Shown here one piece after another: positions 1 to 64,000 of a DNA stretch of 64,000 nt (position 1 is its first letter; every line of letters begins with the position of its first letter). Made by a program: the position numbers and the translations under genes. The stretch comes from Nosocomiicoccus ampullae (GTDB taxonomy: Bacteria; Bacillota; Bacilli; Staphylococcales; Salinicoccaceae), in contig NZ_CP079110.1 of assembly GCF_019357495.1 (NCBI RefSeq), forward strand, positions 1,054,001 to 1,118,000, read 5' to 3'. The notes below the pieces were generated by a model. The model was not told the DNA's origin. It worked only from the letters and a program-made list of their open reading frames with translations, and did no database searches.

Positions 1-581
1 GCACGCTTAGTTTGTTCAGCAGCTGATGCTTGTGAAGCTACTCCGCTTCCACCAACTGATTGCCAAGTTTGTGCATCAAATTGATATAAACCGTGGTAAG
101 TACCACTTGGGTCTACTGCGCTAGCGTTTCCGCCTGATTCACATGCTGCAAGACCTGACCAGTTTAAACCGTTGTTTGAAGCTGGTGCAGATGCTTTAGG
201 TTGTGCTGGAGCTGATGGTTGGTAATTTTCTTGAACTGGTGCGCTGTATTCAACGTTATCGTAGTTAGCTGTTTCGTTAACTTGAACATCATTATTTTGA
301 ACGTTGTTTACTGCTTCAGTTGCTTCACCTACTGGTGCATAGCTCCATTTCCATTCAAATCCGTTAGATTCAAAATTAAATGTGTACCCTTCTAAATCAA
401 ATGTAATATCGTAATTACCTTCTTGAATTGGTGCTTCATTTAAAGATTCTGGATTATTTATAGCAAGTTCAGCTAATTTAGCTTCGTCAACTTCAATTTC
501 AGAAGCGTTTGCGTTAACTCCTGAAAATGCTGTTAAACCGATACCTAATGCTAAACCTGTAGTCATCATTGTTTTTTTCAC
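1..581 (-). CDS. Secreted IsaA/SceD-like transglycosylase (3' end cut by window)
   Basis: Peptidoglycan lytic transglycosylase-type secreted protein, 193 codons visible; the C-terminus runs off the window. It starts at GTG (579-581) with AGGAGG upstream. A Sec signal peptide is followed by an ANA-S cleavage site near residue 27. A middle segment (about residues 38-75) resembles the staphylococcal IsaA/SceD N-terminal region, followed by a Pro/Ala/Gln-rich linker. From about residue 139 there is an Rpf/transglycosylase-like domain starting NWSGLAACESGGN, whose Glu would be catalytic. A WalR-type site lies upstream, as known for cell-wall hydrolase genes of this family. The exact paralogue (isaA or sceD) is not resolved. 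Confidence 0.88.
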   Translation of the reverse strand, partial: MKKTMMTTGLALGIGLTAFSGVNANASEIEVDEAKLAELAINNPESLNEAPIQEGNYDITFDLEGYTFNFESNGFEWKWSYAPVGEATEAVNNVQNNDVQVNETANYDNVEYSAPVQENYQPSAPAQPKASAPASNNGLNWSGLAACESGGNASAVDPSGTYHGLYQFDAQTWQSVGGSGVASQASAAEQTKR

Positions 582-951
582 TGTGAAATTCCTCCTAAGT
601 TTTTTTAGATTCATTTCCTTCACGCATACTAATGTATCACGAATTAATATTTCTGTGGTTACAACAATATTAAGAAACAAGGCAAATTTTTACACTAAAA
701 TTACATGCGTGTTCTTTTACTAAAAACAGAAGATAAAATAAAAGCGCTACACCCTTAATAGCACACGGTTTAGATAATTTACAGACAGCTGTAACACTTT
801 GTAACAATTGGATAAATTTTTTATAAAGTTTTTTTAAATTATTTATAAAAACCTTGTTTTTATCGCTTGAACTACGAATTATTTCATTTTGTTAAGGTAA
901 AAAACAGTAAATGATGACACAGTATCTCTAATTATAATAGTAGATATTTAA
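582..951. other. Intergenic region upstream of transglycosylase gene
   Basis: AT-rich 370-bp gap between queE and the transglycosylase gene. It holds the ribosome-binding site, a WalR-like box (689-705) and a second pair of TGTAAC words at 790-795 and 800-805, spaced one base short of the WalR consensus. No further gene is seen. Confidence 0.6.
689..705 (-). promoter_or_regulatory. WalR (YycF) binding box
   Basis: Read on the minus strand this is TGTAAT-TTTAG-TGTAAA, an exact match to the WalR consensus TGTWAH-N5-TGTWAH. It lies about 108 bp upstream of the transglycosylase start. WalRK control of cell-wall hydrolases is established in staphylococci; that it acts here is inference. Confidence 0.65.
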
Positions 952-1692
952 TCACACACCTCTTTCATTATCATAAATGAGTGCATGAAGTTGAGGTAAT
1001 GGTTTAAAATCATTCGCTGCTGGATCATTTAATACTAAATCCCATAAATTCTTTAAATCATTTAAAAGTCTTTGACTTATATTTCCATCTTCATATGGAT
1101 CTGGATTACCGACACTTACATAAAAGTCTCTATTATATTTTTTATATCTATTATGTACGTATTTCGCATATTCAAAATCTTCTTCATTAAATATAACTAC
1201 TTTAAGTGAAAAATTTACGTTTCCTTTATTTAATTTATCAATAATATCATCTAAAATATTAAAGTTTATTTCCATATTAGAAGACGGTGGCTTTGGTGAA
1301 ATTGTTAAATCGTCAATTTTTAGAAACCAATCTTGATAAATAGATCCTTGAGTTTCTAAGCCGACTTTCACACCGTCATTATGTAGCATATCAATAAGAT
1401 CGTTCATTGGTTTATTAATTAATGCAGGGTTTCCACCTGTAATTGTTACATGATTATAATTTCTTACATTATCTATGTATCCAATTTCTTCTATTTCATC
1501 ATATACTTCTTTCGCTGAAAGTACTCTTGCTTTTTCTTCTCCATTCCATGTAAATGCACTATCACACCAAGAACAAGAATAATCGCATCCACCAGTACGT
1601 ACAAACATTGTCTTTCGACCAATGACCATACCTTCTCCTTGTATAGTTGGTCCAAAGATTTCCATAATTGGCATTTTCTTTTGTTCTCTCAT
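952..1692 (-). CDS. queE: 7-carboxy-7-deazaguanine synthase QueE
   Basis: Radical-SAM enzyme that contracts 6-carboxytetrahydropterin to 7-carboxy-7-deazaguanine in preQ0/queuosine synthesis. The N-terminal FGPTIQGEG motif and the CX3CX2C cluster-binding motif (C36, C40, C43, within GCDYSCSWCD) are diagnostic. A glycine motif ITGGNP follows near residue 84. At 246 aa it has the usual length for the longer QueE type. Its ATG overlaps the queD stop (TAATG), implying translational coupling. No queC is in the window; queG is about 43 kb away. Confidence 0.95.
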   Translation of the reverse strand: MREQKKMPIMEIFGPTIQGEGMVIGRKTMFVRTGGCDYSCSWCDSAFTWNGEEKARVLSAKEVYDEIEEIGYIDNVRNYNHVTITGGNPALINKPMNDLIDMLHNDGVKVGLETQGSIYQDWFLKIDDLTISPKPPSSNMEINFNILDDIIDKLNKGNVNFSLKVVIFNEEDFEYAKYVHNRYKKYNRDFYVSVGNPDPYEDGNISQRLLNDLKNLWDLVLNDPAANDFKPLPQLHALIYDNERGV

Positions 1693-2066
1693 TAGCGTAA
1701 CTCCCTATATCTTGCCCATGTTTTCGGCGTTTCTGAAACTGCGACTTCTACAACGTTATCCATATTCAGCTCATTTTTAATTTTATCGTAGAAAAATTTA
1801 GCGATATTTTCGGATGTTGTTTTAAAATCAAACACATCATTAAGATGTCTATGATCGAGATTATCATCTATAAATACTTTAATCGGTTTTAATAACCCAA
1901 AATCAGTGACAAAACCATCATTATTCAGCTCATCAGAACCTAAAGTCACTTTAACAATATAATTATGACCATGTAATCTTTTACATTGATGACCCTCAGG
2001 CAAGTAATCGAGTTGATGGCTCGCACTAAAATGAAACTCTTTCGTTATCTCATAGTTATAAAACAC
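1692..2066 (-). CDS. queD: 6-carboxy-5,6,7,8-tetrahydropterin synthase QueD
   Basis: Converts dihydroneopterin triphosphate to 6-carboxytetrahydropterin, the QueE substrate. At 124 aa it is a typical QueD. Zinc ligands H17, H32 and H34 and catalytic C28 are visible (FSASH and CKRLHGHNY). First gene of a two-gene queD-queE unit. An extended -10-like element (TGCTACAAT, minus strand, 2116-2108) lies 40-50 bp upstream. No preQ1 riboswitch was recognised in the short leader. Confidence 0.95.
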   Translation of the reverse strand: MFYNYEITKEFHFSASHQLDYLPEGHQCKRLHGHNYIVKVTLGSDELNNDGFVTDFGLLKPIKVFIDDNLDHRHLNDVFDFKTTSENIAKFFYDKIKNELNMDNVVEVAVSETPKTWARYRELR

Positions 2067-2137
2067 AACTATATCCCCTTTCTAAAAAATCTAGTTCAAC
2101 TAAATACATTGTAGCATTTAAAAAAAGGCAAAAAAAT

Positions 2138-2163
2138 AAGACAGTTATGAAGATAACTGTCTT
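2138..2163 (-). terminator. Rho-independent terminator of tRNA-Asn/tRNA-Ser unit
   Basis: Perfect 11-bp stem AAGACAGTTAT / ATAACTGTCTT with a 4-nt loop; on the minus strand it is followed by ATTTTTTT. It lies downstream of the minus-strand tRNA-Ser. Confidence 0.85.
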
Positions 2164-2195
2164 TCTAAGAGAACGAATTAATATTCGTGTTTGAG

Positions 2196-2285
2196 CGGGC
2201 ACGGAGAGATTCGAACCCTCGCGCCGGAATGAACCGACCTACACCCTTAGCAGGGGCGCCTCTTCAGCCACTTGAGTACGTGCCC
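2196..2285 (-). tRNA. tRNA-Ser (GCU anticodon)
   Basis: 90-nt class II tRNA with acceptor GGGCACG/CGTGCCC, discriminator G, anticodon loop CTGCTAA (GCT, reads AGC/AGU) and a long variable arm. CCA is not encoded. It follows tRNA-Asn in the same transcript. Confidence 0.96.
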
Positions 2286-2295
2286 TTAATAAAAA

Positions 2296-2370
2296 TGGCT
2301 CCGCAGGTAAGATTCGAACTTACGACCGATCGGTTAACAGCCGATAGCTCTACCACTGAGCTACTGCGGA
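2296..2370 (-). tRNA. tRNA-Asn (GUU anticodon)
   Basis: Acceptor TCCGCAG/CTGCGGA, anticodon GTT, T-arm GTTCGAA. CCA is encoded (2298-2296). The body is identical to the plus-strand tRNA-Asn at 3829-3900, which lacks the encoded CCA. Confidence 0.97.
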
Positions 2371-2453
2371 ATATTTAAATAACCAACATGTATTATTATA
2401 ACAACATTTTAAGAAATAGCAATGCTAATTTAAAAAAAGTTTACGTAAAATTT

Positions 2454-2552
2454 AAAAAAGCAATGTAAAAGACTACATTGCTTAAAAATTTATTAGTTTA
2501 GCGAACAACTTCGAAATGAAAATGTAATCGGGGGGCGATTTGTTCATTTCAT
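2454..2552 (-). ncRNA. Candidate small RNA with C-rich hairpin loop
   Basis: An untranslated ~99-nt unit on the minus strand with a complete transcription cassette. The promoter is TTGTTT-17 nt-TAATAT (2587-2559), and an 11-bp-class terminator ends in TTTTTT. Near the 5' end an outer stem GAAATGAA/TTCATTTC (2550-2543, 2520-2513) encloses an inner stem AATCG/CGATT that displays a CCCCC loop. C-rich exposed loops that pair with Shine-Dalgarno sequences are typical of staphylococcal regulatory RNAs such as RsaE. I do not recognise this one as a known family. No sensible reading frame is present. Confidence 0.55.
2458..2483 (-). terminator. Terminator of candidate sRNA
   Basis: Stem AAGCAATGTA/TACATTGCTT around a 6-nt loop. 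The T-tract on the minus strand (TTTTTT from the stem end) is stronger than on the plus strand. Confidence 0.8.
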
Positions 2553-2558
2553 AATTTT

Positions 2559-2587
2559 ATATTAGCACCCTTTTAAAAATAAAACAA
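2559..2587 (-). promoter_or_regulatory. Sigma-A-type promoter of candidate sRNA
   Basis: -35 TTGTTT (2587-2582), 17-nt spacer, -10 TAATAT (2564-2559), minus strand. The -35 lies in the T-tract of the preceding nuclease-gene terminator, so the two elements share bases. Confidence 0.6.
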
Positions 2588-2625
2588 CTCTAATTGAGAA
2601 ATTTATTCGTTTTTCTCAATTAGAG
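2588..2625 (-). terminator. Terminator of thermonuclease gene
   Basis: Perfect 13-bp stem (2588-2600 with 2613-2625) and a 12-nt loop. On the minus strand it is followed by TTGTTTTATTTTT. It lies 37 bp past the nuclease stop codon. Confidence 0.8.
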
Positions 2626-2661
2626 CGTTCATAATTTAGACATATTTAGAATTTTATCAAC

Positions 2662-3255
2662 TTAATTATTATTCCACATACCCGCCTTTTTATTTTTTGC
2701 TTCATTTTCAGCTTGTTTCATCTTGTTTTCATAAGTAGTATTCGGCTCATACACATACTTTACTTCTGCTAAACCTTCTTTAACGAGTTGTTCGTTTACC
2801 ATAGTGTCATCTGCAAAAACATAAACTAAATATCTATCATACTTATCGGTTGGTGATTGATCGAACATGACATATACATGCTCAGCGTTATCTAATAATT
2901 CCTCTACTCTATGTAATGCTTCACGTGCAAATGGCTCATCTTTCTCACCATTTTTTCTGCCGATTTCTGGTGTATCAATCAGTAAATATCTAAATGAGTA
3001 ACTCTCATCATTAAAGTAAAAGCGCGTCGTATCTCCATCTATATGATAGTCAACTGTTACTTCATACTTTACAAGACTTTCGACATCGTTGATGTCTACT
3101 CCGTTTTCAACTATTTTAGGCTCTTCATATGTAAAGTATATAATTAGTAAAATTACAAAAGTAATTAATAATCCAGGTAACCCCATTTTTCTAAACTTTT
3201 TAAATGGATCTTTTCCTGGTTTATAAAAGTCGTTCATATTAAAATTTTTCTTCAT
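2662..3255 (-). CDS. Membrane-anchored thermonuclease (SNase family)
   Basis: Staphylococcal-nuclease-type Ca2+-dependent phosphodiesterase, 197 aa from the ATG at 3255, chosen because AAGGATG precedes it. An upstream in-frame ATG at 3315 has no RBS. Residues about 27-45 form one membrane segment (GLLITFVILLIIYF), so the catalytic domain is probably extracellular but tethered. SNase motifs: HIDGDT, RYLLIDTPE, a DKYDRYLVYVF strand, LVKEGLAEV and a C-terminal MW. It resembles the second, membrane-bound nuclease of staphylococci rather than secreted Nuc. Confidence 0.9.
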   Translation of the reverse strand: MKKNFNMNDFYKPGKDPFKKFRKMGLPGLLITFVILLIIYFTYEEPKIVENGVDINDVESLVKYEVTVDYHIDGDTTRFYFNDESYSFRYLLIDTPEIGRKNGEKDEPFAREALHRVEELLDNAEHVYVMFDQSPTDKYDRYLVYVFADDTMVNEQLVKEGLAEVKYVYEPNTTYENKMKQAENEAKNKKAGMWNNN

Positions 3256-3343
3256 ATAAATCATCCTTAGTAAATTCTCAATCACAATTATACAAGATAA
3301 CAGATGATTATACATTTTATTTTAAAAATTTGATAAAAACCTC

Positions 3344-3372
3344 TTGAAATTATTTATTCTTTTGTGTAATAT
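3344..3372 (+). promoter_or_regulatory. Promoter of the tRNA cluster
   Basis: -35 TTGAAA (3344-3349), exact 17-nt spacer, -10 TAATAT (3367-3372), 30 bp before tRNA-fMet. Confidence 0.75.
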
Positions 3373-3401
3373 ATTATTCAGACGTTAAAAATTTACATTA
3401 A

Positions 3402-3474
<73 letters not shown>

Positions 3475-3484
3475 TTTTTTAATG

Positions 3485-3560
3485 GGTCCCGTGGTGTAGC
3501 GGTTAACATGCCTGCCTGTCACGCAGGAGATCGCGGGTTCGATTCCCGTCGGGACCGCCA
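3485..3560 (+). tRNA. tRNA-Asp (GUC anticodon)
   Basis: Acceptor GGTCCCG/CGGGACC, discriminator G, anticodon loop CTGTCAC, CCA encoded. Confidence 0.97.
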
Positions 3561-3584
3561 TTAAATATATAATAGTATAAACTA

Positions 3585-3660
3585 GGTTCTGTAGCTCAGT
3601 TGGTAGAGCATCTGACTGAAGATCAGAGTGTCGGCGGTTCGATTCCGTCCAGAACCACCA
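3585..3660 (+). tRNA. tRNA-Phe (GAA anticodon)
   Basis: Acceptor GGTTCTG/CAGAACC, anticodon GAA, CCA encoded. Confidence 0.97.
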
Positions 3661-3664
3661 TTAT

Positions 3665-3738
3665 GGCGATTGTGGCGAAGTGGTTAACGCACCGGATTGT
3701 GGCTCCGGCATTCGTGGGTTCGATTCCCATCAGTCGCC
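3665..3738 (+). tRNA. tRNA-His (GUG anticodon)
   Basis: GTG anticodon. An eight-base-pair acceptor GGCGATTG/CAGTCGCC includes the extra G-1 identity base paired with C73. CCA not encoded. Confidence 0.95.
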
Positions 3739-3747
3739 CTTCTCTTT

Positions 3748-3821
3748 GCGGGTGTAGTTTAGTGGTAAAACCTCAGACTTCCAATCTGATGTCGGGAGTT
3801 CGATTCTCCTCACCCGCTCCA
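3748..3821 (+). tRNA. tRNA-Gly (UCC anticodon)
   Basis: Acceptor GCGGGTG/CACCCGC, discriminator T, anticodon TCC, CCA encoded. Confidence 0.96.
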
Positions 3822-3828
3822 TTATTAT

Positions 3829-3900
3829 TCCGCAGTAGCTCAGTGGTAGAGCTATCGGCTGTTAACCGATCGGTCGTAAGTTCGAATCTTACCTGCGGAG
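3829..3900 (+). tRNA. tRNA-Asn (GUU anticodon), second copy
   Basis: Body identical to the minus-strand copy at 2296-2370 but without encoded CCA; it runs straight into tRNA-Glu after 4 nt. The two copies form an inverted repeat around the nuclease and five tRNAs. Confidence 0.97.
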
Positions 3901-3904
3901 CTTT

Positions 3905-3976
3905 GGCCCCTTGGTCAAGCGGTTAAGACACCGCCCTTTCACGGCGGTAACACGGGTTCGAGTCCCGTAGGGGTCA
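3905..3976 (+). tRNA. tRNA-Glu (UUC anticodon)
   Basis: Acceptor GGCCCCT/AGGGGTC with one G-U pair, anticodon TTC, T-arm GTTCGAG. No encoded CCA. Confidence 0.96.
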
Positions 3977-3981
3977 TTAAA

Positions 3982-4005
3982 AAGGTTGTTCATAAGAACA
4001 ACCTT
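3982..4005 (+). terminator. Terminator inside tRNA cluster
   Basis: Stem AAGGTTGTT/AACAACCTT, 6-nt loop, then ATTTTTAT. It separates the seven-tRNA transcript from the last tRNA-Ser, which is 25 bp downstream. Confidence 0.75.
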
Positions 4006-4029
4006 ATTTTTATATTTAATATTAATTTT

Positions 4030-4117
4030 GGGTAGGTGGCCGAGTGGCTGAAGGCGCACGCCTGGAACGCGTGTAAACGGCAACCCCGTTTCAAGGGTTC
4101 AAATCCCTTTCTACCCG
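4030..4117 (+). tRNA. tRNA-Ser (GGA anticodon)
   Basis: 88-nt class II tRNA with acceptor GGGTAGG/TCTACCC, anticodon loop CTGGAAC (GGA) and a long variable arm. Discriminator G, no CCA. It lies beyond the cluster terminator, so it depends on read-through or its own promoter. Confidence 0.95.
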
Positions 4118-4193
4118 TTTTTTAAAAGTATCAGTAACTAAATGGCTTTCTTATAGGTTTTATAATGCAATTAATATTTCTAAATTTATTTTT

Positions 4194-4212
4194 TGCCACC
4201 AAACTGCCACCA
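4194..4212. repeat. Tandem TGCCACCA words downstream of tRNA-Ser
   Basis: Two direct copies of TGCCACCA (4194-4201, 4205-4212) in an otherwise AT-only stretch, 76 bp past the tRNA-Ser 3' end. An 11-bp offset places them on one DNA face. Repeated short words next to a tRNA 3' end can be integrase arm sites, but no integrase or att duplication is in the window. Confidence 0.3.
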
Positions 4213-4265
4213 TAAATATTTCTTTTTTCTTTTAGTATAAATGCTTTATATGTGCAATAAATTTA

Positions 4266-4337
4266 AAAAGAGTCACCGTATTACCTAGTAATTTTTACTT
4301 AATAACTAATTATTACAAAGTATACGATGGCTCTTTT
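4266..4337. terminator. Long inverted repeat, possible terminator
   Basis: AAAGAGTCACCGTAT (4267-4281) is complementary, with two wobble-type mismatches, to ATACGATGGCTCTTT (4322-4336). The outer A- and T-runs give terminator character on both strands. An inner TAGTAATT/AATTATTA pairing may extend it. Confidence 0.45.
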
Positions 4338-4368
4338 TATTTTCTTACTCAATTTTAAATATATAACC

Positions 4369-4575
4369 TGCTTTTTATCCTCTTATTTACAAATAATTAC
4401 GATCCGCATCCAAAATATGTTAAATATATCTAGTTATTTAACAAAAACCTCGCTGCTAATCATGATTATGTTAAATAAAATCATATACTTAACAAAAAAC
4501 TACCAGACGCCTATAATTCTGTTAAATAAACCGAGATATCTAACAAAGCCCAAATATTTTTGTTAATTAAATACA
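4369..4575. repeat. Palindrome array A (51-bp period)
   Basis: Three 26-bp palindromes start at 4418, 4469 and 4520, exactly 51 bp apart. Each has the form TGTTAAATA-N8-TA(T/C)(T/C)TAACA. A degenerate unit precedes them (4369-4391) and a half-unit TGTTAATTAA follows at 4561 (41-bp step). Because 51 is divisible by three, the array creates a spurious 79-codon frame with a 17-residue repeat. It lies between tRNA-Ser and the nrd terminator. Confidence 0.7.
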
Positions 4576-4581
4576 AAAAAC

Positions 4582-4609
4582 GCACCTCTTAACTAAAGTT
4601 AGGAGGTGC
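4582..4609 (-). terminator. Terminator of nrdB-nrdA
   Basis: Stem GCACCTC/GAGGTGC with inner TAACT/AGTTA pairing. On the minus strand it is followed by GTTTTTTG. It starts 10 bp past the nrdA stop. Confidence 0.85.
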
Positions 4610-4618
4610 TTTATTATA

Positions 4619-6307
4619 TTACGCTTCACAGTTAATACAAATTTTACTTAAGTTAAATTGTTGTGCAGCGTTTGTACCGTGTTGATAGTACAGTGATTTA
4701 ATACCGTTCGCCCAAGCGAATAAGTGCAGTTCGTTTAATTCTTCCGCTGTAATATGACTTGGGTTTACCATGATATTTAATGATTGTCCTTGGTCGATGA
4801 ATTGTTGTCTTGTTGATGCTTGTTCAATTACGTTATATTGGTTTAATTCACCAAATGTTTTAAATACTTCTTTTTCTTTTGCTGATAAAAAGTCTAAGTG
4901 CTGAACGGATCCGTCGTTATCACGAATGGATTTCATAATCTCTTCAGTATGCTTACCTTTTTCTTTTAATATCTCTTCAAGGTATGGGTTAATCATCGTC
5001 TTTTTAACTTTCGCTGTATCTACAACGAAGTAGTTTGACATGAATGGCTCAATTGATTTAGATACTTGTCCTAAGATGAATGAGCTTGACGTTGTTGGTG
5101 CAACTGCAAGTAATGTTGCATTACGTCTACCGTAGCCTTTAAGCATTTCTGGCTCGCCGAATTTTTCAGCAAGCTCTTCACTTGCTTTGTACGCACGTTT
5201 TCTCATGAATGAGAAAATCTGTGAGTTAATTTTATTCGCTTCAATACTTTCAAATGGAATCATATTCGCTTGTAAATATGAATGCCAACCGAGTACACCA
5301 AGACCTAATGCACGGTTTTCGACTGCGAATTTATACGCGCGTTTCATATGTTTAAATGCTGCACGTAGTTCTTCATCTTCAGAATCTCTCATAGATTCTA
5401 AGTCAGAGATAAATTCACTCATGACTGCGTCTAAGAAGTAAATCATTGTTTCTACTGCGTCAGTTTCTTTCCACTCATCATAACGTTCAATATTCATTGA
5501 TGATAAGTTACATACAAATGACCAATCTTCTTTATTTGGAAGCATAATTTCTGAACAGAGGTTAGAGTTGTTAATTGTTAAGCCTTTGTCTTTGTATACG
5601 TCTACTGTGTCATTATTTGCGTTGTCATGGAAGAAGATGTACGGATAACCCATTTGAACACGTCTAGATAATAATTTTGCCCAAGTGTCACGTTTTTCTT
5701 CGTCACCTTTAATCATTTCTTCTAACCACTGATCTGTTACAGATACACCGTGTGTGAGCGTTTGAATTGGGTTACCTTCTGTACCAATATCTAAAAACTC
5801 ATCGATATCACCGTGCTCAATTGGTAAATAAGGACTAAAGCGTCCGCGACGAACAGACCCCTGACTAATTGTATCTGTCACTTGTTCGAATAATTTCATA
5901 AAGTGAACTGAACCACTTGTATGTCCGTTATCTGTAATTTCCGAACCTCTTGGGCGAATGGCACCGAAGTATCCACTTGTTCCACCGCCGTATTTACTCA
6001 TTAACGCAACTTCACTTGCTGTGTCCATAATTGATGGTACGTTGTCTTCAATGTATGATCCAAAGCAACTAATTGATAGTGCACGTTTTTTACCGAAGTT
6101 AGACCATACCGGACTAGATAATGAGTAAAAACCTCGGCTCATATAGTCGTAAAATTTGTCTGAGAATCCATCTATATTTAAAATCTCTTCTGCTTTGTCT
6201 GCGATATTTCTAATTCTTTGTTCTGGTGTTTCACCTTCAGATAAATACCCGCGTTCTAAAAATACGCGAGAATCTTCATTCAGCCAATAAAATGGTTGTT
6301 TAGCCAA
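4619..6307 (-). CDS. nrdA: Class I ribonucleotide reductase, catalytic subunit without ATP-cone
   Basis: Reduces ribonucleoside diphosphates to deoxyribonucleotides. At 562 aa it is much shorter than usual NrdA/NrdE because the N-terminal ATP-cone is missing. Catalytic residues are all present: C81 (SISCFGS) and C266 as the active-site pair; N249, C251 and E253 in NLCSE (thiyl radical site); Y540-Y541 for radical transfer; and a C-terminal CINC pair (C557, C560). It follows nrdB by 19 bp. The staphylococcal NrdI-NrdE-NrdF arrangement is absent here. Transfer from another lineage is possible. Confidence 0.93.
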   Translation of the reverse strand: MAKQPFYWLNEDSRVFLERGYLSEGETPEQRIRNIADKAEEILNIDGFSDKFYDYMSRGFYSLSSPVWSNFGKKRALSISCFGSYIEDNVPSIMDTASEVALMSKYGGGTSGYFGAIRPRGSEITDNGHTSGSVHFMKLFEQVTDTISQGSVRRGRFSPYLPIEHGDIDEFLDIGTEGNPIQTLTHGVSVTDQWLEEMIKGDEEKRDTWAKLLSRRVQMGYPYIFFHDNANNDTVDVYKDKGLTINNSNLCSEIMLPNKEDWSFVCNLSSMNIERYDEWKETDAVETMIYFLDAVMSEFISDLESMRDSEDEELRAAFKHMKRAYKFAVENRALGLGVLGWHSYLQANMIPFESIEANKINSQIFSFMRKRAYKASEELAEKFGEPEMLKGYGRRNATLLAVAPTTSSSFILGQVSKSIEPFMSNYFVVDTAKVKKTMINPYLEEILKEKGKHTEEIMKSIRDNDGSVQHLDFLSAKEKEVFKTFGELNQYNVIEQASTRQQFIDQGQSLNIMVNPSHITAEELNELHLFAWANGIKSLYYQHGTNAAQQFNLSKICINCEA

Positions 6308-6326
6308 TTAAAATCCCCCTAATACA

Positions 6327-7673
6327 TTACTTCATGTTATTGATGTCGAGCATTCTAAGTCGAATTGTTTGGTTAACTTCTTGTTTAGATTTACTTTCTA
6401 AATCAGAATTTGGAGAGAAAATCGTATCTCCACTTACTGATTGACTAAATTTCGTGTAGTTTACACTACGTTTATGAAGGAAGTCAGTGAGTTTTGTACC
6501 GATAACTTCATCATCAAACCATGTTGTCTCAGAAACAAGTTTTTCATCAACATCAAATAATTTTTCGTAACCGACTGATACGAGTGAGTTGTTTAAACGT
6601 TGTTTAACAAACTCTTTTACAACATCACTTGACATAAACTCAAGTTCACCTTCACCTAAAATCCAGTCGATTACTTTTTCTTCAGATTCATAAGCTTCTT
6701 TACATGCTCTATAAATCGCTTCTTCCATTTCCTCATCAAACCACTGAGGTTGTTCTTCACGAATTGTATTCACAATATCGATACCAAACATACCGTGAAT
6801 TTGTTCCTCTTTAGAAGTTGCTTCGATAACGTTTGATAGTCCTTTAAACATATTTCTATGTTTGTTAAATGACATCATAATTAAGAACTGACTGAATAAC
6901 GATACGTGTTCAGTAAATAATGAGAATAAGATCATCGATAATACATATTCTCTGTCATCTTCACTTCTTGCGTACTGAACCATACGTGTTAAGTAATCGA
7001 CACGTTGTTTTAACGCAGGAATATCTTTAATTTTACTAAATTCATCATTCAGCCCTAAAATTTCTAATAAGTGACTATATGCATCCGCGTGACGCACTTC
7101 AGATTCACTAAAACTCGCACCTACCGCACCAATTTCATATTTTGGCATACGGTGATAAAGGTCACCCCAGAACGTTTTAACCGCAACTTCAACTTGAGAA
7201 ATTGCAAGCATCGAACGTGTCACTGCAGTTTTCTCGTGTGGTAAGGCACCTTGCATGTAGTCCTGAATATCTGATGTATAGTTAAATTCAGTGTGAATCC
7301 AGTAAGAGTGTCGAATCGCATCCACATAAGAATATAAATCAGGATATTCAAACGGCTTCATTTCCGCCCTTCTTTCAAAAATGTCGCGCTTTCTCTTTTG
7401 CTTTTGACGATCTCTATAAATAATATATGCTCTTGCTGTATCTTTATAATCACTCTTCAGTAAAACATCTTCTACAACGTCTTGAATATACTCAACAGTA
7501 ATAATATCTTCACTTTTCTCTAAAATTTCAACAACTTGATTTGTTAAATCATCAATCATCTCAGCCATACCCGGTTCGCCAGTTGCCTTATTGGCCTTAG
7601 ACATCGCAATTGAAATCTTATCTTTATCGAAATTCACAATTTCGCCACTACGTTTTCTAATTTGTGTAATCAA
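6327..7673 (-). CDS. nrdB: Ribonucleotide reductase radical subunit with fused N-terminal ATP-cone
   Basis: 448 aa. Residues about 3-93 form an ATP-cone (IRKRSGEIVNFDKDKI start), the allosteric on/off module normally found on the catalytic subunit. The ferritin-like domain carries the expected metal ligands E162, E192, H195, E255, E290 and H293; the first is Glu instead of the classical Asp. Y199 occupies the tyrosyl-radical position. ATP-cone-bearing NrdB is known in a few lineages (for example Leeuwenhoekiella), where it controls oligomerisation of the radical subunit. First gene of the nrdB-nrdA operon, with NrdR-like boxes upstream. Confidence 0.92.
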   Translation of the reverse strand: MITQIRKRSGEIVNFDKDKISIAMSKANKATGEPGMAEMIDDLTNQVVEILEKSEDIITVEYIQDVVEDVLLKSDYKDTARAYIIYRDRQKQKRKRDIFERRAEMKPFEYPDLYSYVDAIRHSYWIHTEFNYTSDIQDYMQGALPHEKTAVTRSMLAISQVEVAVKTFWGDLYHRMPKYEIGAVGASFSESEVRHADAYSHLLEILGLNDEFSKIKDIPALKQRVDYLTRMVQYARSEDDREYVLSMILFSLFTEHVSLFSQFLIMMSFNKHRNMFKGLSNVIEATSKEEQIHGMFGIDIVNTIREEQPQWFDEEMEEAIYRACKEAYESEEKVIDWILGEGELEFMSSDVVKEFVKQRLNNSLVSVGYEKLFDVDEKLVSETTWFDDEVIGTKLTDFLHKRSVNYTKFSQSVSGDTIFSPNSDLESKSKQEVNQTIRLRMLDINNMK

Positions 7674-7765
7674 AATTCCGACCTCATTTCTTTAAGTTTC
7701 GCTTATTAATTCTAACACTAATCGTCATTAAATCATACCTTATTTTAAAATTAAATTATATAAAA

Positions 7766-7823
7766 ATACAACATATTGTGTTTATTTCTTTGTAAACCTT
7801 TTATTTAGCACAATATATAGAGC
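7766..7823 (-). promoter_or_regulatory. Pair of NrdR boxes upstream of nrdB
   Basis: Minus-strand reading of 7781-7766 gives ACACAATATGTTGTAT, 14 of 16 matches to the NrdR consensus ACACWATATWTDGTGT. Plus-strand 7808-7823 reads GCACAATATATAGAGC, 13 of 16. The boxes are 42 bp apart, four helical turns, a spacing typical of NrdR pairs. A TATAAT lies between the proximal box and nrdB. No nrdR gene is in the window. Confidence 0.7.
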
Positions 7824-7867
7824 GTCACGTTAAGAGTTAATAATTACTTATCATCAAAATAAAAAAC

Positions 7868-7901
7868 CCTTACGTCATTGAATCACTCAATATCCGTAAG
7901 G
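7868..7901 (-). terminator. Terminator of comK
   Basis: Stem CCTTACG/CGTAAGG. On the minus strand it is followed by GGTTTTTTATTTT. It lies 17 bp past the comK stop. Confidence 0.8.
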
Positions 7902-7918
7902 ATTTTAAGTCAGAATAT

Positions 7919-8503
7919 CTAATATACACTAAAATCAAATTGCTGCATATGTTTAAAATATTCGTGTCGTTTATATTCATCTAACATTAAGCTTTCTTTC
8001 AGAGAATACATCGATCTTTCTTTAAGTTCAGATTCTCTATAAAAAGCTTCACGCTTTAAACTCATTTTATAAAACAACTTCATAGCGTTCGAGTATTGTC
8101 GATCAAACTGATAATAACTCACTTCCACTAAAAATTCTTCTCCGTTATAAAAATAAACTTTTGTCGAACTACCCTCTTTCTCATAATCTTTGATATGTCG
8201 AATATTAAACCAAAGATTATATGCATTACGATCTGAAAACAGAGGGAAATAAATATAACTACCGAAAAAATCAATCATAATTGGTGGTTTAGAAATAATA
8301 TTTGTCATATCTTTAGTCATTGCTTTTCTATGTATATAGTTAGAAGAAAACCTTAGACAATTCTCCTCCATTAACTTGTTAACAGACTTATTAATTTCAT
8401 ATTCCTCACCAGTAATTTCTTTCGCAACAGACATTTTTGTATTAAAGTAACTATCGGAAATAATGTACATTGTGTTTTTGTTAATTGTATAATAGCTCTT
8501 CAT
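7919..8503 (-). CDS. comK: Competence transcription factor ComK
   Basis: DNA-binding activator of late competence genes. 194 aa, the usual ComK length. Shared family blocks: CLRFSSNYIHRKAM, then the characteristic SKPPIM, a W-x3-H-IKDYE segment (WFNIRHIKDYE) and a VSYYQFDRQ block. The gene stands alone with its own terminator and an AT-rich divergent upstream region shared with the tetR operon. It appears intact, with no frameshift. No late com genes are in the window. Confidence 0.88.
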   Translation of the reverse strand: MKSYYTINKNTMYIISDSYFNTKMSVAKEITGEEYEINKSVNKLMEENCLRFSSNYIHRKAMTKDMTNIISKPPIMIDFFGSYIYFPLFSDRNAYNLWFNIRHIKDYEKEGSSTKVYFYNGEEFLVEVSYYQFDRQYSNAMKLFYKMSLKREAFYRESELKERSMYSLKESLMLDEYKRHEYFKHMQQFDFSVY

Positions 8504-8650
8504 ATTTTACATCCTCCATTATTTGTTAAATTATTATACAACATTTATTTATTTTTGTTAAATTTAATTTAACTTTATTGTTAATTTACTTATCATAGTC
8601 ATTTTATTGATATTTAATTTTAAATATATCACTTAAATTTTCAGAAAATA

Positions 8651-8697
8651 TTTACAAGTTTGAATATTCGTGATAATATACCTATCAAATGTTAGGT
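8651..8697 (+). promoter_or_regulatory. Promoter and TetR-type operator of the permease/DUF917/hydantoinase operon
   Basis: -35 TTTACA (8651-8656), 17-nt spacer, -10 TAATAT (8674-8679). An imperfect palindrome ACCTATCAAATGTTAGGT (8680-8697) begins right after the -10 and covers the expected start point. This is the usual place for an autorepressing TetR operator. Confidence 0.65.
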
Positions 8698-8708
8698 AGG
8701 TGATTTTT

Positions 8709-9287
8709 TTGAGTAAAAAACATGAAATCATTAATGTGACCATTGAAAATATCTCAAAATTTGGCATTGATGGTACTACTATGAAAAATATAGCTTTAGA
8801 TAGTGAGATCAAATCAGCGAGTATTTATTACTTTTTTAAAAACAAGGAAGAATTAATTTTAGAATGTGTAGATGTCATATTAAATCGGCATTTAGATTCT
8901 TTAATTTCAGCAAATTTATTTAAAGAAAATATCAGCACCCTTGATTCTCTATATTTATTACTAGAAAACATAGTGGAATTTCATGAAAATAACCCAGTTG
9001 ATACTATGGCTTATTTACAATTATTAAACTCCCATAATTCAGAAATTCAGGAGAAGATAAATAAATATCAACTTAAATATTTGAATTGGCTGGAAAATTC
9101 ATTTGAACAAAAAATGTCAATCGAAGGGAATAATAAAGAAAAGAATAAATTACTTCTTGAATACGTAGTCCTTTTATCGAATGCATTGTTTTGGGAAAAT
9201 ATTGTTTATTCATCAGAAGATATGATAAAACGTTTGGATTTTGCTAAAAATTTACTTTTATATTCATTTGAAAAATTAAAAAAATGA
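8709..9287 (+). CDS. TetR-family transcriptional regulator
   Basis: 192 aa. An N-terminal TetR helix-turn-helix (about residues 5-50: GIDGTTMKNIALDSEIKSAS followed by YYFFKNKEEL) precedes an alpha-helical ligand-binding region. I chose the TTG at 8709 because AGGTG sits 6 nt before it; a GTG at 8700 is in frame but lies too close to the SD. First gene of a four-gene unit, with 10 bp to the permease. It probably represses the operon and senses a substrate of the downstream enzymes (inference). Confidence 0.85.
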   Translation: MSKKHEIINVTIENISKFGIDGTTMKNIALDSEIKSASIYYFFKNKEELILECVDVILNRHLDSLISANLFKENISTLDSLYLLLENIVEFHENNPVDTMAYLQLLNSHNSEIQEKINKYQLKYLNWLENSFEQKMSIEGNNKEKNKLLLEYVVLLSNALFWENIVYSSEDMIKRLDFAKNLLLYSFEKLKK

Positions 9288-9297
9288 GGTGTTTACT

Positions 9298-10608
9298 ATG
9301 GAAGTTAGTGAAATAGAAAAAACTAACCTACTTGAAGATTATGAAATCGAACCTGTTCCCCAAGAAAAGCGACAAAGTTGGGTTAAGCTTTCATTAGTTT
9401 GGACTGCAGGTATTATTGCATTATCTGCGACTGCATTAGGAGGAGCACTTGGCAGTGGAATGAGTCTAGAACAAGCAATAATTTCAGCTGGAATTGGTGC
9501 ATTCATACTGTCTCTATTAAATGCATTTTCTGGGTTTGTAGGTGATAGAACAGGATTATCTACTGCTATGGTGTCAACATTTGCGCTAGGTAGATATGGA
9601 TCATTTCTTGTTTCTTTAGTCATTGCTATTTCTCTTTTTGGTTGGTTTGGAGTACAGCTTGATTTATTTGGTTCTAGTCTTTATGCAGTAATAAATTCCG
9701 TTTTTGGTATTGAGATTAACAAGGTTTGGTTGGTAATACTTGGTGGCATCTTAATGACAGTAACATCAATGATTGGTTATAAGGCACTTGAAAAACTAAG
9801 TCTTTTTGCCGTTCCATTACTTGCTTTCTTACTTATTGGTTCAGCATTCATCGTACTAAAAAATTATAACTTAACTGAATTAATTAATGCACCAATTACT
9901 GGAGAAACAATTTCATTTGGATCAGGTATTTCCATCATTATAGGATCACTAGCTATTGGAATAATAATAGCACCTGACTTTTCTAGATACTCAAAATCAT
10001 CATCTGATACATTAATCGCTTCATTACTTAGTTATTTTTTAGGATATTTAATCGTTCTTGTTCTCGCTGTATTTTTAGCAAAAGCGACATCACAAACCGA
10101 TGTAGTACAAATTATGATAAGTATCGGATGGGGAACAGGGGGTATGCTCGTATTAATCTTAGCTCAATGGACAACAAATAATACTAACCTTTACTCATCA
10201 TCACTAGCTTTCTCTGTTGTATTTAAAAATATTCCTAAATATATAATTACTATTTTTGCAGGTATAGTCGGTACTTTATTCGCTATAACAGGTATATACG
10301 AAAACTTTATTACATTCTTAAATGTACTTAGTATTATGATACCTCCAGTCGGTGGTATATATGTAGCTGATTTTTTTATGAGACATTCAAAATATCACTA
10401 TAGTTATATACCTCATATTATTAAATTTAATTATTATAGCATTATTATCTGGTTAGTTGCCGTTTTAGTGGCGTTATCCACATCACCTGCTCCAGTAGGT
10501 TTTGATATATTCAAATTAACAACAATTCCAGCTTTAGATGCTTATTTAATCGGATTAATACTTCAACTTATTGTAAGTAAATTTAACATAGATGTGAAAG
10601 GAAGATAA
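9298..10608 (+). CDS. NCS1-family permease (cytosine/purine/hydantoin type)
   Basis: 436-aa integral membrane protein of the CodB-like NCS1 family, with about twelve hydrophobic segments. The start is ATG 9298 after GAGGTG. The segment GGALGSGMSLEQAI, the Gly-rich TM3 region and AQWTTNNTNLYSSSL are typical. It would import a nucleobase- or hydantoin-like ring for the two enzymes encoded next; the exact substrate cannot be read from sequence. Confidence 0.85.
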   Translation: MEVSEIEKTNLLEDYEIEPVPQEKRQSWVKLSLVWTAGIIALSATALGGALGSGMSLEQAIISAGIGAFILSLLNAFSGFVGDRTGLSTAMVSTFALGRYGSFLVSLVIAISLFGWFGVQLDLFGSSLYAVINSVFGIEINKVWLVILGGILMTVTSMIGYKALEKLSLFAVPLLAFLLIGSAFIVLKNYNLTELINAPITGETISFGSGISIIIGSLAIGIIIAPDFSRYSKSSSDTLIASLLSYFLGYLIVLVLAVFLAKATSQTDVVQIMISIGWGTGGMLVLILAQWTTNNTNLYSSSLAFSVVFKNIPKYIITIFAGIVGTLFAITGIYENFITFLNVLSIMIPPVGGIYVADFFMRHSKYHYSYIPHIIKFNYYSIIIWLVAVLVALSTSPAPVGFDIFKLTTIPALDAYLIGLILQLIVSKFNIDVKGR

Positions 10609-10613
10609 AAATT

Positions 10614-11696
10614 ATGAGAATGATCGGCTTAGAAGAAATAGAGAAAATGGCACTTGGTGCTGCTTTACTTGGTACAGGTGGCGGCGGTGATCCTTACATA
10701 GGTAAACTTATGGCAAAACAAGCAATTGAAAAATATGGTCCAGTAAAATTAATTAGTTATAACGAATTAGATGACGATGATTTAGTGGTACCTTCAGCGA
10801 TGATGGGAGCTCCATCTGTAATGGTTGAGAAAATACCTTCTGGTGATGAAGCAATTGCAGCATTTAAAGAACTAGAAAAAAACTTAGGTAAGAAGATCAC
10901 TGCAACAATGCCTATAGAAGCTGGCGGTGTAAACTCATTGATTCCGATAGCCTTAGCAGCTACATTAGGTTTACCTATTGTTGATTCAGATGGTATGGGA
11001 CGTGCATTTCCAGAATTACAAATGGTAACTTTCTTTTTAGATGGTATTAATGCATCACCAATGGTGTTAACAGATGAGAAGAAAAATGCAACATTAGTCA
11101 ACGCAATCGATGGAGTCTACGCGGAGAAAATTGCTCGTTCAGTAACAATGGTATCTGGAGGCTCTGTACTAGATGCCATCTACCCTATGACTGGTAAAAA
11201 TGTTAAAGAAAGTGCTATTCACGATACATTAACACTTGAAGAAGAAATAGGAAATATTTTACTTTCAGATTCTAATGTAATTGAATCATTGAAAAATAAA
11301 TTAAATGGCTATGTATTATTTTCAGGTAAAATTATTGATATTAATAGAGCTACAGATGGTGGTTTTGTTAAAGGTAAAGCAAACTTTGAAGGTATTGATG
11401 AATTTAATAACCAAAGCGCTTCAGTAGAATTTCAAAACGAAAATTTAATTTGCTACGTTAATGATTTACCTAAAGCAATTACCCCTGATTTAATAACCGT
11501 GCTCGATAAAGAAACAGGTATGCCGATCACAACAGAAGGTCTTCAATTTGGAATGAGAATTGTAATATTAGGCATGCCAGCTGATGCAAAGTGGAGAACT
11601 CAAAAAGCTATAGATACGGTTGGACCTAGATATTTTGGCTATGATTTAGATTATAAAACAATTGAATCTTTAAATGGGGGTAATGAAAATGTATAA
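10614..11696 (+). CDS. DUF917 family protein (S-methyl-thiohydantoin desulfurase-like)
   Basis: 360 aa, PF06032-type. A glycine-rich start LLGTGGGGDPYIG (about residues 19-31) and DSDGMGRAFPELQM are the family hallmarks. The family is repeatedly found with hydantoinase A proteins; one characterised branch acts on thiohydantoin in ergothioneine breakdown. Here it lies between an NCS1 permease (5 bp) and a hydantoinase (8-bp overlap). A role on a five-membered cyclic amide is likely; the substrate is unknown. Confidence 0.85.
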   Translation: MRMIGLEEIEKMALGAALLGTGGGGDPYIGKLMAKQAIEKYGPVKLISYNELDDDDLVVPSAMMGAPSVMVEKIPSGDEAIAAFKELEKNLGKKITATMPIEAGGVNSLIPIALAATLGLPIVDSDGMGRAFPELQMVTFFLDGINASPMVLTDEKKNATLVNAIDGVYAEKIARSVTMVSGGSVLDAIYPMTGKNVKESAIHDTLTLEEEIGNILLSDSNVIESLKNKLNGYVLFSGKIIDINRATDGGFVKGKANFEGIDEFNNQSASVEFQNENLICYVNDLPKAITPDLITVLDKETGMPITTEGLQFGMRIVILGMPADAKWRTQKAIDTVGPRYFGYDLDYKTIESLNGGNENV

Positions 11697-13242
11697 ATTA
11701 GGAATTGATGTAGGAGGCACTAATACTGATGGGGCAATTTTAGATGAAGATTTAAATGTATTATCCTCTTTCAAGTCCCCTACTACAGATGATATTGAAA
11801 CAGGCATTAATAATGTAATAGAGAAACTTCTTAAAGATATCACTATAGACAAGAATAAGATTAAACATGCAATGCTAGGAACAACTCAGTGTACAAATGC
11901 TATAGTTACTCGAAAAGGTTTAGATAAGGTTGCTACTATACGAATAGGCTTACCTGCTGGAGCAGCTATTGAACCACTTTATGATGTTCCAAATGATTTA
12001 AAGGAAAAATTAGGTACTTATGTGTACCAGGTTGCTGGAGGTCATGAATTTAATGGAGAATTAATAAGTGATCTAGATGTCGAGAAATTGAAAGAAATTG
12101 CAAAAGAAATAACTGGAAAAGTTGATTCTATATCTATAACTTCAATATTTTCACCAGTTAATAATATTCATGAAATTGAGGCTGCAAAAATATTACGCCC
12201 ACTAGTTGGTAAAGAAATTCCAATTTCTCTTTCCTCTGAAATTGGTAGTTTAGGATTACTTGAAAGAGAAAATGCAACTGTACTTAATTCTGCGATTCAA
12301 ACAGTAGCAGAAAAAACTATTAACGGATTTGAAAAAGCTTTAAGAAAGCATGGTATTCCAGCTACTCCATATTTTTGTCAAAACGACGGTACTCTCATGA
12401 GTAAGGAATATACGTTAAAATATCCTATATTAACTGTTGCATGTGGTCCAACTAATAGCTTACGTGGTGCGAGCTATTTATCTGAATTCGAAGATGCAAT
12501 AATAGTTGACATTGGTGGTACAACAACAGATATTGGTGTGCTTCAGCGTGGATTCCCTAGAGAATCATCCATTTCCGTAGAATTAAGTGGTGTTCAAACA
12601 AACTTTAGAATGCCAGATATCTACTCCATTGCTCTAGGTGGCGGTACAATTGTAAAAGGAGATATTAATTCAATTAAAATTGGACCAGAAAGTGTAGGAT
12701 ATCAACTTCCAAAAAAAGCACTTATATTTGGTGGTGACACTTTAACTACAACTGATATTGCAGTTGCTAAAGGTTTTCTAAATCTTGGAGACAAAGATAA
12801 AATATCACATTTAGATTCAAGTTTTGTTGATGCAGTTTATCAAGAAATGATAAAGATGATAGAGGTTGCTGTAGAAAAAATGAAAACTTCTAAAGATGAT
12901 GTGCCAGTTGTATTAGTTGGTGGGGGTAGTGCATTAATTAAAGAAAATAGCACAATCCAAGGTGCAAGTACAGTTGCTAATCCAAAGAGTGGATCAGTTG
13001 CAAATGCTATAGGATCTGCTATATCTGATGTTAGTGGCGAGGTTGAAAAGGTAGTAAATATTAGTGTAGATACTCGTGAATCAGTGATTGGGGAACTTAA
13101 AAAGCTTGCAATAGATGATGCAGTAGAAGCCGGTGCCGTAAGAGAAAAAACCGAGGTAATAACATTTGATGAAATTCCTCTTGCTTATTTACCAGGCGGT
13201 GCAACACATGTCAAAGTTAAATCTGCTGGCCCGCTCAAATGA
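11689..13242 (+). CDS. Hydantoinase/oxoprolinase family protein (HyuA-like)
   Basis: 517 aa. N-terminal hydantoinase A module GIDVGGTNTDGAI, then the central actin-like ATPase fold with DIGGTTTDIG (about residue 280) and a C-terminal GGGSALI loop. ATP-dependent opening of hydantoin/oxoproline-type rings is the family activity. I chose ATG 11689, 8 nt after GGGGG. The upstream in-frame ATGs at 11674 and 11683 lack a usable SD. No HyuB subunit follows; the DUF917 protein may be its partner, as in other DUF917-HyuA pairs. Confidence 0.88.
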   Translation: MYKLGIDVGGTNTDGAILDEDLNVLSSFKSPTTDDIETGINNVIEKLLKDITIDKNKIKHAMLGTTQCTNAIVTRKGLDKVATIRIGLPAGAAIEPLYDVPNDLKEKLGTYVYQVAGGHEFNGELISDLDVEKLKEIAKEITGKVDSISITSIFSPVNNIHEIEAAKILRPLVGKEIPISLSSEIGSLGLLERENATVLNSAIQTVAEKTINGFEKALRKHGIPATPYFCQNDGTLMSKEYTLKYPILTVACGPTNSLRGASYLSEFEDAIIVDIGGTTTDIGVLQRGFPRESSISVELSGVQTNFRMPDIYSIALGGGTIVKGDINSIKIGPESVGYQLPKKALIFGGDTLTTTDIAVAKGFLNLGDKDKISHLDSSFVDAVYQEMIKMIEVAVEKMKTSKDDVPVVLVGGGSALIKENSTIQGASTVANPKSGSVANAIGSAISDVSGEVEKVVNISVDTRESVIGELKKLAIDDAVEAGAVREKTEVITFDEIPLAYLPGGATHVKVKSAGPLK

Positions 13243-13251
13243 TTTTATCTG

Positions 13252-13282
13252 ACACAAAGAGAGTTTAAATCTCTCTTTGTGT
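13252..13282 (+). terminator. Terminator of the TetR/NCS1/DUF917/hydantoinase operon
   Basis: Perfect 12-bp stem ACACAAAGAGAG/CTCTCTTTGTGT, 7-nt loop, then TTTTATTT. Confidence 0.9.
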
Positions 13283-13358
13283 TTTTATTTTTAATCAACC
13301 CCATCTATATTTTATCTTTAATGTAAAGTATTATTTTCAGACAATTTCAAATATTGTA

Positions 13359-13387
13359 TTGACTTATGACAATTCTCAACATATAAT
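13359..13387 (+). promoter_or_regulatory. Strong sigma-A promoter of the IDEAL-domain gene
   Basis: TTGACT (13359-13364), exactly 17 nt, TATAAT (13382-13387). It lies 31 bp before the start codon. Confidence 0.8.
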
Positions 13388-13418
13388 TGAATCTATCAAT
13401 AGATAGGAGGCGTTACTA

Positions 13419-13625
13419 ATGGAAAGTAAGTCAGTAGAAATTCTCGCAATGCGTCGTGCATTTTTACAAGCGTCTGATGATCTCTCTGCAGATTTAATTA
13501 TTGAAGAGTCGCTTAGAACATTTAATGAAGCTCGTTTTTTAGAAAAAATTGAAGAATCACTTGTTAATAAAAATGAAGAAATGTTTAATCACTATATGGA
13601 GTTATTAAATGATGTTAAAAATTAA
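13419..13625 (+). CDS. Small IDEAL-domain protein
   Basis: 68 aa, ATG after AGGAGG. The C-terminal half (FLEKIEESLVNKNEEMFNHY) fits the IDEAL-domain pattern, a short helical module found alone or fused in Bacilli and thought to mediate protein contacts. Single-gene unit with its own promoter and terminator. The function of the stand-alone form is not established. Confidence 0.7.
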   Translation: MESKSVEILAMRRAFLQASDDLSADLIIEESLRTFNEARFLEKIEESLVNKNEEMFNHYMELLNDVKN

Positions 13626-13646
13626 AATTAAATATGCACTCAAATG

Positions 13647-13692
13647 AAAAAGCTGAATGAGATTATAAGATTAACCTCACTCAGCTTTTTTA
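13647..13692. terminator. Bidirectional terminator between IDEAL gene and APC permease
   Basis: AAAAAGCTGA-ATGAG pairs with CTCA-CTCAGCTTTTTT across a 14-nt loop, with A- and T-runs on both sides. It serves the plus-strand IDEAL gene and the minus-strand permease. Confidence 0.8.
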
Positions 13693-13745
13693 ATTTGAAA
13701 TAAAATAGTGACTTTTTCTAATTCTATCTTATCTTTCACTAACTA

Positions 13746-15194
13746 CTAAATATCTTTCGAATGTATTTCTTCTTGTGTCATGTCTAAAATCAGATGATCG
13801 AGTTCTTCTCGTTTTAAGCTTTTTAGTTTATTGAATTGGAACATAAAGAATATTAATCCAATAATTGTCCAAATTCCTAATGCAATATACGACGGTAATG
13901 TGAGTGATGCTGGAGATCCTGGGATGAGTAGTAGTCCTAAGAATACTACTGAGATGATTGCTCCTATAACTCCAAACACCGTATATAGTGTACTCTTGTG
14001 TCGTTTATCGCTAAAGAATTTGACTGTCACTAAGCTCGTTGCTAAAAATGCAATTGATACGCCTACTGATGACATGTCTACAATCCAGCTGAGCGCTGTA
14101 CGCCCTAACCAAGGGGCCGTAAGGCATACAACCATGACGAATAGAATTGCGTTTAGTGGTGTATTTGTTTTTCTATGCAGTTTTGAAAAGGCTTCCGGTA
14201 TAAATTTTGCGCGACCTAATGCAAAGATTAGTCGTGAAGATGATAAATAAAATCCGTTTAACCCTGTAAATACTCCAAAAGAAATCGACAATGCTAAAAC
14301 GAATAATCCTAACTTACCAAATGCAGACTGAATAACGTCTCCAGTTAACCATAACTCTGATTTTTCAAGCATGTCAGTATACGGGAACGTCCACGATGTC
14401 AGTAAGATCATCATCACATAAGTAATAATACTTGCAACAATTCCAAATACAATTAGTTTAAACGTTTGACTTGCATCAAAGTTAAATTCTTCTGCCGCTT
14501 GTGGAATATTATCAAAACCTACATACATCCACGGCGCAATCGCAACGATAACGATAATTGATTTTAATATCCCAACGTCTTCATTAAATAATGGCACCGC
14601 ATTGTCAAAGCTAAATGTTGACGGCGTGAATGATAAAGTAAATAAACCTGCCACAACGATTGCCATAAATAGGCAGAAGTAAAACTGTAATTTACCAGAT
14701 AATCCTGACCCTTTAAAACTAATAATCGCAAATATGACTAGTATAAGTGTCGATAAAATAACTTCTGTAATGTATACGTCCCAACCTGCGATTGAATATA
14801 AGTATCCGACTTCTAAAAAGTCTGGAAGTATAAATTTAAACAGTAAACTAAACGCACTCGCGTTAACTGCAACGACACATATATAACCAAAAATTAAAAA
14901 CCAAGATGATATAAAACTAAAATACTTTCCAAATCCTACATACGTAAATGCAAACTCTCCACCAGATACCGGGAACTTTGCTGTTAGTGCCCCGTATCCA
15001 ACTGCAATGATTAACATTAATAATCCACCGAGAATAATTCCGAGAACTGCACCTAATGTTCCTGAAGACTTTAACCAGTCTCCGGGTAATATAAATGCAC
15101 CCCACCCGATAGAAGATCCGTAGGCAATTGCCCATACAAATCTTTTCGACATCGTACTATCAAACGATTCACGTTTTATATTCGGTTTGTCCAT
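13746..15194 (-). CDS. APC-family amino acid permease
   Basis: 482 aa with about twelve transmembrane helices. Start ATG 15194, preceded by GAGGG; the upstream ATG at 15206 has no SD. The N-terminal IAYGSSIGWGAFILPG is the unwound TM1 substrate site of the APC fold, and YVGFDNIPQAAEEF is the conserved TM6 region. Substrate not assignable. Monocistronic. Confidence 0.88.
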   Translation of the reverse strand: MDKPNIKRESFDSTMSKRFVWAIAYGSSIGWGAFILPGDWLKSSGTLGAVLGIILGGLLMLIIAVGYGALTAKFPVSGGEFAFTYVGFGKYFSFISSWFLIFGYICVVAVNASAFSLLFKFILPDFLEVGYLYSIAGWDVYITEVILSTLILVIFAIISFKGSGLSGKLQFYFCLFMAIVVAGLFTLSFTPSTFSFDNAVPLFNEDVGILKSIIVIVAIAPWMYVGFDNIPQAAEEFNFDASQTFKLIVFGIVASIITYVMMILLTSWTFPYTDMLEKSELWLTGDVIQSAFGKLGLFVLALSISFGVFTGLNGFYLSSSRLIFALGRAKFIPEAFSKLHRKTNTPLNAILFVMVVCLTAPWLGRTALSWIVDMSSVGVSIAFLATSLVTVKFFSDKRHKSTLYTVFGVIGAIISVVFLGLLLIPGSPASLTLPSYIALGIWTIIGLIFFMFQFNKLKSLKREELDHLILDMTQEEIHSKDI

Positions 15195-15277
15195 ATAATC
15201 CCTCATAATTTTAGATTTAGTGTATAACTACTCTATATCTAATACTATAAACAGATTATTTCGTTTTTCGCAACATT

Positions 15278-16267
15278 TTATACAATTAATTCTAAAAATT
15301 CTTCTCTAGTTATACGTCCTAAATAGTGCGGAATGTCAATATCTTCAAGGGCTTCATCTATCGCATTATAATTGTGTCTCACACCAATTAATTTCTCTTC
15401 AATATCGCTAATTTCTCCAATTCCAAAGAAATCTCCGAAAATTGCTGCGTGTTCAATTATTCCTTTTTGTACTTCTAAACGAACGTCTAATAGTCCAGCA
15501 TCAAACTTATGGTTTGCTTCAAAGTTATAATGCGGATTTCTACCAAAATTCCATTCATCTGTTTGATACTTTTCTTTAGATAATTTCATAATTTTTTCCC
15601 AATCTTCGTCGTTTAGCTTATACTCTTCAATTTCTTCTTGACTGCCGAAGATTTTTTCTAGAATAAGTCTCTTAAATCGGTCAATATCGAGTGGTTCATC
15701 TAAAAATTCATTCACATTACCTACTCGGCTTCTCACTGATTTAATCCCTTTAGATTCAATCTTTTTAGGATTTACTTTTAGTGAATTTTGCACCGCTTCT
15801 AAGTCACTACCTAACATAATTGTGCCGTGACTAAACATTCTTCCTTTAATAGAAACCATTGCGTTCCCTGAAATCTTTTTACCATTTACTTCTATGTCGT
15901 TTCTACCAGCAAGTTCAGCAGGTACACCTAAATCGTTTAATACATCGACAATCGGTTGCGTGAACTTTTTAAAGTTATGGAAACTATTGCCATCATCTTC
16001 AGTCACAAAGCTAAAGTTTAAGTTATTTTCATCGTGGTATACTGCTCCGCCACCACTCACTCTACGAACAACTTTAATACCGTTTTCTCGCGTATATTTC
16101 TCGTTAATCTCTTCAACTGTATTTTGGTTTTTACCAATGATAATTGACGGTTGGTTAACGTAAAATAAGAAATAAGAATCATCTGTTGGAATCTCTCTTA
16201 AAACGTACTCTTCCATTGCTAAGTTAATCATTGGATCATAAATATTATTATTCGATATAAATTTCAT
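15278..16267 (-). CDS. lplA: Lipoate--protein ligase A
   Basis: 329 aa. Activates free lipoate with ATP and attaches it to E2/GcvH lipoyl domains. The start is ATG 16267 after GGAGG; the longer frame to 16330 runs through the hemY terminator and is rejected. Motifs: RRVSGGGAVYHDENNLNFS (substrate-binding core), a GRNDIEVNGKKISGNA block and a C-terminal accessory domain. It is separated from the heme genes by a terminator, so it is transcribed independently. Confidence 0.92.
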   Translation of the reverse strand: MKFISNNNIYDPMINLAMEEYVLREIPTDDSYFLFYVNQPSIIIGKNQNTVEEINEKYTRENGIKVVRRVSGGGAVYHDENNLNFSFVTEDDGNSFHNFKKFTQPIVDVLNDLGVPAELAGRNDIEVNGKKISGNAMVSIKGRMFSHGTIMLGSDLEAVQNSLKVNPKKIESKGIKSVRSRVGNVNEFLDEPLDIDRFKRLILEKIFGSQEEIEEYKLNDEDWEKIMKLSKEKYQTDEWNFGRNPHYNFEANHKFDAGLLDVRLEVQKGIIEHAAIFGDFFGIGEISDIEEKLIGVRHNYNAIDEALEDIDIPHYLGRITREEFLELIV

Positions 16268-16285
16268 TGTTTTCCTCCATAAAAA

Positions 16286-16324
16286 AATCAGACTTACTGT
16301 TATTATAACAAGTAAGCCTGATTT
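16286..16324 (-). terminator. Terminator of the hem operon
   Basis: Long stem AAATCAGgCTTACT/AGTAAGtCTGATTT with one mismatch, followed on the minus strand by TTTTTTT. It lies between hemY and lplA. Confidence 0.85.
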
Positions 16325-16330
16325 AAACAT

Positions 16331-17731
16331 TTAACTGATTATTTCATGTGCAGTATCTTTCGCAGTTTTTACACAATCTGGTAATCCAACTGCATAATGC
16401 GGTGCACCGATTAAATATAGCCCTGGATAATTCTCTTTAAAATAAGCATGTATTTTATCGATCATTTCTTTATGACCAACTAAATAGTTTGGTGCTGCGT
16501 CTGGCATTCGTGTAATAATATGAAATTCTGGTTCTCCTTCAATATTCATAATTTTATTTAAATCACGTTTGACAGCGTCTAAAATTTCTTCATCTGCGCC
16601 GTTTTTAATCAAATGATTTAACTTTTCATGATTCGGTTTACCAATATATGCACGGAGTAACGCTTTTCCTTTTGGGGTAGAATGCGCCCATTTTTTGTTT
16701 GTCCACGTACAAGCGGTCATTGCCATATCATCTTCTTGGCGATTAATTACAAACCCTGTACCGTCTAAGTCATTTTTAACTTGAGACTCATCAAAACATA
16801 GGACAACATTCGCAACTGTCGTCGCTTTCATATGGTTAAAGTACTCTAACATCGGTTCGTCGATTAAATCTTTATAAGAAAAGTGCATCGTAGCAACGAT
16901 AACATCACTATACTCTTTTTTACTACTATCAACTGACACTATATAACTATTTGTTAATTTATCGATTTTTTCTACTGGAGTATTTAAGTAAATATTACCA
17001 CCTTGTGACTCAACAACTTCTTTTAGGCGGTCGATAAAGGACTCAAGCCCATTTTTAAATTGGAAGAACATACCTTGCTTTTTACCTTCAGTTGTTGCTT
17101 TAGCACTTTGGTTATCTTTTGTACGATTTTTACGTTCGTACATTCCTTTAATGAGACTACCATATCTTTCTTCTTCTTCTTTAAAGAATGGATACGTCGA
17201 CATTAAACTCATCTCATCAAGCGCAGTACTATATACACCGCCAAGAAGCGGTTCAATCATATTTGTCGCGACTTCCTCACCGAGACGTTTTTTGAAGAAA
17301 TCTCCCGCAGAAATATCACCATGCATTTCAACAACTGGAATTTGATAGTCGAGTAATGCACGTGTCTTTCCTTTTCTTGATAATAGCTCTGTCTCTTCAA
17401 TTGCTTCTTTTGTTGTCGGAACTCCTAAAATCGTATTTTTAGGCACAGGACTAAGTGAACCGTTTGAGTATATGAATGATTGTCCAGTTAAATTTCTGAC
17501 GAGGTCTTCTTCCATACCAATTTCAATCGCAAGGTCTGTCAATTCAGGTTTACGACTAATGTAAGACTCTGCACCTTGTTCAATAACAAAGCCATTTTTT
17601 CTATATGTCTTTACTTTCCCACCGAGGCGCTCACTCGCTTCATATAAATCAACTGGAACTCCTTCTTTTGTTAAGTAGTAAGCAGCGGAAAGTCCAGTAA
17701 TTCCACCGCCGACAATACATACTTTTTTCAC
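16331..17731 (-). CDS. hemY: Coproporphyrinogen III oxidase HemY/CgoX
   Basis: 466-aa FAD enzyme that oxidises coproporphyrinogen III to coproporphyrin III in the Gram-positive coproporphyrin-dependent heme pathway. It has the N-terminal dinucleotide site GGGITGLSAAYYL, LGGKVKTYRKNGFVIEQGAES and a C-terminal PGLYLIGAPHYAVGLPDC. Third gene of hemE-hemH-hemY, 16 bp after hemH. Membrane-associated in the family. Confidence 0.95.
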   Translation of the reverse strand: MKKVCIVGGGITGLSAAYYLTKEGVPVDLYEASERLGGKVKTYRKNGFVIEQGAESYISRKPELTDLAIEIGMEEDLVRNLTGQSFIYSNGSLSPVPKNTILGVPTTKEAIEETELLSRKGKTRALLDYQIPVVEMHGDISAGDFFKKRLGEEVATNMIEPLLGGVYSTALDEMSLMSTYPFFKEEEERYGSLIKGMYERKNRTKDNQSAKATTEGKKQGMFFQFKNGLESFIDRLKEVVESQGGNIYLNTPVEKIDKLTNSYIVSVDSSKKEYSDVIVATMHFSYKDLIDEPMLEYFNHMKATTVANVVLCFDESQVKNDLDGTGFVINRQEDDMAMTACTWTNKKWAHSTPKGKALLRAYIGKPNHEKLNHLIKNGADEEILDAVKRDLNKIMNIEGEPEFHIITRMPDAAPNYLVGHKEMIDKIHAYFKENYPGLYLIGAPHYAVGLPDCVKTAKDTAHEIIS

Positions 17732-17747
17732 ATAACTCAGCCTTTCA

Positions 17748-18662
17748 CTATAGTTTTTCTATTTCGTTTGCCATCGCATCGATAAATCTAGAATCTGTGT
17801 TTGGCATTGGTGGACGATGGTACACTGCGTTGTTACGATCTGTAACGACTTTACATTCATAGTCGTTATCGTATAACACTTCTAAGTGTTCACATACAAA
17901 ACCTAGTGGTAAGTAAACGAAGTGTTTAAATTGATGTTCATCGTATAAGTCTTGAGTTAAATCTTGAACGTCTGGACCTAACCAAGGATCTGGTGTATTA
18001 CCTTCTGACTGCCAACCTGTAAAGTAATGACCGTAATTCGCACGCTCACGAATCAGTTCCATCGTCTCTTCTATTTGTTTTGGATATGGATCATTATTCT
18101 CGACGATCATTTTTTCAGGTAAGCTGTGTGCACTGACGATAATCGCTGTTTTATCGTGCTCGTCTTCAGGAATAGTTTTCATTGTTTCTTCTACTTGTTC
18201 TACCCAGTAGTCAATAAATGGTTTTTGACGATAAAAATCATCCACAGACTTGACTGAGATACCGTATTTTTCAGCTTCTTCTTTTGCACGTTTGTTGTAC
18301 GTATCTACTGAAAACGCTGAATAGTGCGGTGCAAGTACGATTGTTTCAATTTCTTTAATGCCTGCTTTATTAATATCTTCAACTGCTTCTTCAATAAACG
18401 GTGTAATATGTTTTAATCCGATAAATAACTCATACTCATCGTCACTACGTTTGTTCATTTCTTCAACTAATGCAGTCGCTTGACGTTTTGTTGTATCTTT
18501 TAAAGGTGATACACCACCAATTGCTTTATAACGCATTTTTAAATCTTCTAGCGCTTCTTCTGAAGGTTTGCGTCCGTGTCGAATATGTGTGTAATACGGT
18601 TCAATATCTGATTCTTTATACGGCGTTCCATAAGCCATAACGAGTAATGCTTTTTTAGTCAT
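17748..18662 (-). CDS. hemH: Coproporphyrin ferrochelatase HemH/CpfC
   Basis: 304 aa, standard for the monofunctional Firmicute enzyme. Inserts Fe2+ into coproporphyrin III. Visible: LLVMAYGTP start, APHYSAFS (metal-site His), VSAHSLPEKM, GWQSEGNTPDPWLGP and GFVCEHLEVLYD. It follows hemE by 6 bp. Confidence 0.95.
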   Translation of the reverse strand: MTKKALLVMAYGTPYKESDIEPYYTHIRHGRKPSEEALEDLKMRYKAIGGVSPLKDTTKRQATALVEEMNKRSDDEYELFIGLKHITPFIEEAVEDINKAGIKEIETIVLAPHYSAFSVDTYNKRAKEEAEKYGISVKSVDDFYRQKPFIDYWVEQVEETMKTIPEDEHDKTAIIVSAHSLPEKMIVENNDPYPKQIEETMELIRERANYGHYFTGWQSEGNTPDPWLGPDVQDLTQDLYDEHQFKHFVYLPLGFVCEHLEVLYDNDYECKVVTDRNNAVYHRPPMPNTDSRFIDAMANEIEKL

Positions 18663-18668
18663 AATTAA

Positions 18669-19697
18669 TTACAATCCTTTCGAATAATTGTGAACAAATT
18701 CTGTAAGTCTCTTTAACGTATCTGGGTTTACTTGTGGGAATACTCCATGTCCTAAGTTAAAGATATGTCCGTTATTTTGACCTTGATCTAAAATTTGAGT
18801 GGCGTATTTTTCAATAACATCCCATTCTGCAAGTAAAATTGCTGGGTCTAAGTTACCTTGAAGCGACTTTTTAATACCCATATCTCTAGCTTCTTGAATT
18901 GACGTTCTCCAGTCTAGACCAATAACGTCACTACCTAACGTATCCCACTCTTTAAGTAAGCGGCTCGCACCAATCCCAAAAATTGTAACTGGTACACCTA
19001 ATTTTTTCGTTTCACTAATTAAACGGCGCATTGCGTTTCCTAAGTAGTACTCATAGTCTTCCTTATTTAAAGCACCTGCCCATGAGTCGAAAATTTGTAT
19101 CATTTTCGCTCCCGCGTCTACTTGTGCTTTTAAATAAATGATACTCATATCTGTTAACTTTTCCATTAATGCAAACCATGTTTTTTCATCGTTATACATT
19201 AATGCTTTTGTTTTATGATATTTTCTCGTCGGTCCACCTTCAATCATGTAACTTGCGACTGTAAATGGTGCACCGCAAAATCCGATGAGTGGTACATTTA
19301 GTTTTTCGTTGACTAAAATATCGATTGCTTTAACTGTATAGTTTAAATCTTTATGTGGATCAAGTTCCCCAAGTGCTTCGACATCTTCAATACGACGAAT
19401 TGGATTATCAATCACCGGGCCGACGCCTTTAACAATATCCACATCAATACCAATCGGTGCCAGTGGTGTAATAATATCTTTATAAAGAATGGCAGCATCA
19501 ACATTGTAGTTTTCAACAGGTGTTGCTGTTAAGTATGCTGTCACTTCCGGATGTTTAGTGATTTCAATTAAACCACCATACTGTTCTTTAACTTTATTGT
19601 ATTCTGGCTGCGAACGACCCACTTGGCGCATAAACCAAACCGGTGTATAATCTGTTTTTTCTCCTCGAGCTGCTCTTAAAATCGTATCATTAAACAA
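18669..19697 (-). CDS. hemE: Uroporphyrinogen decarboxylase
   Basis: 342 aa. Decarboxylates uroporphyrinogen III to coproporphyrinogen III. Signatures: [15 protein letters not shown] near the N-terminus, [16 protein letters not shown] and [13 protein letters not shown] at the C-terminus. First gene of the heme unit; divergent from traP with a 176-bp intergenic region that holds a palindrome. Confidence 0.96.
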
Positions 19698-19773
19698 TGA
19701 ATTTCCCCCTAATTACTTCCTTATCGTTAGTATTGTATCACGGTAATTCTCAATTTCTTTAATTGTGAATGAA

Positions 19774-19795
19774 TTGTCATATTTGAATGTGACAA
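19774..19795. promoter_or_regulatory. Palindrome in the hemE/traP divergent region
   Basis: TTGTCA-N10-TGACAA inverted repeat between divergent hemE and traP. Placement suggests an operator, but it matches no repressor site I know with confidence. Confidence 0.35.
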
Positions 19796-19873
19796 ATGTT
19801 TAACATCTTTTCATTTAGGGCTAAATACATTAATATAAGATTAATGATAGAGAAAGAATGAGGGGTACAAACT

Positions 19874-20398
19874 ATGTATATTCACAAAACAAATGGAACT
19901 ATTGGGTATTTACAAGATGTTAAAGACAAATATCCAAATAGTTATTTACAAGCAAATGCGAATACTGCTCTACTTTATTACGAAGATGACGACGACACAT
20001 CTGTCTTTGAAACAGACAATTCTTATGAAGTGTTAAATAGTAACGGCGAATTAGATGAAAATTATCCGACATTTGTCGTTCACATTCCTGCATATGGTTT
20101 AGGTAAATCGACAATTATTTCACACCTCGGAGACTTCCAAAGAGAATTAGACAACGTTCGCGGTGTAAAATCTTACCGAATTGGTAGTAAAGTCGATCAA
20201 GAAAGTTATTTAGTATTAATCAGTTTTGTTGAAGTTAGTGCATATCATGACTTCAAAAAGACTGATACTTTCAGTAAATACTTATCTCAAGAATCACTTA
20301 AAAAATTCCAAAATGAAGAAAGTATGTTCCAAGACTTCGCAACTTCACAAGTGTTCTTTCCCATTAAAGAAATGGAACAAGATGAAGATGAGTTTTAA
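19874..20398 (+). CDS. traP: TRAP / HmoB-like antibiotic-biosynthesis-monooxygenase fold protein
   Basis: 174 aa, start after GAGGGG. It corresponds to the staphylococcal TRAP protein and is related to Bacillus HmoB, a heme-degrading monooxygenase-like protein with an N-terminal extension and a C-terminal ABM domain. Placement beside hemEHY and ecsAB is as in staphylococci. Claims that TRAP controls agr have been disputed; a heme- or stress-related role fits the neighbourhood better (inference). Confidence 0.85.
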   Translation: MYIHKTNGTIGYLQDVKDKYPNSYLQANANTALLYYEDDDDTSVFETDNSYEVLNSNGELDENYPTFVVHIPAYGLGKSTIISHLGDFQRELDNVRGVKSYRIGSKVDQESYLVLISFVEVSAYHDFKKTDTFSKYLSQESLKKFQNEESMFQDFATSQVFFPIKEMEQDEDEF

Positions 20399-20401
20399 TA
20401 G

Positions 20402-20435
20402 AAAAACGCATTGAGTTTAGTCACTCAATGCGTTT
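20402..20435. terminator. Bidirectional terminator traP/ecsB overlapping the ecsB stop
   Basis: Perfect 14-bp stem AAAACGCATTGAGT/ACTCAATGCGTTTT with a 6-nt loop and runs of A/T outside. The ecsB stop codon (20419-20417) lies in the loop, so the last codons of ecsB form one arm. Confidence 0.9.
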
Positions 20436-21619
20436 TCTTTTTTATATACATTTTTAGAAAATACTGTATTTAAAATATATCCAAATATCGGGAATATAAT
20501 CGCAATGTAAAACAGTTCTTTATGAAGCGTCATAAATAATAGGGCAAATATTAACGACAAGATAAACACTAACCTATGCGAATATCTAATATACGATACT
20601 TGAATATTTTTTCTACTCACCGGCCAAATTTTTGGCCAAAGTAAATAAGCTTGTGCAGAGTATATTTGAGTGAGTTGCAGAATAATAATATATAAGACGA
20701 ATAACGAGAAAATAATCGTGACATATATATTCGACATCCAAATGATAAATATCCCAAATAATAAGATCAGTCTTAATATAATCATCGGTAAATCATGATC
20801 TCTTAGAAAACTTCTATGGAACATATAGTCATACATATATTTTTCATTAAAGTTTTTGATATTATGTTTCTTCATTAAAAAGTCTAAATATTGGCGACGC
20901 TTAAATTTCTTCTCTGAAGATTTTACATTCGTAAACATTGAAATAATCGTGTTAAACCGGTTAATTTCATGCGCCTCATATTCAATTAATCCTGTCCAGT
21001 TCACTCTTAATATACGTTTTTTATTTAAAATCGTTAAAATGATAAATAACACGACAGGTATTAAAATCACAAAATAAATCTTAATTAATGATAAGAAAAA
21101 CAACACCGCATTTAAAACAACTAAACAATACATAAGATTTTGCGTATTCACTAATGTATGAATTGATGCTAATTTAATTTTAAATGTCATATATACCGCA
21201 ACAAGTACACCGATAAAAAATACTGCCATCTCTTCTGAAGAATGGTTAATTAAAACGAGCATAAATGTCAAAAACATCATTACTACTGGGAACGTATAAC
21301 TTAATATTAAAGAATAGCGCTCTGCTTGTTTAAAATAACCACTGAGTTCTTCTTCTACTGGCGTTAAAAATATACTGTCTGCTTCTTTTAATAAACTTCT
21401 ATACGTCGGTGTAATTGAGAATGCAATAAGTACCGCAACTAACATATCGACATATATATTACCAACGAGCGTTTCTCGAAGTCCAAATAATGAATAGAAA
21501 AACGCACCAAGCGCGATTGTTAAAAAGATTAGAAAGTGACTATTAAAAATAAATTTCATATAATATGCACGTTTAGATATGTCTTTATCCATCCGTGTTT
21601 TAAATAAATCAGTCCACAT
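20417..21619 (-). CDS. ecsB: ABC transporter permease EcsB
   Basis: 400-aa membrane component of the EcsAB exporter, which in Bacilli influences protein secretion and membrane-protease function. Multiple hydrophobic helices in two clusters, plus the family-typical LLWPKIWPVSR near the C-terminus. Start ATG 21619, spaced correctly from AGGTGA; it overlaps ecsA by 11 nt. The coding end runs into a terminator hairpin. Confidence 0.93.
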   Translation of the reverse strand: MWTDLFKTRMDKDISKRAYYMKFIFNSHFLIFLTIALGAFFYSLFGLRETLVGNIYVDMLVAVLIAFSITPTYRSLLKEADSIFLTPVEEELSGYFKQAERYSLILSYTFPVVMMFLTFMLVLINHSSEEMAVFFIGVLVAVYMTFKIKLASIHTLVNTQNLMYCLVVLNAVLFFLSLIKIYFVILIPVVLFIILTILNKKRILRVNWTGLIEYEAHEINRFNTIISMFTNVKSSEKKFKRRQYLDFLMKKHNIKNFNEKYMYDYMFHRSFLRDHDLPMIILRLILLFGIFIIWMSNIYVTIIFSLFVLYIIILQLTQIYSAQAYLLWPKIWPVSRKNIQVSYIRYSHRLVFILSLIFALLFMTLHKELFYIAIIFPIFGYILNTVFSKNVYKKENALSD

Positions 21620-22340
21620 CGTTGTCACCTGTTAAATGTAAGTAGATATCATCTAGAGTACCGTCGACACCTGTTTGTTCTCTTAACTCTTCAATTGTGC
21701 CGTCTGCAATTTTTTCTCCGTGATGAATAATAATATAACGGTCACAATATCTTTCAGCAGTCGATAATATATGAGTACTCATTAAAATCGACTTTCCTTT
21801 ATCTCTCATAGAAACCATTAGGTCAATAAGGCCTTCTATTCCGAGAGGATCTAGTCCTAAAAACGGCTCGTCGATAATGAATAATTCAGGCTCAACGACA
21901 AACGCACATATCAGCATAACTTTTTGCTTCATCCCTTTAGAAAAATGCGTCGGGAATTTGTCGAGTTCAGTTTCTAATCTAAATAACTTAAGTAGCGGTT
22001 CTGCACGGGTCATCGCCTCATCTTCAGTCAAACCGTATGCCATCGCTGTCATATGAATGTGTTCTCTTAACGTCAATTCTTCGTAAAGAATCGGTGTTTC
22101 AGGAATGTATGTTAAATGCTTTCTCATATTTTCATCTTGTATATTTTTACCGAGCACTTTAATATCTCCACTATGAGGAGATAAAAGTCCTAATATATGT
22201 TTAATTGTCGTACTTTTACCAGCACCATTAAGCCCTATTAAGCCGACAATTTCGTTTGATTGTAATGAAAATGATATGTCGTGAATAATCGGTGTTCTAC
22301 CGTACCCACCTGTCACGTGTTCTAATTCTAAAATATTCAT
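21609..22340 (-). CDS. ecsA: ABC transporter ATP-binding protein EcsA
   Basis: 243 aa from ATG 22340; a TTG at 22358 is in frame but less likely. Walker A GLNGAGKST, variant signature FSKGMKQ, Walker B LFIIDEP and the H-loop STHIL are present. It pairs with EcsB. Divergent from hit. Confidence 0.94.
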   Translation of the reverse strand: MNILELEHVTGGYGRTPIIHDISFSLQSNEIVGLIGLNGAGKSTTIKHILGLLSPHSGDIKVLGKNIQDENMRKHLTYIPETPILYEELTLREHIHMTAMAYGLTEDEAMTRAEPLLKLFRLETELDKFPTHFSKGMKQKVMLICAFVVEPELFIIDEPFLGLDPLGIEGLIDLMVSMRDKGKSILMSTHILSTAERYCDRYIIIHHGEKIADGTIEELREQTGVDGTLDDIYLHLTGDNDVD

Positions 22341-22431
22341 ATTGAAACTCGCTTTCAATTTATTATTCGTTTATATAGTATATAATAATTATAAGTAAAC
22401 TATATCATAAGTTATTATGGAGGTTATACAA

Positions 22432-22860
22432 ATGAGTAACAACAAAACTGTATTTGAAATGATTATTGACCGCGATATTGAAGCGGATATTATTTATGAA
22501 GATGAAAATTTCATTGCATTTTTAGATGCGTTTCCTGTCGTCAAAGGTCATACGCTCGTCGTACCGAAAAAACGTATCGAAAACATCTTCGACTTAGACG
22601 ATGAAACAGCAAATGATTACTTGAAAATCGTGCGTGACGTCGCAACTGCAGTTCGTGACGCGTTTAAACCTGCAGGGTTAAACGTCGTTCAAAATAATGG
22701 TGAATTTGCTGGACAGTCTGTATTCCACATTCATTTTCACATATTACCAAGATATAATGATGAACACGACGGATTTGGATACAAATGGGTCGACACTGAG
22801 TTTTCAAAAGAAGAACGTCAAACACTTGCAGCTGAAATTAAGTCTAAACTGAATGCATAA
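22432..22860 (+). CDS. hit: HIT-family nucleotide hydrolase
   Basis: 142 aa, start ATG 22432 after GGAGG. The histidine triad HIHFHILP (C-terminal third) and the N-terminal IIYEDENFIAFLDAFP are typical of bacterial Hint/Hit proteins that hydrolyse purine nucleotide phosphoramidates. It is conserved beside ecsA in Bacillales. Confidence 0.94.
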   Translation: MSNNKTVFEMIIDRDIEADIIYEDENFIAFLDAFPVVKGHTLVVPKKRIENIFDLDDETANDYLKIVRDVATAVRDAFKPAGLNVVQNNGEFAGQSVFHIHFHILPRYNDEHDGFGYKWVDTEFSKEERQTLAAEIKSKLNA

Positions 22861-22914
22861 AGTCAAATATTTTTGGGTAAACATCATATAAGATATATAA
22901 GGAAGTGAAATATA

Positions 22915-23277
22915 ATGGGAGTTAGAAACTTTTTAATCGGTTTTACTGTCGGTGTTGTCGGCGGTGCATCTTTATCAGTTATAAATGCCCCACAGTCAGG
23001 TAAAGCACTGACGAATTCTTTAAAAGAGAATTCAGGAACAATAAAATCTTCAACAAACCAAGTAAAAGAAGAAATTAACAATATTAAAGAATCTGTATTA
23101 CGTGCAAAACATGAAACTTCTAATATTAACGATTTAACAGATGAAGTAAAAGTACTTGTCGATAACTTTAAAACAGATATCGATCCGAACGTAAACAATT
23201 TAAAAGACGATATTACAGCTGTACAAAATAGTGTTGAAGATATTCAACACGCATTTGATAAGCCAGAAAAGAAATAA
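22915..23277 (+). CDS. YtxH-domain small protein (YhaH-like)
   Basis: 120 aa. An N-terminal glycine-rich membrane-associated segment (FLIGFTVGVVGGASLSVI) followed by PQSGKAL is the YtxH pattern; the remainder is charged and coiled-coil-like. It is in the position of yhaH between hit and prsA, with a terminator directly after. Molecular role unknown. Confidence 0.8.
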   Translation: MGVRNFLIGFTVGVVGGASLSVINAPQSGKALTNSLKENSGTIKSSTNQVKEEINNIKESVLRAKHETSNINDLTDEVKVLVDNFKTDIDPNVNNLKDDITAVQNSVEDIQHAFDKPEKK

Positions 23278-23282
23278 TAATG

Positions 23283-23313
23283 AAGCGGTGATGAATTCCA
23301 TGCATCACCGCTT
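23283..23313 (+). terminator. Terminator after ytxH-like gene
   Basis: Stem AAGCGGTGATG/CATCACCGCTT, 9-nt loop, TTTT tail. Confidence 0.85.
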
Positions 23314-23361
23314 TTGTTATGTTATATTTAAAATTGTGAAAATTATTAAAGGAGTTTTGAA

Positions 23362-24345
23362 ATGAAGAAATTTATAACGACTGCTTCATTATCAGCAGCA
23401 CTTGTTTTATCAGCATGTGCAAATGATGACGAAAATAAAGATGAAGCAAAAGAAGAAAAAGATGATATTAAATATGAAGACACACTCGCAACGAGTGATG
23501 CAGGTGACGTAACTGTTGATGATATTTTAAACTCAATTGGTAGCGAAGAAGTTGCTTCACAAACGTTTGAAATTACTTTAAATAAAATCATTGAAGATAA
23601 ATATAAAGACGAAGTCGATATTGATCAGCTAAAAGAAGATATCGATAAAGAAATTGAAGAGTATGGTGGCGAAGAACAATTTTCTCAAGTACTCGCACAA
23701 AGTCAACCAGGCTTAACAGTTGAAGGATATAAACAAAGTAAAATCGCTAACGTACTACACAATAAATTTTTCGCAGATAAGTTAGAAATTTCTGATGACG
23801 ATGCACTTAAAGATTCTTACAATGCTCAACATATTTTAGTAAAAGTTGACGAAGAAGGCGAAGACAAAGAAGACGATAAAGACCAAAAATCTGACAAAGA
23901 AGCGAAAAAAGAAGCAGAAGATATCTTAAAAGAAGTTAAAGATGGCGGCGACTTCGACGAAATCGCTAAAGAAAAATCAGACGACACTGGAAGTGCAATG
24001 AACGGTGGTAAATTAGGTCTAGTGACAAAAGGTCAAATGGTACCAGAGTTCGAAGAAGCATTATTTGAATTAGAGCCAGGCGAAGTTTCAGACGTCGTAA
24101 AATCAGACTTCGGTTATCATATCATTAAACGATTAGATACGAATAAAGAAGATATGTCAGAGAATGAAATTGCAGATGCAAAATCTCAAATAATCAATCA
24201 AAAAATTCAAGAAGATCCAAACAAAATTATGGACTTCTACAAAGAATTACTCGATGAATATAATGTTAAATTCAAAAACAAAGATATCAAAGAACAAATT
24301 GATAAAATGATGCAACCATTAGAAATTCAAAAAGACGCTGAATAA
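23362..24345 (+). CDS. prsA: Foldase lipoprotein PrsA (parvulin-type PPIase)
   Basis: 327 aa. Signal peptide with lipobox LSAC, lipidated at C19. The parvulin domain (about residues 153-253) shows QHILVK, GGKLGLVTKGQMVPEFEEALF and FGYHIIKRLD. An unusually acidic insert (EEGEDKEDDKDQKSDKE) lies between the first two PPIase strands. Assists folding of secreted proteins at the membrane-wall interface. Own terminator follows. Confidence 0.95.
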   Translation: MKKFITTASLSAALVLSACANDDENKDEAKEEKDDIKYEDTLATSDAGDVTVDDILNSIGSEEVASQTFEITLNKIIEDKYKDEVDIDQLKEDIDKEIEEYGGEEQFSQVLAQSQPGLTVEGYKQSKIANVLHNKFFADKLEISDDDALKDSYNAQHILVKVDEEGEDKEDDKDQKSDKEAKKEAEDILKEVKDGGDFDEIAKEKSDDTGSAMNGGKLGLVTKGQMVPEFEEALFELEPGEVSDVVKSDFGYHIIKRLDTNKEDMSENEIADAKSQIINQKIQEDPNKIMDFYKELLDEYNVKFKNKDIKEQIDKMMQPLEIQKDAE

Positions 24346-24349
24346 TATA

Positions 24350-24379
24350 AAATCCCTCTATTTTAAAATAGAGGGATTT
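24350..24379 (+). terminator. Terminator of prsA
   Basis: AAATCCCTCTATTTT/AAAATAGAGGGATTT, perfect complement followed by TTT. Confidence 0.9.
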
Positions 24380-24655
24380 TTTCATCTACAATTTAGTAGA
24401 TTGTGTTAAAAAGTTAGTTTCTCATTGACGATATGATGTATTGTCTACGAAAATTTCGTTTCATGTACACAAAATGAAGTATCGTATACGACTTATTTGA
24501 GATATTGACGATATACTTCGAATTGTCAACGAGATAAGTGAAATTGAGAATTTCGTTGACAATACTCTAATCACTGTCAACAAAAAATGAATTTCATTGA
24601 CGATTCTCTTGTTTAGTCGAATCGTTAATGATTTTAGATTTTCATCTACAATTTA
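24379..24655. repeat. Palindrome array B bounded by 17-bp direct repeats
   Basis: Palindromic units of the TTGACRATA...TTGTCAA type start near 24425, 24464 (degenerate), 24505, 24556 and 24597, spaced 39, 41, 51 and 41 bp. The whole block is bracketed by an exact direct repeat TTTTCATCTACAATTTA at 24379-24395 and 24639-24655. No gene fits. It lies between the prsA terminator and the abgT-like stop codon. Confidence 0.6.
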
Positions 24656-24661
24656 ACTAAT

Positions 24662-26173
24662 CTATAGACCATTTGTTCCTGGTCCAATTGGTATTCCAAG
24701 TAATAGCCAAGCGATAAATAAAATCGTCCAACCGATTAAAAAGATTAACGAATACGGTAGCATAATTGAGATGACTGTTCCAATACCGTTACTCTTTCCG
24801 TAACGTGCTGCAACAGATACGATATATGGGAAAAACGGCATGAGTGGTGAGATAATATTTGTCGATGAGTCCCCGATTCTATATGCAACTTGCGTTACTT
24901 CCGGTGGAATATCTAACTGCATAAACATCGGAACAAATATCGGTGCCATCATCGACCATTTCGCAGAGTCCGCAGCTATAAAAATATTAACGATTGCTGT
25001 AATTATAATAAGAAGCACTAAAGCCACAGGTCCACTAATCGATAATGATTTTAAAATATTGGCGCTTTCTACAGAAATCCACATTCCGATATTCGAATAA
25101 TCAAATAGTGCGACGAATTGTGCTGCAAAAAATATAAGGACAATAAACTCTGCCATCATTTTTATAGAATCTGTCATCATATCAATTAAGTCACTATCTT
25201 TTTTAATCGATTTATCGACAATTCCATACACAATTCCAGGAACTAAAAATATAATCATCATAATAAATATTATACTTTGTATAAATGGTGAACCGATAAA
25301 TTCACCATTTTCACCTCGTAAAATTCCACCTGATGGTAGAACCATTAATAATATTAAAACAATCATGACTAATAATGAGATATTTGCATATAAAAATGCT
25401 CGAGGATTTACTTCGCTTTTATCTTCATAATAGTTTTCAAAACTACCTAAGCTCGGTTCTACAATTTTATCTGTAATAATTGTACCAATAATGACAATTA
25501 GAAAAGTTGATGCAAACATAAAATAAAAATTATCAGTTGCATTCACAATATAATTTTCATTTAGAATTTGTGCAGCTTCAGTCGTCATTCCACTTAATAT
25601 TGGATCATTTGTTCCTAATACTAAATTTGCCGAATAACCGCCTGCTACTCCTGCAAAAGCTGCAGCAAGTCCAGCAATCGGGTGACGATTATAGCTTAAG
25701 AAAATCATTGCACCAAGTGGTACAAGTACAACATATCCTACAGAAGCCGCAACGTTTGATAAAACTCCAAGTAAAATAACGACTGGTGTAATAAATTTTT
25801 TCGGTGCAAAGCTGACGCTTTTTCTAATAATTGCAGCGAGATACCCTGTTTTTTCAGCAACTCCAACACCAAGCATTACAACGAGTACTGGTCCAAGCGC
25901 AACAAATGACGTAAAGTTTTCTACGACTGATGTAAATATATAGGAAATACTACTTGGTATTAACAGACTAACAATATCGTACTCTAACATCTCTAATTGA
26001 TGTGTCTCAGGATTAATACCTTCAAATTTCACAGTGACTCCAAGCATATAAAATATATGAGATATAATCATCAGAGCTACTAAAAATATAATAAAAATCG
26101 ATACCGGATGCGGTAAACGATTCCCGATTACTTCTAATTTTGATAAGTATTGAACCACTTTATTATCTTTCAT
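24662..26173 (-). CDS. AbgT-family transporter
   Basis: 503-aa membrane protein, the usual AbgT size. N-terminal IGNRLPHPVSIFIIF, LGVLSNVAASVGYVVLVPLGA and the C-terminal LMPFFPYIVS segment are family blocks. Members take up p-aminobenzoyl-glutamate or export sulfonamides. Monocistronic; the substrate here is uncertain. Confidence 0.9.
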   Translation of the reverse strand: MKDNKVVQYLSKLEVIGNRLPHPVSIFIIFLVALMIISHIFYMLGVTVKFEGINPETHQLEMLEYDIVSLLIPSSISYIFTSVVENFTSFVALGPVLVVMLGVGVAEKTGYLAAIIRKSVSFAPKKFITPVVILLGVLSNVAASVGYVVLVPLGAMIFLSYNRHPIAGLAAAFAGVAGGYSANLVLGTNDPILSGMTTEAAQILNENYIVNATDNFYFMFASTFLIVIIGTIITDKIVEPSLGSFENYYEDKSEVNPRAFLYANISLLVMIVLILLMVLPSGGILRGENGEFIGSPFIQSIIFIMMIIFLVPGIVYGIVDKSIKKDSDLIDMMTDSIKMMAEFIVLIFFAAQFVALFDYSNIGMWISVESANILKSLSISGPVALVLLIIITAIVNIFIAADSAKWSMMAPIFVPMFMQLDIPPEVTQVAYRIGDSSTNIISPLMPFFPYIVSVAARYGKSNGIGTVISIMLPYSLIFLIGWTILFIAWLLLGIPIGPGTNGL

Positions 26174-26204
26174 ACTATTCTCCTATGAATTTAAATTAAA
26201 AAAC

Positions 26205-26230
26205 TCTCTACTACAAAATTGTAGTAGAGA
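26205..26230 (-). terminator. Terminator of yhaO-yhaN-yhaM
   Basis: Perfect TCTCTACTAC/GTAGTAGAGA stem, loop AAAATT. The minus strand then reads GTTTTTT. Confidence 0.85.
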
Positions 26231-26236
26231 ATGATT

Positions 26237-27178
26237 TTATTCTTCGCCTTGACTACGGTATAACATTCTACCTTCAAGTGGGAACACTCTTTGAGTGAAT
26301 GCCCCTTTTTCAGCGTTTTGAATATGTTTATTCATCATTAAAACTCTAGCATCGATGTTATCAATCATGTGTAAAATTTCTGCTTCTGGAATCATCGGTG
26401 TTTTTGGTGATCCATATTCTAATTTACCATGGTGAGCTAAAATTAAATGTTTTAATAACATAACATCTTCGCCTTCGATATTTAACTCTTCAGCGATTTT
26501 AGTAATCTCTTCAGTCGCAATAACGATATGACCGATTAAATTACCTTCAACTGTGTACGTTGTATTTACAGCACCTGATAATTCTTTTACTTTTCCAATG
26601 TCGTGTAAAATAATTCCAGCGTATAGTAAATTACGATCAAGCGTTTCGTAAATATCGCATAGTGATTCCCCGACTCTTAACATCGTATAGACGTGATACG
26701 CAAGTCCTGAGACGAAATCATGATGATTACTCATTGCTGCTGGAAATGTTGAAAACTCTTTACGATATTTATTAAGTAATCCTCGAGTAATTCTCTGGAG
26801 GTTTGCGTTTGTAATTTTTAATGCGTAATCAAAGATTTTTTCAAATAAGTCCTCACCATCTATCGGTGCTTCTTTTAGAAAATCTTTCACTAATACGTTA
26901 TCCTCAGGTGTACTCGTACGGATTTCTAAAATTTTCATTTGATTTTTACCACGGTAGTTAATAATTTCTCCGCGCACTTTTACGAGATCCGCTTCTTTTA
27001 ACTCTGTAATTTGCTCAGGTGTAACTGTCCATAGTTTTGAATCTAACTCTCCAGTTTTATCTGCCAAAATTAAAGTCATATATGGTTTACCTTGTTGAGT
27101 CACACCATCTTGAGCACGTTTTACTAAGTAAAAAGACTCGACACTATCTCCTGGTTTTAAGGTAGAGATTTTACTCAT
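26237..27178 (-). CDS. yhaM: 3'-5' exoribonuclease YhaM (Cbf1)
   Basis: 313 aa. An N-terminal OB-fold (about residues 1-90) precedes an HD phosphohydrolase domain with [20 protein letters not shown] and [10 protein letters not shown] metal ligands. Trims RNA and ssDNA 3' ends in Bacilli. It is last in the yhaO-yhaN-yhaM unit, 6 bp after yhaN, a linkage conserved across the order. Confidence 0.94.
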
Positions 27179-27184
27179 CTATTG

Positions 27185-30127
27185 TTACCTCCTATTTTTA
27201 TTATCTTTTAAAACGATTGTATTTGTCGCTGGAATACTCTTTTCTAAGTTACAAGTAAAGAATAGTACTTCATGTTCTTTAGATTGCTTTTTAAAGTACT
27301 CTAATATCGTACGTGTACGCGATTCATCAAAATGAACAAATGCGTCGTCAATAATAATTGGTAAATTATAATAATTTTTTAACGCTTTAATTAAACTGAT
27401 GCGTAGTGAAATATATAGTAATTCTTTTGTCGATTGTGATATCTCTGATGGATCAAAGATTTGTCCATTACTATGTTTTACTTTAATAATATTGTTTTCG
27501 TACATGACATCGATATAACGACCTTTTGTAATATACTCAAAGATTTTTCTCGCTTCTTCTACAACAACTGGTAAACGTTGGTCTTTAATAGCCTTAATAT
27601 GTGCCTCTATTAACGTTTTAATATACATAAGTGACATATAGTCTACCGCATGTGACTCTATATTATTTTTTTCTAATTCAAATTCATGACGATATACAGA
27701 CAGCTTACCATTTTGTTCAAGATGTCGAATTTCTTGTTGCACTTTTGCAAGTGTATTTGTTTCTTCATCGATTTGTGTTTGATAGTTATCAATTGCTGCA
27801 TTCATTGAAGATTCTTCATTTCTTAAATCTGCGGTATTAAATTCAGATAGTCGTTGTCTAGATTCAACGTCAAAGTTTTCAAGCGATAATTTATTATCTA
27901 ATTCTTTAAATCTCGCTTCGTTTGCTTTAAATTCGTTAAACATACGACCGTAATAATAAAACTCATCTTCATCTTCAGCATCGACGTAATTAAATAAGTC
28001 TTCCATTTCTTTTTCTGCAACGTAGTTTCGGTTGTCGATAACGTCAATTTCACTTTCGAACAAGTTAATTTGTTCTCTTAAGTTTTGATACGTCGCCTCA
28101 TCTTTTTTAAGCTTTTCTAGAAGTCTATTCGCTTCAAAGAAAATAGAGTTAATATGGAATTCAATGCCTAACTTAGATACTTCACTGCGGACTGAATTGC
28201 TAAACGTTTCAATGTTTTGTTCTAAAGTTTCAATTCTAGACTTTAACTCATCAACACTTCTACGCATTTGTTTGATATTACGAATTGTATAAATCGTGTC
28301 AACAATCTGTCCGTCATCTAGCTCATCACTCACATAAAGCTTTTCTTTCACACGATGAAGATCACGTTTTAGTTGATCATTTGTACTATCTAAAATCGAG
28401 CGTTTTTCTTCAAGACTTTCTAACTTCATTGAGTCAGAAATCTTTTTATTCGTTAAGTGGTCGATTTCATTAATTAAATCGCGCGCGTCATAATAATCAA
28501 AGTTTAAGTTATAGGCTTCTTTTTTGTCATTAATTTCACGCTTGATTTTTTCTAACTCGTTTTCGTAATCATCTTTAAGACTATCGTCGTCTTCTTTTTT
28601 ATTTAATTTTAATAAGAGTAGTGACAATGCACCGACTAAAATGAAGATTCCACCGTATATAAACTCTTGACTGATTAATATAAACGATAAACCAACAAGC
28701 ATCAGTACGACACTGATTGATATAATCGCTGTTGCTTGTGTTTTATTACGTTTTTCACGGTTTCGTTTTTCTTCTAAATATCTTTCTTCGATTAATTGAT
28801 ATACACGGTCTTTTTCTCTAAGTTCGTGTTCTAAGTCTTGAACTTCTAACTTAGCACGTATTCTATCGTCAGAAATTTGCTTTTCTTCGAGGTTAGAAAG
28901 TTTTTCTTCAGTTTCGTTTTTCTCTTGTTGTAAATGTGCGATTTCATTATTATAAAATTCGCTTTCCATCTCGATTTCATCGTGACGTGATAATAAGCTT
29001 TGAACATTTTCTCTCACGATGTTTGAGTCATCAACATTTAAATGTTCTTCTTGCCAACCGATATCTAACATCGATTGATGAATTTTTTCTTCAGTTTCTC
29101 TGACTTCGTTTCTTAAGCGCTCAAGTTGTAAAATATCATGTTTTACGTTCGGCTCTTCTTTAACGATTCTCTCGAGATATTTAATATCTTCTTCGTTTGG
29201 TAATTCAATTCTATTTTCTTCACGAATTAATGCTTCTAATTTTTCTTGACGAAGTAATTTATCTTTTTCACCTGTCGTTAAATGATTTTTAATTGCTTCA
29301 TATCTTTCGATTCCTTTTTCAGGGAACATGACAGGTTCAACATCAATTTTATTTGCTAAATGATACCACTCTTTTATTTCAGGGTGGTACATAATTTCTT
29401 TCATTTTAAGTTTTAATTGTTCTTTAATCGTTTGAGAAGCTTGCTTCTTTCGTTCAATACTTTCAATTATTTTATGTTCTTCGTGAACTAATGATTTATA
29501 TGTTTCTTCATACTCTTCTAATTCTGCAATTTTTTCATTGATGTCAGAAATAGAGTCTAATTTTTCGTTAATTTTAGGCTTCGTACCATTTCGCTTATAT
29601 AATTCCTCAAGTTCTTTGTTGATGGCACTTAACATATCTTCATACTTATTTGATCCAAGTGCTCCTGCACGAAGTAAATAATCTTGAAGATCTTTTTCAG
29701 TTAAGTTTTTATTAATGTCTTGAAGACCGAGAACATCAAACGAAAATATCGAGCGGTACATTTCTTTATCGATATAATTTAGCTTACGTTTTAACCATTC
29801 TTCAGTGCGAGATGTACCATCAGCCATCGTAATTCGTACGTCACCTGCTGATTTGTTACCTTTAATACGTTCAATTGTTACTGGTCCAGTTTCATCATCA
29901 AATTCTACTGTTAAGCGACCACCATACGCATTACCGAGTCTCGGTTCACGTCGTGGTTCTCCTTCGTTCCTACGAGGAAATCCAAAAAGCACTGAATGGA
30001 TAAAGGACATCATCGTCGATTTACCCGCTTCGTTTTCCCCGTATATTTGCACAAAGTCGTGTTCAATTTTAAAACTTTGATCGATGATTTTACCGTAACC
30101 ATATATGTCTAAACTTTTTATTTTCAT
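27185..30127 (-). CDS. yhaN: SMC-like AAA ATPase YhaN
   Basis: 980 aa. Walker A GENEAGKST near residue 33 and C-terminal Walker B IIIDDAFVHFDE enclose two long coiled-coil arms. Two adjacent hydrophobic segments lie about one half of the way in (IISISVVLMLVGLSFILI and GGIFILVGALSLLLL), as in other YhaN proteins, so the apex is probably membrane-inserted. It pairs with the YhaO nuclease in a Rad50/Mre11-like arrangement. Confidence 0.93.
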   Translation of the reverse strand: MKIKSLDIYGYGKIIDQSFKIEHDFVQIYGENEAGKSTMMSFIHSVLFGFPRRNEGEPRREPRLGNAYGGRLTVEFDDETGPVTIERIKGNKSAGDVRITMADGTSRTEEWLKRKLNYIDKEMYRSIFSFDVLGLQDINKNLTEKDLQDYLLRAGALGSNKYEDMLSAINKELEELYKRNGTKPKINEKLDSISDINEKIAELEEYEETYKSLVHEEHKIIESIERKKQASQTIKEQLKLKMKEIMYHPEIKEWYHLANKIDVEPVMFPEKGIERYEAIKNHLTTGEKDKLLRQEKLEALIREENRIELPNEEDIKYLERIVKEEPNVKHDILQLERLRNEVRETEEKIHQSMLDIGWQEEHLNVDDSNIVRENVQSLLSRHDEIEMESEFYNNEIAHLQQEKNETEEKLSNLEEKQISDDRIRAKLEVQDLEHELREKDRVYQLIEERYLEEKRNREKRNKTQATAIISISVVLMLVGLSFILISQEFIYGGIFILVGALSLLLLKLNKKEDDDSLKDDYENELEKIKREINDKKEAYNLNFDYYDARDLINEIDHLTNKKISDSMKLESLEEKRSILDSTNDQLKRDLHRVKEKLYVSDELDDGQIVDTIYTIRNIKQMRRSVDELKSRIETLEQNIETFSNSVRSEVSKLGIEFHINSIFFEANRLLEKLKKDEATYQNLREQINLFESEIDVIDNRNYVAEKEMEDLFNYVDAEDEDEFYYYGRMFNEFKANEARFKELDNKLSLENFDVESRQRLSEFNTADLRNEESSMNAAIDNYQTQIDEETNTLAKVQQEIRHLEQNGKLSVYRHEFELEKNNIESHAVDYMSLMYIKTLIEAHIKAIKDQRLPVVVEEARKIFEYITKGRYIDVMYENNIIKVKHSNGQIFDPSEISQSTKELLYISLRISLIKALKNYYNLPIIIDDAFVHFDESRTRTILEYFKKQSKEHEVLFFTCNLEKSIPATNTIVLKDNKNRR

Positions 30128-30131
30128 ATTG

Positions 30132-31316
30132 TTACTTCCTCATGAGTAGTTTTAAACGTTCTTCACCAAGTTCTAGTAATTCATCTTTATCAATATCTTG
30201 AATCGGTGGTAAATATCTATTGACTTTAGGATCCATATATAACGTATTTAGTGCTTCTCTAAATAACTTGTCATCGCCTCTAAATGTCGTTTTAATATCT
30301 GTCAGTAAGGCATTTCTTTCTTCATTTTCATGTTCGATATGAAGACGGTCAATCCATACAAAGTCTTCAACGTCACGTTCATCTTCTTGAAGTAAAGATA
30401 ATACTTCGTAGTAGTCATTACCACCAATATCGTCATCACCATCATAGTAAACTGTTAATTCAATCACTCGTTTACCTTCTTTACGAATCGTGTTTTTATA
30501 TTCACTTATCGATTGGTATAACTCATCTCTACGTAGACTTTTCACTTCAAGTTCGTAGTTTTCAAATAGAATTTCTTCTACAGACACAAACTTACTATAT
30601 AAGTGTACGTGGTCTCCTTCTACAAGATAAAACCCTTTCTCCCCAGACTCATTCATATGTCGTCCTTGAATATTTCCAGAGTATTGAATCAGCGGTATAT
30701 CAGAAAGCTCTTGACGCTGATGAATATGTCCAAGCGCCCAGTAATGATAGAGTTTAGAGCGCAACTCTTCTAACGTAAACTCTGTATATCTTGCACTTTT
30801 TGTGTTCGATTTAGAGTAGGTACCGTGTAGAATTCCAATATGAATCCCGTCGTTACGTGTATTTACTGGGTATTGGTCAAGTTTATTTTCATAAGTTTCA
30901 TCATGTAAATAACTAAAGCCATGTAAAAACACTTGTTCTTTATTTTTACTCATTAGTTGATACGTTTCAATATTGTCTTTAAAGACGTGAACCGTACTCG
31001 GCCAACTCGTCTGTATACCGTGATCTAAAGGATCATGATTTCCATGAATCATGTACGTAAATATCCCGTTTTTTTCAAGACGTTTAAATTGTTCTTTTAA
31101 AAATATTTCAGATTTTAATGTTCTATTTTTTTGGTCAAATACATCACCAGCTAAAATAACAAAATCGACTTCTTCTTTAATTGCATAGTCAATCATGCGT
31201 TTTGTTGCTTTATATGTACTTTCCATTAAACTATCAACAATGTGTGGAGGCAATTCACTTCTTGATTTAAACGGACTATCAAGATGTAAATCTGCGGCAT
31301 GGATAAATTTAACCAT
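30132..31316 (-). CDS. yhaO: Mre11/SbcD-like DNA repair exonuclease YhaO
   Basis: 394 aa, start ATG 31316 after an AGGTGAGGTG stretch. Metallophosphoesterase motifs in order: HAADLHLD, LAGDVFD, HGNHD and ALGHIHQR. Subunit partner of YhaN (4-bp gap). Confidence 0.94.
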   Translation of the reverse strand: MVKFIHAADLHLDSPFKSRSELPPHIVDSLMESTYKATKRMIDYAIKEEVDFVILAGDVFDQKNRTLKSEIFLKEQFKRLEKNGIFTYMIHGNHDPLDHGIQTSWPSTVHVFKDNIETYQLMSKNKEQVFLHGFSYLHDETYENKLDQYPVNTRNDGIHIGILHGTYSKSNTKSARYTEFTLEELRSKLYHYWALGHIHQRQELSDIPLIQYSGNIQGRHMNESGEKGFYLVEGDHVHLYSKFVSVEEILFENYELEVKSLRRDELYQSISEYKNTIRKEGKRVIELTVYYDGDDDIGGNDYYEVLSLLQEDERDVEDFVWIDRLHIEHENEERNALLTDIKTTFRGDDKLFREALNTLYMDPKVNRYLPPIQDIDKDELLELGEERLKLLMRK

Positions 31317-31438
31317 TAAACACCTCACCTTTCTATTCCTTACATTATATCAAAAAACGACAAAAGATTGTAACAGAGTATATGGCGCGCGTAGCTTGAA
31401 CAGTGTATTTTATTACTACAATTTTTCACATAAAAAAA

Positions 31439-31462
31439 GTATGCATTTATTAAAATGCATAC
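31439..31462 (-). terminator. Terminator of yheA-like gene
   Basis: GTATGCATTT/AAATGCATAC stem; the minus strand continues TTTTTTTATG. Confidence 0.85.
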
Positions 31463-31471
31463 CTCTAATAA

Positions 31472-31822
31472 TTATTGTTCATTTACTTTATATAAATCTT
31501 CAATTGGTTTCATAATTACTCGGTTTAAGTCTTGAATTAATTGACTAAGTTTTTGTTCTGATTCCATTAAGCTTTTGATGTTTTCATCTGCTTCGATTGC
31601 TTGAGCAGTTTGTTGTGCACGCTCTACATCAGCATCTAGAATCTCTTCACCTTGCATTTGTTTCACTTGAAGTTCCATTTGAACCTCTCTAAATTCATCG
31701 AATAATTTCTTAGATTCTTCGTTTTCATTTACTGCTTTGTAGTAAGATTCTAACGCTTTAAATTCATCTGATTGTCTTAAAGCACTCTCAAGCGCATTTG
31801 CTTGATCATATACGTTTACCAT
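31472..31822 (-). CDS. yheA: YlbF/YmcA-family protein (YheA)
   Basis: 116-aa, all-helical, highly charged protein of the UPF0342/YlbF group. LFDEFREVQMELQVKQMQGEE and the C-terminal amphipathic segment are typical. Relatives YlbF/YmcA form the RNase Y specificity complex; YheA itself is less well defined. Conserved order yheB-yheA-yhaO. Confidence 0.85.
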   Translation of the reverse strand: MVNVYDQANALESALRQSDEFKALESYYKAVNENEESKKLFDEFREVQMELQVKQMQGEEILDADVERAQQTAQAIEADENIKSLMESEQKLSQLIQDLNRVIMKPIEDLYKVNEQ

Positions 31823-31895
31823 GGAATTCTCCTCTTTTATAAATTTTCATAATTAATATGTTACCATATGTCACTATTATTTTAAAATGATACGG

Positions 31896-33026
31896 CTAAA
31901 CAATATAAGGGACGACGATTCCTTGAATAAATCCAACAAATCCCCCGAGAACATATCCAAGTAACATAATCATCTTTAGTTCATTTCTCGCAACTTCAAA
32001 CACTAAAAATTCTAATTTTTCGATATCGAAGCTATCAATTTGTCGAGTAATTACTTCTGCAAGATGTAAATTTTGTACAATACCTGGTATATGTTTTCCT
32101 AAATAGTGAATAATATTTTCTCTCAGTCGAATTTTTCCTGAGGATTTTAAAGAGTCAAATAAGTTTTTATTTAATAAATGTATCGGTCGATCTAATAATT
32201 CTTCGACATTAATTTTCTGTTTAAAAATCGAAGACGCACGGCTAGTTATTTTCTCTTGGTCAATGGATGAAATATAACTACTCGGTGTTTGTTTAATTAA
32301 CGACTCATATTCACGAAGTATAAAATCCCGTTCAATATTCTTCATATCTTCGTTACCTAAAAGTTGTACTAATTCTCCTTGCACTCTCGTTGCAAGTGTA
32401 TCTTTTGGAACGACATATTTAATTGCGCGCTCTAGTTTACCTCTATTTTCTATAAAATCATCAATCATCGTATAAATATCGTTATACCCTTTGTCAGAAG
32501 TTAAGTAAGAAATAATTCTTTCATTCAGTGTGAGATGAAGTGTACTCACTTCGTTGTCTAATTTTTCTTTAGCATCTTCAGGTAAAAGTGATTCAATCGT
32601 TCTGAACATTAGCTCATCACTAGAATTTTTAACTTTCGTATCAATCTCGTAATATAAAAACTCTAATATTTTATGGCGTAAATTTGGAGATACTTTATTT
32701 AATAAGTCACTAATTGAAATATTTTCTTTTTCTATTATTTCGATTTGTTTATCGATAAATAAATCAATAAACTTTTCAGACTCTTTACTTTTTAATTTTT
32801 CTACAAATACATCAGGCGTCAGTAAGTATTCAGTAATAATATTTCCGAGCTTTTTTGATGCTTCTTTTCTACGCATCGGAACAACACCTGGTGTCAGTGG
32901 AATTCTTTTACCAAATAAGTACTTTGCTTCGTATGGATGAAACAACATCTTAATTGCGATTGTATTTGTAATTCCACCAATTAATGCACCGACGACTGTT
33001 GTAACGATAATCGTCGTTACCGACAT
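31896..33026 (-). CDS. yheB: DUF445 family membrane protein (YheB-like)
   Basis: 376 aa. An N-terminal membrane segment VVGALIGGITNTIAIKMLFHPY (first half of the DUF445 signature) and a C-terminal GYVLGGFVGFIQGIVV bracket a helical middle domain. Function not established; in Bacillus it is linked to the same cluster. Confidence 0.85.
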   Translation of the reverse strand: MSVTTIIVTTVVGALIGGITNTIAIKMLFHPYEAKYLFGKRIPLTPGVVPMRRKEASKKLGNIITEYLLTPDVFVEKLKSKESEKFIDLFIDKQIEIIEKENISISDLLNKVSPNLRHKILEFLYYEIDTKVKNSSDELMFRTIESLLPEDAKEKLDNEVSTLHLTLNERIISYLTSDKGYNDIYTMIDDFIENRGKLERAIKYVVPKDTLATRVQGELVQLLGNEDMKNIERDFILREYESLIKQTPSSYISSIDQEKITSRASSIFKQKINVEELLDRPIHLLNKNLFDSLKSSGKIRLRENIIHYLGKHIPGIVQNLHLAEVITRQIDSFDIEKLEFLVFEVARNELKMIMLLGYVLGGFVGFIQGIVVPYIV

Positions 33027-33051
33027 AATAAAATTCTCCCCTCTTAAAAAA

Positions 33052-33074
33052 AGAACACCTTTTAAAGGTGTTCT
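33052..33074 (-). terminator. Terminator of the HTH regulator gene
   Basis: AGAACACCTTT/AAAGGTGTTCT, tail TTTTTTT on the minus strand, just past the stop codon. Confidence 0.85.
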
Positions 33075-33079
33075 AAAAT

Positions 33080-33526
33080 TTATTCTGAAGTTTTTTGTTT
33101 AAAAAACATCGTCGCTTGACGGCCTAAATAAGACGCGTGTTCTGGTTGGTTATCTTCATTAACAACACGATATAAATCATTCATTTTGTTCTTTTCTAGT
33201 CTCCAACCATCTTTCTCTTCTAGAGTTTCCCAGTAGAGAATTTCTTTATTATACTGCGGGTAGCTTGCACTTCCGCGTGATAATACTTGCGCAAGTTCTA
33301 GCGGATCCCCACCAAATGTACTTGTTAAAATATCACTGTCTCTAAACAGTGCACAAACTGAAATACATGTTGTCCAGTTTGGTACAATTCTTTCTTTTTC
33401 AATTTGTACAAGAGTCTTTTTAGAAAGACCAACAGTCTGACTCATAGAGTCTTGTGTGTATCCAGCCTCTGTTCTCACGATTTTAAATTTTTCTTGGATG
33501 ACCTTAGTAAAGGTTTTTTTATCCAT
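33080..33526 (-). CDS. XRE-type HTH regulator (SA1665-like)
   Basis: 148 aa from ATG 33526, preceded by AAGGGAAG. The longer frame to 33628 overlaps the symporter gene and is rejected. HTH at about residues 10-60: FKIVRTEAGYTQDSMSQTVG then SKKTLVQIEKER. Size and position next to the yheB/airSR region match the staphylococcal SA1665 regulator implicated in beta-lactam resistance levels. DNA target unknown here. Confidence 0.8.
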   Translation of the reverse strand: MDKKTFTKVIQEKFKIVRTEAGYTQDSMSQTVGLSKKTLVQIEKERIVPNWTTCISVCALFRDSDILTSTFGGDPLELAQVLSRGSASYPQYNKEILYWETLEEKDGWRLEKNKMNDLYRVVNEDNQPEHASYLGRQATMFFKQKTSE

Positions 33527-33563
33527 AAATGTTACTTCCCTTCCTAAACATACAAAGTTGCAC

Positions 33564-34877
33564 TTAGTTTGTAACTTTACTTTTTCTAGTCTCTTGCTCA
33601 TTGATAACAAGCGCAACCGCTGCATCACCAGATATATTAACGACCGTTCTTGTCATGTCTAACAGACGGTCAATTCCGATAATGATACCAATCGCAGCTG
33701 GATCAAGGCCAATCGAAGTTAGCACCATAGCTAACATAATTAAACCTACACCCGGAACTCCAGCTGTTCCGATACTTGCAATTGTCGCAATTACCACAAC
33801 TGTTACCATCTCAGTAATCGATAAATCGACCCCTGATAATTGAGCAATAAACACAGTCGCAACTCCTTGCATAATTGCTGTACCGTCCATATTAACAGTT
33901 GCACCCAGTGGCTGAACAAAACTTGAAATAGATTCACGTATCTTCAAGTTTTCCTGAGCAGCTTTTAATGAAACTGGTAGAACAGCACTAGATGATGACG
34001 TACTAAATCCGACTGTCATCGCTGGTGCGAAACCTTTTATAAACCAAAGAAAACTTTTCTTTGCAAAGAATCTCACCATAGAACCATATATTAGTACAAA
34101 ATGGAGTAATAATGCAATTAATACACATAAGAAATACATACCTAATGATTCGATTGCTCCAAAGCCTGCATGAGTAAATGCTGTCGCAACTAAACCAAAT
34201 GCACCAAGCGCTGCAAAATATTTCATAATCGCCATGACAATTGTCATAACAATTTTTTCAAATTCTTGAAGTAATTTAATTGTCGAAGGGACTTTATCTT
34301 GTAATACGATAATCGCAATACCAATAAATATAGCAAATGTAATAATCTGAATCATGTTTGTTTCTGCCATCGCACTAAAGAAGTTTTTCGGGACAAAACT
34401 AATAATTGTTTCATCGAACGATTGAGGGTTTACGTCAATATTATCAACGTCTGACTCCCCACCAAACTCCGCATTACGATATTCCGTAACTTCTGATGAT
34501 TCTAGTAAAATACCTCTACCTTCACCAGGGTTAAGTAGGTTCGCTACTCCCATCGCTATAGTAATCGCAATAGCTGTTGTCATAAGGTAAAAGCCAACTG
34601 TTTTAATACCGATGACTCCGAGTTTTTTTGGGTCACCAACGTTTATAACACCGAGTACAATCGAGATAAATACGACAGGAACGACCATCATAAAGATTAA
34701 GTTTAAAAATACTTGTCCTAATACGTTAAATATGTACTGATCAACAATTTGAACAAACGTGCTATCAATAAATATATTAAATATAGAACCGACGATAATA
34801 CCAAGTATAAGACCAGCAATAATCATTATAGTCATCGTTTGACTTGAAGACCTTTTCTTTTTATGTACATCTGACAT
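33564..34877 (-). CDS. Dicarboxylate/amino acid:cation symporter (DAACS family)
   Basis: 437 aa. GltP/GltT-type transporter with serine-rich loop STSSSSAVLPVS, NMDGTA and DRLLDMTRTVVNISGDA, which form the substrate- and cation-binding core. Probable glutamate/aspartate or C4-dicarboxylate uptake. The exact substrate is not readable. It lies 37 bp upstream of the HTH gene on the same strand. Confidence 0.9.
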   Translation of the reverse strand: MSDVHKKKRSSSQTMTIMIIAGLILGIIVGSIFNIFIDSTFVQIVDQYIFNVLGQVFLNLIFMMVVPVVFISIVLGVINVGDPKKLGVIGIKTVGFYLMTTAIAITIAMGVANLLNPGEGRGILLESSEVTEYRNAEFGGESDVDNIDVNPQSFDETIISFVPKNFFSAMAETNMIQIITFAIFIGIAIIVLQDKVPSTIKLLQEFEKIVMTIVMAIMKYFAALGAFGLVATAFTHAGFGAIESLGMYFLCVLIALLLHFVLIYGSMVRFFAKKSFLWFIKGFAPAMTVGFSTSSSSAVLPVSLKAAQENLKIRESISSFVQPLGATVNMDGTAIMQGVATVFIAQLSGVDLSITEMVTVVVIATIASIGTAGVPGVGLIMLAMVLTSIGLDPAAIGIIIGIDRLLDMTRTVVNISGDAAVALVINEQETRKSKVTN

Positions 34878-35055
34878 AATTATAACCTCCTATTCCATAA
34901 ATACATGAGTTTCCTTAATTATATTCTATTTTAATATTAAAAGTAAATTTTTTCACTTTCGATTTATATAAAAACGACAATAATAGAATTAGTATAAAAT
35001 TTTTTATTAAAGGTTATGCTATACTAAAGAGTAATATTTTTTTGGAGTGTGACGT

Positions 35056-35931
35056 ATGAAGTCCATTAATAAAAATATAAAAAAAGCACGGTTAGGTGCC
35101 GTGCTATCAATCGTCACTTATATATTTTTAACATTAGTTAAAATTACGTTTGGTTTTCTAGATCAGTCTGATGCATTAATCGCAGATGGTTTAAACAACT
35201 TTACTGACGTTATCGGTTCAACTGCGTTATTTATCGGTTTAACAATCGCTTTAATTCCAAGAGATGATAACCATACGTATGGTCACTACCGAGCAGAACT
35301 AATTGCCGCTTTAATTGCGAGTTTTATAATGTTTGCTGTCGGTATACAAGTCATTATTCAAACAGTAATTAAATTTATAAATAACGACTACGCAGAACCA
35401 AGTACGACTTCATTATATATTTCTATTTTTTCAATGATTATTATGCTAATCGTTGCGTTTATTAACTTTAGACTTGCTAATAAAGTTAGTAGTGTCGCCT
35501 TAAAAGCAGCGAGTTTCGATAATTTACAAGACGGCTTAGTATCTTTAGGTGCAGCAATTGGTATTATCGGTGTGCTTATTGGTTTTGAAACTTTAGACAC
35601 AATCGCAAGTTTCTTAATTGGTATACTCATTATTTACACAGCAGTTATTATATTTAAAGAAACTGCGACGACTTTAACCGATGGTTTTAATAGTAAAACA
35701 TTAAAAGAGATGGAAGAAATTATTCAAAACGTCAGCGGTGTGATAGACGTTGTAGATATTAAAGGACGTTCACACGGGTTTATATATTTTGTTGACGTTA
35801 CAGTAACAGTCAACCCTAAATTAAACGTTGTTGAAGGACATATGATTACAGAAAGAATTGAACGAGCGATGTCCGATGCGTTTGGTGATACTGAAACAAT
35901 CGTACACATCGAACCTGCTCTATTCTCATAA
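35056..35931 (+). CDS. Cation diffusion facilitator, probably Mn2+ exporter (MntE-like)
   Basis: 291 aa with six membrane segments and a C-terminal cytoplasmic domain. The TM2 metal site reads NNFTD (N-x3-D) and the TM5 site DNLQD (D-x3-D). Zinc CDFs have H-x3-D at these sites; N/D-containing sites are typical of manganese CDFs such as MntE. HTYGHYRAE is the inter-TM2/3 block. Its 3' end overlaps convergent airR by 6 bp. Confidence 0.8.
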   Translation: MKSINKNIKKARLGAVLSIVTYIFLTLVKITFGFLDQSDALIADGLNNFTDVIGSTALFIGLTIALIPRDDNHTYGHYRAELIAALIASFIMFAVGIQVIIQTVIKFINNDYAEPSTTSLYISIFSMIIMLIVAFINFRLANKVSSVALKAASFDNLQDGLVSLGAAIGIIGVLIGFETLDTIASFLIGILIIYTAVIIFKETATTLTDGFNSKTLKEMEEIIQNVSGVIDVVDIKGRSHGFIYFVDVTVTVNPKLNVVEGHMITERIERAMSDAFGDTETIVHIEPALFS

Positions 35932-36561
35932 ATTTACAATATGATGACGAATCGCATAAACGACTGCTTGTGTACGGTCAGACACTTCGAGTTTATTTAA
36001 AATATGACTCACATGTGTTTTGACCGTTTTTTCACTGACGAAAAGTGTTTCTGCGATTTCTTTATTACTTTTACCGTAAACCATTTCCTTTAGTACTTCT
36101 AACTCTCTTATCGATAAAACATTCTTTTGATGCGGGAGTTTGTCATGTTTTAAAAGCTGAGAAACATCTTCGTGAATAACTTGTTCACCATCCGCGACTT
36201 TTCGTAATGATTCGATTAAATCATCCGCATCCATTTCTTTTATTAAATATCCATCCGCTTTTTTATTCAATACAGGACGAACGTATTCTTCTGACGTGAA
36301 ACTCGTTAATATGACTACTTTAACTTTAGGATAATCTCTTTTAATAATCTCTAAAATATCGATGCCATTTAATTCTGGCATGACGAGATCAAGTAAAATT
36401 AAATCAACGTTTTCGTGATTAACTTCTAGAAATTTAATCAATGCTTCTCCACTATCGACATCTTTTATTACTTTTAAATCATCTGTTGTACTTAGTAAAA
36501 ACTTCATACCTTCACGTACGACTGCGTGATCATCTGTGATGACAATATTCATTATTTTCAC
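35926..36561 (-). CDS. airR: NarL/LuxR-type response regulator AirR
   Basis: 211 aa. Receiver domain with DD near residues 10-11, phospho-acceptor in LILLDLVMPELNG and K in VILTSF...K. LuxR-type HTH at the C-terminus (SNKEIAETLFVSEKTVKTHVS). It overlaps the kinase gene by 4 nt. Gene order HTH regulator - airR - airS matches staphylococci, where AirSR is an oxygen/redox-responsive regulator of cell wall and metabolism. Confidence 0.82.
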   Translation of the reverse strand: MKIMNIVITDDHAVVREGMKFLLSTTDDLKVIKDVDSGEALIKFLEVNHENVDLILLDLVMPELNGIDILEIIKRDYPKVKVVILTSFTSEEYVRPVLNKKADGYLIKEMDADDLIESLRKVADGEQVIHEDVSQLLKHDKLPHQKNVLSIRELEVLKEMVYGKSNKEIAETLFVSEKTVKTHVSHILNKLEVSDRTQAVVYAIRHHIVNL

Positions 36562-37664
36562 TCTCTCTTTATCGGTATTGTAAAGCGTATCGTCGTTCCT
36601 TCATTTAATTTTGAGTGAACATTTAAAACTCCCCCGAGTTTTTCAATACGCTCTTTTATGTTCGTTAAACCGTTTTGACGTTTGACTGTTGATACGTCAA
36701 AACCTGTGCCTTTATCTTTGACCATAACGGAAAATAAGTCTTCAGTCACGAAAATTTCAACATCACTCATCGTGACATTTGAATGTTTACTCGTATTATT
36801 TAACGCTTCTTGAATCACTCTAAACACTTCGATTTCACTTTTATCAGGTAAATAATAAAAGCCATCAATATCGATATTTAATTCGATACCGATTAGTTCT
36901 GAGTATTCTTTTAACGCATCGACTAATCCATTTTCTAATCCGATAGGTTTTAATTGCCATATTAAAGCCTTCATTTCATTCATAGCATATTTAGACGTCG
37001 ACTCAATTTTTTCTAATGTTGATTTCATTTCGTCAGATTTTGCGATTCGTACACCTGCATTACTCATAATATTAATTGAAAAAATCGTCTGATTAATTGA
37101 ATCATGTAAATCTCTCGCTAGACGCTGACGTTCTTGAATTCTCGCATTTTCTTTTTCAATTTTTGTTAATTCTATACGTTTTAGTGCTGAACCGATTTGA
37201 AACGCAACAGATTCTAATAAATCTAATGTGTCTTTGTTGTATTCTTTAATATTTTTAGTCGCAACATTTAAAATACCAAACGATTCTTCGCTTGATATTA
37301 GCGGTACTGTTGCGTGATGCGTAATCCCTTCGTTTTTGTCGCTATTTTCTCTAAACACTCGTTCTAATCTAGAACAAGCGATAATATTCGTCGCTTTTTT
37401 TAAGTTACTTCTATTATACTGATTCACACACCAACATTTCCCGTCAAACATCTTTTCAAAGTTGTTTTCTTTTAAACCGACAGGTAGATTATAGTGCGCA
37501 GCGAGATCGTGTTCACCTTTATTATTAATAAAAAATATCCATCCGGTATCGAATTCACTATTTTCAACTAACAGTTTTAGTGCATGATTTAGCATTCGAT
37601 TACGGTCAGTTTCTTCATTTAAATATTCAGCAATCATTCTGAGTAGTTCTAATTTACTTTTCAC
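36558..37664 (-). CDS. airS: GAF-domain histidine kinase AirS
   Basis: 368 aa from GTG 37664 (AAGGTGAT 8 nt before). A GAF domain (about residues 20-155) with cysteines C77, C79 (KCWC) and C97 (ACSRL) is consistent with the Fe-S redox sensor known for AirS. It is followed by a HisKA_3 dimerisation helix with phospho-His in ARDLHDSINQ and a HATPase domain (EALNNTSKHSN, DKGTGFD). No transmembrane segment: a cytoplasmic sensor. Confidence 0.82.
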   Translation of the reverse strand: MKSKLELLRMIAEYLNEETDRNRMLNHALKLLVENSEFDTGWIFFINNKGEHDLAAHYNLPVGLKENNFEKMFDGKCWCVNQYNRSNLKKATNIIACSRLERVFRENSDKNEGITHHATVPLISSEESFGILNVATKNIKEYNKDTLDLLESVAFQIGSALKRIELTKIEKENARIQERQRLARDLHDSINQTIFSINIMSNAGVRIAKSDEMKSTLEKIESTSKYAMNEMKALIWQLKPIGLENGLVDALKEYSELIGIELNIDIDGFYYLPDKSEIEVFRVIQEALNNTSKHSNVTMSDVEIFVTEDLFSVMVKDKGTGFDVSTVKRQNGLTNIKERIEKLGGVLNVHSKLNEGTTIRFTIPIKRE

Positions 37665-37767
37665 GATAATCACCTTTTTAAAATTTTCTTCACATTCTGT
37701 TAACTCTAATTCCGAGTGATTGTGTTAAAATATAGTGTGAGTTATTTAGAAATGATGAGGTGATTTA

Positions 37768-38190
37768 TTGTATAAGAAGACTTTAATGCAACTTATACTT
37801 ATCGTATCACTCACAGCAACTCTCGGCTCGCTATACTTTAGTGAAGTTCGAAATTATATACCTTGTGAGTTATGCTGGTATCAAAGAATTTTAATGTACC
37901 CTCTTGTAATTATATCGTTAATTTCACTGATTAAAAATGACTTTAAAGCGTATTACTATATTCTCACAATGAGTATAATGGGCTTTATAATGGGAGTATA
38001 TCATTACTCACTACAAAAATTACCCGCAGTTCAAGATGGGTTAAACGCTTGTAGTGACAATAGTTGTACAGTAACATATGTCAATTACTTCGGATTTATA
38101 ACTATTCCATTAATGTCTTTAACTGCATTTTTAATTATCATTGTATTATCAGTATTAAGTTTTAAAAAGGAGAATGTTCATGAACAATAA
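37768..38190 (+). CDS. DsbB/BdbC-type disulfide bond formation protein
   Basis: 140 aa, start TTG with GAGGTGAT upstream. Four membrane segments. Redox pairs CELC (first extracellular loop) and C-x4-C (CSDNSC, second loop) are those of DsbB-type quinone-linked thiol oxidases. It overlaps the following thioredoxin-like gene, forming an oxidase-carrier pair. Confidence 0.9.
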   Translation: MYKKTLMQLILIVSLTATLGSLYFSEVRNYIPCELCWYQRILMYPLVIISLISLIKNDFKAYYYILTMSIMGFIMGVYHYSLQKLPAVQDGLNACSDNSCTVTYVNYFGFITIPLMSLTAFLIIIVLSVLSFKKENVHEQ

Positions 38191-38686
38191 AATATTTTAT
38201 GCCATTATTGCCGTTATCATTATCGGATTTCTTGGTGCTTTTTTATTTTTAAAAGGTGAAAAAAATGATCCAGATAACCTGAGTGATAGTGGGTATTACC
38301 CTTATACAGATAAAGAACCTTCTGAACTTCAAGGTCCAACAATCGACAAATTAGATGATGAAAACTATCAACTAAACGAAACACCTGAGTCAGCAAAAGA
38401 AAAAATTGATAGTGGTGAAGAAATTTTTGTCTATTACTGGAGTCCAGTATGTGAATACTGTTTAAAAGCAACACCATTACTGATGGAAGCAAAGAATAAA
38501 GAAGACTTCCCACTTATTCAAGTAAACGTCTTAGAATACCCAAAATTCCAACGTGAACAAGGTATCGAAGCTACACCAACACTCATTTACTATAAAGATG
38601 GTAAAGAAGTGACACGTGCTGAAGGTGCAGCTGAAACTGCAGACAACTATTTAGACTGGATCAACAGAACGCGAGAAGAAAAATAA
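38180..38686 (+). CDS. Membrane-anchored thioredoxin-fold protein
   Basis: 168 aa from ATG 38180 (AAGGAGA 7-9 nt before). An N-terminal anchor helix (IFYAIIAVIIIGFLGAFLFL), a linker and a thioredoxin domain with CEYC active site and cis-Pro loop EATPTL. Probably the extracytoplasmic redox partner of the adjacent DsbB-like protein. Confidence 0.86.
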   Translation: MNNKIFYAIIAVIIIGFLGAFLFLKGEKNDPDNLSDSGYYPYTDKEPSELQGPTIDKLDDENYQLNETPESAKEKIDSGEEIFVYYWSPVCEYCLKATPLLMEAKNKEDFPLIQVNVLEYPKFQREQGIEATPTLIYYKDGKEVTRAEGAAETADNYLDWINRTREEK

Positions 38687-39477
38687 TGATTTTTACAATT
38701 ACAAATAAATCCAAAGATTCGTTAGAAAATGTCTTAAAATCAATGCATATTCCTAAAAAAGAAATGCACTGGTTACGAATGAGTAAAGACATTAAAATTA
38801 ACGATGAAGAAAAATCAATTAGAGATTTCGTCCATCAGGGAGATATTGTGTATCTTCCTGATTTTTCTAATAAGAGTAGCTACGAAAAAAGTAATCAACA
38901 TGTAACTGTTCAATATGAAGATGATTATTTAGCAGTAGTTATAAAACCACACAGACAAAAAACACATCCAAATAATAATGAAACAGATACGTTAATGAAC
39001 GACGCAATCAATACGATTCAATCTAATTATTTAGAGCCTGTCCATCGAATCGATTTTGACACAAAAGGTTTAGTGATTCTCGCTAAAAATAGTTACATTA
39101 AAAAAATGTTAGATTATATGATTGAACATCGTGAAATCGTTAGAGAATATACTGCGTACGTCAGTCGTCCAAATCACTTAAAAGTTGGAGATATTTCTCT
39201 ACCTATAAAAGAAGCGCGTCATAGCAATCACCAGGAAATGAACCGTCGTGGTAAAGAAGCACTAACACACGTTTTATCTATTAAAGACAATAAAGTAAAA
39301 CTACAATTATCCACTGGACGCACCCATCAAATCCGTGTACATCTCTCTCACTTAGGTTCTCCGATTATTGGAGATAACATTTACGGTGGAGAAAAAAGTA
39401 AAGAGTTACAATTATTTGCGTCGCGCGTTCAATTTACGCACCCCGTGACAAAAGAAAACATTAATATTGAAATGTAA
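38686..39477 (+). CDS. RluA-family pseudouridine synthase
   Basis: 263 aa. An S4-like N-terminal part precedes the catalytic domain with VHRIDFDTKGLVILAK (catalytic Asp in HRIDxDTxG) and TGRTHQIRVHLSHLGSPIIGD. Isomerises uridines in rRNA or tRNA; the target is not assignable. Its start overlaps the thioredoxin stop (TAATG). The terminator just past its stop is split by an IS. Confidence 0.92.
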   Translation: MIFTITNKSKDSLENVLKSMHIPKKEMHWLRMSKDIKINDEEKSIRDFVHQGDIVYLPDFSNKSSYEKSNQHVTVQYEDDYLAVVIKPHRQKTHPNNNETDTLMNDAINTIQSNYLEPVHRIDFDTKGLVILAKNSYIKKMLDYMIEHREIVREYTAYVSRPNHLKVGDISLPIKEARHSNHQEMNRRGKEALTHVLSIKDNKVKLQLSTGRTHQIRVHLSHLGSPIIGDNIYGGEKSKELQLFASRVQFTHPVTKENINIEM

Positions 39478-39500
39478 AAAACGATCAGCCTACTGAGGTG

Positions 39501-39540
39501 CACCCCTAAAGTTGGACATGGAAATCCAACTTTAGGGGTG
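39501..39540 (+). terminator. Left-end hairpin of the IS (terminator-like, hides the orfA SD)
   Basis: Perfect 16-bp stem (39501-39516 with 39525-39540), 8-nt loop, then TTTTT. The 5' arm is part of the terminal inverted repeat. The 3' arm contains AGGGGTG, the only SD for orfA (7 nt before its ATG). Transcripts entering from outside should stop here or have the SD masked. The same hairpin is at 50401-50440 in copy 2. Confidence 0.75.
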
Positions 39541-39547
39541 TTTTTGT

Positions 39548-40090
39548 ATGAAGTATAAAAAGCATAGCTTTGAATTTAAGGTAAAAGTAGTTAATGAATA
39601 TTTAAATGGATCAGGAGGATATAGAGTTTTAGGTGAAAAGTATAATGTGGATAGATCGCTTGTTCAAAAATGGGTAAGACAATATAACACATATGGCTAT
39701 CAGGGCCTCACTAAATCTCTTAGTAATACTCAATATACTAGTGAATTTAAGCAGGCTGTTTTAAAATATAGAGAAGAGAATCAATTGTCCTATAGAGAAA
39801 CAGCGGAATACTTTGGTATCAAGCATTTTACAACAATCGCTAACTGGAATCGCAAGATCCAAGAAGGTGGTCCAGCTGCTCTAGAGGGTAAACAAGGGAG
39901 ACCAATAAAATATATGTCTAAGAAAGAAAATAACCAAAAACAAGTATCGAAGAGTGAGCCTCTGAATGAAACAGAACGCGAAGAGTTAGAACGTCTAAGA
40001 GAAGAACTCAGAATGAAAGAACTGGAAAATATCATTCTAAAAAAGTTAAACGCCTTACCGACAGATCCAACAGACAAAAAACGAAAGTAG
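39548..40090 (+). CDS. IS150-group transposase OrfA (copy 1)
   Basis: 180 aa. Two helix-turn-helix modules (GGYRVLGEKYNVDRSLVQKW and SYRETAEYFGIKHFTTIANW) recognise the IS ends. A C-terminal leucine-zipper-like coiled coil (TEREELERLREELRMKELE) follows. Ends in a TAG; fusion to OrfB needs a -1 frameshift at 40039-40045. Confidence 0.95.
   Translation: MKYKKHSFEFKVKVVNEYLNGSGGYRVLGEKYNVDRSLVQKWVRQYNTYGYQGLTKSLSNTQYTSEFKQAVLKYREENQLSYRETAEYFGIKHFTTIANWNRKIQEGGPAALEGKQGRPIKYMSKKENNQKQVSKSEPLNETEREELERLREELRMKELENIILKKLNALPTDPTDKKRK
40039..40045 (+). promoter_or_regulatory. Programmed -1 frameshift site A_AAA_AAG
   Basis: In the orfA frame the codons read CTA AAA AAG, giving the canonical slippery heptamer used by IS150/IS911 relatives. 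The -1 frame is open from here through orfB, so a fused OrfAB transposase can be made. Copy 2 carries the same site at 49902-49896. Confidence 0.8.
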
Positions 40091-40140
40091 CGCTTGAGGT
40101 AAGGCAAGAAACGACTTATACACTAAAAGAGATTTTAACA

Positions 40141-40962
40141 GTGTTGAAGCTACCAAAGTCTGTATATTACTACTGGATAAAACATATGGATGATCAGAAA
40201 CAGAAAGATCGATGGCTAGTAGAAAAAATTAAAGAAATCGTCTCAAAACATAAAGGTAGATATGGTTACAGAAGAATCAAAGCGATACTCGAAAGCAGAG
40301 AACAAATTGTGGTGAATCATAAGCGCTTGTTACGCATTATGAAGACCTATAATTTACTGTGTCAAAAATTCAAAAACAAATCGAGAACGCGTTATAGTTC
40401 ATATAAAGGACAAGTTGGAACAGTCGCTCCAAATAAGGTAAAGCGTAACTTTAAGCCGAAAACATTTAATCAACTATGGGTCACAGATGTCACAGAGTTT
40501 GCGTTACCTATCAAAGGAAAGAAACTATATCTATCAACAATTATGGATTGTTATAACTCTGAAATTATCGCATATAAGGTCAGTCGTTCACCGAACCTAG
40601 CAATCGCTCTAAATCCTTTAAATAAAGCACTTGAGGAACACCATCACAATCTAAAACAATTAGTTGTTCACTCGGATCAAGGATTTCATTATCAACATAG
40701 TAGTTGGGGAAATACCATAACAGAATTTGGTGCAACAATGAGTATGTCACGTAAAGGAAACTGTTTAGATAATTCACCGATGGAGAACTTCTTTGGCTTA
40801 TTAAAGCAAGAAATGTTTTATGGAGAAGTTTTCAAAACATATGAAGCATTAGAAATCGCAGTACATGAATATATTAGATACTATAATAAAGATAGAATTA
40901 AGCTAAAATTAAAAGGCATGTCTCCTGAAGAATTCAGGAAACATACCTTACAATCTGCTTAA
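40141..40962 (+). CDS. IS150-group transposase OrfB, DDE domain (copy 1)
   Basis: 273 aa as a stand-alone frame. HTH_21-type KHKGRYGYRRI, then the rve integrase core with D in LWVTDVTEF, D in VHSDQGFHYQ and E in NSPMENFFGLLKQE (DDE triad, with K/R following). The functional protein is expected to be the OrfAB fusion. Confidence 0.95.
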   Translation: MLKLPKSVYYYWIKHMDDQKQKDRWLVEKIKEIVSKHKGRYGYRRIKAILESREQIVVNHKRLLRIMKTYNLLCQKFKNKSRTRYSSYKGQVGTVAPNKVKRNFKPKTFNQLWVTDVTEFALPIKGKKLYLSTIMDCYNSEIIAYKVSRSPNLAIALNPLNKALEEHHHNLKQLVVHSDQGFHYQHSSWGNTITEFGATMSMSRKGNCLDNSPMENFFGLLKQEMFYGEVFKTYEALEIAVHEYIRYYNKDRIKLKLKGMSPEEFRKHTLQSA

Positions 40963-41015
40963 TTCCAAAAGTCCAACTTTTGGGTAGCACATCATACAGG
41001 CTGATCGTTTTTATT

Positions 41016-42404
41016 TCACGCATTCGGATGAATCATATCTTCAGGACGAATCCATTCATTAAACTGTTCTTCTGTAACAAGACCAGTTTCTAATGCAGAT
41101 TCTTTTAATGTAATACCTTTTTGATGTGCGTTTTTCGCAATTTTTGCGGCATTTTCGTAACCGATATGTGGGTTTAATGCTGTAACTAACATTAATGAAC
41201 GGTTTAATAACTCATCAATCACTTCCATGTTTGGCTCAATACCAACCGCACAGTTGTTGTTGAATGTGTCTATACCGTCACCAAGTAGGTAGATAGATTG
41301 TAATGTGTTCATTAAGATTAATGGCTTATACACGTTTAACTCAAAGTTACCTTGTGACGCACCAAATCCAACTGCTGCATCGTTACCAAATACTTGTGCT
41401 GCAACCATTGATAACATCTCTGCTTGTGTTGGGTTTACTTTACCAGGCATAATTGATGATCCAGGCTCGTTTTCTGGAATTGTAATTTCACCAATACCTG
41501 CACGTGGTCCTGAGGCTAACCAGCGAATGTCGTTAACAATTTTTAATACGTCTCCTGCTAATGCTTTTAATGCACCGTGGAAATACACAACTTCATCGTA
41601 TTGTGATAACGCATGAAACTTGTTTTCTGATGAAACAAAATCGTATCCAGTCTGTTTCGAAATTTGCTTTGCGACTTTTTCTCCGAACTCAGGATGAGCG
41701 TTTAAACCAGTACCTACTGCCGTACCACCGATTGCTAAATGTGAGAGTTGTTGTTTAGATTCATTAATCATTTCTAATGCTTTGTCTAAACTATATCTCC
41801 AACCACTGACTTCTTGACCGAGTGATAACGGTGTTGCGTCTTGTAAATGTGTACGACCAATTTTAATGCTGTCTTGGAATTTTTCCTCTTTTTCTTTGAA
41901 CGTATCACGTAATTTTTTTAGTGCTGGAAGTAAAGTAACTTCAGCTTCAGTCATTAACGCCACATACATTGCTGTTGGGAACGTATCGTTAGAACTTTGT
42001 GATTTATTAACGTCATCATTAGGGTGTACGACTTCGTCAATTCCTTTTTCTTTTAAATAATCGTTCGCAACATGCGCGACGACTTCGTTTACGTTCATAT
42101 TACTCTGTGTACCGCTTCCAGTTTGCCAAACAACTAATGGGAAATGTTCGTCTAACTCTCTTTTAATAATTTTATCAGTTGCGTATACAATCGCATCTTT
42201 TTTCGCTTCAGATAATTTACCTAAATCAAAGTTTACAATGGCTGCTGCACGTTTAAGTTGAGCGAACGCAACGATTACTTCAATTGGCATTTTTTCTTTA
42301 CCCACTGGGAAGTTTTGACGACTTCTCTCTGTTTGAGCAGCCCAAAACTTATCCGCTGGAACTTTAATTTCACCAAACGTATCATGTTCTATTCTGTAAG
42401 ACAT
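41016..42404 (-). CDS. fumC: Class II fumarate hydratase
   Basis: 462 aa. TCA-cycle enzyme interconverting fumarate and malate. Signature [26 protein letters not shown] and [14 protein letters not shown] are present. The SD (AGGAGGA) lies in the 3' arm of a terminator hairpin, and the downstream terminator is interrupted by IS copy 1. Confidence 0.97.
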
Positions 42405-42410
42405 TAAAAA

Positions 42411-42471
42411 AATTCCTCCTGAATTTCAATTTCGTATTTATACTAAGTATAACTGAAATTTCAGGAGGATT
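42411..42471 (-). terminator. Terminator hairpin whose 3' arm is the fumC ribosome-binding site
   Basis: Minus strand: AATCCTCCTGAAATTTCA pairs (one bulge) with TGAAATTCAGGAGGAATT, then TTTTTT and the fumC ATG. The loop holds TATACTTAGTATAAAT, a possible -10 region. It would end upstream transcripts and mask the fumC SD in any read-through RNA. Confidence 0.6.
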
Positions 42472-42480
42472 CACTTAAAA

Positions 42481-42678
42481 TTAGTTATCATTTTCTTCAT
42501 GATATTTGTCGAGATCTTTATCTTCTAAATCTGCACCGTGATTTGTGTGGTCAATAGAAGCAGTCTCTCCTTCTGAGATAGCTTCCATCTCCTCACCAAG
42601 TGCTTCGACGTCTTCTTCGTTAAATGTCATCGAGTTTTCGTCTGTATAATCGTCATATTTCTTATCTTTTTTAGTCAT
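42481..42678 (-). CDS. Small acidic hypothetical protein
   Basis: 65 aa from ATG 42678 (GAGGG before it). Very acidic, no hydrophobic segment and no cysteine; rich in E, D, K and N. It lies 12 bp downstream of the next gene, so probably cotranscribed. I recognise no domain. Confidence 0.6.
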   Translation of the reverse strand: MTKKDKKYDDYTDENSMTFNEEDVEALGEEMEAISEGETASIDHTNHGADLEDKDLDKYHEENDN

Positions 42679-42690
42679 ATTATCCCTCAC

Positions 42691-43278
42691 TTATGCGAAC
42701 TTATATGTGTAGAATTCACGAATATCTTTATCGAGTTTACTTGCTGCATCCTCATCTAAAATAACTGTCACCATTCGGTGATTTTTAACTTTTGATAATA
42801 CTGAGTCTCTACTCATATCTGCATCGTATAATTTACGTACAGTTTCACTCGCATCTACACCACTCGCATAGATGAATAGCTCTTTAGCTCCAAATAATAA
42901 GTCGCTACTCTCTCCACTTTTAAACCCTTTAAAATCATGATCTAAATTTAATACTGCAACGTTTAGTTTTTCTTTTTTATCAAGATGTCTGTCTAAATCT
43001 TCATCTGATTTAACGTTACGAATTTGTTGATCTGGTAGGTCGAGTTGGTTAAATTTCGCTCCACCTTCAGAATTTGCTAAAAAGAGTTTAACGTTTGATA
43101 GACTTACTGGATGATTGTTAATTTCTCCAATTAAAAAGTCATATGCATCATCTAATTTTTCATTTAAATCTAACACTAACGTAGAATCAGTGTTTAAAGA
43201 TAGTTGTTTTCTAATTTGATCTGCTAAAAATAAGTCTGCGTCGTGTTTTGTTTCATAAATTTTAAAATTTAAAGCCAT
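42691..43278 (-). CDS. Hypothetical protein, possible NagB/6-phosphogluconolactonase-like fold
   Basis: 195 aa. The N-terminal pattern (FKIYETKHDADLFLADQI, then LVLDL) faintly resembles the sugar-isomerase/lactonase superfamily, but catalytic motifs of NagB are not evident. A divergent staphylococcal member is a guess. Upstream gene of a two-gene unit. Confidence 0.5.
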   Translation of the reverse strand: MALNFKIYETKHDADLFLADQIRKQLSLNTDSTLVLDLNEKLDDAYDFLIGEINNHPVSLSNVKLFLANSEGGAKFNQLDLPDQQIRNVKSDEDLDRHLDKKEKLNVAVLNLDHDFKGFKSGESSDLLFGAKELFIYASGVDASETVRKLYDADMSRDSVLSKVKNHRMVTVILDEDAASKLDKDIREFYTYKFA

Positions 43279-43435
43279 AATCGTCGTCTCCTATCAAGAA
43301 CAGTTTATTAATAATAGATTACCCTAATATATGTCTTTTAAACAATCATTATCCTAAAATTAAAATACTCTTTGTTTCAAAGACAAAATAGTTTATAATA
43401 ATAATAACAACTAAATGCACTGGAGGATATTATAG

Positions 43436-43558
43436 ATGAAGGCAATTCTTATCTTTATGGTATGTGCAAGTTTCCTAGTAGCAATCTTAACTGCAGGAAG
43501 AGAAAACAAACCTGGTTATGTAGATAACGGACCAGACCAAAGAAACGATGTTAGATAA
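43436..43558 (+). CDS. Small membrane protein, 40 aa
   Basis: Short frame with strong support: GGAGG SD 9 nt before ATG, a TATAAT-type -10 about 40 bp upstream, and a terminator 2 bp after the stop. A hydrophobic N-terminal segment (ILIFMVCASFLVAILTA) is followed by a polar tail ending DQRNDVR. Function unknown. The single-gene unit suggests regulated expression. Confidence 0.72.
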   Translation: MKAILIFMVCASFLVAILTAGRENKPGYVDNGPDQRNDVR

Positions 43559-43560
43559 TA

Positions 43561-43590
43561 AAAACGCAAACTTATAAAAGTTTGCGTTTT
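43561..43590. terminator. Bidirectional terminator, small membrane protein / nitroreductase
   Basis: AAAACGCAAACTT/AAGTTTGCGTTTT with a 4-nt loop, A- and T-runs on either side. Confidence 0.9.
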
Positions 43591-43599
43591 TTGTTTCTG

Positions 43600-44343
43600 T
43601 TAATCTTTTAAATATCCTTGTTCGTTTAGGACATCTTTAATATCTGCACGTACTTCTCCCATTTTCGATAATTTTCGAATGACTTGTTCTGACCAGTTGT
43701 CTTCACGTTTGTTTTTATCGCGGTTTTTGTAGTACTGATTGATTGTTTCATCGTATTCATTTAATGATTCTTCAACCGCTTCAAACTCTGGATAAGAGTT
43801 TTCAAAGTAAACTGTGTCAAGTGGAAGTCTTTCTTTAAAGCTACCATTACTATTTTTGTAACCAACTGCCATACCAATTACTGGGAATGTGCCTTCAGGT
43901 AAGTCTAAAATTTCAATGATTTTTTTCGTGTTGTTACGAATTGATCCTAAATAACAAATTCCTAAATCAAGTGACTCTGCTGCAACCGCTAAGTTTTGTG
44001 CTGCAAGTGCTGCGTCTACAACACCGACGAGTAAACTTTCTGTCGTTTCAAAATTTACGTCGTATCCTTTACGTTTTGCGAGTTGTAAATGACGGTTATA
44101 ATCCGCTACGAAAATGAATAAATGGCCGTTATCTTTAACATACGGCTGCGTACTTACTTCCATAATTGCTTGTTTTTTATCTTCATCAGTAACTCCGATA
44201 ATTGAATACGCTTGAACGTAGCTTGATGTCGATGCTTGTTGTGCTGATTTAACAAGTGTTTCTACGACATCCTTTTCAAGTGGTCGATCTTCAAAATCTC
44301 GAATTGAGCGGTGGTTTTGTAGTAATTTAATTGTTTCGTTCAT
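43600..44343 (-). CDS. NADPH-dependent FMN nitroreductase (NfrA-like)
   Basis: 247 aa, oxygen-insensitive nitroreductase family. HRSIRDFEDRPL, the FMN-binding ASTSSYVQAYS, ESLDLGICYLGSIRNN and VIGMAVGYK are characteristic. FMN/flavin reductase or disulfide reductase activity is known for NfrA relatives. First downstream of trmL, 10 bp gap. Confidence 0.9.
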   Translation of the reverse strand: MNETIKLLQNHRSIRDFEDRPLEKDVVETLVKSAQQASTSSYVQAYSIIGVTDEDKKQAIMEVSTQPYVKDNGHLFIFVADYNRHLQLAKRKGYDVNFETTESLLVGVVDAALAAQNLAVAAESLDLGICYLGSIRNNTKKIIEILDLPEGTFPVIGMAVGYKNSNGSFKERLPLDTVYFENSYPEFEAVEESLNEYDETINQYYKNRDKNKREDNWSEQVIRKLSKMGEVRADIKDVLNEQGYLKD

Positions 44344-44353
44344 AATAATCCTC

Positions 44354-44821
44354 CTATATTAATCCTTTAAATCCTTGTTGACGAATCGCTTCATAAAGCA
44401 CCATCGCAACTGTATTTGCAAGGTTTAAACTTCTAAAATCTTTATGCATCGGAATACGCATTAAGCGGTCCTTATATTTTTCTTTAATATAATCCGGGAG
44501 TCCTGCAGTTTCTTTACCAAAGATAAAATAATGGTTTTCTTCAGTATTACTGTAGTCCTCTTCATGATAATAATTTTCTCCAAATTTAGATATAAAGTAC
44601 AGCATTCCGTCTGCTTGTTCTAAAAATTCTTCAATACTGTCGTAATATGTCACGTCTAACTGATACCAGTAGTCCATACCTGCACGTTTTAAATGCTTAT
44701 CTGTAATTTCAAACCCGAGCGGTTTAATTAAATGTAATTTTGTTTTTGTTGCTGCACATGTGCGTCCGATATTTCCAGTATTTTGCGGAATATCTGGCTG
44801 AAATAATACGATATGATTCAT
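44354..44821 (-). CDS. trmL: tRNA (cytidine/uridine-34-2'-O)-methyltransferase TrmL
   Basis: 155-aa SPOUT methyltransferase. NTGNIGRTCAAT near the N-terminus, then IFGKETAGLPDYI and MRIPMHKDFRSLNLANTVAMVLYEA form the knotted SAM site. Modifies the wobble base of leucine tRNAs. It is adjacent to queG, another anticodon-modifying enzyme gene. Confidence 0.94.
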   Translation of the reverse strand: MNHIVLFQPDIPQNTGNIGRTCAATKTKLHLIKPLGFEITDKHLKRAGMDYWYQLDVTYYDSIEEFLEQADGMLYFISKFGENYYHEEDYSNTEENHYFIFGKETAGLPDYIKEKYKDRLMRIPMHKDFRSLNLANTVAMVLYEAIRQQGFKGLI

Positions 44822-44824
44822 AGT

Positions 44825-45952
44825 TTACCCCTCTTGAATACCTTTTAACATTTCTATTTTAACATCTTCGTCAGTTTCTTGTTTATATCTCTCACTAATA
44901 TATTCAAGTGCCTCGTCGCCTAATATTTGACCGATCGCCCAGTATGCTGTTCCTTTAATCACAGGTCGAACATCGTTTTCAGCAACATCTTTCAATGTTG
45001 GAATCGCACTTTCTTCTTTAAAATGTGCGAGTGCGATAATCGCATTTCGTTGTAGTGGATTTTTACCACGCCATACACCAGCTAAATGTCCATATGTTTC
45101 TTTAAATTCTCGATTTGATACCTTTAATAGACTCGTTAATTCTGGCTTTAAAATTTCTGGCTCTAAAATGATATCGTCTTGCTGTGTGTTAATTCCAACA
45201 TTTAACGGACATACTTGCTGACATGTATCACAGCCGTAAATTCTGTTACCAATCGATTTTCTAAATTCATCTGGTACAAAAGTTTTCGTTTGTGTTAAAA
45301 ATGAAATACACTTTTTAGAGTCGAGTTGTCCGTTACCAACGAGTGCACCTGTTGGACATCTGTCAATACAAATTGTACAGTCACCACACGTTCCAACGAG
45401 TGGTTTATCTGGAGGAAAAGGTATGTTGATCAGCATTTCACCTAAGTACGTCCATGTCCCGAGTTCTGGATTGATTATAAATCCATTTTTACCTATAAAT
45501 CCGAGACCACTTCTAAGTGCGACTTCTCTATCGGATAATACTCCCGTATCGACCATCGACATCATCTCTGCACCGTCGACTCTTTCTTTAATAAATGCTT
45601 CTAACTTATCGAGTCTTTTTCTTAAAAGCTGATGATAATCTACTCCCCAAGACGCACGAGCAAATATCCCGCGGCGCTCACCTTTACGTGATTTTGGGGC
45701 ATCTTTAGGTAATCTGTTCGGGTACCCAACAGCAATCGCAATAATCGATTTCGCACTCGGTAGTGATAGTTTTGGATCTACACGCTCTTCTATCGTCCCT
45801 TTTTCGAAACCAGACTCATAATTGTTTTCATAATATGAGATGAGTTTATCTCTAAACTCATGAAACGGTTCAGCTGTTGTAAATCCGATTTCGTCGATAC
45901 CAATTGAATGTGCGTACTCTATAATCTCTTCTTTTAACGCTTGATAGTCCAT
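44825..45952 (-). CDS. queG: Epoxyqueuosine reductase QueG
   Basis: 375 aa. Cobalamin-dependent last step of queuosine synthesis on tRNA. Two 4Fe-4S clusters from CGDCTICIDRCPTGAL and CDTCQQVCPLN. A HEAT-like C-terminal region follows (RNAIIALAHFKEESAIPTLK). With queD/queE at the other end of the window it shows that queuosine biosynthesis operates in this organism. Confidence 0.95.
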   Translation of the reverse strand: MDYQALKEEIIEYAHSIGIDEIGFTTAEPFHEFRDKLISYYENNYESGFEKGTIEERVDPKLSLPSAKSIIAIAVGYPNRLPKDAPKSRKGERRGIFARASWGVDYHQLLRKRLDKLEAFIKERVDGAEMMSMVDTGVLSDREVALRSGLGFIGKNGFIINPELGTWTYLGEMLINIPFPPDKPLVGTCGDCTICIDRCPTGALVGNGQLDSKKCISFLTQTKTFVPDEFRKSIGNRIYGCDTCQQVCPLNVGINTQQDDIILEPEILKPELTSLLKVSNREFKETYGHLAGVWRGKNPLQRNAIIALAHFKEESAIPTLKDVAENDVRPVIKGTAYWAIGQILGDEALEYISERYKQETDEDVKIEMLKGIQEG

Positions 45953-45978
45953 AAGACACCTTCTTTCCAGATTAAAAA

Positions 45979-45997
45979 AGAAGCCAATTAGGCTTCT
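45979..45997 (-). terminator. Terminator of the DUF6176 gene
   Basis: AGAAGCC/GGCTTCT, loop AATTA, minus-strand tail TTTTTTAATC. Confidence 0.8.
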
Positions 45998-45999
45998 AA

Positions 46000-46347
46000 T
46001 TAATACTGCATTGCTTGTTTTATACGTTCAGGAATAATGAGTGCCTCTGCAACCATATCTTCCGGATGGAATGTGTGATCAATACAGTCTTCAAAAAAGT
46101 CTATATGTGTCTGATCGATATATGAAACTGTGTCGCTCTCAGCAGCTTCTTTATCTTGTATTGTATACCAATATAAATATTCGACATCGTTAAACGCTTC
46201 GCGGAAGATTGTTTCAACGTAAACTTTTTCTCCTTCAACGTTACGAATAACACCTTCCATATTGTTATGTATATACTCCATCCAACGATCGACTTTTTTA
46301 GTTTTTCCAGGTTTAACTCTAAATTTAGTTAACTCCACTTTGTACAT
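46000..46347 (-). CDS. DUF6176-like small protein
   Basis: 115 aa. Compact alpha/beta protein with VELTKFRVKPGK start, GEKVYVETIFRE and YLYWYTIQ, which I associate with the DUF6176 family (ferredoxin-like dimeric fold, function unknown). Single gene, divergent from maf. Confidence 0.6.
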   Translation of the reverse strand: MYKVELTKFRVKPGKTKKVDRWMEYIHNNMEGVIRNVEGEKVYVETIFREAFNDVEYLYWYTIQDKEAAESDTVSYIDQTHIDFFEDCIDHTFHPEDMVAEALIIPERIKQAMQY

Positions 46348-46467
46348 TTATTTCACCTCTTGCGATATGCAAATAAACATTCTAAAATGATACTCAATAC
46401 ATTATTAGATTATACACTTATTTTTAAATAACTCCACACCTATATAAAGAAAGGTTTGAGACAATTT

Positions 46468-47010
46468 ATGCTTATTTTAGCATCTGGTTCACCAAGACGG
46501 CAAGACCTACTAAAACAAGTTGAGATAAACTTTTTAACGATTATCCCAAATGTTGACGAATCATCTGTGACTGAGACAGACCCTAAAGAAAAAGCGATGA
46601 CACTCGCACGCTTAAAATCTCACGCGATTGATAACGACGAAGACATTATTTTATCTTGTGACACACTGATCCACTATAACGGTGAAATTTTAGAAAAACC
46701 AAAAGACAAAAATGACGCACGACGCATGCTTAAAATGCTATCAGGAAATACGCATACTGTGATTTCAGCAGCATTACTCCGTAAAGGCGACGCTGAAATA
46801 CCAATCGTTAGAGAAACAGAAGTCGAGTTTTTTGATTTAGACGATAAAACAATCGACCACTACTTAAACACAGACGAACCATATGATAAGGCAGCAGCCT
46901 ATGGCATCCAAGGACTCGGCGCGATGTTTGTAAAACATATTTCCGGTGATTATAACGCTGTCGTCGGGCTTCCACTCGGAGATATATGTAGAGAACTAAG
47001 AGAATTGTAG
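46468..47010 (+). CDS. maf: Maf-family nucleoside triphosphate pyrophosphatase
   Basis: 180 aa from the ATG at 46468, which gives the canonical start LILASGSPRRQDLL. A TTG at 46456 is in frame but too close to the SD. Catalytic SCDTLI and the C-terminal AAAYGIQGLGAMFVKHISGDYNAVVGLPL are diagnostic. Hydrolyses dTTP/UTP and modified nucleotides. Its 3' end directly abuts repeat array C1. Confidence 0.93.
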   Translation: MLILASGSPRRQDLLKQVEINFLTIIPNVDESSVTETDPKEKAMTLARLKSHAIDNDEDIILSCDTLIHYNGEILEKPKDKNDARRMLKMLSGNTHTVISAALLRKGDAEIPIVRETEVEFFDLDDKTIDHYLNTDEPYDKAAAYGIQGLGAMFVKHISGDYNAVVGLPLGDICRELREL

Positions 47011-47045
47011 GTGGTGTAGCGAGCACTTGTCATTTTATCGTAAGT

Positions 47046-47277
47046 GATAGTGTGATGTTACACTATCTTTTTGGTTAGAGTGCCTTTTATCATAAGTGAT
47101 AGTATCCTTTTACACTATCTCTTCGGTTAAATCGCCTTTTATCGCAAGAGATAGTGTTCTTTTACACTATCTCTTCAGTTAGAGTGCCTTTTATCATAAG
47201 TGATAGTATCTTATTACACTATCACTTCGGTTAGAGCGTCTTTTATCATAAGTGATAGTATCCTTTTACACTATCTC
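47046..47277. repeat. Palindrome array C1, five 52-bp units
   Basis: Palindromes of the form GATAGTGT-N6-ACACTATC start at 47046, 47098, 47150, 47202 and 47254, an exact 52-bp period. The 30-bp between-palindrome part (CTTCGGTTAGAGTGCCTTTT-type) is conserved too. The block is bracketed by GTAGGTGGT (47007-47015) and its near-complement ATCACCTAC (47291-47299). The 47300-47490 remainder is AT-rich with no other feature. Confidence 0.8.
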
Positions 47278-47501
47278 TCCAGTTTGTAGTATCACCTACC
47301 TGTTATTTTTTCTATTTCATTATTATCAATCAATTCTTCTTTTTAAAATCTGTTGATCAAAAACACAGTATTTAAATTTCTTACTTCTATTTTTATCAGT
47401 TTTTTAATCATGTATTACAATTCATTAATTATTGTATTTTTACTCCTTTTAAGAATTTTATGTTGTATAATCATAATCAAATACTTATTATTGGAGGATA
47501 T

Positions 47502-48425
47502 ATGCAGATTAAAAAATCTCTTGTTCATCGTCAATTGATTGCCTTAAAGAAACGTGGCCATTTATCTTTTAAAACAATCAACTATTTGAAGCAATTAAAT
47601 TTAGGTCACAACGGAGAAGTATCTTTTGCAAATATTTTCGATAGTGTGATGACAGATTACTGCGAGACGATTCATGATTTTCGATTTATTTTGGATGGTT
47701 CCGAACGTCAAATCGATACAGTGGCGATTTTTAATAATGCTATCCTAATTTTTGAAATTAAAAACCATCAGAGAAATCAAGTTTTTCATAATGGTAGTTT
47801 TTATAGCTACAAGACTAAAAAAGAAATAAAGTCTCCGCTTCATCAAATTAATGACACTGCTAATAAATTCTCAGAACTACTCTATTCTATAGATCAAAGA
47901 ATTCCTATTCATAGCTACGTCGTCTATATAAACCGAAATTTCCAGCTCTATAACTTACCATTAAAAGAGCCAATTATCATGTATTCACAGCTCAGTAATT
48001 TTTTGAATGATCTAAAAAACCAACACACTCTCGTTAAACCGCATGTTCAAATGCTTAAAGATCAAATTATTCATTTAAATGATGAAATACCGCGATATTG
48101 TGATGTCGATTATACATTTGAATCATTAAATAAAGGGATATTTTGTGAAAATGATGGTAGTGAATTACTTTCTAATGGTTTAGAAAAATATATCTGTGGA
48201 AATTGTGGCACATTTTATCAGCAAAAAGATGTCGTGTTTCAGCTTGTTGAAGATTTTCGAGCATTATTTCCAGATGAAAAAATCACGTTAAACAAGTTAT
48301 ATGAATTTAGTGGAAAGAAAATCTCTCACTATAAGCTTCAGAAAGTATTGAACGCATACTATGAAAAGATTGGTGTGCGTCGTGGAGCATATTATGTAGA
48401 TAAAAAGCCTTATAACGATAATTAA
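47502..48425 (+). CDS. NERD-domain (nuclease-related) protein with C-terminal zinc ribbon
   Basis: 307 aa from ATG 47502 (GGAGG before). NERD domain at about residues 30-140: GHNGEVSFAN, then FILDGSERQIDTVAIF and IFEIKNH give the E...D...E-x-K nuclease-fold pattern. A C4-type zinc ribbon lies near residues 210-240 (FCENDGSE...YICGNCGTFY). NERD proteins are presumed DNA-processing enzymes. The gene is alone and is flanked on both sides by the same 52-bp palindrome repeats. Confidence 0.85.
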   Translation: MQIKKSLVHRQLIALKKRGHLSFKTINYLKQLNLGHNGEVSFANIFDSVMTDYCETIHDFRFILDGSERQIDTVAIFNNAILIFEIKNHQRNQVFHNGSFYSYKTKKEIKSPLHQINDTANKFSELLYSIDQRIPIHSYVVYINRNFQLYNLPLKEPIIMYSQLSNFLNDLKNQHTLVKPHVQMLKDQIIHLNDEIPRYCDVDYTFESLNKGIFCENDGSELLSNGLEKYICGNCGTFYQQKDVVFQLVEDFRALFPDEKITLNKLYEFSGKKISHYKLQKVLNAYYEKIGVRRGAYYVDKKPYNDN

Positions 48426-48452
48426 AAGAATTAAACGGCAGTTTAATAGAAG

Positions 48453-48895
48453 AGATATCATATTATTACACTTTATTTGCGGTTAGCATGTTCTTATCGT
48501 AAGTGATAGTGTGATGTTACACTATCTCTTTGGTTAAATCATCTTTTATCGTAAGTGATAGTATCTTATTACACTATCTCTTCAGTTAGAGCGGCTTTTA
48601 TCACAAGTGATAGTACCCTTTTACACTATCTCTTCGGTTAGAGTGCTTTTTATCGTAAGTAATAGAGTCCTTTTACACTATCTCTTTAGTTAGAGTGCCT
48701 TTTATCATAAGTGATAGTATCCTTTTACACTATCTCTTCAGTTAGAGCGCCTTTTATCATAAGTGATAGTGTTCTTTTACACTATCTCTTCGGTTAGATC
48801 GCCTTTTATCATAAGTGATAGTATCCTTTTACACTATCTCTTCAGTTGCCCACAATTTATCACCACTCATAGTTACTTATTATACTATCTTTAAC
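48453..48895. repeat. Palindrome array C2, seven 52-bp units plus degenerate ends
   Basis: Same unit and same orientation as array C1. Units start at 48505, 48557, 48609, 48661, 48713, 48765 and 48817 with an exact 52-bp period. Recognisable but degenerate units occupy the phase positions before (about 48453) and after (about 48869). It fills the gap between the NERD gene and IS copy 2. Confidence 0.8.
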
Positions 48896-48978
48896 GATAA
48901 AAAGCCTAAAATACTCTTCCATATCAAAAAAGACTCCTACTTCTCTTGATGTGCTACCCAAAAGTTGGACTTTTGGAA

Positions 48979-49800
48979 TTAAGCAGATTGTAAGGTATGT
49001 TTCCTGAATTCTTCAGGAGACATGCCTTTTAATTTTAGCTTAATTCTATCTTTATTATAGTATCTAATATATTCATGTACTGCGATTTCTAATGCTTCAT
49101 ATGTTTTGAAAACTTCTCCATAAAACATTTCTTGCTTTAATAAGCCAAAGAAGTTCTCCATCGGTGAATTATCTAAACAGTTTCCTTTACGTGACATACT
49201 CATTGTTGCACCAAATTCTGTTATGGTATTTCCCCAACTACTATGTTGATAATGAAATCCTTGATCCGAGTGAACAACTAATTGTTTTAGATTGTGATGG
49301 TGTTCCTCAAGTGCTTTATTTAAAGGATTTAGAGCGATTGCTAGGTTCGGTGAACGACTGACCTTATATGCGATAATTTCAGAGTTATAACAATCCATAA
49401 TTGTTGATAGATATAGTTTCTTTCCTTTGATAGGTAACGCAAACTCTGTGACATCTGTGACCCATAGTTGATTAAATGTTTTCGGCTTAAAGTTACGCTT
49501 TACCTTATTTGGAGCGACTGTTCCAACTTGTCCTTTATATGAACTATAACGCGTTCTCGATTTGTTTTTGAATTTTTGACACAGTAAATTATAGGTCTTC
49601 ATAATGCGTAACAAGCGCTTATGATTCACCACAATTTGTTCTCTGCTTTCGAGTATCGCTTTGATTCTTCTGTAACCATATCTACCTTTATGTTTTGAGA
49701 CGATTTCTTTAATTTTTTCTACTAGCCATCGATCTTTCTGTTTCTGATCATCCATATGTTTTATCCAGTAGTAATATACAGACTTTGGTAGCTTCAACAC
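48979..49800 (-). CDS. IS150-group transposase OrfB, DDE domain (copy 2)
   Basis: Protein identical to copy 1 OrfB (273 aa, DDE core intact). No mutation seen, so the element may be active. Confidence 0.95.
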   Translation of the reverse strand: MLKLPKSVYYYWIKHMDDQKQKDRWLVEKIKEIVSKHKGRYGYRRIKAILESREQIVVNHKRLLRIMKTYNLLCQKFKNKSRTRYSSYKGQVGTVAPNKVKRNFKPKTFNQLWVTDVTEFALPIKGKKLYLSTIMDCYNSEIIAYKVSRSPNLAIALNPLNKALEEHHHNLKQLVVHSDQGFHYQHSSWGNTITEFGATMSMSRKGNCLDNSPMENFFGLLKQEMFYGEVFKTYEALEIAVHEYIRYYNKDRIKLKLKGMSPEEFRKHTLQSA

Positions 49801-49850
49801 TGTTAAAATCTCTTTTAGTGTATAAGTCGTTTCTTGCCTTACCTCAAGCG

Positions 49851-50393
49851 CTACTTTCGTTTTTTGTCTGTTGGATCTGTCGGTAAGGCGTTTAACTTTT
49901 TTAGAATGATATTTTCCAGTTCTTTCATTCTGAGTTCTTCTCTTAGACGTTCTAACTCTTCGCGTTCTGTTTCATTCAGAGGCTCACTCTTCGATACTTG
50001 TTTTTGGTTATTTTCTTTCTTAGACATATATTTTATTGGTCTCCCTTGTTTACCCTCTAGAGCAGCTGGACCACCTTCTTGGATCTTGCGATTCCAGTTA
50101 GCGATTGTTGTAAAATGCTTGATACCAAAGTATTCCGCTGTTTCTCTATAGGACAATTGATTCTCTTCTCTATATTTTAAAACAGCCTGCTTAAATTCAC
50201 TAGTATATTGAGTATTACTAAGAGATTTAGTGAGGCCCTGATAGCCATATGTGTTATATTGTCTTACCCATTTTTGAACAAGCGATCTATCCACATTATA
50301 CTTTTCACCTAAAACTCTATATCCTCCTGATCCATTTAAATATTCATTAACTACTTTTACCTTAAATTCAAAGCTATGCTTTTTATACTTCAT
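49851..50393 (-). CDS. IS150-group transposase OrfA (copy 2)
   Basis: Protein identical to copy 1 OrfA (180 aa). Slippery heptamer at 49902-49896 permits OrfAB fusion. Its SD is again the 3' arm of the left-end hairpin (50440-50401). Confidence 0.95.
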   Translation of the reverse strand: MKYKKHSFEFKVKVVNEYLNGSGGYRVLGEKYNVDRSLVQKWVRQYNTYGYQGLTKSLSNTQYTSEFKQAVLKYREENQLSYRETAEYFGIKHFTTIANWNRKIQEGGPAALEGKQGRPIKYMSKKENNQKQVSKSEPLNETEREELERLREELRMKELENIILKKLNALPTDPTDKKRK

Positions 50394-50488
50394 ACAAAAA
50401 CACCCCTAAAGTTGGATTTCCATGTCCAACTTTAGGGGTGCACCTCATCTTTGTAGGAGTCTTCACATAGGACTAGTACTACCAATAA

Positions 50489-51403
50489 TTACAGTTTGTA
50501 GTAATCCACCGCGATTTGTGCACCGACTTTTGCGTTGTTATATACAAGGTTGATATTTGCTTCTAAGCTTTTTCCGTTTGTTTTTTCAACGATTGCTTTT
50601 AATAAGTAAGGTGTTGCTTCTTTACCACCAACACCATCTTTTTCCATTTGATCGACCGCTTCTTGAATTACACCGTTGATATGGTCTTTATCGAGTGCTT
50701 CATCTTCAGGAATTGGGTTTACGACACTTGTACCACCTGTTAAACCTAAGTCGTGTTTTGCTTTAATGACTTTTGCGATATCTTCTGTCGTATCGAAGTG
50801 TGACGCAAGTTTAAGTCCACTTTCTCTCGTAAAGAATGCAGGTAGTTCATCTGTTTGATATCCAATCACTGGTACACCTTTTGTTTCAAGGTATTCTAGT
50901 GTTCTTGGTAAGTCTAAAATAGATTTCGCACCTGCAGAAATTACAACGACGTCTGTTTTTCCGAGTTCGTCTAAGTCTGCTGACACATCCATATGCTCTT
51001 CAAATCCGCGGTGTACACCACCGATTCCACCTGTGACGAAGAATTTGATACCTGCTAATTCTGCACATAACATTGTTGATGCAACTGTAGTTGCACCAAG
51101 TGTTTTCATTGCAACAACTTCTGCTAAGTCTCGGCGAGATACTTTAGTAACGTTACGCCCTTCTTTTGCGAGTAATTCAAGATCATCTTCAGTAAGTCCA
51201 ACTTTAATACGACCGTTCATAATTGCAATAGTTGCTGGTACCGCACCATTTTCTCTAATAATTTCTTCAGTTTTTTTAGCCATTTCAACGTTTTGAGGAT
51301 ATGGCATCCCGTGAGAAATGATTGTCGATTCTAATGCAACGACCGGTTGATTATTTTCTAATGCTTCCTTAACTTCAGTTGTTAAATCAATTAATTGATT
51401 CAT
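50489..51403 (-). CDS. psuG: Pseudouridine-5'-phosphate glycosidase
   Basis: 304 aa. Splits pseudouridine 5'-phosphate to uracil and ribose 5-phosphate. ALESTIISHGMPYPQN, GRIKVGL, FVTGGIGGVHRG and GLTGGTSVVNPIPE are family signatures. It overlaps the kinase gene by 17 nt. Its terminator is split by IS copy 2. Confidence 0.95.
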   Translation of the reverse strand: MNQLIDLTTEVKEALENNQPVVALESTIISHGMPYPQNVEMAKKTEEIIRENGAVPATIAIMNGRIKVGLTEDDLELLAKEGRNVTKVSRRDLAEVVAMKTLGATTVASTMLCAELAGIKFFVTGGIGGVHRGFEEHMDVSADLDELGKTDVVVISAGAKSILDLPRTLEYLETKGVPVIGYQTDELPAFFTRESGLKLASHFDTTEDIAKVIKAKHDLGLTGGTSVVNPIPEDEALDKDHINGVIQEAVDQMEKDGVGGKEATPYLLKAIVEKTNGKSLEANINLVYNNAKVGAQIAVDYYKL

Positions 51404-52496
51404 TTTTATAAGCCTCCAAATCTAGTTTTAACTGTTGTTCTGATAAGTCTTGTCGTACTGTATAGTCTGTTTCAATCGTTTTTGTAGAGTTGACCATACC
51501 TAATTCTATACAGTCATCAATATTATACCCATTTAGCCATCCGTAAATCACAGCGCTAGAAAAACTATCACCAGCACCTGTCACGTCCACGACACGCGTC
51601 GATTGTTTAATCGGATAAATTTTTTCATAATCATTAGATGAATATGCTAACGATTTTGATCCGTTCGTTACGACAACGTTCGACACTCCACGTGCATTCC
51701 AAAGTCTCGCACCTTTTATTAAATCGTCATCTGTTTTAATTTCCATATTAAACTCTGTTTCTGTTTCATCACGGTTTACAATTAACCAGTCGACGGGCTC
51801 TAAATAATCTGGTAGACGATTCATCTTTGGTCCAGATACAGGAATAAACACAAGCTTAATATCGTGTTTTTCCGCATATGCGGTTAAAAATTCAAGCGTC
51901 ACTTTCGGTACGTTTAAATCTGCAACAATACACTTCGCGCGCTTTAAAATATATGTCTGGCGAATCAGTACTTCTGGTGTGAATTCATCATAAATACTCA
52001 TATCAGCAAAACCATATTCCATTTCACCTTCACGGTTAATTAACGCAGTATATGCACCTGTATTTTTCCCTTCGATAATTTCAGTAAAATCTAAGTTAAT
52101 ATACGCCTCAGATGCTTCTTTAACTTTCAACCACTCCGCATCGTCTCCTCTTGTCGTAATGAGCGCTACATTTTGGCCTAAACGACCTAAATTCTCAGCG
52201 ATATTACGTACAACTCCCCCGACAGAGTGTGCTGAGTCAATCGGATTAGATGTCCCATGAATGAGTGTCTGATGAACAAAAAACTTCTTATCGATATTTG
52301 CTGCACCGACACAAACAATTGGGAACTCTTCATTTAGAACGTAAGCTTGACCTTGAATAAATTCCTTATGTACAAGTTCAGCAACAATTCTCGATACACT
52401 AGAAGCAGTTAACCCAAGTTTTTTAGATAATTCCGACTGAGAAATAAACGGATTCTCTTTAATGAGATTTAATACTTCAGCCTCTCTTTGATTCAA
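51387..52496 (-). CDS. psuK: Pseudouridine kinase with N-terminal winged helix (PfkB family)
   Basis: 369 aa from TTG 52496 (GAGGAGA 8 nt before). Residues about 1-55 form a winged helix-turn-helix (NPFISQSELSKKLGLTASSVSR). The rest is a PfkB sugar kinase with GAANIDKKF and VVDVTGAGDSFSSAVIYG (catalytic Asp). It phosphorylates pseudouridine for PsuG; the HTH suggests that the kinase also regulates its own operon (inference). Confidence 0.88.
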   Translation of the reverse strand: MNQREAEVLNLIKENPFISQSELSKKLGLTASSVSRIVAELVHKEFIQGQAYVLNEEFPIVCVGAANIDKKFFVHQTLIHGTSNPIDSAHSVGGVVRNIAENLGRLGQNVALITTRGDDAEWLKVKEASEAYINLDFTEIIEGKNTGAYTALINREGEMEYGFADMSIYDEFTPEVLIRQTYILKRAKCIVADLNVPKVTLEFLTAYAEKHDIKLVFIPVSGPKMNRLPDYLEPVDWLIVNRDETETEFNMEIKTDDDLIKGARLWNARGVSNVVVTNGSKSLAYSSNDYEKIYPIKQSTRVVDVTGAGDSFSSAVIYGWLNGYNIDDCIELGMVNSTKTIETDYTVRQDLSEQQLKLDLEAYKNESIN

Positions 52497-52643
52497 CAGC
52501 TTATCTCCTCTCAAACGATTTTTAACTTTATTATACAACACAATTTATAGAAACTTTATCAGAATAATATTGTGAAAAATCATTCATTGTTTTCCTATTT
52601 TATCATGTTAATCGATAATTATCTATAAATTTTTAATTTGTAT

Positions 52644-52672
52644 TTGACCCTTTCAAATTTGTATGATATATT
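52644..52672 (+). promoter_or_regulatory. Promoter of the lysine operon
   Basis: TTGACC, 17-nt spacer, TATATT; it lies 43 bp before the riboswitch P1 stem. Confidence 0.75.
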
Positions 52673-52714
52673 TTGTCTAATCAAAATTTTCAGATTTTAA
52701 ATACAATTTAATAT

Positions 52715-52864
52715 TCAATGTAACAAGAGGCCGCGGTGCGCTAATAGTAGACTTTTCGAAAGGAGCCATCGCCGAAACGATATTTTCGTTGGGACTATTT
52801 CTGAATAAGGATAGTACTGTCACTATAAGACGCCCAATCTTATAGTGGTGAGCAGTTGCATTGA
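52715..52864 (+). ncRNA. Lysine riboswitch (L-box) aptamer
   Basis: A ten-base-pair P1 stem TCAATGTAAC/GTTGCATTGA closes a multi-helix element. Conserved L-box blocks lie inside: AGAGGCCGCGGTGCGC, AAAGGAGCC, CGCCGAAACGA, TTGGGACT and the two TATAAGA/TCTTATA arms. It is followed by a terminator and the lysA operon. Lysine binding is expected to promote termination. Confidence 0.95.
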
Positions 52865-52872
52865 GGGCACCG

Positions 52873-52903
52873 AACTCATGAGTGCCATTTGTACTCATGA
52901 GTT
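52873..52903 (+). terminator. Riboswitch-controlled terminator
   Basis: AACTCATGAGT/ACTCATGAGTT, 9-nt loop, TTTTATTT tail. A competing short stem GGCAC (52866-52870)/GTGCC (52882-52886) overlaps the 5' arm and may serve as antiterminator. Confidence 0.88.
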
Positions 52904-52926
52904 TTTTATTTATAAGGAGGATAATG

Positions 52927-54213
52927 ATGAGATTATTTGGTACTTCAGAAGTGATTGATAACGAATTAGTAATTGGTGGTGTAGCAACTTCTACTCTAAA
53001 AGAAAAGTATGGTACCCCACTTTACGTGTTTGATGAAACAGGAATCGATGAAAAAATTAATACATTTAAAAATCATTTTAAATCAAGATTCTTTAACACA
53101 AATATTATATACGCTGGAAAAGCTTTCCTATGCAGTTATTTAGTAAAGCAATTAAAATCTCATCAACTGTCACTTGACGTTGTGAGTGGTGGCGAACTCT
53201 TCGTTGCGAAGCATTCAGGATTTGATACTGAAAATATTTACTTTCATGGTAATGCAAAAACTTATGAAGAACTCGAATTCGCAGTAAGAGAAAATGTCGG
53301 TACGATTGTTTTAGACAATTTAAGTGAAGCAACTATATTAAACAATATTTTAAGTAAATCAAATAAAACACAACGTGTCTTGTTAAGAGTCAACCCAACG
53401 ATTGAAACAGACACTCATAAATATATTCAAACGTCTAACGACGATTCTAAATTTGGAATGACATTTCAAGAGGCTTTACAGTTTTTAGAAGAACTTAATC
53501 ATTTAAGTCATTTAGATTTTAAAGGGTTTCATTGTCATATCGGATCACAAATTTTTGACTCTAAGTCTTATTTTACTGAAGCAAAACGTATGATTGAATT
53601 TTATAGCGACGTTCAAAAAGAGTTCAATTTAAAACTTGATGAATTAAACTTAGGTGGCGGATTTGGTGTTTACTACACTAAAGGTGATCAGCCGCTTCAA
53701 CTCGAAAATTTTTTAAATGAATATATAGATGTACTCGAAAATTATATCCGTGAATATGATATTGATGTTGAAACGATCTCTATTGAACCTGGTCGATCAT
53801 TAATTAATGATTTTGGAACTACCTTATATAACGTCTCTCATATTAAGCCGTCAAGTCACTTTGACTTTTTACTGATCGACGGTGGTATGAACGACAACTT
53901 ACGTCCTTCTTTATACGAAGCAAAATACACTGCGGCAATTGCTAATAATATGAATGCTAATAAAACAACCGATTACCGAATTGCCGGTAAGTTATGTGAA
54001 AGTGGCGACGTCTTAATAGAAAATATTAAGTTACCAAAAGCTAACATTAACGATACGTTAGCAGTACCATCAACTGGTGCGTATACAGAGTCGATGGCGT
54101 CAAACTACAACAAAATCCCGCGAGGCGCAGTCGTATTTGTTAAAGATGGTGACACGCACCTTGCGGTAGAAAGAGAAACTTACGAAGATTTAATAAGAAA
54201 TGAGGTCTTTTAA
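52927..54213 (+). CDS. lysA: Diaminopimelate decarboxylase
   Basis: 428 aa from ATG 52927, best spaced from AAGGAGG. Converts meso-diaminopimelate to L-lysine. PLP-lysine in YAGKAF, HCHIGSQIF, GGGFGVYY and EPGRSL are present. It is the first gene of the riboswitch operon, although the enzyme acts last; staphylococci usually have lysA at the end of their dap operon. Confidence 0.95.
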   Translation: MRLFGTSEVIDNELVIGGVATSTLKEKYGTPLYVFDETGIDEKINTFKNHFKSRFFNTNIIYAGKAFLCSYLVKQLKSHQLSLDVVSGGELFVAKHSGFDTENIYFHGNAKTYEELEFAVRENVGTIVLDNLSEATILNNILSKSNKTQRVLLRVNPTIETDTHKYIQTSNDDSKFGMTFQEALQFLEELNHLSHLDFKGFHCHIGSQIFDSKSYFTEAKRMIEFYSDVQKEFNLKLDELNLGGGFGVYYTKGDQPLQLENFLNEYIDVLENYIREYDIDVETISIEPGRSLINDFGTTLYNVSHIKPSSHFDFLLIDGGMNDNLRPSLYEAKYTAAIANNMNANKTTDYRIAGKLCESGDVLIENIKLPKANINDTLAVPSTGAYTESMASNYNKIPRGAVVFVKDGDTHLAVERETYEDLIRNEVF

Positions 54214-54214
54214 A

Positions 54215-55390
54215 ATGGAACGACTCGTCATGAAATTTGGAGGCTCGTCGCTAAAAGATTTAGAAAAGATAAAAAGTGCGAGTGACATCATACTAGAGAA
54301 AAGTAAAACGCAGCAAGTTGTTGTCGTCGTTTCAGCAATGGGAGACTCAACGAATGAATTATTAGATATGGCACATGCCCTATCTACGACACCGTCTAAA
54401 CGTGAACTAGATATGCTCGTTTCAACTGGAGAAAACAAAAGTGCTGCACTCCTCGCGATTCACTTAAATGAATCAGGACACCCTGCTGTCGCGTTAACTG
54501 GATTTCAAGCTGGATTTCAAAGCGACGGTGTTCACGGTAAAAATAAAATTACTGACGTTAATATCGAACGTATAGAAAATCATTTAAGACAAAATGAAAT
54601 CGTCGTCGTGACTGGATTCCAAGGTATAAATCCTTTAGGAGATATTACAACGTTTGGTCGCGGAGGATCGGATACGTCAGCTGTTGCCCTCGCTGTAAAA
54701 TTAAATGCGAAATGTGCAATCTATACGGATGTTTCCGGCATTTACTCTATTGACCCGAGAATTTATAATGACGCAAAAAAATTAAACGTCGTCACATACG
54801 AAGAACTCATGGAAATGGCACATCTCGGCACAAAGGTCATTGAACCAAGAAGTGTTGAACTTGCATATAAATTTAATATACCGATGGAGATTTTATTAAA
54901 CGACGGTAAAACAAAAGGCACAAAAGTACTGGAGGCTTATGATATGGAAGATACAAAACTAACAAGTGTCTCAAAATTAGATGACGTTGTACTCGTTATT
55001 ATTCACGATACAAAAGACGTCAATATTTCAAATATCTTTTTAGAACTCGCTAAAGAAAACGTCAACGTAGATATTATTAGTCATACAAGATTAAACGATA
55101 GAAAAGAAGTCACATTTACGAGTGAAAAATCATCCGTTCAAGAAACAACGGCAGTTTTAGAAAACTTAGGACTTGAATATGAAATTAAAGATAACTTGTC
55201 AAAAGTCTCTATTGTCGGTACAGCAATGCGTAGTCAAGTCGGTATCGCCGCACAAGTATTTGAGCTATTCGTAAAAGAAGATATTTTTTTCTATGAAATC
55301 GCAACTTCAGAAATTAGTATTTCATATGTTGTAGATAGTAGTGTTGCTGATGAAGTCGTTATAAAACTTGGAAAACATTTTGATCTTTAG
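54215..55390 (+). CDS. lysC: Aspartokinase
   Basis: 391 aa from ATG 54215 (GAGG 8 nt before). Phosphorylates aspartate to enter the lysine/threonine/methionine pathway. KFGGSSLKD at the N-terminus, GRGGSDTSAVALA, and two C-terminal ACT domains for feedback control. It starts 1 nt after the lysA stop. Confidence 0.95.
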   Translation: MERLVMKFGGSSLKDLEKIKSASDIILEKSKTQQVVVVVSAMGDSTNELLDMAHALSTTPSKRELDMLVSTGENKSAALLAIHLNESGHPAVALTGFQAGFQSDGVHGKNKITDVNIERIENHLRQNEIVVVTGFQGINPLGDITTFGRGGSDTSAVALAVKLNAKCAIYTDVSGIYSIDPRIYNDAKKLNVVTYEELMEMAHLGTKVIEPRSVELAYKFNIPMEILLNDGKTKGTKVLEAYDMEDTKLTSVSKLDDVVLVIIHDTKDVNISNIFLELAKENVNVDIISHTRLNDRKEVTFTSEKSSVQETTAVLENLGLEYEIKDNLSKVSIVGTAMRSQVGIAAQVFELFVKEDIFFYEIATSEISISYVVDSSVADEVVIKLGKHFDL

Positions 55391-55402
55391 GAGGAATTTA
55401 CA

Positions 55403-56359
55403 ATGAATATTGGAATTATTGGTGCAAGTGGTACAGTAGGACGAATAATTTTACAAGTGTTAGAAGAAAGAAATTTTAATGTCGATGAACTTTATCTATT
55501 TAGTTCAAAAAAATCCGCAGGAGAAACAATTACTTTTAATGGTAAAGATTATACGTTAGAAGAATTAGAAGAATCAGTATTTGATAGAGACATCGACGTA
55601 CTATTCTTTGCCGCTGGTGGCGCAGTTTCAGAGAAATTTATCCCCCTTGCAAAAGAAAAAGGTATTGTTGCGATTGATAATAGTAGCGTGTACCGAATGA
55701 ATGAAAACGTGCCGTTAATCGTCCCCGAAGTGAATAGAGACGATTTAAATGATGAAACTCTCATTGCAAATCCGAACTGCTCAACAATTCAATCAGTCGT
55801 TGCGTTAAAGCCGCTTCAAAAATTTGGTATTAAACGCATCACATATACGACGTATCAAGCCGTATCAGGATCTGGTGTCGGTGGTATTGAGGACTTAAAA
55901 AACGGTACGACGAATACGTATCCGTATAACATTCAACAAAGTGTTTTACCACACATTGATGTATTTTTAGATAACGGCTATACAAAAGAAGAAATGAAAA
56001 TGATTGAAGAAACGAAGAAAATTTTAAATGATGATCAATTAAAAGTAACCGCAACAACGGTGCGTGTCCCTATTGAAAATGGTCACGCAGTCAATATCGA
56101 CATCGAATTTGAACAAGATTTTGATATTAAAGATATTTATAAAGCACTAGAAGAAGCTGAAGGTGTTGTTATTAAAGACGATATTGAAAATTTAGTCTAC
56201 CCGATTACTGAAGACGCAAATGGTACAGATGACGTATATGTCGGTAGAATCCGTAGAGACTATAGTACAGATAACGGTATTCATATGTTCGTCACCGCAG
56301 ACAACATCCGTAAAGGTGCAGCGACAAATTCTGTTCAAATTGCAGAAATTTTAAATTAA
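55403..56359 (+). CDS. asd: Aspartate-semialdehyde dehydrogenase
   Basis: 318 aa. NADP-binding GASGTVGRIILQVLE, catalytic Cys in NPNCSTIQ, and GSGVGGI; the family's catalytic His lies in PIENGHAVN. Reduces aspartyl phosphate to the semialdehyde used by DapA. GGAGG SD. Confidence 0.95.
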   Translation: MNIGIIGASGTVGRIILQVLEERNFNVDELYLFSSKKSAGETITFNGKDYTLEELEESVFDRDIDVLFFAAGGAVSEKFIPLAKEKGIVAIDNSSVYRMNENVPLIVPEVNRDDLNDETLIANPNCSTIQSVVALKPLQKFGIKRITYTTYQAVSGSGVGGIEDLKNGTTNTYPYNIQQSVLPHIDVFLDNGYTKEEMKMIEETKKILNDDQLKVTATTVRVPIENGHAVNIDIEFEQDFDIKDIYKALEEAEGVVIKDDIENLVYPITEDANGTDDVYVGRIRRDYSTDNGIHMFVTADNIRKGAATNSVQIAEILN

Positions 56360-56371
56360 GGAGAGATTAGT

Positions 56372-57250
56372 ATGTTATTTAAAGGTTCAGGTGTAGCGAT
56401 TATTACACCATTTACAAACACAGGTGACATTGATTTTGAAGCACTCGGTGAACTTATTGAATTTCAAATTAAAGAAGGAATCGATGCTATTATTTCAATC
56501 GGTACTACTGGTGAAGCAGCAACACTATCTAAAGATGAAAAACTTGAAGTCATTAATTTTACAATCGACAAAGTAAATCGACGTGTACCAATCATCGTCG
56601 GTACAGGAAGCAATAACACTAAAGACGCAGTCTCATTTAGTAAAGAAGTGTCAGAATTAGACATAGACGGACTTCTCGTCGTCTCCCCTTTCTATAATAA
56701 AGGGACAGACACTGGTTTAATTGAACACTTTACTGAGATCGCAAACGTCAGCAAGGTCCCTGTAATGCTCTACTCAGTTCCAGGACGTACAGGTCATAAC
56801 ATTCCACTAAACGTTGTTGTTGAATTATCTAAACATAAAAATATTTGTGGTATTAAAGATGCATCCGGTGATTTATCGTATACGATGAATATTAGAAATA
56901 ATACACCTGATGAATTCCAAATTATCTCAGGAAATGATGATCTAACTGTGCCGATGCTAGCTGTCGGTGCTGAAGGAGTAATCTCAGTCGTTGCAAATGT
57001 TTTCCCGAAAGAAACGAGTGAGATGGTCCATAGTTTCTTAAACGGTGACTCTAAAAAATCAAAAGAGTTACAGCTAAAATTATTACCATTTATTGAAGCT
57101 GCATTTTCTGAAGTCAGTCCAGTACCAATTAAATACGCGACACATTTACTCGGGTTTGGTACACCAGAGTTAAGATTACCTCTTACAGTCGCAGAAGAAA
57201 GCGTACAGCAAAGCATCCATCAAACATTAAAAAATTTAAATAAATTATAA
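56372..57250 (+). CDS. dapA: 4-hydroxy-tetrahydrodipicolinate synthase
   Basis: 292 aa. GTTGEAATLSKDEK, YSVPGRTG (Tyr) and GIKDASGDL with the Schiff-base Lys mark a standard DapA. It is 12 bp after asd. Confidence 0.96.
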   Translation: MLFKGSGVAIITPFTNTGDIDFEALGELIEFQIKEGIDAIISIGTTGEAATLSKDEKLEVINFTIDKVNRRVPIIVGTGSNNTKDAVSFSKEVSELDIDGLLVVSPFYNKGTDTGLIEHFTEIANVSKVPVMLYSVPGRTGHNIPLNVVVELSKHKNICGIKDASGDLSYTMNIRNNTPDEFQIISGNDDLTVPMLAVGAEGVISVVANVFPKETSEMVHSFLNGDSKKSKELQLKLLPFIEAAFSEVSPVPIKYATHLLGFGTPELRLPLTVAEESVQQSIHQTLKNLNKL

Positions 57251-57261
57251 GGGTGAATTCT

Positions 57262-57999
57262 ATGAATATACTAATTGTTGGAATTACCGGTCAAATGGGA
57301 CAAGTATTAGTTAAAACAATTGAGGATTCAAATCATACAGTTGCTGCTGGTATTGGTCATAGTAATGAAGATCATATATACGATGATTTTAACGATGTGA
57401 CGGAAAACATTGATGTAATTATTGATTTTTCATCGCCTGATTTACTCTCTCCTCTACTCGATTTCGCAACAACTAAAAAGATTCCAGTCGTTATTGCAAC
57501 GACTGGAATTGACAGTATGGAAGAGATCAATAAAGCATCAAAAGAAACTCCTATCGTTTATGCTGGTAACTATAGTCTCGGTATTAACATATTAGAAAAA
57601 CTTGCTGAAACAGTGTCACGAACGTTACAAAATTTTGATATTGAAATTACCGAAACGCACCATAATAAAAAGAAAGATGCACCAAGTGGTACAGCTCACA
57701 TGTTATTTGATGCGGTAAATAATGGTAGAGATAATACTTTATCAGCAAACTACGGTAGAGAGGGTATGGCAAAAAGAGAAAGTAATGAAGTCGGTATCCA
57801 CGCCCTAAGAGGTGGTACAGTTGTCGGAACACATACCGTTACCTTCTTCGGTGAAGATGAAGTACTAGAACTAACACATACCGCATATTCTAAACGAATA
57901 TTTGCTGAGGGTAGTTTAAAAGCTGCAGAATTTATCGTGACAAAAACTCAAGGATTATATGATGTAAATGACATTTTAGAGGTGAATTATAATGAGTAA
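57262..57999 (+). CDS. dapB: 4-hydroxy-tetrahydrodipicolinate reductase
   Basis: 245 aa from ATG 57262 (AAGGGTGA upstream; the GTG at 57253 is too close). GITGQMGQV nucleotide site and ETHHNKKKDAPSGTA catalytic loop. It overlaps ddh by 8 nt. Confidence 0.95.
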   Translation: MNILIVGITGQMGQVLVKTIEDSNHTVAAGIGHSNEDHIYDDFNDVTENIDVIIDFSSPDLLSPLLDFATTKKIPVVIATTGIDSMEEINKASKETPIVYAGNYSLGINILEKLAETVSRTLQNFDIEITETHHNKKKDAPSGTAHMLFDAVNNGRDNTLSANYGREGMAKRESNEVGIHALRGGTVVGTHTVTFFGEDEVLELTHTAYSKRIFAEGSLKAAEFIVTKTQGLYDVNDILEVNYNE

Positions 58000-58957
58000 A
58001 ATTAATGTTGGTATCGTTGGATACGGGAATTTAGGTCAAGGTGTAGAGACGAGTCTTTCTTATAATGACGATTTTAATTTAGTCGGAGTGTTTACGCGTC
58101 GTGATCCAAAGTCTTTAAATACGAAAGCATATCATGTTGACGATATATTAGACTTTAAAGAAGATATCGATGTGCTTATATTATGTGGTGGATCTAAAAA
58201 TGACATCCCAGAAACAAGAGAATTTTACAGTACTCACTTCTCTACAGTCGATTGCTATGATAACCATAAAGATTTACTCAATCACTATAAAATTTTAGAT
58301 AGTATCACAAAGGAAAATGAAAACGTCTCAATTATTGGGACAGGTTGGGACCCTGGTGTGTTCTCTGTACAAAAACTATATAGCGAATCATTTTTACCAA
58401 ATGGTGAATCATATACATTTTATGGTCCTGGTCTATCCCAAGGGCATAGCGATGCAGTAAGACAAGTCAACGGTGTTAAATACGGTGCACAGTATACACT
58501 TCCAAATGATCACCTCGTCAAAGAAATCGAAGACGGTAAAGAAGTGAATTATACAAAAGAAGCAGCACATATTCGTGACGTATATATCGTGAGTGACAAC
58601 ACAAGAACTGACGAAGATATAAAAGAAGAGATTATTAACATGCCAGACTACTTTAAAGGCTATGAAACAAACGTCTACTTCATCTCTGAAGATGAATTTA
58701 AAGAAAATCATCAAAACTTAAATCATGGTGGATATGTATTAAGACGTGGATTTACGAACAACAATCAAGCAACCTACAAAATAGAATTAAACTTAGACAG
58801 TAACCCAGAATTTACAGCATCTGTCGCAGTTGCCTCTGCACGTGCGGCATATAGATTTTTAAAAGATAAAAACTTCGGTGCAAAATCATTATTCGACGTT
58901 CCACCAAGCTACTTATCAAGACGCACAACTGAAGAAATGATTCAATCATTACTATAA
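57992..58957 (+). CDS. ddh: meso-Diaminopimelate dehydrogenase
   Basis: 321 aa. Converts tetrahydrodipicolinate plus ammonia directly to meso-diaminopimelate with NADPH. N-terminal GYGNLGQGVE, LCGGSKNDIPE, GTGWDPGVFS and GPGLSQGHSDAVRQ are Ddh signatures. This single step replaces the acetylated branch (dapD, aminotransferase, deacetylase) used by staphylococci. Last gene of the operon. Confidence 0.95.
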   Translation: MSKINVGIVGYGNLGQGVETSLSYNDDFNLVGVFTRRDPKSLNTKAYHVDDILDFKEDIDVLILCGGSKNDIPETREFYSTHFSTVDCYDNHKDLLNHYKILDSITKENENVSIIGTGWDPGVFSVQKLYSESFLPNGESYTFYGPGLSQGHSDAVRQVNGVKYGAQYTLPNDHLVKEIEDGKEVNYTKEAAHIRDVYIVSDNTRTDEDIKEEIINMPDYFKGYETNVYFISEDEFKENHQNLNHGGYVLRRGFTNNNQATYKIELNLDSNPEFTASVAVASARAAYRFLKDKNFGAKSLFDVPPSYLSRRTTEEMIQSLL

Positions 58958-58977
58958 GTCCTACATATGTAGGACTT
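58956..58977 (+). terminator. Terminator of the lysine operon
   Basis: Palindrome AAGTCCTA...TAGGACTT followed by TTTT. The ddh stop codon forms the base of the stem. Confidence 0.85.
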
Positions 58978-58993
58978 TTTTAATACAAAAAAA

Positions 58994-59017
58994 ACACCAC
59001 ACATTGCTGTGTGGTGT
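58994..59017 (-). terminator. Terminator of the surface protein gene
   Basis: ACACCACACA/TGTGTGGTGT, 4-nt loop, TTTTTTT on the minus strand. Confidence 0.9.
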
Positions 59018-59045
59018 AAACTTCGATCAATAATTACTTATTCAA

Positions 59046-62000
59046 TTATTTTTCTTCGTTTTCTTTACGTCTTCTTCCAAGTACTAATGCACCCATTCCT
59101 GCGAATAATGCTGCAGTACCTGCAACTAGACCTTTATTATCTTGAGCTTCACCAGTGTTTGGTAATACTTTTTCTGAGTTAGTAGTTGTAGCTGCATCAA
59201 TTTCTGCTGCTTTTGCAACACCTGACTCAGTTCTAGAAACTTCTTTACCTGATTCTGGAGCTGAAGCATTTCCATCAGTTTCATTATCTAAACCTGCGCC
59301 TACAACAATTTGTACTGGTTCAGAAATATTACCATCTTTATCTACTTGAACTGCTGTAATAATGTCGCCTGGTTTAAGTTCTACACCCTTAGGTACATTA
59401 ACCGTCCAGTTACCATCATTGTCAACAATTGCTTGTCCTGTAGATCCATCTGGGAATTCAACAATAACCGTATTTCCTGGTGTACCTTCACCAGTCACTT
59501 GTTTATCACCAGCATTTGGCTGATTGATTGTTGGTTTGTCAACAACAACATCTGGTTTTTCTACAGTTACTGTAACTTCAACTGTATCTTTAGAACCATC
59601 TGGATAAGTCACATCAACTGGAACAACAATCTTGTCTCCTGGTTTTGCGTCTTCAGGAACTTTAACTGTTACTGAACCATCTTCATTTACAGTTGCGCCG
59701 TCTGGTGCGCCTTCACCTGGTTCGAATGTCGTACCATCTGGTACTTCAACTGTGTTACCATCATTATCTTTGAACTCTGGTGCTGGTACAGTTACATCTT
59801 CACCTGGGTTACCGTTACCTTCTTTGTACTCAGGCTCTAGTTCGTCAGCTGTCTTAGCATCTGGTTTTTCAACAGTTACTGTTACGTCTACATTATCCTT
59901 AGATCCATCTGGATAAGTCACTTCAACTGGAACAGTAATCTTGTCACCTGGTTTTGCGTCTTCAGGAACTTTAACTGTTACTGAACCATCTTCATTTACA
60001 GTTGCGCCGTCTGGTGCACCTTCACCTGGTGTGAATGTCGTACCGTCTGGTACTTCAACTTCGTTACCATCTTTATCTTTAAAGATTGGTTTATCGACAG
60101 TGACATCTTCACCTGGGTTACCGTTACCTTCTTTGTACTCAGGCTCTAGTTCGTCAGCTGTCTTAGCATCAGGTTTTTCAACAGTTACTGTTACGTCTAC
60201 ATTATCCTTAGATCCATCTGGATAAGTCACTTCAACTGGAACAGTAATCTTGTCACCTGGTTTTGCGTCTTCAGGAACTTTAACTGTTACTGAACCATCT
60301 TCATTTACAGTTGCTCCTTCTGGTGCACCTTCACCTGGTGTGAATGTCGTACCGTCTGGTACTTCAACTTCGTTACCATCTTTATCTTTAAAGATTGGTT
60401 TATCGACAGTGACATCTTCACCTGGGTTACCGTTACCTTCTTTGTACTCAGGCTCTAGTTCGTCAGCTGTCTTAGCATCAGGATTTTCTACAGTTACTGT
60501 TACGTCTACTTTATCCTTAGAACCATCTGGATAAGTCACATCAACTGGAACAACAATCTTGTCTCCTGGTTTTGCGTCTTCAGGAACTTTAACTGTTACT
60601 GAACCATCTTCATTTACAGTTGCGCCGTCTGGTGCGCCTTCACCTGGTTCGAATGTCGTACCATCTGGTACTTCAACTGTGTTACCATCATTATCTTTGA
60701 ACTCTGGTGCTGGTACAGTTACATCTTCACCTGGGTTACCGTTACCTTCTTTGTACTCAGGCTCTAGTTCGTCAGCTGTCTTAGCATCTGGTTTTTCAAC
60801 AGTTACTGTTACGTCTACATTATCCTTAGATCCATCTGGATAAGTCACTTCAACTGGAACAGTAATCTTGTCACCTGGTTTTGCGTCTTCAGGAACTTTA
60901 ACTGTTACTGAACCATCTTCATTTACAGTTGCGCCGTCTGGTGCACCTTCACCTGGTGTGAATGTCGTACCGTCTGGTACTTCAACTTCGTTACCATCTT
61001 TATCTTTAAAGATTGGTTTATCGACAGTGACATCTTCACCTGGGTTACCGTTACCTTCTTTGTACTCAGGCTCTAGTTCGTCAGCTGTCTTAGCATCAGG
61101 TTTTTCAACAGTTACTGTTACGTCTACATTATCCTTAGATCCATCTGGATAAGTCACTTCAACTGGAACAGTAATCTTGTCACCTGGGTTCGCATCTTCA
61201 GGTACTGGTACTGTTACTGAACCATCTTCTCCAACTTCAACACCTTCTGGTGCGTCTTCACCTGGTTCGAATGTCGTACCGTCTGGTACTTCAACTTCGT
61301 TACCATCTTTATCTTTAAAGATTGGTTTATCGACAGTGACATCTTCACCTGGTTGACCACTACCGTCTTCATACTCTGGTTCATAAAGATTACTGTCTTC
61401 TGGTGATTTAGGGTTTGTACCATCTTCTTTTTCTTTCTCATCTGATACGCCGTCTCCATCATCATCTTCATCTTCGATATCTGGAGTGCCATCACCATCT
61501 GTGTCTAATTTGAAGTTCGCTTTCGCTTCATCAGTTGACTCATCTGGATAAGTCACTACAACTGGTACATCAAATTCTTCTTCAGTATCTCCATCTAATT
61601 CTTCTGGTGCCTCTACCGTTACTACACCTGTTGTTTCATCAACAGTTACTGTGTAACCTTCTGGTGCAGTGAAGTTTTCATCAATTGTAAACTTAGTACC
61701 TTCTGGTGCGTCTACTTCCTTACCATCTTTATCTGTGATTGTTGGTGTAGATTCCGCTGGTTTACCTGGTACTACTAATTGATCTTCGTACTCTGGTGTG
61801 TATTCCTCAGATTGTGGATTACCTACTGTAACTTTTACTTTAACTTCATCAGTTGTTCCATCTGGATAAGTTACTGTTGCAGGAACATCAAATGTACCTT
61901 CTTTTGTTCCGTCTGGTAAATCTTCAGGATTATCTACTGTAATCTCTGGTGCGTCTTTGTCTTCTGGATAGTCCGGAACTGTAATCGCATCTTTAATATC

Positions 62001-64000
62001 ATCTTCAGTTGTTGGTTGACCGAAATCTTTATTCACATCTTCAACTTCTGGTTCATAAAGATTACTGTCTTCTGGTGATTTAGGATTTGTACCGTCTTCT
62101 TTTTCTTTCTCATCTGGTACGCCGTCTCCATCATCATCTTCATCTTCTGTATCTGGAGTGCCATCACCATCTGTGTCTAATTTGAAGTTCGCTGTTGTTT
62201 CATCAGTTGACTCATCTGGATAAGTCACTACAACTGGAACATCAAATTCTTCTTCAGTATCAGCATTTAATTCCTCTGGTGCTGTTACCGTAACTACACC
62301 TGTAGTTTCATCAATTTCTACTGTATAACCTTCTGGTGCAGTGAAGTTGTCATCAATCTTAAACTTAGTACCTTCTGGTGCGTTTACTTCGTTACCATCT
62401 TTATCTGTGATCGTTGGAGTAGATTCTGCTGGTTCACCCGGTACTACTAATTGACCTTCGTATGATGGCTCGTATTTATCTGCATCTGTAAACGGAACAG
62501 CTACAATTGAATCTAATGCTAACGCTTCTGTTGTAGATGAAGTATCCTCATTTTGAAGGAAAACACCTGAAGTATAAATTGTTTCTTTATCTAAATCTTC
62601 AGGAACAGTTAGCGGTACAGAACCAACTCTACCCTCATTGTCCGACGTTACAGTTACAGGATCTCCAACAGGAACTCCGTCTTTAAACCATTGGATTTGA
62701 TATTCACGATTTGGGAATAATCCACCAGTTTCAGAAACTAAAACATCCCCTGGTTTTGCAACTTCTTCATTAGAATCTTCGATTGAAATATCGTGCATTG
62801 GGTTAGTTACTAATAAAGTAAAGTTCTGTCTCTGACCATTATAAGAGGCTAACATTTTAGAATCCTCTTGTACTGAGCCTTGTGCAATATTATCAAACAT
62901 ATTATAGCGAGAATTATTAGCATACACTACTGTATTATCAACTAGTGGTGTAACGTACATGTAATCAGAGTTTATATGACGTTTTTTATTATGAGCTAGG
63001 CTCGTATTACCATTCCATAGAACTAAATCATTATGAGATATATCTGCGTCTTTAACTAGTTGACCGTATTCTTCTTCAGTAACTCGATTATTTCCTTTTT
63101 CGTAAGCATTCGCACCATAAAGACCTTTAAATGGAATGTAATAATTACCATCTTTATCAACAGTCCCTACTACTGTTTCTGCTATATGAGAACCAACTCC
63201 ATGTTCTGCTTGATAATCAGCTACAATTTTTGCTTGAGCATCTCTAAAATCATCAAGTGTTGCATCAGGATTATCTTTTTTCCATGCATCGAATATACGA
63301 GTTACTTCATCATTTACATATGAAGCAGCCACTTTAACGCCAGTTGCATTAACATCTTGTTTATCTTTCTTTAGCCATCTAGCATCTGATCCAGAAAGTT
63401 CGTGTAATTCGTACCAAACTTTACCTTCAACTTTACCGTATGCTCCATTGTCAGCCCATATACCATCAGAAGTCCCAGAGGTTGTCCATTCATCTTCAGG
63501 TTTATGAAGCCAATCATTTAAGTTTTTCTTTTCTTGAACTAATACTTCACTACCTACTATACGATTTATTCCAGCAGTAAAGTCCCAAGATTCATTTGTT
63601 CTCTGCAATCTTTTATGGAAATTCTGTTTACCATCTCCACCTTTAACGACCTCATATCGTTCTTCATCTTCTAAAGTAACCCAAGTTCTAATTGCAACAG
63701 AACTATCTCCTGCTATTTTAAACTTATGACTGTTTCCAGCACCATCTTCAAATGGTTTAGACAAGTCAATAACGAAACGACCATCCGCTCCTGATGTTGT
63801 GTAATATACTGGTGAAACTACTCCATCTTTATTTGTCCATTGTAAATAAACTTTAGCATTCGCTACTGGAGAATCTCCACTTTTAGGTTGATATTGAGTA
63901 CCATTTTTTTGTAGTGAAATAGTTCCTTGATAGCCTTCTTTTTGACCCCATGTCCCTGGTGAATAAACTGCTTTTTCTTCTATTTTATTTTGTAGATCTT
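59046..64000 (-). CDS. LPXTG-anchored surface protein with Rib-like repeats (5' end outside window)
   Basis: At least 1651 codons; the frame is open to the window edge, so the N-terminus and signal peptide are missing. Order N to C: a non-repeat presumptive adhesion region (about 63765-62700 and beyond); an Ig-like segment; two copies of a module made of a Rib-type domain plus a Ca2+-binding DTDGDGTPD/DEDDDGDG thrombospondin-3-like stretch; six 103-residue Rib-like repeats; a Big-type domain (VTGEGTPGNTVIVEFPDGST); then LPNTG, a hydrophobic helix and RRRKENEEK. Sortase anchors it to peptidoglycan. An adhesin or biofilm role is inferred. Own terminator downstream. Confidence 0.93.
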   Translation of the reverse strand, partial: DLQNKIEEKAVYSPGTWGQKEGYQGTISLQKNGTQYQPKSGDSPVANAKVYLQWTNKDGVVSPVYYTTSGADGRFVIDLSKPFEDGAGNSHKFKIAGDSSVAIRTWVTLEDEERYEVVKGGDGKQNFHKRLQRTNESWDFTAGINRIVGSEVLVQEKKNLNDWLHKPEDEWTTSGTSDGIWADNGAYGKVEGKVWYELHELSGSDARWLKKDKQDVNATGVKVAASYVNDEVTRIFDAWKKDNPDATLDDFRDAQAKIVADYQAEHGVGSHIAETVVGTVDKDGNYYIPFKGLYGANAYEKGNNRVTEEEYGQLVKDADISHNDLVLWNGNTSLAHNKKRHINSDYMYVTPLVDNTVVYANNSRYNMFDNIAQGSVQEDSKMLASYNGQRQNFTLLVTNPMHDISIEDSNEEVAKPGDVLVSETGGLFPNREYQIQWFKDGVPVGDPVTVTSDNEGRVGSVPLTVPEDLDKETIYTSGVFLQNEDTSSTTEALALDSIVAVPFTDADKYEPSYEGQLVVPGEPAESTPTITDKDGNEVNAPEGTKFKIDDNFTAPEGYTVEIDETTGVVTVTAPEELNADTEEEFDVPVVVTYPDESTDETTANFKLDTDGDGTPDTEDEDDDGDGVPDEKEKEDGTNPKSPEDSNLYEPEVEDVNKDFGQPTTEDDIKDAITVPDYPEDKDAPEITVDNPEDLPDGTKEGTFDVPATVTYPDGTTDEVKVKVTVGNPQSEEYTPEYEDQLVVPGKPAESTPTITDKDGKEVDAPEGTKFTIDENFTAPEGYTVTVDETTGVVTVEAPEELDGDTEEEFDVPVVVTYPDESTDEAKANFKLDTDGDGTPDIEDEDDDGDGVSDEKEKEDGTNPKSPEDSNLYEPEYEDGSGQPGEDVTVDKPIFKDKDGNEVEVPDGTTFEPGEDAPEGVEVGEDGSVTVPVPEDANPGDKITVPVEVTYPDGSKDNVDVTVTVEKPDAKTADELEPEYKEGNGNPGEDVTVDKPIFKDKDGNEVEVPDGTTFTPGEGAPDGATVNEDGSVTVKVPEDAKPGDKITVPVEVTYPDGSKDNVDVTVTVEKPDAKTADELEPEYKEGNGNPGEDVTVPAPEFKDNDGNTVEVPDGTTFEPGEGAPDGATVNEDGSVTVKVPEDAKPGDKIVVPVDVTYPDGSKDKVDVTVTVENPDAKTADELEPEYKEGNGNPGEDVTVDKPIFKDKDGNEVEVPDGTTFTPGEGAPEGATVNEDGSVTVKVPEDAKPGDKITVPVEVTYPDGSKDNVDVTVTVEKPDAKTADELEPEYKEGNGNPGEDVTVDKPIFKDKDGNEVEVPDGTTFTPGEGAPDGATVNEDGSVTVKVPEDAKPGDKITVPVEVTYPDGSKDNVDVTVTVEKPDAKTADELEPEYKEGNGNPGEDVTVPAPEFKDNDGNTVEVPDGTTFEPGEGAPDGATVNEDGSVTVKVPEDAKPGDKIVVPVDVTYPDGSKDTVEVTVTVEKPDVVVDKPTINQPNAGDKQVTGEGTPGNTVIVEFPDGSTGQAIVDNDGNWTVNVPKGVELKPGDIITAVQVDKDGNISEPVQIVVGAGLDNETDGNASAPESGKEVSRTESGVAKAAEIDAATTTNSEKVLPNTGEAQDNKGLVAGTAALFAGMGALVLGRRRKENEEK
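59529..61382 (-). repeat. Six tandem 309-bp coding repeats (Rib-like)
   Basis: Units of exactly 309 bp at 61382-61074 (divergent first unit), 61073-60765, 60764-60456, 60455-60147, 60146-59838 and 59837-59529. Two sequence versions exist: A (TVDKPIFKDKDGNEVEV) and B (TVPAPEFKDNDGNTVEV). The order N to C after the first unit is A, B, A, A, B. Near-identity at the DNA level points to recent duplication and a repeat number likely to vary. Confidence 0.92.

Follow-up and report, generated by a model that had tools for sequence, protein, structure and literature searches.

Ribonucleotide reductase is essential. How did Nosocomiicoccus, a genus close to the staphylococci, come to depend on a reductase that differs from the class Ib NrdIEF of staphylococci and of the other genera in its family? 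The window that we analyzed is a 64,000-nucleotide stretch of the genome of Nosocomiicoccus ampullae (contig NZ_CP079110.1, positions 1,054,001 to 1,118,000), and it contains nrdB followed by nrdA on the minus strand, with 19 bp between them (Table 1). Our reading, to which we give a probability of roughly 0.83, is that a phage-derived, self-regulated, and NrdI-independent manganese reductase from a relative of the Twortvirinae replaced the ancestral nrdIEF and came under the control of the host's NrdR. The initial annotation of these genes had already suggested replacement by transfer; to this we add a probable donor (the Twortvirinae), the status of the operon as the sole reductase, the sites of insertion and of nrdIEF loss, and candidate sites for NrdR.

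Table 1. Features of the nrdB-nrdA locus, with positions in the window.
Feature	Position	Strand	Description
tRNA array ending in tRNA-Ser(GGA)	3402..4118	+	flanks the insertion on the left; genus g5 has the same array at its empty site
nrdA 3' flank, non-coding	4119..4618		no readable phage-gene remnant; three palindromes spaced by 51 bp
nrdA	4619..6307	-	NrdAi-type class I catalytic subunit, 562 aa, without ATP-cone
nrdB	6327..7673	-	448 aa, TTG start; ATP-cone at aa 4-91, class Id radical-generating domain at aa 103-376, C-terminal extension at aa 420-448
NrdR-box-like site 2, ACACAATATGTTGTAT	7766..7781	-	42 bp from site 1, upstream of nrdB
NrdR-box-like site 1, GCTCTATATATTGTGC	7808..7823	-	upstream of nrdB
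comK	7919..8503	-	flanks the insertion on the right; genus g5 also has it at its empty site

Judged by sequence, nrdB-nrdA encodes a class Id (NrdAi/NrdBi) reductase with an N-terminal ATP-cone on NrdB, which is a previously described subclass (PMC5794259, PMC6754362). As initially annotated, the radical subunit begins with a complete cone (Pfam ATP-cone, E = 2.1e-22), which precedes a Ribonuc_red_sm domain (E = 1.9e-58), and the catalytic subunit lacks one: a domain search of NrdA shows the barrel and all-alpha domains only. The annotation also described the cone as having moved from NrdA to NrdB. The cone is indeed on NrdB, but because NrdAi/NrdBi is a described subclass, the move was not a local event in Nosocomiicoccus; nrdB already carried the cone when it arrived.

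The class Id signature is a glutamate as the first metal ligand, a lysine at +4, and a tryptophan at +7 (PMC6754362). When NrdB is aligned to the protein from Leeuwenhoekiella blandensis, these are E162, K166, and W169. E162 aligns with Glu170, the first metal ligand of L. blandensis, so the annotation was right to read this ligand as Glu rather than Asp. E192, H195, E255, and E289 also match, as do the tyrosine at the radical position (Y199, corresponding to Y207) and a conserved threonine (T286, corresponding to T294), which would hold the tyrosine by a hydrogen bond. The best solved relative of NrdB is the L. blandensis NrdB with its ATP-cone (PDB 5olk; E = 5.7e-154), and the top fold matches of a predicted model of NrdB (mean pLDDT of 75.6, which is modest) are 5olk, 6sf5, 8dq3, and 6cwo, all of them class Id. 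NrdA belongs to the NCBIfam class NrdE-prime (TIGR02510). Its residues C81, N249, C251, E253, C266, Y540, and Y541 are invariant among the aligned homologs, and it has a CxxC at the C-terminus (557-560). The contrast with class Ib NrdEF that had been drawn holds: none of the three Nosocomiicoccus genomes has NrdI, and NrdB scores just 49 bits against the NrdF model, which has a cut-off of 355.

The residues of L. blandensis NrdB that make the dATP-induced contact between cones and the contact with the gamma-phosphate are known (PMC5794259). In the alignment, D73, I92, I93, R95, and R102 of L. blandensis correspond to D65, I84, I85, R87, and R94, and there are two conservative changes (K89 to R81 and M80 to L72). 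Because the class Id residues and the NrdA residues are retained and the cone residues are kept or conservatively substituted, we infer a manganese-based reductase that dATP switches through NrdB. A dimanganese cofactor in the core of NrdB would store an oxidizing hole and pass it to the active-site cysteine of NrdA. The cone would act as the activity switch: ATP would permit the active alpha2-beta2 form, and dATP would push NrdB to assemble into tetramers and larger complexes that are inactive. The manganese cofactor and the switch on NrdB are well founded by analogy with work on L. blandensis and Facklamia ignava; tetramerization is known for the homolog and would be expected here.

The domain arrangement and the metal site are already known from the crystallized L. 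blandensis enzyme (PDB 5olk, 6sf4/6sf5; PMC5794259, PMC6754362, PMC8350387), so what is new is the history. That enzyme is like ours in having the cone on NrdB and not on NrdA, in the conserved cone residues, and in identical metal-site and signature residues, but L. blandensis is a member of the Bacteroidota, it has a class II reductase as well, and its NrdB stops at the DDLF motif. NrdB from F. ignava, another firmicute, is also of class Id and also has the cone (PMC6187632, PMC6754362), but it has an additional N-terminal glutaredoxin domain, which is missing from Nosocomiicoccus NrdB.

nrdBA is the only reductase that we found in the three Nosocomiicoccus assemblies. The N. ampullae genome (1.55 Mb, 99.56% complete) encodes one protein with PF00268 and one with PF02867, and a search of the genome found no NrdI and no NrdD; neither a second full-length NrdA nor an NrdIEF operon, which would have undercut the initial annotation, is found elsewhere in it. 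Its only two ATP-cones are in NrdB and in an apparent NrdR encoded by a 154-aa ORF. The two congeners are represented by draft genomes (86% and 93% complete), and neither NRDD nor NrdI was found in either. In contrast, all 30 of the other genomes from the family that we searched have one large-subunit gene each as well as NrdI, and the six loci that we read out are nrdIEF. A 2018 paper stated that all species with an NrdB of the NrdBi type with an N-terminal cone also encode other reductases. Nosocomiicoccus departs from this, although this describes the genomes and is no part of how the protein is defined.

Where did the operon come from? Within the genus, the nearest named relatives by NrdB are Candidatus N. 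stercorigallinarum (98% identity) and N. massiliensis (94%). The closest relatives outside the genus are staphylococcal phages of the Twortvirinae. A search of 50,697 phage records gave 62 matches to NrdB with at least 60% identity; these matches cover 99-100% of the protein at 63-65% identity, and the phages among the matches listed are all staphylococcal or from Mammaliicoccus. NrdA is 80.3% identical to that of Baoshanvirus PSU4. When viral contigs were scanned with NrdA, only two loci were recovered. Phages and Nosocomiicoccus share the gene order (nrdB, then nrdA). Also, among ~170 loci, an extension of NrdB by 23-29 residues beyond the DDLF-type end is found only in Nosocomiicoccus, the Twortvirinae, and the phage contig L113, whose ORFs next to the nrd genes look phage-like by eye only. 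(The divergent DELF3 has a 35-aa extension.) Seeming C-terminal extensions in several Flavobacteriia and at two other loci (L028 and L173) proved to be tblastn read-throughs past stop codons and were discarded. We also set aside plasmid relatives, which have only cone-less NrdB proteins at 56% identity or less.

The Twortvirinae loci (from Silviavirus, Sciuriunavirus, and Baoshanvirus) thus resemble the Nosocomiicoccus operon in gene order, domain layout, C-terminal extension, and highest identity. They differ in having a thioredoxin or oxidoreductase gene nearby, in that no NrdR-like boxes were found, and, in Silviavirus, in an interrupted nrdA; the Nosocomiicoccus operon, on the other hand, is chromosomal and is the sole reductase found. 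A literature search, with subscription papers outside its scope, returned no paper on the Nosocomiicoccus reductase and none that reports transfer from phage to Nosocomiicoccus.

The initial annotation had proposed a phylogeny of NrdA and NrdB as a check, and our trees place Nosocomiicoccus inside a phage clade. In the NrdB tree, Nosocomiicoccus, the Twortvirinae, and contig L113 form a clade (support 100/99) within which Nosocomiicoccus and the Twortvirinae group to the exclusion of L113 (90/66). The next branches are phages (L115, the Sporosarcina phage Lietuvens, L116, and L117), followed by metagenome-assembled genomes (MAGs) of Erysipelothrix and Clostridiales. The NrdA tree, which does not include L113, groups Nosocomiicoccus with the Twortvirinae (100/100), and a concatenated tree separates these two from L113 (99/96). 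Forcing the phages into a clade without Nosocomiicoccus in the concatenated tree costs 11.3 log units (AU test, p = 0.055); because of this p value, the nesting that polarizes the transfer rests partly on L113, whose NrdA is partial. Transfer from phage to host is strongly favored but not proven. The GC content of the operon (36%) and its GC3 do not stand out, so we dropped composition as a sign of transfer.

The genes might instead have moved in the other direction: a host like Nosocomiicoccus could have obtained NrdAi/NrdBi from another bacterium, and an ancestor of the Twortvirinae could have taken the genes from that host. The moderate single-gene support for the nesting, the lack of L113 from the NrdA tree, the AU result, and the MAGs just outside the clade leave some room for this scenario. 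But L113, Lietuvens, L115, and L116 branch around Nosocomiicoccus plus the Twortvirinae; the operon is common to three genera of phages; and no other genus of the family has it, the site being empty in the sister genus. We consider the reverse direction to be unlikely. Still less probable is independent uptake, in which the phages and Nosocomiicoccus each acquired the operon from an unsampled bacterial donor. Most bacterial species are indeed unsampled, but across the 84,980 bacterial and archaeal species scanned, matches outside the genus reached at most 60% identity and the best bacterial ones have C-termini that stop at the DDLF motif, whereas the extension is common to phage and Nosocomiicoccus, whose NrdA proteins are up to 80% identical. 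NrdA was not found (E ≤ 1e-80) in any of 398 other Bacilli genomes sampled.

Both the gain and the loss are visible in the chromosome, as judged by synteny across targeted stretches. At the empty site (genomes G006 and G010), comK adjoins a tRNA array that starts with tRNA-Ser(GGA), without nrdBA; in the window, nrdB and nrdA stand between exactly these neighbors. As for the old reductase, the relatives that we examined have the gene order recQ, eamA, nrdI, nrdE, nrdF, lipoprotein, SDR, fecCD, with some variation: eamA is absent from L205, and in L206 and L207 riboflavin-type genes separate nrdF from the lipoprotein gene. In N. ampullae and one congener (G002), the cluster is kept and nrdIEF is missing; in N. 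ampullae, the gap between eamA and the lipoprotein gene is 175 bp. A six-frame reading of the 500 bp 3' of nrdA found no readable remnant of a thioredoxin gene, an oxidoreductase gene, or another phage gene, and neither site shows other recognized phage genes. Kinship with phage genes could also reflect contamination of the assembly or a recent prophage, but this is scarcely credible, as the operon lies within a 1.55-Mb contig, comK-nrdB-nrdA recurs in the assemblies of three species with NrdB proteins that are 94-98% identical, no further phage gene was recognized in the flanks, and no other reductase is left to supply dNTPs.

Near both sites are imperfect AT-rich palindromes of the form TGTTAAATA-N10-TATTTAACAAA with a period of 51 bp (window positions 4418-4545; L220 positions 5100-5180; L221 and L222). 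One location is 3' of nrdA; the other, close to where nrdIEF was lost, is between recQ and eamA. Among the loci fetched, they are found only in Nosocomiicoccus, and 100 shuffled versions of the window each yielded fewer. The recQ-like gene by the loss site (L210; G000:C1:227234-229003) aligns across one TAA stop in N. ampullae but not in its congeners, which may reflect the end of the match only. At the other flank, window positions 3327-3421 match the Staphylococcus sRNA S774 in Rfam, barely over the cut-off, and overlap the start of tRNA-Met.

The two NrdR-box-like sites upstream of nrdB are conserved as a pair in all three Nosocomiicoccus genomes: relative to nrdB, they lie at -150 and -108 in the window, have the same positions in Ca. 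N. stercorigallinarum, and are one base further away, at -151 and -109, in N. massiliensis. One of the N. massiliensis sites is perfect and is the only site without mismatches listed for that genome. However, the window is AT-rich, and four sites with up to three mismatches to the consensus were found in it versus 2.6 expected by chance. Because such sites are common by chance, the evidence for the boxes is limited to their conservation, position, and pairing. The criterion for the NrdR regulon is two promoter boxes an integral number of turns apart; the nrdB sites are 42 bp apart, and single sites are likewise common by chance. Binding of NrdR at these candidate sites is putative. Eight phage loci had no NrdR-like boxes within 1 kb. 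NrdR-like boxes are also found upstream of class Ib nrdIEF: the nrdI promoters of relatives have one or two box-like sites, about 32 bp apart when paired. The difference in spacing suggests that the nrdB boxes are not a simple carry-over of the old promoter.

Under the transfer from phage to host, a relative of the staphylococcal Twortvirinae (Herelleviridae) would have been the source of the operon, which would have inserted between comK and the tRNA-Ser array in the ancestor of Nosocomiicoccus. It would then have come under NrdR control, letting the NrdI-dependent nrdIEF be lost. A genus-wide replacement with both the deletion and the insertion in view is a clean natural experiment in the takeover of a central function of the host by a phage gene. 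It would also leave a manganese-dependent, NrdI-independent, and activity-regulated type of reductase as the only source of dNTPs found in a bacterium close to the staphylococci. Because no back-up enzyme was found, Nosocomiicoccus offers a cell in which to test what an ATP-cone on NrdB is worth physiologically.

The C-terminal extension of NrdB is predicted, with low confidence, to contain a helix (430-446). Our tentative speculation, which we would not bet on at even odds, is that the extension acts on NrdA as a new docking or regulatory element, and that a reductase derived from a lytic phage became the sole route to dNTPs in a cellular lineage, which would thereby have gained an off-switch by dATP and freedom from NrdI.

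The phage genes themselves are varied. In Silviavirus (L111 and L196), nrdA is broken in at least one place, and the Romulus locus has annotated homing-endonuclease genes; in Nosocomiicoccus, nrdA runs without interruption. In Baoshanvirus Golestan101-M (L197, positions 4367-4641), nrdA retains only residues 6-45 and 515-562, which could be an internal deletion or an error in the record. The staphylococcal phages ESa1, Safa, Staph1N, and phiIPLA-RODI (H84-H87) have large subunits with only ~22% identity, of which two carry the annotation class Ib and a third NrdE, so the class of reductase varies among the staphylococcal phages.
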